This document shows, one piece after another, positions 1 through 38,519 of a DNA stretch of 38,519 nt (position 1 is its first letter; every line of letters starts with the position of its first letter). The notes under the pieces were generated by a model that worked only from the letters and a program-made list of their open reading frames with translations, ran no database searches and was not told where the DNA came from. This DNA is from Methylobacteriaceae bacterium (lineage in GTDB: Bacteria; Pseudomonadota; Alphaproteobacteria; Rhizobiales; Beijerinckiaceae), in the NCBI GenBank assembly GCA_019244955.1, contig JAFASC010000050.1, positions 1 to 38,519 on the forward strand. The letters are read 5' to 3'. The translations under genes were made by a program, and so were the position numbers.

Positions 1-576
1 CACATTCACCCTGATGTTGTTCCGTTCGCCTTCGAGATGCAGCACGTTCATGAGGCCGACCATGGCCATCTTCGCGGCACCGTAATTCGACTGGCCGAAA
101 TTGCCGTAGATGCCCGAGGAGGAGGAGGTGAAGACCACCCGGCCATAGTTCTGCGCCCGCATGATCTCCCACACCGCCTTCGTGCAGACGACGCTGCCCC
201 AGAGATGCACGTCCAGCACGGTGCGGAAATCGGAGAGATCCATTTTTGCGAAGGATTTGTCGCGCAGGATGCCGGCGTTATTGACGAGGATATCGATGCG
301 ACCCCATTTGCCCATCGCTTGCTCGACCATCGCCCGCACGGCGGCCGTGTCGCTGACGTTAGCGCCATTGGCGATGGCCTCGCCGCCTTGAGCTTCGATT
401 TCCGCAACCACCTTCTCGGCCGCCTCGGACGAGCCGCCGGTGCCGTCGCGCCGCGCGCCGAGATCGTTGACGACGACCTTCGCTCCGCGGGCGGCGAGCC
501 CGAGCGCGTGGGCCCTGCCCAATCCATTGCCGGCGCCGGTGACGATCGCCACGCGGCCGTCGAAGCGGATAGTCAT
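1..576 (-). CDS. SDR family oxidoreductase, likely 3-hydroxyacyl-CoA dehydrogenase-like (3' end cut by window)
   Basis: The first 192 codons of a classical short-chain dehydrogenase are present and the C-terminus lies left of the window. Reading from the ATG at 576, the protein begins MTIRFDGRVAIVTGAG. It shows the cofactor motif TGAGNGLG (residues 13-20), NNAG (99-102), and a catalytic Ser near 152 with Tyr165 and Lys169 in the arrangement YGAAK. The motif NDLG around residues 37-40 and the following Gly-rich insertion resemble the (3R)-hydroxyacyl-CoA dehydrogenase domain of multifunctional enzyme type 2, so a beta-oxidation-type reaction with NAD is a fair inference. FabG-like activity is the alternative. 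A GGGAGAGA stretch upstream could serve as the ribosome binding site. It is divergent from the ATP-grasp operon and shares the 577-785 intergenic region with it. Confidence 0.85.
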   Translation of the reverse strand, partial: MTIRFDGRVAIVTGAGNGLGRAHALGLAARGAKVVVNDLGARRDGTGGSSEAAEKVVAEIEAQGGEAIANGANVSDTAAVRAMVEQAMGKWGRIDILVNNAGILRDKSFAKMDLSDFRTVLDVHLWGSVVCTKAVWEIMRAQNYGRVVFTSSSSGIYGNFGQSNYGAAKMAMVGLMNVLHLEGERNNIRVNV

Positions 577-738
577 GTGTCAGGTCTCTCCCGCGTTTCC
601 CTGTACTCTTGCCAGGAGAGGTCCGTATGAAGCGATGCCCCGCGGATGGCAAATGCGAGAGGGAGTTCGGGTCGACCGTGGCTGTCGCCCCGGGGAGCCG
701 ACGCGGCCAGCGCCTGCCGGCATTTAGGGCACTTCCCT

Positions 739-755
739 CTGGTATGGTGCTTGCT
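739..755 (+). promoter_or_regulatory. candidate sigma-54 (-24/-12) promoter
   Basis: The stretch CTGGTATGGTGCTTGCT has GG at 741-742 and GC at 753-754, separated by exactly 10 bases. It also has the flanking CT before GG and TTGC followed by T at the -12 element, as in the RpoN consensus YTGGCAC-N5-TTGCW. The A at the fourth position of GGCA is kept; the C before it and the C after it are not. Transcription would begin near 766, about 20 bases before the ATG at 786. This is a motif match only. The remainder of 577-785 shows no clear sigma-70 boxes. Confidence 0.5.
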
Positions 756-785
756 AATGTATCGGAAGCGGAGCGTTGAGCACGT

Positions 786-2315
786 ATGCCGTATTTCGAC
801 GAGATGACCTTGCCCGACGGCTCTATCCGAGACGTCTACCAGCGGGTCGCGCAGTGGCTTTCGGACTCACCTGCCGAACTTCTCGAATCCCGACGCTCGC
901 AGGCCGAACTTCTGTTCCGGCGCATAGGGATAACCTTCGCGGTTTACGGCGACAAGGACGCCGCCGAGCGGCTGATCCCGTTCGACATCATCCCGCGCAT
1001 GATCTCGCGGGCCGAGTGGACGAAGCTCGAAGCGGGCCTCATCCAGCGCGTGAAGGCGCTGAACATGTTTCTGGCCGACATTTACGGCGATCGCGAAATC
1101 CTTGCCGCCGGCAAGATTCCTGCCGATCTCGTCTATAGCAACGCCTATTTCAGGCCGGAGATGAGCGGGCGGCGCGTGCCGCATGACATCTATATCCATA
1201 TTGCTGGCATCGACATCGTGCGGGTCGATGGCGACAAGTTCTACGTCCTCGAAGATAATGCCCGAACGCCCTCGGGCGTCTCCTACATGCTGGAGAACAG
1301 GGAGGTCATGATCCGGCTCGCGCCGGATCTCTTCGCCGATCACCGCGTCGCGCCGGTTGAGAACTATCCAGACGCGCTGCTTGCGACGCTGCGCTCGGTC
1401 GCGCCGCGTAGCGCCAACTCGGAGCCGACCATCGCGTTGTTGACGCCCGGTCAGTTCAACTCCGCCTATTACGAGCACTCGTTCCTCGCGGACAAGCTTG
1501 GTGTCGAATTGGTCGAAGGTCGCGACCTCCTGGTCCGCGACGATATCGTGTATATGCGCACGACAGAAGGTCCGCGGCGGGTCGACGTGATCTATCGCCG
1601 GATCGACGACGATTTCCTCGATCCGCTTGCCTTCCGGCCGGATTCCGTGCTCGGCGTGCCGGGCCTCGTGAGCGCTTATCTTGCCGGCAATATCACTCTC
1701 GCCAACGCGGTCGGGACGGGCATCGCGGACGACAAGGCGATCTACACTTATGTACCGGATATCATCGAGTTTTATCTCGGCGAAAAGCCGCTTCTGCAGA
1801 ACGTGCCAACCTGGCGCTGCCGCGAGGCGGATTCCCTCGCATACGTGCAGGAGCATTTGAACGAGCTCGTCGTAAAGGAGGTGAACGGGTCGGGCGGCTA
1901 CGGCATGCTTGTGGGTCCGCATGCAACGTCCGAACAGATTTTGCTCTTCAGGAAGAAGCTGACCGCCGACCCCGAGAATTTCATCGCCCAGCCGACACTG
2001 CCGCTGTCGACCTGCCCAGCCTCCTTTTCGCACGGAGTAGCACCGCGGCACGTCGATCTGCGGCCCTTCATCCTATCCGGTTCCCAGGAAATCCGCGTCG
2101 TGCCCGGCGGCCTCACCCGGGTCGCTCTGAAAGAGGGTTCACTGGTCGTCAACTCGAGCCAGGGCGGCGGCACGAAGGATACCTGGATCGTCGAGGACAA
2201 TCTGATCGAGATGAGCCCGGACCAGCGTCAGAGCCAATGCTTCGGCGCCCGTCAATCGCAATCTCAATCGCTGGGTTTTGGCGCCGGCCAGAGCCAATCG
2301 CAGACTCAGGGCTGA
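786..2315 (+). CDS. circularly permuted type-2 ATP-grasp protein (DUF404/DUF407)
   Basis: A 509-residue protein of the circularly permuted ATP-grasp family, predicted to ligate a carboxylate to an amine at the expense of ATP. The substrate is unknown. Family-typical stretches are visible: the N-terminal RRIGITFAVYG and RVKALNMFLADIYG, then YVLEDNARTPSGVSYMLENR, RVDVIYRRIDDDFLDP, NAVGTGIADDKAIY, VVKEVNGSGGYGMLVGP and a C-terminal RPFILSG plus GGGTKDTW. From about residue 477 the protein carries a Gln/Ser-rich tail with repeated QSQ units, which I do not expect in the family (see findings). It is the first gene of an operon with the alpha-E and transglutaminase-like genes: the gap to the next start is 6 bases. 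The ATG at 786 is supported by similarity of the N-terminus to the family; the upstream SD (GGAAGCGGAG) is weak. Confidence 0.9.
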   Translation: MPYFDEMTLPDGSIRDVYQRVAQWLSDSPAELLESRRSQAELLFRRIGITFAVYGDKDAAERLIPFDIIPRMISRAEWTKLEAGLIQRVKALNMFLADIYGDREILAAGKIPADLVYSNAYFRPEMSGRRVPHDIYIHIAGIDIVRVDGDKFYVLEDNARTPSGVSYMLENREVMIRLAPDLFADHRVAPVENYPDALLATLRSVAPRSANSEPTIALLTPGQFNSAYYEHSFLADKLGVELVEGRDLLVRDDIVYMRTTEGPRRVDVIYRRIDDDFLDPLAFRPDSVLGVPGLVSAYLAGNITLANAVGTGIADDKAIYTYVPDIIEFYLGEKPLLQNVPTWRCREADSLAYVQEHLNELVVKEVNGSGGYGMLVGPHATSEQILLFRKKLTADPENFIAQPTLPLSTCPASFSHGVAPRHVDLRPFILSGSQEIRVVPGGLTRVALKEGSLVVNSSQGGGTKDTWIVEDNLIEMSPDQRQSQCFGARQSQSQSLGFGAGQSQSQTQG

Positions 2316-2321
2316 ACACGC

Positions 2322-3275
2322 GTGCTGGCTCGGACCGCCGACAATCTGTACTGGCTGTCGCGCTACATGGAGCGCGCCGATTTCCTCGCCCGCATCATCG
2401 AGGCGACGCAGCGGCTCGCCTCCGTGCCGCGCGCTTCGGGCAAGGACGAAACGGAATGGGAAAGCGCACTTATCGCCTCCGGCGCGGAAGAGACGTTCCA
2501 TGCGAATTACGAAGTTGCCGACGAGCCGAACGTCGTACGCTTTCTCGCTTTTTCCGAGGATAATCCTTCATCGATCCGCAACTGCATCGAATATGCCCGC
2601 ACCAATGCACGCGCGGTGCGCACGGCGTTAACAGCGGAAATGTGGGACGCAATCAATAGCGCCTGGCTCGATCTGCAAAACTTCAATGGCCAGGGCGAAG
2701 CCATGCATGACCGCGAGGAAACCTCGCGCTTCCTCGAATTCGCGAAGGCCACCTCGCTGGTCTTCGATGGCTCGGCGTATCGCACGATGCTGCGCAACGA
2801 TGCCTACTGGTTCTCGCGCGTCGGCCTCTACATCGAGCGCGCCGACAACACCGCGCGCATCCTTGACGTCAAGTATCACGTGCTGTTGCCGGAGACTGAA
2901 TCGATCGGCGGCTCGCTCGATTATTACCAATGGACGGCGCTGTTGCGATCCGTCTCGGCGCTCACCGCGTATCGTTGGATTTACCGGGAAAGCGTGCAGC
3001 CCTGGCTGGTTGCCGACCTCCTGATCTTGAAGCAAGAGATGCCGCGTTCACTGCTTGCCTGCTACGATGCTCTCGTGCGCTTCCTCGACGAGATCGGACA
3101 GGCTTACGGTCAGCAGGGTCCCGGTCAGCGTCACGCGCGCACCGTCATGCGGCGGCTCGAGCAGGCCTCAATCAAAGACATATTTCAGAGCGGGCTGCAC
3201 GAGTTTTTGACCGACTTCGTCGAGGACAATAGCCGGCTCGGCGACCTTCTCACACAGCAATATCTGCTGAATTGA
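2322..3275 (+). CDS. alpha-E domain-containing protein (DUF403)
   Basis: A 317-residue protein starting at GTG 2322, beginning MLARTADNLYWLSRYMERAD, the hallmark N-terminus of the alpha-E (DUF403) family. The helical body has the repeated pattern YWFSRVGLYIERADNTARILDVKYH near residues 155-190, matching the internal duplication of the family. The protein is soluble, with no signal peptide. Alpha-E proteins are nearly always encoded with circularly permuted ATP-grasp and transglutaminase-like proteins, and are thought to work with the ligase in a peptide or amide modification system of unknown product. Here the three genes are packed with gaps of 6 and 3 bases. No enzymatic activity is established for the family, and none is claimed here. 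Confidence 0.9.
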   Translation: MLARTADNLYWLSRYMERADFLARIIEATQRLASVPRASGKDETEWESALIASGAEETFHANYEVADEPNVVRFLAFSEDNPSSIRNCIEYARTNARAVRTALTAEMWDAINSAWLDLQNFNGQGEAMHDREETSRFLEFAKATSLVFDGSAYRTMLRNDAYWFSRVGLYIERADNTARILDVKYHVLLPETESIGGSLDYYQWTALLRSVSALTAYRWIYRESVQPWLVADLLILKQEMPRSLLACYDALVRFLDEIGQAYGQQGPGQRHARTVMRRLEQASIKDIFQSGLHEFLTDFVEDNSRLGDLLTQQYLLN

Positions 3276-3278
3276 GAA

Positions 3279-4091
3279 ATGCGTCTCGCCATCCGCCACG
3301 AAATTGCACTCACGTGGGACACGCCGCCGCGCTCCGTGATCGAGCATCTGCGTATCGAACCGCGCAACCATGAGGGCCAGCATGTCATCGGCTGGCGCAC
3401 GGATGTCGAGCCGCACGGCCGCCGTCGCATGGCCGAAGATGCGTTCGGCAATGCGTTCGATTCGCTTACCGTCGACGGCCCATTGCGAACGTTAACGGTA
3501 CGCGCCGAGGGCGAAGTCGAGACGTTCGACACGACGGGATTCGTTCGCCACTCGATTGAGCGGTTTCCGCCGGAGCTCTTCCTGCGCGATAGCGCGCTCA
3601 CCGCGCCGGACGCGGCGTTGCGCGATTTCGCCAATGAGCTCGGCGGAAGCGAGGCCGCGCCGCTCGCGCGCGGGCACGCACTCATGGACGCTTTGCACGA
3701 GCGGCTGGATCACGCCTCCTGTCGCGACGACGAATTTGCCGGTGCCGCGAAGACATTCGCCGCCGGACGCGGACATGCACGCGACCTCGCGCATGTGTTC
3801 ATCGCTTGCGCGCGAGCTCTCGAAATCCCGGCGCGCATCGCGGTCGGCCACCTCTCCATTGAAGGCGCGGAAGAACGCGATTGCGTACATGGGTGGGCGG
3901 AGCTCTACGTCGATGGCCTCGGCTGGATCGGCTTCGATCCCGTGACCGGACGCTGTCCGGAGGGCGCCCACATTCGCGTTGCCACGGGGATCGATGCGAT
4001 CGACGCACTCCCCGTGCGCGGCGCGCACCATGGTGGTTCGGGGGAGAAGATCAGCCACCGCATCGCCGTGCATGTGGCCGGCGGCAGGTAG
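3279..4091 (+). CDS. transglutaminase-like protein lacking the catalytic cysteine
   Basis: A 270-residue protein with the bacterial transglutaminase N-terminal beta domain (about residues 1-90) followed by a transglutaminase-like papain-fold domain (about 120-230). The family active site normally reads G-V-C-Q-D-F/L-A-H. Here the aligned stretch is GHARDLAH (165-172), so Ala167 (codon GCA) takes the place of the nucleophilic Cys. The His (VHGW, His204) and Asp (GFDP, Asp220) of the triad are kept, as is the family stretch ALEIPARIAVGH. Changing a Cys codon to GCA needs all or nearly all three bases, so a single sequencing error cannot explain it. The protein is probably a non-catalytic partner, or uses different chemistry. 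It is the third gene of the ATP-grasp/alpha-E operon and starts 3 bases after the alpha-E stop codon. Confidence 0.85.
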   Translation: MRLAIRHEIALTWDTPPRSVIEHLRIEPRNHEGQHVIGWRTDVEPHGRRRMAEDAFGNAFDSLTVDGPLRTLTVRAEGEVETFDTTGFVRHSIERFPPELFLRDSALTAPDAALRDFANELGGSEAAPLARGHALMDALHERLDHASCRDDEFAGAAKTFAAGRGHARDLAHVFIACARALEIPARIAVGHLSIEGAEERDCVHGWAELYVDGLGWIGFDPVTGRCPEGAHIRVATGIDAIDALPVRGAHHGGSGEKISHRIAVHVAGGR

Positions 4092-4173
4092 GAAATAGCG
4101 CCACACGGAGTAGTTTGACGCGCCTCGGCTGAGACGGCATTTTGCCGGCGCGACCGAAACCAGAGCGCCCGAG

Positions 4174-4410
4174 ATGCAGACCTTTTTCGTCGAGATCAAA
4201 TGCGCGCTTGGCAAGACCTACGCCGTTGCGAGCGCACTTGCGGAGGCCGAGATCGCCTCCGAAATCTACTCGATCGCCGGCGACTTCGACATTCTTGCGA
4301 AATTCTACGCCGATAAAGACGTGGATATTGGCCATTTTGTCGGCGAAAACGTGCAAACGATTGCCGGCATTGTCGACACTCGAACGATCATCACCTTCAA
4401 GGCTTTCTAG
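4174..4410 (+). CDS. stand-alone Lrp/AsnC ligand-binding (RAM) domain protein
   Basis: A 78-residue protein that consists only of the C-terminal ligand-binding domain of Lrp/AsnC regulators, with no helix-turn-helix. The beta-alpha-beta-beta-alpha-beta pattern is seen in FFVEIKCALGKTYAVASALAE, the motif YSIAGDFDILAKFYADKD, and the last strand TRTIITFKAF. Such single-domain proteins form ring oligomers that bind amino acids or small metabolites and may modulate full-length Lrp family members. The start is the ATG at 4174; the SD is poor (GAG just upstream). A possible TTGACG box lies in the 82-base gap behind the transglutaminase-like gene. The PCu(A)C gene begins three bases after its stop, so the two are probably co-transcribed, although no functional link is obvious. 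Confidence 0.8.
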   Translation: MQTFFVEIKCALGKTYAVASALAEAEIASEIYSIAGDFDILAKFYADKDVDIGHFVGENVQTIAGIVDTRTIITFKAF

Positions 4411-4413
4411 AAC

Positions 4414-4890
4414 ATGCTGAAACTATTGTGCCCCGTCGCGGGCCTTCTCGCGTCGCTCTTCATTTTCACCGCTGTCGCGCAGCCGGCGCAGGCGCCGGTG
4501 AAGGTTGGAGCTTTGGCGATCGAGGCGCCCTGGCTGCGCGCGACCCCGGGCGGCGCGAAAGTGGGCGCGGGGTACCTGCGCATCACCAATGCCGGCAGCG
4601 AAGCCGACCGCCTCACCGGCGCCGCGATGCCGCTCTCAACGCGCGGCGAAGTGCACGAGATGACGATGCAGAATGGCGTCATGCACATGGCGCCCCTTCC
4701 GCAAGGGCTCGCCATTCCGCCCGGCAAAACGGTCGAGCTGAAACCGGGGGGATACCACCTGATGTTCCTCGACCTGAAAGGGGCGCTGAAGCAGGGCGAT
4801 AACGTTGACGTGACGCTCACGTTCGAGAAGGCGGGGAGCGTAACCGTTCGCTTCCCGGTGGAGGGGCTCGGCGGCGCGCCGCGGATGTGA
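4414..4890 (+). CDS. periplasmic copper chaperone PCu(A)C
   Basis: A 158-residue secreted protein of the PCu(A)C (DUF461) family, which binds Cu(I) in the periplasm and delivers it to the CuA or CuB centres of terminal oxidases. The first 26 residues form a signal peptide (cleavage probably after the Ala-Gln-Pro-Ala-Gln-Ala stretch). The metal site follows the family pattern H(M)-x10-M-x21-HxM: His81, Met83/Met85, Met90 to Met92 and the His115-Leu-Met117 pair in GGYHLMFLDL. The motif WLRATPGG and the stretch GAGYLRITNAG near residues 40-61 are typical of the N-terminal part. It sits between an Lrp-type sensor and a small membrane protein plus cytochrome c, a setting that fits respiratory copper supply. 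Confidence 0.9.
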   Translation: MLKLLCPVAGLLASLFIFTAVAQPAQAPVKVGALAIEAPWLRATPGGAKVGAGYLRITNAGSEADRLTGAAMPLSTRGEVHEMTMQNGVMHMAPLPQGLAIPPGKTVELKPGGYHLMFLDLKGALKQGDNVDVTLTFEKAGSVTVRFPVEGLGGAPRM

Positions 4891-4973
4891 GTTCCAGAAC
4901 TCTGGCCCAGGCGGAGACCGGAACGAAAGCGCTGCCAGGCTCGTTGCGCGGCCAGGCCGAAGGACACAAGGAC

Positions 4974-5138
4974 ATGTCTGCAGCCCCCGGCCAGACCAAG
5001 ATCACCCGGCTCCAACCCGCATGGCCCCGCATTTACCGCGGCCGATGCGTTTTCGTCGCCGGATTGGGGATGAACCTCCTCTTTATGCTGGTGATCGTCT
5101 GCGACAGGGCAATCTTGTATTGGTGCCCGCATGCCTGA
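4974..5138 (+). CDS. small putative membrane protein upstream of cytochrome c
   Basis: A 54-residue open frame starting at ATG 4974, preceded by AAGGACACAAGGAC, a reasonable SD. It has a basic N-terminal half (KITRLQPAWPRIYRGR) and one hydrophobic segment (about residues 29-46, VFVAGLGMNLLFMLVIVC), suggesting a single-pass protein. Its last codons overlap the start of the cytochrome c gene by eight bases, which suggests translational coupling. Third-position GC is roughly 70 per cent, in line with coding sequence here. A longer reading from the GTG at 4887, overlapping the chaperone stop, is possible but lacks an SD. I recognise no family. Between a copper chaperone and a cytochrome c, a role in the respiratory membrane is only a guess. 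Confidence 0.4.
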   Translation: MSAAPGQTKITRLQPAWPRIYRGRCVFVAGLGMNLLFMLVIVCDRAILYWCPHA

Positions 5139-5505
5139 CCTGACACACGTTGCGAAGCTCGCCTCGGTTCTTTGCTGCGGGGTCTTGCTCGCCGGCTGTA
5201 ATTTCTTCGGGTCGAGTGAGGCATCCGACGCGCAGAAGCGCGGCGCCGATCTCATCCGCGCCAATGGATGCGCGACATGCCACTCGATTCCGGGCATTGG
5301 CGACGCGCGCGGCAATATCGGGCCGCCGCTCGATCGCATCGGCACGCGCGTCTTCATCGCCGGCATGCTGCGCAACACGCCGGAGAACATGGTGCGGTGG
5401 TTGAAGAACCCGCAGGCGATTATTCCCGGAAACGCCATGCCGAACATGCATCTCAACGACGCCCAGGCGCGCGACATCACCGCTTATCTCGCCGAGCTGC
5501 ACTGA
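5131..5505 (+). CDS. lipoprotein c-type cytochrome
   Basis: A 124-residue protein with a lipoprotein signal (lipobox LLAGC, lipidated Cys23) and one haem c site Cys47-Ala-Thr-Cys50-His51. The distal ligand is probably Met103 or Met106 in GNAMPNMHL, and the motif NIGPPLDRIGTR lies between them, as in class I cytochromes of the kind fused or associated with terminal oxidases. It should be anchored to the periplasmic face of the inner membrane and pass electrons, perhaps to a haem-copper oxidase, which is not in the window. The ATG at 5131 overlaps the end of the upstream small gene and has no strong SD of its own. The nearby copper chaperone supports a respiratory role. Confidence 0.85.
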   Translation: MPDLTHVAKLASVLCCGVLLAGCNFFGSSEASDAQKRGADLIRANGCATCHSIPGIGDARGNIGPPLDRIGTRVFIAGMLRNTPENMVRWLKNPQAIIPGNAMPNMHLNDAQARDITAYLAELH

Positions 5506-5577
5506 TTAACCGCACTTCGGCCCGAGGCTTGCACCAGACGCTTTGGCGCGCCACAACCAACAAACCCCGTCCCGGAC

Positions 5578-6594
5578 ATGAACATGCTCTATCGCAAACT
5601 CGGCGCGAGCGGCCTCGACGTTTCCGTCATCTGCCTCGGGACGATGATGTTTGGTGGACGGACGGATGAAGCCGCCGCGACCGAGATCGTCGCCAATGCG
5701 CGCGGTTGTGGAGTGAACTTCATCGACACCGCCGACGCTTACGGCGAGGGGATTTCCGAGGAGATCACCGGCCGCGCCATCGCATCCGACCGCGATCGCT
5801 GGGTGCTCGCGACCAAGGTCGGCAACCAGATCGGTCAAGGCGTCAATCGCAAGGGCCTTTCGCGCAAATGGCTGTTCGACGCGCTCGATGGGAGCCTGAA
5901 GCGGCTCGGCACCGAGTACGTCGACATCTACTACCTGCACAAGGAGGATCACGACACACCGCTCGACGAAAGCGTCGGCGCGATGGCCGATCTGATCCGC
6001 GTCGGAAAAGTCCGACATTTCGGGGTGTCGAACCACCGATCCTGGCGCGTCGCGGAAATCTGCAACATCTGCGACCAGTTGGGCATCGGTCGCCCGGTCG
6101 TGAGCCAACCGTATTACAATGCGATGAACCGCATGCCGGAGGTCGAGCATCTGCCTGCGTACGGCTTCTATGGTCTTGGCGTCGTGCCTTACAGCCCGCT
6201 CGCGCGGGGCGTGCTCACCGGGAAGTATGAGCCGGGCGCACCGCCGCCGGAACACACGCGCGCAGGAGTTGGCGACAAGCGCATCATGCAGACCGAATGG
6301 CGCGACGAGTCGCTCTGGCTAGCACGGGTCATCAAGGCGCAGGCGGAATCGCGCGGCATGACCGCCGGCCAATTCGCCCTCAACTGGGTTCTTAACAACG
6401 AGTACGTGACGTCGGCTGTGGTGGGCCCGCGGACCATCGAGCAATGGGACGAGTATCTCGGCGCGCTCGAGTACGAGTTTATGAGCGAGGACGAGACCTT
6501 CCTTGACGGGCTCGTCGCCGCCGGGCACCCATCGACGCCGGGCTACAACGATCCCGCTTACCCGATCGAGGGTCGGGTACCGCGCACTGGCTAA
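5578..6594 (+). CDS. aldo/keto reductase
   Basis: A 338-residue (alpha/beta)8-barrel oxidoreductase of the aldo/keto reductase superfamily. The catalytic tetrad is visible as Asp50 and Tyr55 (FIDTADAYG), Lys80 (ATKVGN) and His121 (YYLHKEDHD). The N-terminus MLYRKLGASGLDVSVICLGTMMFGG and the stretch VRHFGVSNHRSWR are characteristic of the YajO/YghZ-like group that reduces carbonyls with NADPH. The substrate cannot be read from the sequence. ATG codons at 5578 and 5584 are both possible starts. The gene stands alone on the plus strand, 72 bases after the cytochrome c gene, with a clear gap before the next reading frame. Confidence 0.9.
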   Translation: MNMLYRKLGASGLDVSVICLGTMMFGGRTDEAAATEIVANARGCGVNFIDTADAYGEGISEEITGRAIASDRDRWVLATKVGNQIGQGVNRKGLSRKWLFDALDGSLKRLGTEYVDIYYLHKEDHDTPLDESVGAMADLIRVGKVRHFGVSNHRSWRVAEICNICDQLGIGRPVVSQPYYNAMNRMPEVEHLPAYGFYGLGVVPYSPLARGVLTGKYEPGAPPPEHTRAGVGDKRIMQTEWRDESLWLARVIKAQAESRGMTAGQFALNWVLNNEYVTSAVVGPRTIEQWDEYLGALEYEFMSEDETFLDGLVAAGHPSTPGYNDPAYPIEGRVPRTG

Positions 6595-6651
6595 ATGCGC
6601 GCAAGCTTTTGTTCACGGGTGCGCCCTTACAATCGGGTACCCAGGAGAAGC

Positions 6652-7200
6652 ATGGCTGCGCCGACGATGACTTCAGGCGGCTCCAATCTGCAAACCGGCG
6701 AGCCGGCATTCGCCGACGGGCCGCTGAAGGCGCGCGCCTCGGCGCTGGTCAACCCGGCGTCCGGGCTGGCCAACGATTACCTCAACCTTTTCAACGAGAT
6801 CGTGATGCTGATCGAGCAGCTGCCGTCGATGCCGGAGCTGATCGATGACATCTTCGCATGGCGTCCGACCAGCTACCAGGATTACTTCACGCGCTCGATC
6901 CTGCCCGGGCGAGGGTCGGCGCTCGAAGCCTACGCCGCGCTCGGCCAGACGTTCCGCCGCGATTTCGAGGCGCTGGTCGGGGAACTCGACCGCATGGCGG
7001 TCGGAGCGATTGCTGCGATCCGCCGCCATCACAAGACCAAAGGCGACAGCGAGCCGTATACCCTCGCCGGCCTCTGCACCCGCTCCGGAGAGAAAATGCG
7101 CGAGGTGCTCGATCGCGCGACGAAGCTCGTCAATTACGGGCCGGGCGGCAGCGGCGATGCGGCGCAGAGCGCGGCCGACCGCGTCATGCTCGCCAATTAA
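6652..7200 (+). CDS. conserved-looking protein of unknown function
   Basis: A 182-residue protein that I cannot place in a named family. The start at ATG 6652 is chosen because AGGAGA lies five to six bases upstream; a longer frame beginning at 6595 has no SD. The protein is mostly helical, with no signal peptide or transmembrane segment. The middle part carries aromatic and acidic clusters (FAWRPTSYQDYF near residues 68-79) and the C-terminal third is basic (AAIRRHHKTKGD). The sequence DYLNLFNEIVMLIEQLPSMPE near residues 42-62 looks like an amphipathic helix. The 3' end overlaps the convergent yraN gene by four bases. Codon use matches the neighbours, so I treat it as a real gene. Confidence 0.75.
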   Translation: MAAPTMTSGGSNLQTGEPAFADGPLKARASALVNPASGLANDYLNLFNEIVMLIEQLPSMPELIDDIFAWRPTSYQDYFTRSILPGRGSALEAYAALGQTFRRDFEALVGELDRMAVGAIAAIRRHHKTKGDSEPYTLAGLCTRSGEKMREVLDRATKLVNYGPGGSGDAAQSAADRVMLAN

Positions 7201-7568
7201 TCCAGGCGCAGTTCGACCGCGCCGACAAGATGGCGCGGCATCCGCCAGGGCGCGATGGCGACGAGATCGCCGCGCAGGCTGCAGCGCATTGCCCATTCAT
7301 TCGCGCCGAGCCAATGACGCGCGGCCAGCGACATGCGCCTCTGTTTTGCCGGCGTGATCGCGATCAGCGCCTCTTCCAGTGTCGGGCGTGCCTTCACTTC
7401 GACAAAGGCGAGCGCGGTGCCGCGCCTGGCGATGATGTCGATCTCGCCGCCGCGCACGATGTAGGTACGACCGATGACCCGGTAGCCCCTCGCCCGCAAG
7501 AACAGGATTGCGAGCTGTTCGGCGCGCCGGCCGAAAAGACCGGCGCGAAGCCGCTTCTCCCGATTCAT
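7197..7568 (-). CDS. yraN: YraN family (UPF0102) predicted endonuclease-fold protein
   Basis: A 123-residue protein with the UPF0102 signature: GRRAEQLAILFLRARGYRV near the N-terminus, then RGGEIDIIARRG and AFVEVKAR, which correspond to the PD-(D/E)xK-like nuclease core (Asp in EIDII, Glu and Lys in EVK). The biological role of the family is not settled. The ATG overlaps the stop of rsmI by four bases, so the two are translated from one message. The pairing of rsmI, yraN and an LpoA-like lipoprotein gene is the same set of neighbours found in Escherichia coli, which strengthens all three calls. Confidence 0.9.
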   Translation of the reverse strand: MNREKRLRAGLFGRRAEQLAILFLRARGYRVIGRTYIVRGGEIDIIARRGTALAFVEVKARPTLEEALIAITPAKQRRMSLAARHWLGANEWAMRCSLRGDLVAIAPWRMPRHLVGAVELRLD

Positions 7569-8542
7569 TCTTTCTCGGTGTCGGTGTCGTTGTCGTCTGC
7601 GGCGGCGAGTGCGATCGCGCGCGCATAGACTTTTCGGCGCTTCTGCCCGCTTTCCGCCGCGACGACGGTTGCCGCATCCTTGACGCTCAGGGTGCGCATC
7701 GCCTGCTGCAATTTCGCATCGAGAGCCGCCTCGCCGATACTTGTGTCGACGCTCTCGGCGGGAGGGGCAACCAGAACCACGATCTCGCCTTTGGGAGGAC
7801 CTTCGTCGGCGAGCGCACCGGCAAGTTCCAACAAGGCCCCACGCCTCACCGTCTCGAAATGCTTGGTCAATTCGCGAGCGATTGCCCCCTGACGACCACC
7901 CAGGACAGCCGCGAGATCGGCAAGCATGTGGGCGAGCCGCCGCGGCGATTCGAAGAACACCAGCGTGCCGGGAATCGATGCGAGCTCCGCGATGCGAGCA
8001 CGGCGCGCGCCCTGCTTCTGCGGCAGGAAACCTTCGAAGAAGAAGCGGTCGCTGGGAAGCCCGGCGACGACCAGCGCGGCGAGGACAGCCGAGGCGCCAG
8101 GCACCGCCGTGACCGAGACACCCTGCGCCAGCGCTTCTGAAACCAGTTTGTAACCAGGGTCGGAGACGAGCGGCGTCCCCGCGTCGGAGACGAGCGCCAG
8201 CGCCGCCCCGCTTGCCAGTCTTGCCAGGAGGTGCGGCCGAACGACAGCGGCATTGTGCTCATGGTAGGCAACGAGGGGCGTCGAAATCCCGTAATGGGCG
8301 AGCAGGACCTTCGTGACGCGCGTGTCCTCTGCAATCACGGCATCGGCCGCGGCAAGCGTGCCGAGGGCGCGGAGCGAAATGTCGCGCAGATTGCCGATCG
8401 GCGTGGCGACAACGTGCAGGCCGGCCTCGATCGGTTCGGCTTCGGCCTTGAGGCCGAGGGCGACGAAGCTGCTGCCGGCGTGGCGCTGGCCCTGCCGCTC
8501 GTCGGCAATTCCAGCCCCGGGCCTTGTCTCCGTGCGCTTCAT
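7565..8542 (-). CDS. rsmI: 16S rRNA (cytidine(1402)-2'-O)-methyltransferase RsmI
   Basis: A 325-residue SAM-dependent methyltransferase of the tetrapyrrole-methylase fold. Typical stretches in order are GLHVVATPIGNLRDISLRAL (about residues 41-60), EDTRVTKVLLAHYGI, YHEHN, ALVSDAGTPLVSDPGYKLV, TAVPGASAVLAALVVAGLP and FFFEGFLPQK, then ELTKHFET and PPKGEIVVLV in the C-terminal part. With RsmH it modifies C1402 in the ribosomal decoding centre. An N-terminal extension of about 35 residues precedes the core, which is common in alphaproteobacteria. It is divergent from the LpoA-like gene, with a 140- to 150-base intergenic region, and is coupled to yraN. Confidence 0.95.
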   Translation of the reverse strand: MKRTETRPGAGIADERQGQRHAGSSFVALGLKAEAEPIEAGLHVVATPIGNLRDISLRALGTLAAADAVIAEDTRVTKVLLAHYGISTPLVAYHEHNAAVVRPHLLARLASGAALALVSDAGTPLVSDPGYKLVSEALAQGVSVTAVPGASAVLAALVVAGLPSDRFFFEGFLPQKQGARRARIAELASIPGTLVFFESPRRLAHMLADLAAVLGGRQGAIARELTKHFETVRRGALLELAGALADEGPPKGEIVVLVAPPAESVDTSIGEAALDAKLQQAMRTLSVKDAATVVAAESGQKRRKVYARAIALAAADDNDTDTEKE

Positions 8543-8694
8543 GCGTTCGTCAAAGAAGTTGCTTTGTTCGAAATACAGAACGGTAGGGGCTCTAGAAAGT
8601 AAAGCCCTATTTTGCCCGCAAAATTGCGCTGAGTGAAAGGTCCTTGCCCCGCCCTCCCGCGCGTCCTTATAGCGCCTAGGCCGTGGAGGTTCGT

Positions 8695-9933
8695 TTGTCA
8701 GCCCATCCCGCCCTCGGGCGCGGTCCCCTCAAGGTGTTTCTCGCGGTCGGTTGCGCGCTCGCCGTGGCCGCTTGTTCGATGGGCAGCGGAAGGCGGCTGT
8801 CCCAGCAGGAAAAGGATCAGTTCCTCGGCGCTCCGACGACTCCGGTCGAGAGCCAGCCTATCGGCGGCCCCGCGGCTTCCGGTGACCAAATCGGCAGTGG
8901 GCCAACCCGCATCGGCCTCATTGTCCCGCTTACACAGGGGTCGGCCCCAAGCCTCGTCGGCGCCTCACTTCGCAATGCCGCCGAACTAGCCGTCACGGAA
9001 GCCGGTGCGAACGACCTCACTCTCCTTGTCAAAGATGATCATTCGACCCCCGACGGAGCGCGCGCGGCCGCGCAGGCCGCCCTTGGTGAAGGCGCGGAAC
9101 TCTTGATCGGTCCACTCTTCGCTCCCGATGTGCGCGAAACCGGCCGCGCCGCGCGGGCGGCCGGTAAGCCCGTCATCGCCTTTTCGACCGACGCTTCGAC
9201 GGCGACGCGCGGTGTCTATCTGCTGTCGTTCCTGGTCGAGAGCTATGTCGACCGGATCATCGATTTCGCCGCCTCGAAGGGGAAGAGATCGGTTGCCGCG
9301 CTCGTTCCGCAGAACGATTACGGCAATGTCGCGCTCGCGGAATTCCAGCAGGTGACTGCCAAGCGCGGTATGCGCGTGATGACGATCGAGCGCTATCAAC
9401 CGTCCACTCTTGCCGCGTCCGTGCAGAAGATCGCCGCGCTCGGCGGGCAGATCGACACATTGTTCATCCCCGAACAGGCCGAAGCGATGGGTGCGGTTTC
9501 CCAACAGCTCATCGGCGCCGGAATCGACCCGGCGAAAGTGCAGCTTCTCGGAACGGGGCTGTGGAACGATGCCCGCGTGCTCAAGTTGCCCGCGCTGCAA
9601 GGCGCCTGGTTCGCCGCGCCGGAAAATGGCGGCTTCAATCAATTTGCCGAACGCTATCGTGCGAAATTTGGCGGCGATCCGACGCGCATCGCGACGCTGG
9701 CTTATGACGCCACGATGCTCGCGGCCGCTTTGGCGCGCAGCCAGGGCCCGCAGCGCTATTCAGATAGCGTGCTCACGAATCCGTCCGGTTTCAACGGCGC
9801 CGACGGAGTCTTCCGCTTCCGCCCGGACGGGCAAAACGAGCGCGGGCTATCCGTGCTGCAAATCAACAACGGTACCACGACCGTTGTTTCACCCGCACCG
9901 CGATCCTTCGCCGGCGCACCCGACGGAACCTAG
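8695..9933 (+). CDS. LpoA-like lipoprotein with periplasmic binding-protein fold (penicillin-binding protein activator)
   Basis: A 412-residue lipoprotein (lipobox LAVAAC) followed by a Leu/Ile/Val-binding-protein-like domain from about residue 70, beginning RIGLIVPLTQG and including LLIGPLFAPDVRE and VIAFSTDAS. This resembles the C-terminal domain of LpoA, the outer-membrane activator of PBP1A in gammaproteobacteria. The N-terminal TPR part of LpoA is missing, as is usual in alphaproteobacterial homologues. I place the start at TTG 8695 because GGAGG lies five bases before it. A GTG at 8683 in the same frame would add four residues but has no SD, and a TATAGC box sits only about ten bases upstream of it. 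The conserved divergent arrangement with rsmI supports a cell-envelope role over transport. Confidence 0.8.
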   Translation: MSAHPALGRGPLKVFLAVGCALAVAACSMGSGRRLSQQEKDQFLGAPTTPVESQPIGGPAASGDQIGSGPTRIGLIVPLTQGSAPSLVGASLRNAAELAVTEAGANDLTLLVKDDHSTPDGARAAAQAALGEGAELLIGPLFAPDVRETGRAARAAGKPVIAFSTDASTATRGVYLLSFLVESYVDRIIDFAASKGKRSVAALVPQNDYGNVALAEFQQVTAKRGMRVMTIERYQPSTLAASVQKIAALGGQIDTLFIPEQAEAMGAVSQQLIGAGIDPAKVQLLGTGLWNDARVLKLPALQGAWFAAPENGGFNQFAERYRAKFGGDPTRIATLAYDATMLAAALARSQGPQRYSDSVLTNPSGFNGADGVFRFRPDGQNERGLSVLQINNGTTTVVSPAPRSFAGAPDGT

Positions 9934-9959
9934 AAACGACCACGCCCTGGAGAAAACGA

Positions 9960-10184
9960 ATGCGTAAACTAATCCTGCTCGGTGGCTTTGCGCTGCTTGT
10001 GACGCCCGCCTTTGCTCAATTCGAAGGCGGCGTGAACGGCCTCGGCGACGCGCGACAAATCAACATGCCGACCTCGCAAATCTGGGGCGGAGGAGAGCCG
10101 GCGGCTCCAGCGGCCGCCGAGGAAGACGAAGCGCCGGCGCCCGTCGCTCCGGTAAAGACCAAGAAGAAGACCGCGCGCCACTAG
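9960..10184 (+). CDS. small secreted protein of unknown function
   Basis: A 74-residue protein with a clear signal peptide (MRKLILLGGFALLVTPAFA, cleavage probably before QFEGG). The mature part is about 55 residues: a Gly/Asn-rich start (GGVNGLGDARQ), the stretch NMPTSQIWGGG, an Ala/Pro/Glu-rich region and a basic tail of repeated lysines (VKTKKKTARH). A strong SD (GGAGAAAACGA) precedes the ATG. It follows the LpoA-like gene by 26 bases and is probably in the same operon. I do not recognise a family. The acidic-then-basic low-complexity C-terminus would suit an interaction with anionic envelope polymers, but that is speculation. Confidence 0.7.
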   Translation: MRKLILLGGFALLVTPAFAQFEGGVNGLGDARQINMPTSQIWGGGEPAAPAAAEEDEAPAPVAPVKTKKKTARH

Positions 10185-10202
10185 TCTAAGCTTTAGGTCT
10201 AT

Positions 10203-10230
10203 GCGCGCGATTCAGATGTGGATCGCGCGC
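10203..10230. terminator. perfect inverted repeat at the convergent gene end (possible bidirectional terminator)
   Basis: GCGCGCGAT (10203-10211) and ATCGCGCGC (10222-10230) form a 9-bp stem with a 10-base loop that includes the lpdA stop codon. It lies where the plus-strand secreted-protein gene and the long minus-strand TCA operon converge. No run of T follows on either strand, so intrinsic termination would be weak. It may instead protect the 3' end of the operon message. Confidence 0.35.
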
Positions 10231-11624
10231 TTCTCCACCGCCATCGCGGCTTCCTTCACCGCTTCCGACATCGTCGGATGCGCGTGACAGGTGCGTGCCA
10301 AATCTTCCGATGAGCCGCCGAATTCCATGAGCACGGTCGCCTCGGCAATGAGTTCCCCCGCGCCGAAACCTACAATGTGCACGCCGAGCACGCGATCGGT
10401 TTCGGCATCGGCAAGCACTTTCACAAAGCCTTCCGTATGGCGCATCGAGCGCGCGCGGCCGTTTGCCGTGAACGGGAACTTGCCGACAGCGTAGCGCGTC
10501 CCGCGCTCTTTCAGCTCCTCTTCCGTCGCGCCGACGGCGGCGATCTCGGGCATTGTATAGACAACGCCCGGGATGGCTTCGTAATTCACATGCCCGGCTT
10601 GCCCGGCGATGATTTCGGCAACGGCAATGCCCTCGTCTTCGGCCTTGTGTGCGAGCATCGGACCGCGCACCACGTCGCCGATGGCGTAAATGCCGGGGAC
10701 ACTGGTCGCAAAATGCGCGTCGATGGGCACACGGCCGCGATCGAGCGCGATCCCGAGTTCCTCTAGTCCCAATCCTTTTGTGTAGGGCACGCGTCCCGTT
10801 GCGATCAGCACCTTCTCGGCATCGATCGTCCGCGGATCACCGCCGGCGACCGGCTCGAACGTGACGCTCGCGCTTTTGCCTTTCTTCGCCACGCCGGTGA
10901 CCTTGCTCGACAGGTGGAACTTGAACCCCTGCTTCTCCAGAATCCGCTGAAAGTGCTTGCAGACCTCTAGGTCCATGCCGGGCAGGATGCGATCGAGAAA
11001 TTCGATCACGATCACCTCGGCTCCGAGCCGCCGCCAGACCGACCCGAGCTCGAGGCCGATGATGCCGGCGCCGACGACGATGAGACTCTTGGGCACGGAC
11101 TCGAACTTGAGCGCCCCTGTTGAGGAGACGATCGTCTTCTCGTCGATCTCGATTTCCTTGCCGTTCGTGTCGTGGAGTCGGGCAACGTCCGAGCCGGTGG
11201 CGATGACGATATTCTTCGTCTCAAGCGTCTGCTTGTTGCCATCCTCAGATGCGACCTCGACTTTTCCTGGTGCTGCGATACGTCCGGTGCCAATGAAGGC
11301 GTCGATCTTGTTTTTCTTGAACAGAAACGCGACGCCGTTGACATTGGCCGCGACGGTGTCGGCCTTATGTTTCATCATCGCCGGCAAGTCGAGCTTCGGC
11401 GCGCCGGTGACGACGCCAAGCGGAGCGAAATTGTGCCCCGCTTCGTCAAATATGTCGGACGCATAGAGCAGCGCTTTTGACGGAATGCAGCCGATATTGA
11501 GGCAGGTGCCGCCGTACGTCTTCCACTTCTCGACGACCGCCACGCGCATCCCAAGCTGCGCAGCGCGGATCGCACAGACGTAGCCGCCCGGGCCGGTGCC
11601 GATGACGATGAGATCGTAAGCCAT
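10212..11624 (-). CDS. lpdA: dihydrolipoyl dehydrogenase (E3)
   Basis: A 470-residue FAD-dependent disulfide oxidoreductase. The N-terminal FAD site reads MAYDLIVIGTGPGGYVCAIR, and the redox-active pair is in GGTCLNIGCIPSKALL. The NAD-binding motif VVGAGIIGLELGSVWRRLG, the second FAD motif IYAIGDVVRGPMLAHKAEDEG and the catalytic His-Glu region (CHAHPTMSEAVKEAA) are all in place. It reoxidises the lipoyl groups of the 2-oxoglutarate dehydrogenase complex encoded upstream, and possibly of other 2-oxoacid dehydrogenases. I choose the ATG at 11624 because the fold starts there; the frame stays open to an ATG at 11654. It is the last gene of the TCA operon, 94 bases after the MAPEG gene. Confidence 0.96.
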   Translation of the reverse strand: MAYDLIVIGTGPGGYVCAIRAAQLGMRVAVVEKWKTYGGTCLNIGCIPSKALLYASDIFDEAGHNFAPLGVVTGAPKLDLPAMMKHKADTVAANVNGVAFLFKKNKIDAFIGTGRIAAPGKVEVASEDGNKQTLETKNIVIATGSDVARLHDTNGKEIEIDEKTIVSSTGALKFESVPKSLIVVGAGIIGLELGSVWRRLGAEVIVIEFLDRILPGMDLEVCKHFQRILEKQGFKFHLSSKVTGVAKKGKSASVTFEPVAGGDPRTIDAEKVLIATGRVPYTKGLGLEELGIALDRGRVPIDAHFATSVPGIYAIGDVVRGPMLAHKAEDEGIAVAEIIAGQAGHVNYEAIPGVVYTMPEIAAVGATEEELKERGTRYAVGKFPFTANGRARSMRHTEGFVKVLADAETDRVLGVHIVGFGAGELIAEATVLMEFGGSSEDLARTCHAHPTMSEAVKEAAMAVEKRAIHI

Positions 11625-11718
11625 CACTGTCCAGATTCGATGCGGCGCCCTCACATTGTGCGGAGCAATCGCGAGCGTCTAAATAGTCACGGAATGGAGC
11701 GGTTACAAACGGGAATGC

Positions 11719-12111
11719 TCAGCCGAGCAGCCGCACGAGCATCATGATCAATCCGACGATCGAGATGGCCCACAACAGCGTGCGCACGACGGAAATCCCG
11801 GCGGCATAGACGATCAGGTGAAGCACGCGCGCGGCGAGATAGATTTCGGCGCCGATTTCGCCGATGCCGCCGGTCTTGCGGGCAACGACAAGCCCCAGCG
11901 CAAGCGCCACGAAAGCCGGATAGGTTTCCAGGAAATTGCCGAGCGCCCGGCGAATGCGCCTTGCATAAAGGCTGCGAGGCTCCCGCCCCTCATCGCGCGG
12001 CGACATCGCATAGGGAAGGCCGAGCTCGCCTGAGGAAGTCGCCGCCTGCAGCACTATGTGCAGGAGGAGGAGCACGACGCTCCATCCGAGAAGTTTGAGC
12101 TCCAGCGGCAT
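11719..12111 (-). CDS. MAPEG family membrane protein
   Basis: A 130-residue protein with four predicted membrane segments (about residues 5-22, 57-75, 80-100 and 105-128). It carries the MAPEG family stretch RAxxNFxETYPxFVALAL (here RRALGNFLETYPAFVALAL), which lies at the glutathione and lipid site in characterised members. Bacterial MAPEG proteins have mostly unknown substrates; glutathione-dependent detoxification is possible. Of three successive start codons (GTG 12117, ATG 12114, ATG 12111), the last has the best spacing from AAGGGG. It lies 18 to 24 bases after sucB and before lpdA, so it is transcribed with TCA genes although the family has no known TCA role. Confidence 0.85.
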   Translation of the reverse strand: MPLELKLLGWSVVLLLLHIVLQAATSSGELGLPYAMSPRDEGREPRSLYARRIRRALGNFLETYPAFVALALGLVVARKTGGIGEIGAEIYLAARVLHLIVYAAGISVVRTLLWAISIVGLIMMLVRLLG

Positions 12112-12135
12112 CATCACCCCTTCAACTGCTTCGGA

Positions 12136-13416
12136 CTACAGATCGAGCACGAGCCGGGCCGGGTCTTCCAGAGCCTCCTTCACGCGCACAAGGAAGGTGA
12201 CCGCTTCCTTGCCGTCGACGATGCGGTGATCATAGGAGAGCGCGAGGTACATCATCGGCCGGATTTCGATCTTCCCGCCGATAACCACCGGCCGCTCCTG
12301 GATTTTATGCATGCCCAGGATGCCCGATTGCGGGGCGTTGAGGATCGGCGTGGACATGAGCGAGCCATAGACGCCGCCGTTCGAAATCGTGAACGTACCG
12401 TCCTGCATCTCCTCGATTTTCAGCTGTCCATCGCGCGCGCGTCTGCCGAAATCGGCAATCGCTTTCTCGACCTCTGCGATGGATTTGCGGTCAGCATCGC
12501 GGATCACGGGCACGACCAGACCTTTATCGGTGCCGACCGCAACGCCAATGTGACAGAAATTCTTGTAGACGATGTCGCTGCCGTCGATCTCGGCATTGAC
12601 GTTCGGGACTTCCTTGAGCGCCTGGGTGCAAGCTTTAACGAAGAAGCCCATGAACCCGAGCTTCACCCCGTGCTTCTTCTCGAACAAGTCCTTGTAGTGG
12701 CTGCGCAGCCCCATGACGCCGCTCATATCGACCTCGTTGAAGGTCGTCAGCATCGCCGCATTGGTCTGCGCCTCTTTTAGACGACGAGCGATCGTCTGAC
12801 GCAGCTTGGTCATCCGCACGCGCTCTTCGCGCGGTGCATCGTCGGGCGCCGATGGCGCGCGCGTCTGCGTCGGTGCAGGCTCGCGGGTCGGGGCGGGCGG
12901 GGCCGCCGGCGTGAATGCGAGCACGTCGCCTTTCAAGACTTGGCCGCGCTTTCCGGTACCGGCAATCTCGCCCGTATCGATGCCGCGTTCGGCTGCGATT
13001 TTGGCAGCCGACGGCGCAGGTGGCATTTGCGTCGGCGCTGCCTGAGCTTGCGAACCGCCATTCGTTGCAGCCGCCGCCGCGCGCGATTCGGCCGGAGCCT
13101 GGGTCGGCGCATTTGCAGGTGCCGTTGCGGTGGCCTTTACTTTCGCCTCGCTCCTGGCAGGGGACGCAGCAGCGTCAGCGCCGTCACTTATCTGCCCAAG
13201 CAGCGCCCCTGGAGTGACCGTCTCACCATCTTTGGCGGTGATCTCCGCGAGCACGCCCGCCGCAGGCGCGTTTACCTCGAGCGTCACCTTGTCGGTCTCA
13301 AGCTCGACCAGCGGCTCGTCGGCTTTCACCGCGTCGCCGGCCTTCTTGAACCATTTGCCGATGGTCGCTTCGCTGACCGACTCACCGAGCGTGGGTACGC
13401 GGATTTCTGTCGCCAT
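12136..13416 (-). CDS. sucB: 2-oxoglutarate dehydrogenase E2, dihydrolipoyllysine-residue succinyltransferase
   Basis: A 426-residue E2 subunit. A lipoyl domain occupies residues 1-75, with the lipoylated Lys43 in ETDKVTLEV. An Ala/Pro/Thr-rich linker, a peripheral-subunit binding domain (about 131-167, [11 protein letters not shown]...[12 protein letters not shown]), a second linker, and the catalytic domain from about 195 follow. The catalytic HxxxDG motif is in [15 protein letters not shown], and the substrate region reads [18 protein letters not shown]. The start [14 protein letters not shown] matches succinyltransferases and distinguishes it from pyruvate E2 proteins. It is 53 bases downstream of sucA and forms the core of the 2-oxoglutarate dehydrogenase complex. 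Confidence 0.96.
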
Positions 13417-13469
13417 CGTCCGTCACTTCGCCGCGACTGCGGGCACGAGAGGGAACGACTCGCGCGGCC

Positions 13470-16400
13470 TCACGCCGCGTAAGCCTCGTCAAGGAATGCC
13501 TTCAATTGCGCAAGATGCTTCGACATCACGCCGGTCGCCGTCGCAGCTGACGCCGCGCGTCCGACATAGCGCGGGCGCTGTCCTTTCCGCCCAAGCTGGT
13601 TCAACACCCATTCGAGGTACGTCTCGACGAAAGACCAGGCACCCATGTTCTTCGGCTCTTCCTGGCACCAGACGATCTCGGCATTCTTGAACCGCGACAA
13701 CTCGGTCACGAGTGCCTTCAGCGGGAAAGGATAGAGCTGCTCGACGCGCATCAGGTAGACGTCGTCAATCTCTCGCTTCTCACGCTCCTCATAGAGATCG
13801 TAATAAACCTTCCCCGAGCAGAGCACGACACGCCTGATCTTCTCGTTGTCTGCGAGGCGAATCTTATCGCTCTTCAAATATTCCGCATCGTCCCACAAGA
13901 CACGATGAAACGAGGTGCCGATCGCCATCTCTTCGAGACGCGAGACCGCGCGCTTGTGGCGCAGCAGCGATTTCGGAGTCATCAGGATGAGCGGTTTGCG
14001 GATATCGCGTTTCAATTGACGCCGGAGGATGTGGAAATAGTTCGCCGGGGTCGTGCAGTTGGCAACCTGCATATTGTCTTCTGCGCACATTTGCAGATAG
14101 CGCTCGAGCCGAGCCGATGAATGTTCGGGCCCCTGCCCCTCATACCCGTGCGGCAACAGGCACACGAGTCCCGACATGCGCAGCCACTTGCGTTCACTTG
14201 ATGAGATGAACTGGTCGAACACGACCTGTGCGCCATTGGCGAAATCGCCGAACTGGGCTTCCCAAAGCGTCAGCGCGTTCGGCTCGGCCAGGGAATAGCC
14301 GTATTCAAAGCCGAGCACGGCCTCTTCCGAGAGCATCGAGTTGATGACTTCGAAGCGACCCTGTCCGTCGCGGATGTTGTTCAGCGGCACATATCGTGCC
14401 TCGGTCTCCTGATCGATCAGCACGGAATGGCGCTGCGAGAACGTCCCCCGCTCACTGTCTTGGCCGGACAGGCGCACGCGGTGGCCTTCATCGACCAGCG
14501 AGCCGAAGGCAAGTGATTCCCCCAAAGCCCAATCGATACCCTCGCCGCTCTCCACCGCCTTGCGTCGATTCTCGAGAAAGCGGCGGATCGTCTTGTGCAG
14601 GTTGAAGTCATTCGGGACCTCGTTCAGACGCAGCCCGATTTCCTTCAGTCTGTCGAAATCCACCCCGGTCTGGCCCCGGCGTGCCTCTTCGCTTTCGTTG
14701 GCGGGCCGCAACCCGGCCCAACGGCCATCGAGCCAATCGGCTTTGTTCGGCTTGTAGGATTGTCCGGCTTCGTACTCTTCTTCGAGGTGCTTGCGCCAAT
14801 CGGCGACCACCTGCTTCACTTCTGAGTCGGTGAAAAGGCCTTCCTCAACGAGCTTCTTCGAATATATCTCGAAGGTGGTGGGATGTGCACGCACCTTCTT
14901 GTACATGAGCGGTTGCGTGAAGCTCGGCTCATCGCCCTCGTTATGACCGAAGCGGCGATAGCACCACATATCGACGACGACAGGCCTCTGAAACTTCTGC
15001 CGAAACTCCGTCGCGACCTTAGCGCAGAAGACGACCGCTTCGGGATCATCCCCATTGACGTGAAAGATGGGCGCCTCGACCATCTTCGCGACGTCGGAAG
15101 GGTACGGGGAAGAGCGCGAGTAGCGCGGATACGTGGTAAAGCCGATCTGATTGTTGATGATGAAATGCACCGAGCCGCCGGTACGGTGACCCTTTAGCCC
15201 AGATAGGCCAAAACATTCGGCGACGACGCCCTGGCCGGCAAAGGCCGCATCGCCATGGATGAGCAGCGGCAGGACGATTCCGCGTTCCTCGGTGTTGCAG
15301 CCATATTGGTCCTGCTTGGCGCGTACTTTCCCCAGCACCACGGGATCGACGATCTCGAGATGGGAGGGATTTGCGGTCAGCGACAGATGCACTTTGTTGC
15401 TATCGAACTCGCGATCGGAAGAGGCGCCGAGGTGATACTTCACGTCGCCTGAGCCTTCGACCGCCTCAGGTACGAACGAGCCGCCTTTGAACTCGTGGAA
15501 GAGTGCGCGGTGCGGCTTGCCCATGACTTGGGACAGCACGTTTAGGCGCCCGCGATGCGCCATGCCGAGCACGATTTCCTTCGTGCCGAGTGCGCCGCTG
15601 CGTTTAATGATCTGCTCAAGCGCCGGGACCATAGCTTCCGCGCCGTCAAGCCCGAACCGCTTCGTACCGGTGTAACGCACGTCGAGAAATTTCTCGAACC
15701 CTTCGGCCTCGGCGAGCTTCGTCAGAATGGCGCGCTTGCCCTCGCGCGTGAAGGCGATCTCCTTATCGGGCCCTTCGATGCGCTGCTGGATCCAGGCCTT
15801 CGCGGCGGGATCCGAGATATGCATGAATTCGAAGCCGATCGTCGAACAATACGTCCGGCGCAGTAGCGCCAGCATTTCGTGGATCGTCGCGAATTCTAGA
15901 CCGAGCACGTGATCGATGAAAATTTTGCGGTCCCAGTCGCTCTCTTCAAAGCCGTAGCTGGAAGGATGCAACTCCACGTGATCGGGACGCGGCTCGAGCC
16001 CAAGCGGGTCAAGATTGGCGTGCAGATGACCGCGCATGCGGTAAGCTCGGATCATCATCAGCGCGCGCACGCTATCGCGGGTCGCGCGCTGTACATCCTC
16101 GTGTGAGACCGGAGTGCCCCTGGCCTCCGCTTGGCCCTTAATCTTGTCGCCGAGCGTAGTCTCGAGATTTGCCCAATTCCCATCGAGCGCGGAGACAAGT
16201 TCGCCGTTCGCCTCAATCGGCCAGTTCGGCTTCGCCCAGGAGGGACCGCGCGCGTTTTTCTCAACGTCGGCGGCTGAATCGTTCAGGCGAGCGAAGAAGT
16301 CCTGCCATTCCGGATCGACAGAGTGCCGATCGTGCTCGTAGGCCGCGTGCAGCTGTTCGACATACGCACCATTGCCACCGTAGAGAAACGATGTGTTCGC

Positions 16401-16478
16401 GAATGCGGTATTCGTGCTGGAGGAACCCGCAGCGGGACCACCGCCGCCGTTATTACCGTTGGCTTCTCGCCGAGCCAT
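13470..16478 (-). CDS. sucA: 2-oxoglutarate dehydrogenase E1 component
   Basis: A 1002-residue thiamine-diphosphate enzyme that decarboxylates 2-oxoglutarate and succinylates the E2 lipoyl group. An N-terminal E2-binding region (SFLYGGNGAYVEQLHAAYE) is followed by the TPP site (HGDAAFAGQGVVAE and INNQIGFTT) and the transketolase-like C-terminal half, with FGDFANGAQVVFDQFISS and LPHGYEGQGPEHSSARLER. GGAGG lies eight bases before the ATG at 16478. Two upstream in-frame starts (GTG 16502, ATG 16484) overlap or abut that SD, so 16478 is preferred. The N-terminal Gly/Asn-rich stretch is low complexity. A 195-base gap separates it from sucD, longer than any other in the operon, and could hold a secondary promoter. 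Confidence 0.96.
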   Translation of the reverse strand: MARREANGNNGGGGPAAGSSSTNTAFANTSFLYGGNGAYVEQLHAAYEHDRHSVDPEWQDFFARLNDSAADVEKNARGPSWAKPNWPIEANGELVSALDGNWANLETTLGDKIKGQAEARGTPVSHEDVQRATRDSVRALMMIRAYRMRGHLHANLDPLGLEPRPDHVELHPSSYGFEESDWDRKIFIDHVLGLEFATIHEMLALLRRTYCSTIGFEFMHISDPAAKAWIQQRIEGPDKEIAFTREGKRAILTKLAEAEGFEKFLDVRYTGTKRFGLDGAEAMVPALEQIIKRSGALGTKEIVLGMAHRGRLNVLSQVMGKPHRALFHEFKGGSFVPEAVEGSGDVKYHLGASSDREFDSNKVHLSLTANPSHLEIVDPVVLGKVRAKQDQYGCNTEERGIVLPLLIHGDAAFAGQGVVAECFGLSGLKGHRTGGSVHFIINNQIGFTTYPRYSRSSPYPSDVAKMVEAPIFHVNGDDPEAVVFCAKVATEFRQKFQRPVVVDMWCYRRFGHNEGDEPSFTQPLMYKKVRAHPTTFEIYSKKLVEEGLFTDSEVKQVVADWRKHLEEEYEAGQSYKPNKADWLDGRWAGLRPANESEEARRGQTGVDFDRLKEIGLRLNEVPNDFNLHKTIRRFLENRRKAVESGEGIDWALGESLAFGSLVDEGHRVRLSGQDSERGTFSQRHSVLIDQETEARYVPLNNIRDGQGRFEVINSMLSEEAVLGFEYGYSLAEPNALTLWEAQFGDFANGAQVVFDQFISSSERKWLRMSGLVCLLPHGYEGQGPEHSSARLERYLQMCAEDNMQVANCTTPANYFHILRRQLKRDIRKPLILMTPKSLLRHKRAVSRLEEMAIGTSFHRVLWDDAEYLKSDKIRLADNEKIRRVVLCSGKVYYDLYEEREKREIDDVYLMRVEQLYPFPLKALVTELSRFKNAEIVWCQEEPKNMGAWSFVETYLEWVLNQLGRKGQRPRYVGRAASAATATGVMSKHLAQLKAFLDEAYAA

Positions 16479-16673
16479 TATCATGACCTCCGGGGCAATC
16501 ACGCCTACGAAGCACGCCTCGTGCCGTACATGGATGCATGAGGCGATCGTGAACGTTTGGTCGGGGCGTTCAACGCCGCGAAAGGGGCGAAACCACGTCT
16601 CGATCTGGGGACCGAAGAGATATGCTCATTGGCATGAAGATGAAAGCATGTTCGACCGATTTCCTTTACGAAA

Positions 16674-17558
16674 TCAGCCGTTGAGCACCTCAACCAAGGT
16701 CTTGCCAAGGCGCGCCGGCGAAGGTGAGACGCGGATGCCCGCCGCCTCCATAGCAGCGGTCTTGTCGTCGGCACCGCCTTTGCCGCCGGAAATGATCGCT
16801 CCGGCATGGCCCATGCGGCGGCCGGGAGGTGCCGTGCGTCCGGCAATGAAACCGGCCACCGGTTTTTTGCGGCCCCGCTTCGCCTCGTCTTTGAGGAACT
16901 GCGCTGCGTCCTCCTCGGCGGAGCCGCCGATCTCGCCGATCATCACGATCGACTTGGTCTCAGGATCGGCGAGGAACATTTCGAGTACATCGATGAATTC
17001 GGTGCCTTTGATCGGATCGCCGCCAATGCCGACTGCCGTTGTCTGGCCGAGCCCCTCCTGTGAGGTCTGGAAGACTGCCTCATAGGTCAGGGTGCCGGAG
17101 CGCGAGACGATGCCGACGCTGCCGCGCTTGAAAATCTGACCCGGCATGATGCCGATCTTGCACTCGCCCGCTGTCATCACGCCGGGGCAGTTCGGACCGA
17201 CCAGCCGCGATTTCGACCCGGCGAGGGAGCGCTTCACCCGGATCATATCCTGTACCGGCACGCCTTCGGTGATGCAGACGATCAGCGGGATTTCGGCATC
17301 GATCGCCTCGCAGATCGCATCGGCGGCCCCGGGGGGCGGCACATAGATGACGCTCGCATCGGCCCCGGTCGCCTTCTTCGCCTCTTCAACCGTATCGAAG
17401 ACCGGCAGGTTGAGATGCATCGAGCCGCCCTTCCCCGGCGATGTTCCCCCAACCATCTTCGTTCCGTAGGCGATCGCCTGCTCGGAGTGGAATGTACCGT
17501 TGCGGCCGGTGAATCCCTGGCAAATCACTTTGGTGTTCTTATCGATGAGGACGGACAT
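16674..17558 (-). CDS. sucD: succinyl-CoA synthetase, alpha subunit (ADP/GDP-forming)
   Basis: A 294-residue alpha subunit. The N-terminal Rossmann CoA-binding domain starts [21 protein letters not shown] and contains GTSPGKGG. The CoA-ligase domain carries [12 protein letters not shown] and [14 protein letters not shown], and the phosphorylated His251 lies in [12 protein letters not shown]. With SucC it converts succinyl-CoA to succinate with substrate-level phosphorylation. The gene is 40 bases downstream of sucC. A short inverted repeat (GATTTC / GAAATC, 16658-16675) sits on its stop codon but has only a 6-bp stem. Confidence 0.97.
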
Positions 17559-17598
17559 AAAGGCTGATCTCGCTCTTCTATCTAGTATGGGCCATGCG

Positions 17599-18798
17599 TT
17601 ACGCCGCCGCCTTCACCGCTTTCACAATTTTTTGCGCGGCATCGTCGAGATCGTCGGCCGAGATCACATTGAGCCCTGACTTGCCGATGATCTCTTTTCC
17701 CAACTCAACATTCGTACCCTCGAGGCGCACGACGAGCGGCACTTTAAGCCCGACCTCCTTCACCGCCGCGATCACGCCTTCGGCGATGATGTCGCAGCGC
17801 ATGATACCGCCGAAAATGTTGACGAGGATTCCCTTCACCTTAGGGTCGGCGGTGATGATCTTGAACGCGGCCGTCACCTTTTCTTTGGTTGCGCCGCCGC
17901 CGACGTCGAGAAAGTTGGCGGGCTCCTCACCGTAGAGCTTGATGATGTCCATCGTTGCCATCGCCAGGCCGGCGCCGTTCACCATGCAGCCGATCGTGCC
18001 GTCGAGCGCGATGTATGAGAGATCGTGCTTGGAGGCCTCGATCTCCTTTGAGTCTTCCTCCGTCTCATCGCGCAGCGCAGCGATATCGGGATGGCGGAAC
18101 ATCGCATTATTGTCGAACGAGATTTTCGCATCGAGGCAACGAATCTTGTTGTCCTTCGTCACGATCAGAGGGTTGATCTCGAGAAGCTCCATGTCCTTGG
18201 CGGTGAAGGCTGCATAAAGCTGTGTCGCCAACCTCTGCGCCTGTTTGGCCAGATCGCCCGATAGTGCGAGCGCTTCGGCGATCTTCCTGCCGTGATGCGG
18301 CATGAGACCGGTCGCCGGATCGACCGAGAAGCTCACGATCTTCTCGGGCGTGTCATGAGCGACCTTCTCGATGTCCATGCCGCCTTCGGTCGACACCACA
18401 AACGCCACACGCGAAGTCGTGCGATCGACCAACATCGAAAGGTAGAACTCCTTGGCGATCTCGGCGCCTTCTTCGATATAGAGCCGGTTCACCTGCTTCC
18501 CGGCGGGTCCCGTTTGTGCGGTCACGAGGGTTTTGCCGAGCATCTGCTCGGCGTATTGATCAACCTCTTCCGCAGATTTGGCGAGGCGCACGCCGCCTTT
18601 GTCGCCGGCCCCCGGCTCCTTGAACTTGCCTTTGCCGCGGCCGCCCGCATGAATTTGCGCCTTGATGACCCAGACCGGACCGCCAAGGTCCTTGGCGGCC
18701 TTCGCTGCCTCGCCCGGTTTCAACACCGGCACGCCGCGCGCGACGGGCACCCCGAATTCGCGCAGAACAGCCTTGGCTTGATATTCATGGATGTTCAT
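17599..18798 (-). CDS. sucC: succinyl-CoA synthetase, beta subunit
   Basis: A 399-residue beta subunit with an N-terminal ATP-grasp domain ([18 protein letters not shown], then [17 protein letters not shown] for nucleotide binding, and EINPLIV) and a C-terminal ligase domain ([44 protein letters not shown]). The motif [15 protein letters not shown] near the C-terminus is also family-typical. The start is the ATG at 18798 with GGGGAAGAC as the SD. It lies 40 bases after mdh, and sucD follows 40 bases later. Confidence 0.97.
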
Positions 18799-18838
18799 GT
18801 CTTCCCCTAGACGCTCGACGGCGCGAGTTGTTCGAGCT

Positions 18839-19894
<1,056 letters not shown>

Positions 19895-19901
19895 TCACTC
19901 G

Positions 19902-19913
19902 GTGGTATACCAC
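19902..19913. promoter_or_regulatory. 12-bp perfect palindrome upstream of mdh (candidate operator)
   Basis: GTGGTATACCAC is a perfect 12-bp palindrome about 100 bases upstream of the mdh start, in the 159-base gap between zapE and mdh. Its centre has the form TGGT-N2-ACCA, the half-site type bound by several GntR/FadR-type (FCD) repressors. No good -35 element was found, so whether it overlaps the promoter is unclear. Confidence 0.35.
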
Positions 19914-19960
19914 ATTCCAAGCCGAAAGAAATCGCCCAGGACGCGTGCATGCGCGTCCCC

Positions 19961-21124
19961 TCACGTCTCAACAAGCCCAGACACATCGGCGCGTTTGGCC
20001 ATGCCGTGCGGCATGGCCAAATATTCCGGCGACCGCATCTCCATGAGCCGGGAAGCGGTGCGCTCGAATTCGAAAGCTTCGCGGTTGCCTTGCCCGAGGT
20101 AGAGCTCCTGCGGCTCGGCCGCGGCGGAGGCGATCAGCTTTACGTGGCTGTCGTAGAGCGCATCGACCAGATTGATAAAGCGCTTGGCCCGGTTGCGCTG
20201 GTTTGCCTCGATCACTGGGATGTCTTCGAGGATGATCGTGTGAAAGGTGCGCGCAACCGCCAGGAAGTCGGTGGCTCCGAGCGGCTTTTCGCAAAGGTCG
20301 GCGAAGGAGAACCGCGCCACGTTCGCGGCTGCTTCCGGGACAGGGATCGGATGGCCGAGCACGCGTAACGTCGTCGGCGTGCCACGTCGCCGTCCGGTCA
20401 GCGCTTCGAAGGCCTGCGACAATGCTGCCTGCGCCCGGGCATCGGCGGGAACATGGTAGACCGAGGAGTCGCGCAGTTTCTCCAGCCGGAAGTCCGTACG
20501 CGCCTCGAGCCGCACCACATCCATGTGCTCATGCAAAAGCTCTAGAAACGGCAGGAACAGCGCGCGGTTGAGCCCATCCTTGTAAAGCTCGTTCGGCTCG
20601 ACGTTGGACGTTGCGACTACAACCACGCCCTGCTCGAACAGCGCCTTGAAGAGCCGGCCTAGAATCATCGCGTCGGCTATGTCTGCGACGGTGAATTCGT
20701 CGAAGCAGAGAAGCCACGCCTCGCCGGCCAGTGCCTCGGCGACCGGCGCAATCGGATCCTCGCCGCCGTTGGTGCGCCCGGCCTTGCGCTGCTGGCGCCA
20801 GACGTGGATGCGCGCGTGTGCGTCCGCCATGAAGGCATGGAAGTGCACCCGGCGCTTGCGCTGCACCTGCACCGTCTCGAAGAACATGTCCATGAGCAAG
20901 GACTTGCCGCGCCCAACTGGGCCCCAAATGTAGAGACCCCGGATCGGCTCCCCCGACCGCGCCGCAAAAAGCCAGCCGAGCGCGCCTGCTTTCTTCGCAG
21001 GCCGATAACCGTCCAGCCGCACCGCGAGCGCATCGAGCCGCTCGACCAGTTCCTCCTGAGCGGGATCGCGCTCAAACCGGCCGCTGCGAATCAGATTCCG
21101 ATAACGTACTGGCAGGCGCGGCAC
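19961..21124 (-). CDS. zapE: cell division protein ZapE / AFG1-like ATPase
   Basis: A 387-residue P-loop ATPase of the AFG1/ZapE family. The N-terminus reads RYRNLIRSGRFERDPAQ. Walker A is GPVGRGKS (68-75, Lys74) within GLYIWGPVGRGKSLLMDMF, the family stretch HFHAFM follows, and Walker B is LLCFDEF (138-144) followed by ADIADAMILGRLF. The C-terminal half has ATSNVEPNELYKDGLNR and INLVDALYDSHVKLI, also typical. ZapE acts at late Z-ring constriction in E. coli; its mitochondrial homologue is linked to respiratory protein quality control. The start is GTG 21124 with GGAAA five bases before it. It lies upstream of mdh, an arrangement common in Hyphomicrobiales. Confidence 0.93.
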   Translation of the reverse strand: MPRLPVRYRNLIRSGRFERDPAQEELVERLDALAVRLDGYRPAKKAGALGWLFAARSGEPIRGLYIWGPVGRGKSLLMDMFFETVQVQRKRRVHFHAFMADAHARIHVWRQQRKAGRTNGGEDPIAPVAEALAGEAWLLCFDEFTVADIADAMILGRLFKALFEQGVVVVATSNVEPNELYKDGLNRALFLPFLELLHEHMDVVRLEARTDFRLEKLRDSSVYHVPADARAQAALSQAFEALTGRRRGTPTTLRVLGHPIPVPEAAANVARFSFADLCEKPLGATDFLAVARTFHTIILEDIPVIEANQRNRAKRFINLVDALYDSHVKLIASAAAEPQELYLGQGNREAFEFERTASRLMEMRSPEYLAMPHGMAKRADVSGLVET

Positions 21125-21445
21125 GCGATTTCCAAAGCTCGGCTCGCGCCTCTATCCGCCCAGCTGCGCTTGCGCAAGCAAAATGCCGCACCGCACACCA
21201 ATATGGCAGACGCTCGCAAGCACGCCAGCAGCGAGAGCACCGCCCTCTGCGGTTAACCGGATGGTAACCGCCGGTCGCTCAAATTGTAACGACTCGGTAA
21301 CGGATCGGGCGCCTCTGTATTGTTGCAACGCAATCACAGCCGCGCCCAATTCGCGCCAAACTCGGCCGTTCTCTTGTCTCGACGCTTGTGAAGCTTAGCC
21401 GCTTCCGCACAGACTGACCGGCAGAACGGGAAGAGGTGAATAGGG
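21125..21445. other. 321-base divergent intergenic region between zapE and the serine protease gene
   Basis: No convincing coding frame or RNA gene is visible. The region carries the start signals of zapE (minus strand) and of the secreted protease (plus strand; AGAGGTG upstream of 21446), an array of GTAAC repeats (separate entry) and an 8-bp palindrome GTTGCAAC shortly downstream of that array. A 65-residue open frame on the minus strand has no SD and no recognisable features. Confidence 0.6.
21251..21305. promoter_or_regulatory. 11-bp-phased GTAAC direct repeats (candidate response-regulator operator)
   Basis: The core (G)TAAC occurs four times with TAAC starting at 21254, 21265, 21287 and 21298. 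The spacings are 11, 22 and 11 bases, so all four copies lie on the same helical face, with one degenerate unit in the middle. Direct repeats with 11-bp spacing and a GTAAC/GTTAC core are typical of OmpR/PhoB-type winged-helix response regulators, which bind head to tail. The array sits about 140 bases before the protease gene and about 130 bases before zapE. Confidence 0.45.
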
Positions 21446-22318
21446 ATGCCTCAGCTTTCGGGACTGAACCTTCTTGCCGGCCTTTCCATTGCCGCCGCCT
21501 TGGTTTCTCCCGCTGCCGCCGGCGCATTGTCCGCTCCGAGAGCGCCCGATTCTTCCGCCTTTCTGCCCATTACCCAGGTTCTCGTCTTTGGTAAGAATAG
21601 CCGCCAATCGCCCGAACAATTCGCCGCGGCCGAAAACCTCAACACGAAAGAAGTGAAGCGCGCGCATGCCGCATCCGGTCTTGTCGAATGCGGCGAAGCG
21701 CACGGCGCCGGCCAGCTGACCCTGGTCGGCAATGTCATCACTACGGCCTCGCATGTCTTCTACGACGAAAAGGGGGCGCTGCGCGGCGCGAGCTGTACCT
21801 TCGCAATAGAAATCGAGGGGCGCTCAGTGCGGGTGCCTGTTGACCTGACGTCTATCAAGGCCGGCAGCACCAATCCGTACGCCTTCCCCGCCGTGCATGA
21901 CTGGGCAGTCGCCAAGCTGACCAAGACTATTACGGAGGCCACGCCCTACCAGCTCTCCGACTCGGTCCAGGCGCAGACCCCCATCGAATTCGTGGCGCGC
22001 GGCCACATCGATTGGGGCGATGGCCGGCGCATGTCCATGGAAGCCTGCCGGCTGCACGACCAATTGTCCGTCGGACAAGAAGGCACGCGTGAATTCTCCT
22101 TCGATTGCGAGACCGGCGACGGCGCCTCCGGGGGCGCGGTCCTCATGGGCGAGGATCAGATGCAGCTCGGTGCGATCCTCGTTGGATGGCGCAGCAACAA
22201 GCCGTATCGGGCGGTGCCGTTCTCCCCCACGCACTACAATTTCGCCGTCTCGATCGAGGGTGCATTCCGCACCGCGGTTTTAGACGCTGCGAAGAAGATG
22301 GTCGCCGGCCAGCGCTAG
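21446..22318 (+). CDS. secreted trypsin-like serine protease
   Basis: A 290-residue protein with an N-terminal signal peptide (about residues 1-26, ending PAAAG). It has a chymotrypsin-fold catalytic triad: His103 in NVITTASHVFYD, Asp152 in VHDWAVAKL and Ser228 in CETGDGASGGAV. Cys82 (VECG), Cys117, Cys201 and Cys221 could form disulfides. There is no PDZ domain, which separates it from HtrA proteases. It resembles the short secreted trypsin-like or V8-like peptidases of rhizobia, whose substrates are unknown. The GDGASGG motif keeps the oxyanion-hole glycine, so activity is expected. It is preceded by the 11-bp-phased repeats and followed by a gap of 178 bases. Confidence 0.8.
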   Translation: MPQLSGLNLLAGLSIAAALVSPAAAGALSAPRAPDSSAFLPITQVLVFGKNSRQSPEQFAAAENLNTKEVKRAHAASGLVECGEAHGAGQLTLVGNVITTASHVFYDEKGALRGASCTFAIEIEGRSVRVPVDLTSIKAGSTNPYAFPAVHDWAVAKLTKTITEATPYQLSDSVQAQTPIEFVARGHIDWGDGRRMSMEACRLHDQLSVGQEGTREFSFDCETGDGASGGAVLMGEDQMQLGAILVGWRSNKPYRAVPFSPTHYNFAVSIEGAFRTAVLDAAKKMVAGQR

Positions 22319-22399
22319 CTGACGCAGGTCAACTTTCCTGAACACCTGCCGTTCGGCCGGTTCACCGTAACTGCGCTCCCCAAGCCACACCGGCCGTAT

Positions 22400-22417
22400 T
22401 TGAACGCCTGCGTTCAA
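22400..22417. repeat. inverted repeat TTGAACG-CCTG-CGTTCAA
   Basis: A perfect 7-bp inverted repeat with a 4-base loop lies in the 178-base gap between the protease gene and the outer-membrane-like gene, about 80 bases after the protease stop codon and 80 bases before the next start. No T-run follows, so it could be either an operator or a weak terminator. Confidence 0.35.
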
Positions 22418-22496
22418 CTCGGCGCCGATTACCCTTTGACTCGCAGCATGTCCGAACGTCAGAGTTGTTCAGTTTCGTCCAACTCGCCCGTGTTCC

Positions 22497-23279
22497 ATGC
22501 GTACGGTTTGCCTGCGCGCCCTGGCATTCGGCGCTCTCGTGCTTGTCGCGGCGGGCGCGCAGGCTGGCGCTTGGCTGGAGCCGCCGGGTCAGGGAGAGGT
22601 CATTCTCGGCGGCACCTTTTCCGATTCGCTGCGCGCTTATGATGTGAATGGGCGCCTGGCGCCGGTCTCGTCCTACAAGAAATTCGAGCTGACCGCCTAC
22701 GCGGAATATGGCGCGACTGAGCAGGTCACATTGATCGCGGCGCCGTCGCTCCTCGACTTTCGCGCCAATCCACCTGGGCAGAGCTATGCCGGGATGGGCG
22801 TCGTCGAAGCCGGCGGGCGCGTGAAGCTGTATGAGGCCGACGAGTGGATTTTCTCGGCGCAGGCCACGTTGCGGGAGGCGACGAACGGGCGTTCGCGCAT
22901 TTTCCTCGATACAGGTCACGGAGTGCAGGCCGATGCCCGCCTTTTGATCGGACGCACGTTCACCCTGCTCGGCTTTCCTGCCTTCTCCAGCATCGAGATC
23001 GGCTACCGCTCACCGGGCGGCTTTGGCCATGAAGTACGCGCGGACGCCACGATCGGCGTGAGGCCAGCCGACAAATTGCTGATTCTCCTGCAGACCTTCA
23101 ACATCAGCGCCGTTCATGCGAGCCCGCTTTACCCGACGCGCTCGAACAAGATTGCGCTGAGCGCCGTCTATGACCTGACGCAGAGCATCTCGGTGCAAAT
23201 CGGCGGCATCATCGGCCTCCCCGGTGTCAACACGACGACCGAGCGCGGCCTCATCAGCGCAGTCTGGTATCGCTTCTGA
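22497..23279 (+). CDS. putative outer-membrane beta-barrel protein
   Basis: A 260-residue protein with a signal peptide (MRTVCLRALAFGALVLVAAGAQA, cleavage before GAWLE). The mature sequence is a series of alternating polar/hydrophobic strands (ELTAYAEYGATEQVTLIA, GGRVKLYEADEWIFSAQAT, ALSAVYDLTQSISVQIGG) and ends in WYRF, with the terminal Phe that marks outer-membrane barrels recognised by the BAM complex. The pattern recalls the 'MetA-pathway of phenol degradation' type transporter-like barrels, but I would not assign that function. The ATG at 22497 has no convincing SD. Its position before the acyl-CoA synthetase operon may point to uptake of a hydrophobic compound. Confidence 0.65.
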   Translation: MRTVCLRALAFGALVLVAAGAQAGAWLEPPGQGEVILGGTFSDSLRAYDVNGRLAPVSSYKKFELTAYAEYGATEQVTLIAAPSLLDFRANPPGQSYAGMGVVEAGGRVKLYEADEWIFSAQATLREATNGRSRIFLDTGHGVQADARLLIGRTFTLLGFPAFSSIEIGYRSPGGFGHEVRADATIGVRPADKLLILLQTFNISAVHASPLYPTRSNKIALSAVYDLTQSISVQIGGIIGLPGVNTTTERGLISAVWYRF

Positions 23280-23400
23280 CCCTTCTTTCCGGCAATGGAC
23301 AGCGAGAGGACAGTCTGTAACATCACCGGCGCTGCCGAAGCTCTCACAAGAAGGCGGGCAGCGGCGCCGCTCGAGAAGCGGCGTGACGGGGAGGTGTTGT

Positions 23401-25392
23401 TTGCAATCCGGCGCATCGCGCGATCCTGAGGGCGCGCTCGACACGTTTCCGAAATGGCTGCGCCACCACGCGCAGGTTCGCGGCGCGCGACCGGCGATCC
23501 GCCTCAAGGATCGTGGCATCTGGCGGACCTGGAATTGGACCGATACGCACGAAAGCGTCCGGGCGCTCGCCCATGCGCTGCGCACGCTAAGCATTGGCGT
23601 CGGTGACAAGGTCGCGATCGTCGGCGCGAACCGGCCGGCGCTCTATTGGGGCATCACCGCCGCGCAGTGGCTGCGCGCAGTGCCCGTGCCGGTCTATGCC
23701 GACGCGGTAGCCGACGAGATGGCCTATGTCATCGAGAACGCCGATGTGAAGATCGCGCTAGTGCAGGACCAGGAGCAAGTCGACAAAATCCTGTCGATTG
23801 CCGCGCGCCTCCCTCAGCTCACGCATATTCTCTACGATGAAGAACGCGGCCTGCGAACTTACGACCATTCACGGCTGCACTTCATCGCCGAGGTGATGGC
23901 GAAGAGCCGGGCCGCGCTAGCAGCCCCGGCGATGGCCCGCGAGTTGGATGACGCGATTGACGATGGCCGCGCCGACGATCCGTCCATCATGCTTTATACC
24001 TCCGGAACGACCGGCCGCTCAAAGGGTGTCGTGCTGTCGGCCGGGCGTTCGGTCGCGGCGGCGCGAGACACCGTCGAATTCGACAAGCTCACGGACCAGG
24101 ACGAACAGCTCGCTTATCTGCCGCTCGCCTGGGTCGGCGATCATTATCTCAATTACGCGCAGATGTTCGTCGCGGGCGGCTGTATGGCCTGTCCAGAAAG
24201 CGCTGACACTGTGCAACAGGATTTGCGCGAGATCGGCCCGACCTTTTATTTCGCGCCGCCGCGTGTCTTCGAGTCGCTGCTGACCCGCGTCATGATTCGC
24301 ATGGAAGATGCCGGTGCACTGAAACGCGCAATCTTCCACCATTTCCTCGGGCTCGCGCGCCGCTGGGGTGAGAAGATCATGGACGGCAAGCGCGTGCCGC
24401 TGCATGCGCGCCTGCATTACGCGCTCGGGGCGCTGCTCGTCTACGCACCGTTGAAAAACGTGCTCGGCTTCTCCCGCATCCGGACTGCCTACACCGCGGG
24501 CGAGGCGATCGGACAGGATTTGTTTTCTTTCTATCGCTCGCTCGGGCTGAACCTGAAGCAGCTTTACGGACAGACGGAAGCTTTCTTGTACGTCACCTGC
24601 CAAGCCGATGGTGCGGTGCGCGCCGATACGGTGGGACCGGCGGCGCCGAACGTGTCCTTGCGCCTCGCGCCGGACGGCGAAGTGCAGTTCAAATCGCCGG
24701 GCCAGTTTGTGGAATATTACAAAGACCCGGCGAAGACAGCGGAAGCGCTGACTGACGACGGTTTTGTAAAAACCGGCGACGCGGGAATTTTTGACGAGGA
24801 CGGGCAGCTCAAGATTTTGGATCGCGCCAAGGACGTCGGGCGCTTGCGCGACGGTACGCTGTTTGCGCCGAAATATATCGAGAACAAGCTGAAATTCTTT
24901 CCGAACATAAAAGAAGCGGTGGCCTATGGCGATTCACGCGACTTTGTTACTGTGATGCTCAATATCGAGCTCGCCTCAGTGGGCAATTGGGCCGAGCGCA
25001 ACGGTATTGCTTATGCCTCCTATCAGGAGATCGCGGCGCATCCGCGAGTCTATGCTTTGATCGCGGAGCATGTGCGCGAGGTCAATCGCGCGCTGGCGCG
25101 GGAGGCGCAGATGGCCGGCGCGCAAATCCGGCGCTTCCTGATCCTGCCCAAAGAATTGGAGGCGGACGATGGCGAGCTCACGCGCACGCAAAAGGTGCGG
25201 CGAGGATTCATCGCAGAGCGCTATGCGACCCTTTGCGCCGGACTTTATGACGGCTCGTCTGCCGCAGATATTGCGACCGAGGTCACATACGAAGATGGCC
25301 GCAAGGGAGTGCTCGCCGCGCGCGTCCGAATCGAGGACGTCGACGTAGACCTGCCCGTATCCCACGAAATACTTCGCGAGCGTGCCGCGTGA
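23401..25392 (+). CDS. AMP-dependent long-chain-type acyl-CoA synthetase, first gene of HAAT operon 1
   Basis: A 663-residue adenylate-forming ligase that activates a carboxylic acid to its CoA thioester. The P-loop motif YTSGTTGRSKGVV begins at residue 199. The later motifs are YGQTEAF (A5), FVKTGDAGIFDEDGQ (A7) and LKILDRAKDVGRLRDG (A8), with FAPKYIENKLKFFPNIKEAV after it, as in the long-chain/FadD15-like group. I start at TTG 23401 because GGGGAGG sits six bases upstream. The frame is open further upstream to 23224, but that part overlaps the previous gene and is unlike the family. Its stop overlaps the next gene by four bases (GTGA), so it is translated together with the transporter. This linkage suggests that the imported substrate is a carboxylate. 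Confidence 0.9.
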   Translation: MQSGASRDPEGALDTFPKWLRHHAQVRGARPAIRLKDRGIWRTWNWTDTHESVRALAHALRTLSIGVGDKVAIVGANRPALYWGITAAQWLRAVPVPVYADAVADEMAYVIENADVKIALVQDQEQVDKILSIAARLPQLTHILYDEERGLRTYDHSRLHFIAEVMAKSRAALAAPAMARELDDAIDDGRADDPSIMLYTSGTTGRSKGVVLSAGRSVAAARDTVEFDKLTDQDEQLAYLPLAWVGDHYLNYAQMFVAGGCMACPESADTVQQDLREIGPTFYFAPPRVFESLLTRVMIRMEDAGALKRAIFHHFLGLARRWGEKIMDGKRVPLHARLHYALGALLVYAPLKNVLGFSRIRTAYTAGEAIGQDLFSFYRSLGLNLKQLYGQTEAFLYVTCQADGAVRADTVGPAAPNVSLRLAPDGEVQFKSPGQFVEYYKDPAKTAEALTDDGFVKTGDAGIFDEDGQLKILDRAKDVGRLRDGTLFAPKYIENKLKFFPNIKEAVAYGDSRDFVTVMLNIELASVGNWAERNGIAYASYQEIAAHPRVYALIAEHVREVNRALAREAQMAGAQIRRFLILPKELEADDGELTRTQKVRRGFIAERYATLCAGLYDGSSAADIATEVTYEDGRKGVLAARVRIEDVDVDLPVSHEILRERAA

Positions 25393-26192
25393 GTGTTGCG
25401 GCGGTCGAACCCGCAACGGCAGCGGGCGAAACGCTTCTTAAGGTCGAGAACGTGTCGCTGTCGTTTGGCGGTGTGCGCGCCATCCGCGACGTTTCCTTCG
25501 ACATCAGACGCGGCGAGATTCGCGCCATTATCGGCCCGAACGGCGCCGGTAAAACCTCCATGCTGAACGTCATCAACGGCTTTTATCATCCTCAGGCCGG
25601 CCGCATCACCTACAAGGGCGCCACGCGCCGACGCATGCGTCCGCATCAGGCGGCCGCACAAGGCGTCGCCCGAACCTTCCAGAACGTCGCCCTGTTCAAA
25701 GGCATGACGACGCTCGACAACATTCTGACCGGCCGCACGCTGCGAATGCACAAGAGCTTCTTCTGGCAGCTTTGGCGCTATGGACCGGCGCTCAATGAAG
25801 AGATCGAACATCGCAAATATTGCGAAGAGATCATCGACTTCCTGGAAATCGAGCGAATTCGCAAGGAGCCGGTCGGCCGCCTGCCGTATGGCCTTCAGAA
25901 ACGCGTCGAGCTCGGCCGCGCGCTCGCGATGCAGCCGGACCTTCTGCTTCTGGATGAGCCGATGGCCGGCATGAATCTCGAGGAAAAGGAGGATATGAGC
26001 CGTTTCATTCTCGACGTGAACGCAGAATTCGGCACGACGATCGCGCTGATCGAGCACGATATCGGCGTCGTTATGGATCTTTCAGACCGCATCGTGGTGC
26101 TCGATTACGGCAACAAGATCGCGGACGGCAAACCTGATGAGGTGCGCAGCGACCAAAAGGTGATCGACGCGTATTTGGGCGTGGTGCATTGA
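25389..26192 (+). CDS. HAAT-type ABC transporter ATP-binding protein (LivG-like), operon 1
   Basis: A 267-residue nucleotide-binding subunit. Walker A is GPNGAGKT (49-56), the Q-loop is ARTFQNVALFKGMT, the signature is LPYGLQKRVELGRAL (165-179, the LivG variant of LSGGQ), Walker B is LLLLDEP (Asp189, Glu190), and the switch His is His223 in ALIEHDIGVVMD. The long insertion between the Q-loop and the signature (HKSFFWQLWRYGP) is typical of LivG. All key ATPase residues are present. The GTG start overlaps the ligase stop and the gene's own stop overlaps the permease start by four bases. No LivF partner is encoded in this operon (see findings). Confidence 0.93.
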   Translation: MSVAAVEPATAAGETLLKVENVSLSFGGVRAIRDVSFDIRRGEIRAIIGPNGAGKTSMLNVINGFYHPQAGRITYKGATRRRMRPHQAAAQGVARTFQNVALFKGMTTLDNILTGRTLRMHKSFFWQLWRYGPALNEEIEHRKYCEEIIDFLEIERIRKEPVGRLPYGLQKRVELGRALAMQPDLLLLDEPMAGMNLEEKEDMSRFILDVNAEFGTTIALIEHDIGVVMDLSDRIVVLDYGNKIADGKPDEVRSDQKVIDAYLGVVH

Positions 26193-27145
26193 GTTTCGTC
26201 TATTCCATTTTCGTCGATCCTTTCGTGCAGATGATCGGCGCGCCCGATCTGCTTGTGCAGACGTTGTGGGAAGGTCTCGTCGGCGGTGTGCTCTATGCGC
26301 TGATCGCGCTCGGCTTCGTCTTGATCTTCAAAGCCTCGGGCGTGTTCAATTTCGCGCAAGGCATCATGATGGTCTTCGCGGCGCTGACCCTGGTCGGTCT
26401 GCATGAAAAGGGTGTGCCGGCCTTTCTCGCGCTCGCCCTCACCATTCTAGTCATGTTCGCGCTGGCTCTGGCAGTGGAGCGCGTCATCCTGCGCCCGCTC
26501 GTCAATCAGCCCGACATCATCCTATTCATGGCGACGTTCGGGTTGACCTACGTGCTGATCGGCCTTGGCGAGCTCGTCTTCGGCGGCAACCCGAAAAACA
26601 TGATCACGAGCGAGCTTTTGCTGCCGTCAGGCTCGCTCGACTTCAAAACTCTTGGCGGCCTTGTCTCATTGCAGAAGATCGATATCGCGGCTGCGATTAT
26701 CGCCTCGCTTATGGTCGCGGTCCTCGCCCTATTTTTCCAGAAGACGCGCATCGGCCGCGCGCTCCGCGCCGTCGCCGACGACCACCAAGCCGCGCTTTCT
26801 GTCGGCATTTCACTCGATCAGATCTGGGTGATTGTCTGGTTCACCGCCGGTCTCGTGGCGCTTGCCACGGGCATAATGTGGGGCGCGCGCTCCAACGTTT
26901 CGTTCGCGCTTGAAATCATCGCATTAAAGGCGCTGCCGGTTTTGATCCTCGGCGGCCTCACCTCCGTGCCGGGCGCCATCGTCGGCGGATTGATCATCGG
27001 CATCGGCGAAAAGCTCGGAGAGTTCTATTGGGGTCCGCTTGTCGGCGGCGGTATCGAAAGCTGGCTTGCTTATTTCATCGCGCTCGCCGTGCTCTTATTC
27101 CGGCCGCAGGGCCTGTTCGGCGAAAAGATCATCGAGCGGATTTGA
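26189..27145 (+). CDS. HAAT-type ABC transporter permease (LivH-like), operon 1
   Basis: A 318-residue inner-membrane permease starting at TTG 26189, overlapping the LivG-like stop. It has about eight hydrophobic segments. LivH motifs are present: LWEGLVGGVLYALIALGFVLIFKASGVFNFAQG near the N-terminus (the G-x-x-Y-A-L-x-A-x-G signature), RVILRPLVNQPDIILFMATFGLTYVLIG, the cytoplasmic EAA-like loop TRIGRALRAVADDHQAALSVGI, and a C-terminal GLIIGIGEKLGE. It forms the translocation pore with the following LivM-like subunit. The 4-base overlap indicates coupled translation. Confidence 0.92.
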   Translation: MSFVYSIFVDPFVQMIGAPDLLVQTLWEGLVGGVLYALIALGFVLIFKASGVFNFAQGIMMVFAALTLVGLHEKGVPAFLALALTILVMFALALAVERVILRPLVNQPDIILFMATFGLTYVLIGLGELVFGGNPKNMITSELLLPSGSLDFKTLGGLVSLQKIDIAAAIIASLMVAVLALFFQKTRIGRALRAVADDHQAALSVGISLDQIWVIVWFTAGLVALATGIMWGARSNVSFALEIIALKALPVLILGGLTSVPGAIVGGLIIGIGEKLGEFYWGPLVGGGIESWLAYFIALAVLLFRPQGLFGEKIIERI

Positions 27146-27152
27146 GGACGAC

Positions 27153-28226
27153 GTGTTCTACCGAGAGGCCGGCCAATACAAGACCACTTATCAGGCCGAC
27201 ATGAGCGTCTTCCCGATCCTGCAGGACAGGATCGGACTGGCGCTCATCATCGTGGCCGCGCTTGTGCTGCCGCTCGTCGCCGGCGAATTCATGATCGCCT
27301 CGGTCATGGTCCCGTTCCTGATCCTGGCGCTCGCTGCGATCGGTCTCAACATTCTGACCGGCTATACCGGACTCGTCTCGCTCGGCACCGGCGCCTTCAT
27401 GGGGGTTGGCGCCTATGCCTGCTACAAACTTTCCACGACATTTCCAGCGATCAACATCCTCGTCTGGATTGTCGCGTCGGGCTTCGTGTCCTGTGCCGTC
27501 GGGGTCCTGTTCGGCCTGCCAAGCCTTCGCATAAAGGGCTTCTACCTCGCCGTCGCGACGCTGGCTGCGCAGTTCTTCCTGCAATGGTGCTTCGTGCGAG
27601 TGCCCTGGCTCTACAATTATAATCCGTCCGGCGCGATCGAGGTCCCAAGCCGCACGCTGTTCGGCATTCATGTGACCGGCGCCTCGGCGACGCCGACCAC
27701 GCGCTATTACGTTGCGCTCGCCATCGTGATTGCGGTCACTTGGATCGTTTCCAACCTCGTCCATGGCCGGGTCGGGCGCAGCTTCATGGCAGTGCGGGAT
27801 ATGGATATCGCGGCGCAACTGATCGGGATCCGGCTATTGCGGACCAAGCTCTTGGCCTTTGCCGTCTCCTCCTTCATCACCGGGGTGGCCGGAGCCATGA
27901 TGGTTTTCCTCTGGCTCGGCGCAGCTGAGCCGGATGCCTTCAACATCAATCAGTCCTTCATCCTGCTCTTCATGGTCATCATCGGCGGCCTCGGCAGCCT
28001 GATCGGCTCGTTTTTTGGCGCCGCGCTCATCTACGTCCTGCCGATCATCGTCCGTGCTACCCCCGAAACGTTCGGATTGACGATTGGGGCCGCGACGGTG
28101 GAACATCTGACCTACCTGATCACCGGAGCCCTGATCATTTTCTTCCTGATCGTCGAGCCGCTTGGATTGGCGCGGCTCTGGCAGATCGGCAAGCAGAAAC
28201 TGCGGGTCTGGCCGTTTCCTTATTGA
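27153..28226 (+). CDS. HAAT-type ABC transporter permease (LivM-like), operon 1
   Basis: A 357-residue permease. I start at GTG 27153 (protein MFYREAGQYKTTYQAD), with GAGGA just upstream. This N-terminal extension is characteristic of LivM-like permeases linked to acyl-CoA ligases, and in-frame starts further upstream would overlap livH. LivM motifs include GLNILTGYTGLVSLGTGAFMGVGAYA and LPSLRIKGFYLAVATLAAQFFLQW; the cytoplasmic loop is VGRSFMAVRDMDIAAQLIGI. About nine to ten membrane segments can be seen. It is 7 bases behind the LivH-like gene and 32 bases before the binding-protein gene. Confidence 0.92.
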   Translation: MFYREAGQYKTTYQADMSVFPILQDRIGLALIIVAALVLPLVAGEFMIASVMVPFLILALAAIGLNILTGYTGLVSLGTGAFMGVGAYACYKLSTTFPAINILVWIVASGFVSCAVGVLFGLPSLRIKGFYLAVATLAAQFFLQWCFVRVPWLYNYNPSGAIEVPSRTLFGIHVTGASATPTTRYYVALAIVIAVTWIVSNLVHGRVGRSFMAVRDMDIAAQLIGIRLLRTKLLAFAVSSFITGVAGAMMVFLWLGAAEPDAFNINQSFILLFMVIIGGLGSLIGSFFGAALIYVLPIIVRATPETFGLTIGAATVEHLTYLITGALIIFFLIVEPLGLARLWQIGKQKLRVWPFPY

Positions 28227-28258
28227 GGCGCAGCAAACTAACGAAACCGGAGGATTGA

Positions 28259-29584
28259 ATGACCAACCTGAAAGCAAGCCTTCTCGCGCTCGCCGCGACG
28301 ACCGCTCTCACGGCCTTCGCGTTCCCCGCGCAGGCCGAGGACTCGGTCTTCGTGCCGCTGTTCACCTACCGCACCGGACCGTTTGCCGGCTCCGGCATCT
28401 TTATTGCCGACGGCATGCACGATTATCTCACCATGCTGAACGAGCGCGACGGCGGCATTGGCGGCGTCAAGATCGCCGTCGAGGAATGCGAAACCGGCTA
28501 CGACACCAAAAAGGGCCTCGAATGCTACGAGGCGGTGAAGCCGAAAAACCCGGTCATGGTCAATCCATGGTCGACCGGCATCACCCTGCCGCTGATTCCG
28601 CGCGCGGCGGTCGACAAAATTCCGATTCTGTCGATGGCCTACGGACTCTCGGCCTCGGCGCAGGGCGATACCTTCCCGTGGATTTTCAATCCGCCGGACA
28701 CCTATTGGGACGGCTTCTCGCAAATCCTGAAGTTCATCGGCGGTCAAGAAGGCGGACTCGACAAGCTCAAGGGCAAAAAGATCGGCTACATCTATCTCGA
28801 TGCCGGCTTCGGCCGCGAGCCGCTACCCCTGATCGAGCAATTGGCAAAGGATTACGGCTTCGAGGCGAAGCTTTATCCTGTCGCCGCCGCGGAGATGCAG
28901 AACCAATCGGCACAATGGCTGAACGTGCGCCGCGACCGGCCGGATTATATGGTCATGTATGGGTGGGGCGCGATGCAACCGACGGCGATCAAGGAAGCCG
29001 TCAAGACCAACTATCCGATGGACAAATTCATCTCCATCTGGTGGCCGAGCGAGGACGACGCGCGCGGCGCCGGCGACGGCGCCAAAGGCTTCAAAATGCT
29101 GAACTGGCACGGCTCGACGCCGGATTTCCCGGTCATCAAGGATGTTCAAAAATACGTGGTCGACGCAGGCAAGAGCCAGTCGCCGAAGGAGAAAGTCGGC
29201 ACGACGCTGTACAATCGCGGCGTCTATAATTCCATGCTGATCGCCGAGGCGATCCGCACCGCCCAGCAGGTAACCGGCAAGAAGGTCGTGACCGGCGAAG
29301 ACGTCCGCCGCGGCCTGGAAGATCTGAATATCGATGCCGCACGGCTGAAGGCGCTCGGCATGGAAGGCTTCACCGGCCCGATCAAGCTCTCATGTTCCGA
29401 TCATAACGGCCATCGTCCGACTTTCGTGCAGCAATGGGACGGCACGAAATACGTAAAGGTGTCCGACTGGATCGAGCCGTTGAGCGACAAGGTTCAACCG
29501 CTCTTGCAGGCCGATGCCAAGGCTTACGCCGAGAAGAACGCGCCATGGCCGGCGCGCACGGAAGCCTGCGACGCGCGGTCCTAA
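28259..29584 (+). CDS. HAAT-type ABC transporter substrate-binding protein, operon 1
   Basis: A 441-residue periplasmic binding protein with a signal peptide (cleavage predicted after AQA, residue 26). Its type-1 periplasmic fold begins FVPLFTYRTGPFAGSGIFIADG and contains MVNPWSTGITLPLIPRAAVDKIPILS and LKGKKIGYIYLDAGFGREPL. Length and motif order match binding proteins found beside acyl-CoA ligase-linked HAAT transporters; binding of an organic acid is inferred from context only. GGAGG six bases before the ATG should give strong translation. It is the last gene of operon 1 and is followed by a palindromic repeat element. Confidence 0.9.
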   Translation: MTNLKASLLALAATTALTAFAFPAQAEDSVFVPLFTYRTGPFAGSGIFIADGMHDYLTMLNERDGGIGGVKIAVEECETGYDTKKGLECYEAVKPKNPVMVNPWSTGITLPLIPRAAVDKIPILSMAYGLSASAQGDTFPWIFNPPDTYWDGFSQILKFIGGQEGGLDKLKGKKIGYIYLDAGFGREPLPLIEQLAKDYGFEAKLYPVAAAEMQNQSAQWLNVRRDRPDYMVMYGWGAMQPTAIKEAVKTNYPMDKFISIWWPSEDDARGAGDGAKGFKMLNWHGSTPDFPVIKDVQKYVVDAGKSQSPKEKVGTTLYNRGVYNSMLIAEAIRTAQQVTGKKVVTGEDVRRGLEDLNIDAARLKALGMEGFTGPIKLSCSDHNGHRPTFVQQWDGTKYVKVSDWIEPLSDKVQPLLQADAKAYAEKNAPWPARTEACDARS

Positions 29585-29603
29585 CTGCTCGATGACCGAG
29601 TGA

Positions 29604-29712
29604 CTACCCTCCCCCTTGTGGGGAGGGTGGATCGCGAAGCGATCCGGGTGGGGGTGCTAATTTCGAGATGCATGACCCACCCCTTACCCCTCCCCACAAC
29701 GGCGAGGGGAGC
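29604..29712. repeat. GC-rich palindromic interspersed repeat (REP-like mosaic)
   Basis: A compact set of stem-loops fills the gap between the binding-protein gene and the convergent SDR gene. CCCTCCCC (29607-29614) pairs with GGGGAGGG (29620-29627). GGATCGC (29629-29635) pairs with GCGATCC (29639-29645). A third hairpin pairs CTCCCC (29690-29695) with GGGGAG (29706-29711). GGGTGGGG (29646-29653) can also pair with the CCCACCCC tract at 29676-29683, folding the whole element into one structure. Repeats of this make-up (CTCCCC ... GGGTGGG) are frequent between convergent genes in Hyphomicrobiales. It probably also acts as a bidirectional terminator. Confidence 0.7.
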
Positions 29713-29731
29713 GGATGCATTCGCGCGATCA

Positions 29732-30514
29732 CTAAAACTTCGAGAAGCCGCCGTCGATCAGCAGGCAATCGCCCGTGTGATAGGATGACGCGCCGCTCGC
29801 GAGATAGACCGCGACGCCGCCGAAATCTGCGGGCTCGCCGAAGCGCCGCGCCGGAATGCGCGGCATGACGTTCGCCACGAACTTCTCATTCCCGAAAAGA
29901 TTGTCGGTCATGTCGCTCTTGATCCAGCCGGGCAGGATCGCATTGGCGGTGATACCGTAGCGCGCGAGCTCGACGGCAAGCGCGCGGATCAGCGAGTTGA
30001 GCGCGGCTTTGGTCGCGGCATAGTGCTCGTTGCGAGCCGTGCCGAACAGCGAGGCGAGGCTCGATGTCGCGACGAGCCTGCCATACCTGTCGCCGGCCTC
30101 GGCGCGCTCCTGCATGTGCTTCGCCGCGGCCTGGAAGACGTGGAACACGCCATCGAGATTGACGGAAAACATCCGCCGCCATTCCTCCTCGCCGCGCTCG
30201 ACGAAGGACCGGCGTCCGCCGCCTCCGATCCCTGCATTGGCGAAACAGGCATCGACGCGACCAAAAGCCTGCAAGGTCTTGGCGAATGCGCTCTGCACCG
30301 CATTGCGATCGGCGACGTCGACCTGACGCGTCTCGACTTTGGCGCCGGTCGCGGCGAGCTGGGTTTTCGCGGCGGCGTTCTTCTCCGCGTTGCGGCCCCA
30401 GATCGACAGGCCGGCGCCGGCTTGCGCCAGCGCCTCGGCCATCCCGAGCCCGATGCCGCTATTGCCGCCGGTAATCACGGCGACGCGGCCGCTCAGATCG
30501 AAGATGTTGGTCAT
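29732..30514 (-). CDS. SDR family oxidoreductase (classical type)
   Basis: A 260-residue classical short-chain dehydrogenase: cofactor motif TGGNSGIG (15-22), NAG (93-95), catalytic Ser152, Tyr165 and Lys169 (YAATK), and a C-terminal SSYHTGDCLLIDGGFSKF typical of FabG-like and gluconate-5-dehydrogenase-like enzymes. The start is ATG 30514, with GGAGAAACA as the SD; an in-frame ATG at 30562 is not supported. It is transcribed against the ABC transporter genes and divergent from the second CoA ligase, 90 bases away. It could reduce or oxidise a hydroxyacyl intermediate of the compound handled by the locus. That is inferred from position only. Confidence 0.88.
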   Translation of the reverse strand: MTNIFDLSGRVAVITGGNSGIGLGMAEALAQAGAGLSIWGRNAEKNAAAKTQLAATGAKVETRQVDVADRNAVQSAFAKTLQAFGRVDACFANAGIGGGGRRSFVERGEEEWRRMFSVNLDGVFHVFQAAAKHMQERAEAGDRYGRLVATSSLASLFGTARNEHYAATKAALNSLIRALAVELARYGITANAILPGWIKSDMTDNLFGNEKFVANVMPRIPARRFGEPADFGGVAVYLASGASSYHTGDCLLIDGGFSKF

Positions 30515-30604
30515 TGTTTCTCCGCTCTCCTTGATCTTGCTGTCGGCGCTCGCGCATGCCACGGCTTTGAGTCATAGCGCGTCCGCAAGCGATCGCGAGC
30601 GAGG

Positions 30605-32191
30605 ATGATACCGACAGCGCAGAACGCCATCTCGCCCTATGCCGGCTTCGATCTCGCAGAGCTGCTGCGGCTGCGTGCTGCCACCCGCGCCGATCATCCC
30701 TTCGTCATCTGGGAGCCGTTCGAGGGCGCCGGCGGGTCCCTGACCTATGCCCAATTTGAGCACCGCGTCCGCCAATGCGCAGCGGGTCTCGCCGCGCGGG
30801 ATATTAAGCCCGGCGACTTCGTGCTGATCCATCTCGAAAACTGCCCAGAAATGCTCATCGCGTGGTTTGCTTGCGCCTACGCCGGCGCAATCGCGGTAAC
30901 CACGAATGCGCGCGCGTCGGCCGAAGAGCTCGCCTATTTCGCCGGCCATAGTGGCGCGGTCGCTGCAATCACGCAGCCGCGCTTTGCCGAGATCGTCAAT
31001 GCAAGCTCGCGCGACCTCAAATGGATCACGCTGATCGATCATGACAACGGCGCGCCGGTCTCGATAGGCAATCGGCCGGCTCAAGAACACGGGTTCGCGG
31101 CGCTTCTTGCCGACGCCGAGCTCGCGCCAAACCTGCCACCCGATCCCGCGCGGCCGATTGGCGTGCAATACACATCCGGCACGACATCGCGGCCGAAAGG
31201 CGTGCTTTGGACGCATGCCAATGCGCTCTGGGGTGCGCAGGTCAACGCGCTTCACGAGGACCTGCGCGCCGATGATGTGCATCTGATCTTCCTGCCGCTC
31301 TTCCACACCAACGCACTCGCCTACTCCCTGCTTGCCACGCTTTGGGCCGGCGGCACGGCGGTCTTGATGCCGCGCTTCTCGGCAAGCCGCTTCTGGGACG
31401 TCGCGTTGAAGCACCGCTGCACGTGGACCTCACTCGTGCCGTTCTGCGTGAAAGCACTGATGGCCGTCGAACGTCCGACGCGACATCATTTCCGCCTCTG
31501 GGGCAGTGCTGTCTGTTCGCCGGCTTCCGACGCGATCTTCGGCGTGAAGACGATCGGCTGGTGGGGCATGACTGAGACGATGACGCACGGCACGATAGGC
31601 TCGGTCCATCTGCCGAATCGGCCGATGTCGATGGGGCGCACGGCACCGGAATACGGCATTTTCGTCGAGCGCGAAGACGGTACGACGGTCGACCCCGGCG
31701 AAACCGGGCACCTCCTGGTGCGCGGCATTCCCGGCCTGTCGCTGTTTCACTCCTACCTGCATAACCCGCAAGCGACGGCTGAGAGTTACGACGAGCGCGG
31801 GCTATTCCGCACCGGTGATCGGGTCACCTTGCATGAGGACGGCTTCCTGCAATTTGCCGATCGCGACAAGGACATGCTGAAGATCGGCGGCGAGAATGTC
31901 GCTGCCTCTGAAATCGAGCGGGTGGTGATGGAGGTGCCGGGGGTGCGCGAAGTCGCGGTCGTCGGCAAGCCGCACCCGATGCTCGACGAGGTGCCGGTCG
32001 CCTTCGTTATACCAGATACCAGCGGGATCGTCGCCGCGCCGGAGCCTCTGACGCGCGCGATCATGGAGGCATGCCGAACCCGGCTTGCCTCCTTCAAAGT
32101 GCCGGACGAGGTGCGAGTCGTCGAGGACATGCCGCGCGCCACGATTGAGAAGGTGGCCAAAGCGACGCTGCGCGCGAGCTTGCGCAGCTGA
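30605..32191 (+). CDS. AMP-dependent acyl-CoA ligase (CaiC-like), upstream of HAAT operon 2
   Basis: A 528-residue adenylate-forming enzyme of the CaiC/short- or medium-chain acyl-CoA ligase type. The P-loop YTSGTTSRPKGVLWTH begins at residue 189 (Ser replaces the usual Gly after TT). The A5 motif is GWWGMTETM, the A7 region LFRTGDRVTLHEDGFLQF, the A8 region DRDKDMLKIGGENVAASEIERV, and the C-terminal catalytic Lys is in ATIEKVAKATLR. It is distinct in length and subfamily from the ligase of operon 1. The ATG at 30605 has GAGCGAGG directly upstream, a little close for an SD. The 118-base gap to the binding-protein gene holds a promoter-like sequence, so it may be transcribed separately. Confidence 0.9.
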   Translation: MIPTAQNAISPYAGFDLAELLRLRAATRADHPFVIWEPFEGAGGSLTYAQFEHRVRQCAAGLAARDIKPGDFVLIHLENCPEMLIAWFACAYAGAIAVTTNARASAEELAYFAGHSGAVAAITQPRFAEIVNASSRDLKWITLIDHDNGAPVSIGNRPAQEHGFAALLADAELAPNLPPDPARPIGVQYTSGTTSRPKGVLWTHANALWGAQVNALHEDLRADDVHLIFLPLFHTNALAYSLLATLWAGGTAVLMPRFSASRFWDVALKHRCTWTSLVPFCVKALMAVERPTRHHFRLWGSAVCSPASDAIFGVKTIGWWGMTETMTHGTIGSVHLPNRPMSMGRTAPEYGIFVEREDGTTVDPGETGHLLVRGIPGLSLFHSYLHNPQATAESYDERGLFRTGDRVTLHEDGFLQFADRDKDMLKIGGENVAASEIERVVMEVPGVREVAVVGKPHPMLDEVPVAFVIPDTSGIVAAPEPLTRAIMEACRTRLASFKVPDEVRVVEDMPRATIEKVAKATLRASLRS

Positions 32192-32241
32192 CTGGGCGTT
32201 GAGCATATGCGCCGAACTCGCACGCGAAGCTCGCACGGCCG

Positions 32242-32272
32242 TTGACAAGCTCCGCGAACGCTCAATTATGTG
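32242..32272 (+). promoter_or_regulatory. candidate sigma-70 promoter of HAAT operon 2
   Basis: A perfect -35 hexamer TTGACA (32242-32247) lies in the ligase/binding-protein gap. The -10 is weak: TATGTG at 32267-32272 with 19-base spacing, or ATTATG at 32265 with 17. The transcript would start near 32280 and carry a leader of about 30 bases with the SD GGAGGAAAG before the ATG at 32310. Confidence 0.4.
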
Positions 32273-32309
32273 ATTACAAGAGCTTGAAAGCCATACACCG
32301 GAGGAAAGT

Positions 32310-33545
32310 ATGCGTCGCGCACTCGCATCGTCATTCATCGCGCTCAGCGTTGCCATGGGCAGCGCCTATGCCGCCGATACGATCAAGATCGCTTATATCG
32401 ATCCCCTTTCCGGCGGCGGCGCCTCGGTCGGCGAGGTCGGCTTGAAGCACTTTCAATGGCTCGCCGAGCAGATCAACGCGTCAGGCGGAGTGATCGGCAA
32501 GAAACTCGAGATCCTCGGCCTCGACAACAAGACGAATCCGCAAGAGAGCCTCGTCCAGGCGCAGAAGGCGATCGATCAGGGCGCGCACTTCCTCACCCAG
32601 GGCAACGGCTCATCAGTCGGCGCGGCGCTCACGGATTTTGCGGTGAAGAATAATGACCGCAATCCCGATAAGCAGGTTCTTTATCTGAATTATGCCGCGG
32701 TCGATCCGGTCCTCACGAACGACAAGTGCAATTTCTGGCACTTCCGCTGGGATGCGAATTCCGACATTAAGATGCAGGCGCTGACCAACTATATGAAGGA
32801 CAAGCCGAACATCAAAAAGGTCTACCTGATCAACCAGGACTATTCGTTCGGCGAGTCGGTACGTACCGAGGCCCGCAAAATGCTGAAGGCGAAGCGGCCC
32901 GACGTGCAGATCGTCGGCGATGAAAAGCACCCGCTTTTGAAGATTACCGATTTCGCGCCCTACGTGGCGAAGATCAAGGCGTCCGGCGCCGACACGGTGA
33001 TCACGGGGAATTGGGGGCAGGACATCGCGCTGCTTCTCAAGGCCGCCGCCGATGCCGGGCTGCAGGTGGATTGGTACACCTATTATGCCGGCGGTGCCGG
33101 CGGACCGACCGCAATCAAGCAGTCGAACATTCCCGATCGGGTTTTTGCCATTGTCGAAGGCGTTCCGAACGACGAGCCTGCGGAAACACAAAAAATCGAA
33201 CAGGAATTCCGTACGAAATACGGCACTACCTTCTGGTATCCGCGCGTCTACAACGAAGTGTATATGCTCGCGCAGGCTATCAAGGACGCAAACTCCGACG
33301 AGCCGAAGGCCGTCGCGGCCAAACTTGAAGGAATGAAGTTCAAGACATTCATGGGTGGCGAAGGCTATATGCGCAAGGACGATCATCAGTTCTTCCAGGA
33401 CATGTACATCGCTAATCTCGGCCCGTTGCCCGCGGGAGCCAAGTTTGATGAAGAAGGCACGGGTTGGGGTTGGAAGACGCAAGGCGTCGTCAAGGCGAAG
33501 GACACCGAGCTGCCGACGACCTGCAAGATGGACCGACCCTCCTAA
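32310..33545 (+). CDS. HAAT-type ABC transporter substrate-binding protein, operon 2
   Basis: A 411-residue periplasmic binding protein with a signal peptide (cleavage near Ala21, AYA before ADT). The mature N-terminus IKIAYIDPLSGGGASVGEVGLKHFQWLAEQINASGG is the type-1 periplasmic-binding fold start. Later it shows FLTQGNGSSVGAALTDFA, INQDYSFGESV, and PHV-type C-terminal stretches such as FKTFMGGEGYMRKDDHQF. It resembles the broad 'branched-chain amino acid' binding-protein group common in Hyphomicrobiales. The ligand is not readable. The SD GGAGGAAAG is strong, and a stable hairpin follows the gene, consistent with higher expression than the permease genes. Confidence 0.92.
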   Translation: MRRALASSFIALSVAMGSAYAADTIKIAYIDPLSGGGASVGEVGLKHFQWLAEQINASGGVIGKKLEILGLDNKTNPQESLVQAQKAIDQGAHFLTQGNGSSVGAALTDFAVKNNDRNPDKQVLYLNYAAVDPVLTNDKCNFWHFRWDANSDIKMQALTNYMKDKPNIKKVYLINQDYSFGESVRTEARKMLKAKRPDVQIVGDEKHPLLKITDFAPYVAKIKASGADTVITGNWGQDIALLLKAAADAGLQVDWYTYYAGGAGGPTAIKQSNIPDRVFAIVEGVPNDEPAETQKIEQEFRTKYGTTFWYPRVYNEVYMLAQAIKDANSDEPKAVAAKLEGMKFKTFMGGEGYMRKDDHQFFQDMYIANLGPLPAGAKFDEEGTGWGWKTQGVVKAKDTELPTTCKMDRPS

Positions 33546-33553
33546 GATTGAGC

Positions 33554-33584
33554 GGCGCCGGATTGGGCTAAGCAATCCGGCGCC
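33554..33584 (+). other. intraoperonic stem-loop between binding-protein and permease genes
   Basis: GGCGCCGGATT (33554-33564) and AATCCGGCGCC (33574-33584) form a perfect 11-bp stem with a 9-base loop, just after the binding-protein stop and 18 bases before the LivH-like GTG. No T-run follows. Hairpins at this position in binding-protein-dependent operons shield the upstream message from 3' exonucleases or cause partial termination, so that binding protein exceeds permease. Confidence 0.6.
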
Positions 33585-33602
33585 ATCTCCCGGGACGGGG
33601 CC

Positions 33603-34538
33603 GTGCTCGAGATCATCACTTTTTCGACGCTGAACGGTGTGCTCTACGGCATGGTTCTGTTCATGCTGGCGAGTGGCCTGACGCTCATCTTCAGCATGAT
33701 GGGCGTCTTAAACTTTGCCCATGCCAGCTTCTACATGCTGGGCGCGTATTTCGGTTTCGAGATTTCCCGCCGCATTGGTTTTTGGCCGGCCCTGATTGTT
33801 GCGCCGATCCTGGTCGGAATCGTCGGCGCACTCGTCGAGCGGTTCGGCCTCAGACGCGTGCACAAATTCGGCCACGTGCCGGAACTGCTGTTTACGTTCG
33901 GCCTCGCTTTTGTCATCGAGGAGGTCGTGCAGATGATCTGGGGCAAGCTGCCCGTCGATTATCGCGTCCCGCCATCGCTCGACTTCACCGCCTTCCGGCT
34001 CTTCGACACGACGTATCCGGCCTACAAGATGTTCATGCTGGCGATCGCGATCGGCATGTTCGTCGCGTTGCTCGTTGTTCTCAACAAAACGCGGGTCGGC
34101 TTGATCATCCAGGCCTCCCTCACGCATCCGAACACCGTCGCCATGCTGGGCCACGACGTGCCGACGATTTTCATGGCGGTCTTCGGGGCAGGCTCCGCCC
34201 TTGCCGGATTGGCGGGGGTTATCGCCGGCCCGGCATTCGTCACGCAGCCGGCGATGGCGGCGCTTCTCGGGCCGATTTTATTCGTCGTCATTGTGGTCGG
34301 CGGGCTTGGGTCGCTTGGCGGCGCGTTTGCCGCCTCGTTGCTGATCGGACTCGTCCAGACTTTTGCCGTCGCGATCAACGGCTCGTTGGCCGACATCTTC
34401 GGCGCGAGCGCCGCCGACTGGTTCGGCGATCTCGGCACCGTCACGGTGGCGCAGATCGCACCGATCATCCCCTACTTCCTCCTTGTGCTGGTCTTGATCA
34501 TCAAACCCACCGGCCTGTTCGGGACACGCGAGACATGA
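33603..34538 (+). CDS. HAAT-type ABC transporter permease (LivH-like), operon 2
   Basis: A 311-residue inner-membrane permease starting at GTG 33603. LivH hallmarks are seen: FSTLNGVLYGMVLFMLASGLTLIFSMMGVLNFAHASFYMLGAY near the N-terminus, ERFGLRRVHKFGHVPELLFTFGLAFVIEE, the cytoplasmic loop TRVGLIIQASLTHPNTVAMLGHDV, and GGLGSLGGAFAASLLIGLVQTF. The protein ends KPTGLFGTRET. About eight membrane segments are visible. The stop TGA is shared with the ATG of the LivM-like gene (ATGA overlap). Confidence 0.93.
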   Translation: MLEIITFSTLNGVLYGMVLFMLASGLTLIFSMMGVLNFAHASFYMLGAYFGFEISRRIGFWPALIVAPILVGIVGALVERFGLRRVHKFGHVPELLFTFGLAFVIEEVVQMIWGKLPVDYRVPPSLDFTAFRLFDTTYPAYKMFMLAIAIGMFVALLVVLNKTRVGLIIQASLTHPNTVAMLGHDVPTIFMAVFGAGSALAGLAGVIAGPAFVTQPAMAALLGPILFVVIVVGGLGSLGGAFAASLLIGLVQTFAVAINGSLADIFGASAADWFGDLGTVTVAQIAPIIPYFLLVLVLIIKPTGLFGTRET

Positions 34539-35788
34539 GCGCGTTGGGCAAGATCGCGCCCTGGATCATTCTGGCGATCCTTTTGGCGGTTGCTCCGCTT
34601 GTGTTCACCTCCGGCACCTCGCGCACCATGCTGAGCATCATGGCGCTCAGCATCATCTTTGCGCTCTCTTACAACATGCTCCTTGGTCAGACAGGTCTTC
34701 TGTCCTTCGGCCACGCGGTTTACTACGGGCTCGGCGGGTTCGTCGCGATTCACGCGATGAACACGGTCATCCGCAATAAATACGCGATTCCATTGCCTGT
34801 GATTCCGCTCATCGGCGGCGCGGCGGGCCTGTTTTTCGGCATCGTTTTCGGTTCCGTCTCGACCCGCCGTGCCGGCACGGTGTTTTCGATGATCTCGCTC
34901 GGCCTTGGCGAGCTCGTCGCTTCGAGCGCGCTCATTTTGCGCACCTTCTTCGGCGGCGAGGAAGGCATCACCACGAACCGGTCACGACTGGCGCCGTTCT
35001 TCGGGTACAAATTCGGACCGCAGATCGAGGTCTATTATCTCATCGCCTGCTGGTGCTTCGTTTGCATCCTCCTCATGTATGCGATCACGCGCACCCCGTT
35101 CGGGCGCATGTGCAATGCGGTCCGCGAGAACCCCGAACGCGCCGAATTCGTCGGCTATTCGGCGCGAATGGTGCGGTTCATCGCGTTTTCGCTAGCGGGC
35201 CTTTTCGCCGGCATCGCAGGCGGTCTCGCCGCGCTCAATTTCGAGATTATGAACACCCAATCGATCGGCGCCGTGCAATCGGGGCTCGTGCTGCTCATGA
35301 CCTTCGTCGGCGGCGCGGGCGTTTTCTTTGGGCCGATCATCGGCGCCGTCCTGATCACATTCCTGCAGATCACGTTGTCCGACGTAACCGGCGCGTGGCA
35401 GCTCTATTTTGGGCTCATGTTCATTCTCGTCGTCATGTATTCCCCGGGCGGAATTGCCGGTTGGTTGGCGCTGCACGAGCCGCTCTATCGCGGCCGCCAG
35501 CTTGGGAGGCTAATACCTGCTTATCTGATCAATGCGGTGCCCCTGGTCGTCATGATCGTGGGTGGAATCCTGCTTATTGAGCTCGCCGACTGGATATTGG
35601 TGAAGGCCGAGACCGAAGGTCCGGGGATGAGCGTCTTCGGCATAGTCATGAACAGCAATTCCATTGTGCCCTGGATTATTGCGATCATCCTCTTCTTCGG
35701 CGGCGCATTTGCTCTACGCGCGACCTGGCCGCGCGTGCAGGATGCTTGGGGCGTCGCTCTCGCCAGGCTTCGAGAGCAGCCCGCATGA
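34535..35788 (+). CDS. HAAT-type ABC transporter permease (LivM-like) with C-terminal extension, operon 2
   Basis: A 417-residue permease starting at the ATG 34535 that overlaps the LivH-like stop. The core (about residues 1-325) carries SYNMLLGQTGLLSFGHAVYYGLGGF, the EAA-like loop TPFGRMCNAVRENPERAEFVGY, and GAGVFFGPIIGAVLITFLQITL. After the usual C-terminus, about 90 more residues follow with two added hydrophobic segments (about 331-350 and 378-395). LivM proteins are usually 300-360 residues, so this one is longer than typical. The open frame continues upstream to 33782 inside the LivH-like gene, but that part is not a real extension. The downstream LivG-like gene overlaps by four bases. 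Confidence 0.92.
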   Translation: MSALGKIAPWIILAILLAVAPLVFTSGTSRTMLSIMALSIIFALSYNMLLGQTGLLSFGHAVYYGLGGFVAIHAMNTVIRNKYAIPLPVIPLIGGAAGLFFGIVFGSVSTRRAGTVFSMISLGLGELVASSALILRTFFGGEEGITTNRSRLAPFFGYKFGPQIEVYYLIACWCFVCILLMYAITRTPFGRMCNAVRENPERAEFVGYSARMVRFIAFSLAGLFAGIAGGLAALNFEIMNTQSIGAVQSGLVLLMTFVGGAGVFFGPIIGAVLITFLQITLSDVTGAWQLYFGLMFILVVMYSPGGIAGWLALHEPLYRGRQLGRLIPAYLINAVPLVVMIVGGILLIELADWILVKAETEGPGMSVFGIVMNSNSIVPWIIAIILFFGGAFALRATWPRVQDAWGVALARLREQPA

Positions 35789-36531
35789 CCGCGTTGTCGC
35801 TGCAGAACGTCACGAAGAGCTTTGGGCAGATGGAGATTATTCGCGGCGTGACGCTCGATGTGCCGGAAGGCGAGCGCCATGCCGTGATCGGTCCGAACGG
35901 CGCCGGGAAGTCCACTCTGTTCAACCTGATCAGCGGCCGTTTTCCGGTCAGCTCCGGCTCGATTCGACTTGAGGATCAGGAGATCAGCGGGCTGAAGTCG
36001 TATGAAATCAACCGCCGCGGTTTGTCACGGAGTTTCCAGGTCACCAACATCTTTCCTCGGCTCTCCGTCTACGAAAACATCCGCTGCGCCGTCCTCTGGT
36101 CGCTCGGCTACAAATATTCGTTCTGGCGTGGCGTCAACGGCCTCGCCGACGCGCGCGAGCGCAGCGAAGACATCATGGAGCGCATCGGCCTTGCCGCGCG
36201 TCGCCGCGACCAGGCAGGCGTTCTCACCTATGCCGAGCAGCGAGCGCTCGAGATCGGAATCACAATCGCGGGTGGGGCGCGCGTGATCCTTCTCGACGAG
36301 CCCATGGCCGGGATGAGCCGTTCCGAGACGGAGCACGCGGTCGCGCTGGTGCGCAAAATGACGGAGGGTAAGACCCTGCTCATGGTCGAGCACGACATGG
36401 GCGTCGTCTTCGGCATCGCCGATCGCATTTCCGTTCTCGTCTATGGCAAGATCATCGCCAGCGACACGCCGCAGGCCATCCGCGAGAACGCCGCGGTCAA
36501 GGAAGCCTATCTCGGCGAGGCGGCCCACTGA
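35785..36531 (+). CDS. HAAT-type ABC transporter ATP-binding protein (LivG-like), operon 2
   Basis: A 248-residue nucleotide-binding subunit. The start is ATG 35785, overlapping the LivM-like stop (ATGA). Walker A is canonical, GPNGAGKS (36-43, Lys42); the Q-loop is SRSFQVTNIF; Walker B VILLDEP gives Asp171 and Glu172; the switch His203 lies in LLMVEHDMG. The signature is unusual: LTYAEQRALEIG (147-158), where LivG proteins normally have L-S/A-Y-G-x-Q, so the conserved Gly is Ala150. Together with the Walker A change in the LivF-like partner this touches a single composite ATP site (see findings). Stop and next start overlap by one base. Confidence 0.93.
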   Translation: MTALSLQNVTKSFGQMEIIRGVTLDVPEGERHAVIGPNGAGKSTLFNLISGRFPVSSGSIRLEDQEISGLKSYEINRRGLSRSFQVTNIFPRLSVYENIRCAVLWSLGYKYSFWRGVNGLADARERSEDIMERIGLAARRRDQAGVLTYAEQRALEIGITIAGGARVILLDEPMAGMSRSETEHAVALVRKMTEGKTLLMVEHDMGVVFGIADRISVLVYGKIIASDTPQAIRENAAVKEAYLGEAAH

Positions 36532-37238
36532 TGAGCGCGCCCCTCCTCCAGGTGCAAGACCTGCACGCCTTCTACGGCAAGAGCCACATTCTGCATGGTG
36601 TGACGTTCGACATTGCGGCAGGCGAAATCGTGAGCATGCTCGGCCGCAACGGCGTCGGCCGGTCGACGACGATCAAGGCGATCATGGGCGACGTGCCGCC
36701 GCGCGGTTCGATCCGTTTTCGCGATCGCGAGATCGGCGGCATGAAGCCGCATCAGATCGCGCGGCTCGGGCTCGGCTATGTACCGGAGAATCGCGATATT
36801 TTCCCGTCTCTGACGGTGCGGCAAAACCTGTATCTCGGACAGAAATCCACGAAAAAGACCGGTCGCTGGTCGATGGCCGACATGTTCAAGGTCTTCCCGC
36901 GGCTTGAAGAGCGCGCCGACACGCGGGCTGGCGTCCTCTCGGGCGGCGAGCAGCAGATGCTGACCATGTGCCGCACGCTGATGGGGGATCCCGACCTCAT
37001 CATGATCGACGAGCCCACCGAGGGGCTGGCCCCAATGATGGTCGAGCTCGTCGGCAAGCTTTTGTCCGAGATTGCCGGGCGCGGCATATCGATCCTGCTG
37101 GTCGAGCAGAAATTGACCATCGCGCTGAAGATAAGCCATCGCCTCTACGTGATGGGGCATGGCGAGATCGTCTTCTCCGGCACTCCGGGCGACCTCGCCG
37201 CCAATGCCGGAGTGCGGAAGGAATGGCTTGAGGTCTGA
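36531..37238 (+). CDS. HAAT-type ABC transporter ATP-binding protein (LivF-like) with Walker A Lys-to-Arg change
   Basis: A 235-residue nucleotide-binding subunit. Walker A reads GRNGVGRST (38-46): Arg44 (codon CGG) replaces the invariant Lys. The Q-loop stretch is GLGYVPENRDIFPSLTVRQNL, the signature is canonical LSGGEQQM (136-143), Walker B is LIMIDEP (Asp160, Glu161), and the switch position is Gln193 in LLVEQKLTIAL, as usual for LivF. Apart from the P-loop Lys the protein is well conserved and uninterrupted. I have a recollection of the same GRNGVGRST form in other proteobacterial LivF-like proteins, so it may be a subfamily trait and not a fresh mutation. It is the last gene of operon 2. 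Confidence 0.93.
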   Translation: MSAPLLQVQDLHAFYGKSHILHGVTFDIAAGEIVSMLGRNGVGRSTTIKAIMGDVPPRGSIRFRDREIGGMKPHQIARLGLGYVPENRDIFPSLTVRQNLYLGQKSTKKTGRWSMADMFKVFPRLEERADTRAGVLSGGEQQMLTMCRTLMGDPDLIMIDEPTEGLAPMMVELVGKLLSEIAGRGISILLVEQKLTIALKISHRLYVMGHGEIVFSGTPGDLAANAGVRKEWLEV

Positions 37239-37325
37239 GACGCAAGCGATCTGCTTTGACAAGCAGGAACGCTTGCCGCGTCTTCACCAATGCCGCCCGG
37301 TTTGAGCAAAGCGGCGTCTGTACTG

Positions 37326-37622
37326 ATGCGCGCCTGCCTCGCGGCAACGATCTGCCTTGCTCCGGGGCCGGCCCTCGCGCAACGCGCGATGGGCTTCGGT
37401 TTCTGCGCCCCACCCCATCCACCGAAATGCGTCTCCACTCCCGGCACTTACGCGTCGCAGGCGGAAATCGACAAATGCCAGGACGAGGTCAACCGCTACG
37501 TCAATTCCGTCACTGCGTATCGCGTGTGCCAGACGCAGGAGGTCGAACGTGCCGTGCGTGAAACGAACGCCACGTTGCAGCACTGGAAGTGCGGCGTCGC
37601 CGCTAAGGTACTCTGTCCGTAG
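37326..37622 (+). CDS. small secreted six-cysteine protein of unknown function
   Basis: A 98-residue protein from ATG 37326 (an ATG at 37290 would add 12 residues; neither has a clear SD, and the later one gives a better signal peptide, MRACLAATICLAPGPALAQ). The mature part has six cysteines, Cys27, Cys35, Cys51, Cys68, Cys89 and Cys97, enough for three disulfides. It also has a Pro-rich start (CAPPHPPKC) and a central helix (SQAEIDKCQDEVNRYVNSVTAYRVCQTQEVERAV). No known family is recognised. It lies in the 0.4-kb space between the LivF-like gene and the convergent protease gene, nine bases from the latter's stop. Confidence 0.6.
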   Translation: MRACLAATICLAPGPALAQRAMGFGFCAPPHPPKCVSTPGTYASQAEIDKCQDEVNRYVNSVTAYRVCQTQEVERAVRETNATLQHWKCGVAAKVLCP

Positions 37623-37631
37623 CCCCGACAG

Positions 37632-38519
37632 CTAGTCGATCGGCAACGCGACGAAATGCACGTCGCCCTGCAAACCGGCGACGAGAAGCAGCGCGCTCTT
37701 CTTGCCGGAATCCTTCAGCGCCTTCAGCTTCTTCGTCAGATCCGCGGGCTGGGCAACCGGCTCCTGATTGATCTCGACAATCACCTCGCCGGGCTGGATG
37801 CGCTTCTCGGCGGCACTCGATCGCGGGTCGACGCTCGTCACGACGATGCCGGACTTCACGCTATCGCGGATCGAATACTTCTTCCGAAGCTCATCGTTGA
37901 GTCCGGAGAATTCGAGGCCAAGCGCCTTCTGCACCGGACTGGCGGTGCTGCCGCCCTTGGCCGCGTCGTTCTTCGTATTGTCGAGCGAGGCCTGTTTCTC
38001 GCCATCCTCGAGGCGACCAAGCTTGACGTTCAGGGTCATCTCTTTGCCGTCCCGCATAACCGTCACAGGAACGTCCTTGCCGACCGGCGTCGCGGCAACG
38101 ATCTTCGGCAAGTCGCGCGATTCCTTCACGTCCTTGCCATCGAACTTGGTGATGACATCGCCGGTTTTGAGCCCGGCCGGTTTTGCCGGACCCTTGTCGT
38201 CGACGCCGGCGATCAGCGCGCCGCGCACGGAGCCGAGATTGAGATTCTCGGCAATGGCGTCGTCGATGTTCTGGATGCGCACGCCGAGCCAGCCGCGGCG
38301 CGTCTCGCCGAACTTCTGCAGCTGTTCGATGATCGGCTGCACGGTATTCGCCGGCGTCGCAAAGCCGATGCCGATCGAGCCGCCGGAGGGCGACAGGATC
38401 GCGGTGTTGATGCCGATCACGTCGCCCTCGAGATTGAAGAGCGGCCCGCCTGAATTGCCCTTGTTGATGGCAGCGTCGGTCTGGATGTAGCTGTCGTAGG
38501 GACCGGACGAGATGTCGCG
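37632..38519 (-). CDS. degP: HtrA/DegP (Do) family serine endopeptidase (5' end beyond window)
   Basis: The C-terminal 295 residues of a Do-type periplasmic protease are present; the N-terminus lies right of the window. The visible part begins with [20 protein letters not shown], whose GNSGGP contains the catalytic Ser. The protease domain continues through [16 protein letters not shown]. Two PDZ domains follow: PDZ1 from [11 protein letters not shown] to about LNVKLGRL, and PDZ2 from [16 protein letters not shown] to the end, with carboxylate-binding-loop type starts. A charged linker ([19 protein letters not shown]) joins them. Two PDZ domains place it with DegP/DegQ and MucD and apart from DegS. 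It refolds or degrades misfolded envelope proteins. Which paralogue it is cannot be told from this fragment. Confidence 0.93.

Follow-up and report, generated by a model that had tools for sequence, protein, structure and literature searches.

A transglutaminase-like protein with alanine in place of the catalytic cysteine in a ligase/Alpha-E operon of a Methylobacteriaceae bacterium, and the cysteine among its relatives

The Anbu operon, which comprises genes for an ATP-grasp ligase, an Alpha-E protein, a transglutaminase-like protein and Anbu (PMC6376114, PMC5666114), is a long-standing puzzle, in which a ligase, a helical protein and a transglutaminase-like protein are found together with a proteasome relative that has no known substrate. 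In the excerpts of these two papers on which we draw, the operon protein is treated as a transglutaminase, and members that lack the catalytic Cys go unmentioned. According to the same excerpts of one of them, no specific interaction was seen among the Yersinia operon proteins, the transglutaminase bound beads directly, and the hypotheses on the role of the operon had yet to be confirmed (PMC6376114). A search of open-licence PMC full texts for Cys-less transglutaminase-like proteins of the Anbu-type operon found none, and the key paper, Iyer et al. 2009, may mention them.

Pseudo-transglutaminases as such are already known, both in animals and among DNA repair proteins. Excerpts of a further paper describe protein 4.2 (EPB42) as an inactive protein with a transglutaminase core, and XPC/Rad4, FBXO21 and menin as inactive proteins of the papain/transglutaminase fold that have binding or scaffold roles (PMC10318531). 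What appears to be new, judging from the search above, is the occurrence of Cys-less members in the ligase/Alpha-E operon.

The operon and the active site of its transglutaminase-like protein

The DNA that we analysed, here called the window, is a stretch of 38,519 nucleotides from a Methylobacteriaceae bacterium. The genes for an ATP-grasp ligase, which is predicted to join peptides, for an Alpha-E protein and for a transglutaminase-like protein at positions 786-4091 are in the order found in the Anbu operon. They are close-packed on the plus strand, and the transglutaminase-like gene starts 3 bases after the Alpha-E gene. The transglutaminase-like protein lies above the curated Pfam cut-offs for both of its domains, with 61.9 bits for Bact_transglu_N (cut-off 27) and 60.9 bits for Transglut_core (cut-off 23), and none of the three operon proteins matches any NCBIfam family model. 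An Anbu query that matches 35 of 60 relatives finds nothing in the window's genome, which is 91% complete, nor in that of the congener described below.

Table 1. Positions of operon genes and active-site residues in the window
Feature	Position	Strand	Remarks
Circularly permuted ATP-grasp ligase (CP_ATPgrasp_2/CP_ATPgrasp_1)	786..2315	+	509 aa; Pfam 1.8e-166
Alpha-E domain protein	2322..3275	+	317 aa; Pfam 1.9e-93
Cys-less transglutaminase-like protein	3279..4091	+	270 aa; Pfam Bact_transglu_N 9.9e-17, Transglut_core 1.7e-16
Ala167 (GCA)	3777..3779	+	where the catalytic Cys belongs; starts helix 167-180 of the model
His204 (CAT)	3888..3890	+	triad residue, kept in 201/204 distinct relatives
Asp220 (GAT)	3936..3938	+	triad residue, kept in 204/204 distinct relatives
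AsnC_trans_reg (Lrp/AsnC ligand-binding) stand-alone domain	4174..4410	+	78 aa; Pfam 1.4e-10

Several further features of the locus were observed. The gene for the AsnC_trans_reg domain lies 82 bases downstream of the transglutaminase-like gene, and such a domain also follows the operon in the congener (locus L034, 3.2e-11); that it is the last gene of the operon unit is possible but unproven. The Alpha-E protein contains an internal repeat around a conserved ER motif, at 2363-2401 and 2828-2866, whose copies are 77% identical in DNA and translate to YMERADFLARII and YIERADNTARIL. Elsewhere in the window's genome (contig 60, L115), a second ligase is fused with Alpha-E in one frame of 842 residues and shares 33% identity with the window's ligase. 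In a metagenome-derived Beijerinckiaceae record (L057:4539-5987), the ligase frame is broken by two in-frame stops, and the other three frames, for Alpha-E, the Cys-less protein and Anbu, are uninterrupted.

The C-terminal tail of the window's ligase (2202-2312) is rich in Gln and Ser: QSQSQSLGFGAGQSQSQTQG. Similar QSQSQ tails, possibly independent simple repeats, are present in some distant relatives (L022, L163, L020, L104 and L058), and 8 of 193 ligases have a Q/S-rich tail when this is defined as at least 12 residues with at least 40% Q+S. We considered whether such a tail is a transglutaminase substrate that disappears together with the Cys, and found no such pattern: the tail occurs in 6 of 118 Cys-type and 2 of 75 Cys-less operons, and the window's own ligase, from a Cys-less operon, still has it.

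The original prediction held that Ala occupies the catalytic Cys position of the transglutaminase-like protein, that His204 and Asp220 of the triad are retained, and that the codon argues against an error. All three statements are borne out. When the protein is aligned by phmmer with PDB chain 3isr_A, from the one relative that a PDB sequence search returned (E <= 0.001), Ala167 in the block GHARDLAH (3771-3794) falls under the Cys of GVCRDFAH, and His204 and Asp220 fall under the corresponding His and Asp. The codon GCA differs from TGC and TGT at all three positions. The single congeneric genome in the search (G001) encodes a protein (L005, on the same contig as L034) that is 82% identical over 270 residues and reads GHARDIAH, so it has Ala as well (dN 0.109, dS 0.84, dN/dS 0.13). 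Since the congener also has Ala, and since the frame of 270 codons is open, a sequencing error or frameshift is ruled out. The sequence comparison thus confirms that Ala167 replaces the catalytic Cys of a protein with Bact_transglu_N and Transglut_core domains.

An AlphaFold2 model of the protein (mean pLDDT 94.3, pTM 0.92) places Ala167 at the start of helix 167-180, where the nucleophile sits in the transglutaminase fold. Its best structural match in the PDB is again 3isr (Z 25.9, rmsd 2.9 over 248 residues, 23% identity), followed by transglutaminases 2 and 3, factor XIII, LapG and, at Z 10.1, protein 4.2. Compared with an active transglutaminase-like enzyme, the window protein therefore has the His and the Asp, but not the Cys at the helix start, and is presumably inactive; there is good support for the loss of Cys catalysis.

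Distribution of the cysteine among relatives

We collected 218 loci, comprising the window, 29 located relatives from 60 genomes, 80 loci from a named genome collection, 28 located in a 298-genome survey of the window's family in GTDB (Beijerinckiaceae), and 80 further stretches, 79 of them among the survey matches listed and one from the search of the 60 relatives. Removal of 14 duplicates left 204 distinct proteins from ligase/Alpha-E operons; the genera named or grouped with these records include Methylocystis, Methylobacterium, Bosea, Methylosinus, Labrys and Hansschlegelia. The catalytic position is Cys in 126 of the proteins (Cys-type) and another residue in 78 (Cys-less), a ratio that is not a population frequency, because the query is itself Cys-less. 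Within the 60-genome sample, which mostly holds one genome per genus, 10 of 30 located operon proteins lack the Cys. The replacing residues are A (42), P (14), S (7), G (7), V (3), T (2), Y (1), R (1) and H (1), and with nine different replacements the replacing residue itself is not selected. By comparison, the His is kept in 75 and the Asp in all of the 78 Cys-less proteins, and the only three exceptions at His204 among the 204 (L147 Y, L216 R, L217 F) are all Cys-less.

In two other transglutaminase families of the window's genome, searched in the same 60 relatives, Cys is found in 28 of 28 and 22 of 23 members, and the one remaining member ends before the site, so that all 50 readable members have it (10/30 versus 0/50 without Cys, Fisher p = 1.8e-5 with genomes treated as independent). 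A phylum-wide draw of 88 matches, from which the 12 belonging to the window's family were left out, gave Cys in 72 of 76 homologues and in 25 of 25 outside Alphaproteobacteria; the four without it (L248 S, L267 P, L284 S, L290 G) are from Alphaproteobacteria of other families. These counts make Cys the likely ancestral state. A dead paralogue beside a living copy is ruled out for the subfamily, since 37 of 38 relatives' genomes have a single match (E <= 1e-30) and the genome with two has Ala in both.

A Cys could still be supplied in trans, with the Cys-less protein acting as a regulatory subunit of a Cys-bearing transglutaminase-like protein in the same cell. The window's genome does encode three other such proteins with Cys, which show 33, 27 and 37% identity in the parts that match, and one of them shares both Pfam domains. 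However, all three are on other contigs, there is no evidence for pairing, and their families occur both with and without a Cys-type operon protein; we give this explanation almost no weight.

To judge from the trees, many relatives seem to have lost the Cys separately. FastTree trees of all three operon proteins (204 rows, with motif columns removed) and of ligase and Alpha-E only (193 rows) require at least 19 and at least 20 changes of Cys state, respectively, or 14 and 11 when branches with support below 99 are collapsed. Shuffled labels give means of 62 and 59, far more than observed, which marks the trait as heritable, although it has been altered many times. Cys-less proteins are found inside groups of Cys-bearing Methylobacterium relatives (L210 with S, L096/L097 with G) and Methylocystis relatives (L187 with H, L084 with P), and one with Ala (L035) adjoins two Cys-bearing Hansschlegelia. 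Some of the state changes could reflect horizontal transfer of the operon rather than loss. At the other extreme, one genus-level clade, in which L046 (Bosea) was placed by motif similarity, holds 21 distinct proteins that are all Cys-less (A or P). A clade with Ala at this position, which the original prediction had proposed to look for, thus exists, but the pattern is broader, with many separate losses and nine residues.

In some relatives, the entire gene is missing. The ligase is found in 47 of the 60 genomes (E <= 1e-130), the transglutaminase-like protein in 38 (E <= 1e-30) and Anbu in 35. Nine genomes have the ligase and no match to the transglutaminase-like protein. In four of these, ligase and Alpha-E are present with neither an adjoining transglutaminase-like gene nor Anbu (L363, L364, L365, L368), and in two, Anbu directly follows Alpha-E, again with no adjoining transglutaminase-like gene (L366, L367). 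Two more carry divergent or degenerate Cys-less copies (L369 and L370, the latter without the His), and in the last the locus is cut by a contig end (L371). Genomes in which the gene is absent are among the window's nearest by ligase identity (G021 78%, G009 76%, G004 75%). Because six of the 60 genomes keep ligase and Alpha-E without the gene, the ligase does not strictly need the transglutaminase-like protein.

We also considered a link between loss of Cys and loss of Anbu. Leaving out 26 of the 204 loci, which have less than 1.5 kb downstream and no Anbu, Anbu is near by in 93 of 107 Cys-type and 44 of 71 Cys-less relatives, where its absence near by (14/107 versus 27/71) is compatible with a location elsewhere in the genome, as in G017 and G054. 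The raw difference is unsupported on the tree: among 15 independent pairs, on average 3.9 differ in the same way, 2.1 in the other way and 9.0 show no difference (sign test, median p 0.69). With these numbers, we claim no such link.

Conservation after loss of the cysteine

The transglutaminase-like protein is under purifying selection with and without the Cys, and this selection is somewhat weaker without it. In nine Cys-less pairs (the window and its congener, and eight others) dN/dS is 0.08-0.17, and in eight Cys-type pairs it is 0.02-0.16, often below the values of the Cys-less pairs. The Cys-less protein is also looser throughout (mean column entropy 1.81 versus 1.54 bits), and most of all on the side of the nucleophile. 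When columns were ranked by their relaxation in Cys-less proteins, with similar sequences down-weighted, the highest (given by their Cys-type residues) were V166, T150, F145, Q168, A202, T154 and Q200, and further C167, E256, Y240, G203, V260, Y11 and G248. Of 26 columns that are invariant in Cys-type proteins, 13 are still invariant in Cys-less proteins (among them W206, E208, G215, W216, F219, D220 and R186) and 17 stay under 0.5 bit, while nine drift past this limit: C167, Q168, D169, G165, A202, P245, G248, E256 and L24. Q168 and D169 are both kept in 38 of the 78 Cys-less proteins, as a mixture of recent and old losses would predict.

The other operon proteins, on the other hand, are not loosened in Cys-less operons. 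Columns that are invariant in Cys-type operons stay so in 143 of 156 cases in the ligase, 56 of 58 in Anbu and 33 of 44 in Alpha-E, where all 44 stay under 0.5 bit. Mean entropies are even lower in Cys-less than in Cys-type operons (ligase 0.71/0.88, Alpha-E 1.10/1.29, Anbu 0.85/1.13 bits), partly because the Cys-less operons come from a narrower range of organisms. The first Thr, Asp 18 and Lys 33 of Anbu (numbering of the translated protein) are present in 93 of 93 Cys-type and 44 of 44 Cys-less operons.

These patterns bear on whether the gene is simply decaying, that is, whether the Cys step is no longer needed and the protein degenerates without a present function. One can arrange the relatives in a graded series that leads from Cys-type proteins to Cys-less ones with Q168-D169 intact, then to proteins whose motif is gone, then to loss of the His (L147, L216, L217, L370) and finally of the gene, and the lower conservation of the whole Cys-less protein fits such a course. 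With six gene-absent genomes and two degenerate copies, decay is a real alternative, if an unlikely one. The dN/dS values of the nine Cys-less pairs stand against it, as do the open frames and the intact His/Asp pair of the 21-protein clade, and W206, E208 and D220 are invariant in all 78 Cys-less proteins. Because of the low dN/dS, the long-lived Cys-less groups and these invariant residues, we prefer a retained binding role to decay.

The near-strict retention of His204 and Asp220, at a site where the Cys drifted to nine residues, would also fit residual chemistry. The protein might then be an enzyme without cysteine, in which the His-Asp pair activates water or a thiol or amine of the substrate, so that the reaction was changed and did not vanish. 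However, the positions that relaxed along with the Cys (V166, Q168, D169, F145, T150, T154, Q200, A202 and E256) probably include some on the substrate side, and in a remodelled enzyme one would expect these to be conserved again in a different form. Among the columns that gained conservation, none holds a newly invariant polar residue, and the His and Asp may serve the fold. We therefore regard a Cys-free enzyme as distinctly unlikely.

Another Cys could instead have taken over as nucleophile. The window protein has four, Cys148, Cys177, Cys202 and Cys226, of which the original prediction had singled out the first two as residues that might enter the site. Neither is supported in this role: the Cys148 column is Cys in just 2 of the 78 Cys-less proteins, and Cys177 lies ten residues past Ala167 on the same helix, about 15 angstrom away by the usual helix rise. 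Cys202 (3882-3884), two residues before His204, is restricted to the two members of the window's genus; of the 126 Cys-type proteins, 124 have Ala in this column. Cys226 follows Asp220 by six residues and is found more often in Cys-less (61/78) than in Cys-type proteins (69/126), its column otherwise being Ser or Ala. Yet Cys202 accounts for only 2 of the 78, and Cys226 gives way to Ser or Ala in 17 of them and often coexists with an intact Cys167. Moreover, the sequence stretches that surround the site hold no Cys in 13 of the 78, the whole protein holds none in L097 and L210, and the window's helix starts with HAR instead of VCQ. The distribution of Cys148, Cys177 and Cys226 rules them out as a general stand-in, and the scattered positions, together with the two Cys-free relatives, imply that there is no shared replacement. 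Within the window's genus alone, it is possible that Cys202, which shares a strand with His204, serves as nucleophile; overall, a substitute Cys is very unlikely.

Proposed role and comparison with known systems

The explanation that we consider probable, with some reservation, is that the Cys-less protein is a pseudo-transglutaminase of a kind that has arisen repeatedly, and that it has a non-catalytic binding role beside the ligase, useful but dispensable. Its ancestor would have been a Cys-His-Asp transglutaminase-like enzyme of an operon for a CP-ATPgrasp ligase, Alpha-E and the transglutaminase-like protein, with or without Anbu. In the window's lineage, Ala would have taken the place of the nucleophile and the catalytic helix would have drifted at its N-terminal end, whereas the protein kept its fold, its His-Asp pair and the greater part of its conserved framework. 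Acyl transfer through Cys would thereby be gone, and the protein may persist for a non-catalytic task, most likely the binding of the ligase's substrate or product, or of the ligase/Alpha-E pair itself. Across relatives, the course looks stepwise, with loss of the Cys followed by drift of the helix start, sometimes by loss of the His and sometimes by loss of the gene, as ligase and Alpha-E persist. The task would be helpful but dispensable, given that the gene is missing from some relatives. The earlier view of a dead protein kept in a tight operon holds as far as the missing Cys, the 3-base gap and the dN/dS of 0.13 are concerned, and what the protein binds is something that we can only infer; our findings are compatible with the specific suggestion of a protein that holds the ligase's substrate peptide.

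The repeated loss of Cys in a protein that is otherwise mostly kept hints at a second, non-enzymatic job. More broadly, and only tentatively, the transglutaminase-like member may generally be a non-catalytic subunit of the ATP-grasp/Alpha-E pair, for docking or for holding the substrate; it would bind through its His-Asp side, and Cys chemistry would be optional and would have been shed separately in many alphaproteobacterial lineages. If the Cys is indeed repeatedly lost while ligase, Alpha-E and Anbu stay intact, models that make Cys transamidation essential fail for these lineages, and the core reaction narrows to ligase and Alpha-E. Sister species with and without Cys, in the Methylocystis-, Methylobacterium- and Hansschlegelia-like groups, offer natural matched pairs for finding the substrate.

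Among known systems, the Anbu operon is the closest, with the same order of ligase, Alpha-E and transglutaminase-like genes and the same Pfam domains as in the window. It differs in having Anbu, which is not detectable in the window's genome or that of its congener, and in that the window's transglutaminase-like member is without the Cys. The Cytophaga hutchinsonii transglutaminase-like protein 3isr resembles the window protein in fold over the whole length, but has the catalytic Cys. In principle, the window protein is like EPB42, the erythrocyte protein 4.2, in which the Cys is likewise replaced by Ala: both would be transglutaminase cores without a nucleophile, and the core of EPB42 (7uzs) matches that of the window protein over 141 residues with 16% identity. 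This likeness is one of analogy only, since EPB42 is a multidomain membrane-skeleton protein of animals, with no operon and no close kinship, and the low identity and the operon context argue against descent from the animal transglutaminase family. XPC/Rad4, FBXO21 and menin belong to distant families, and their partners are unlike those of the window protein.
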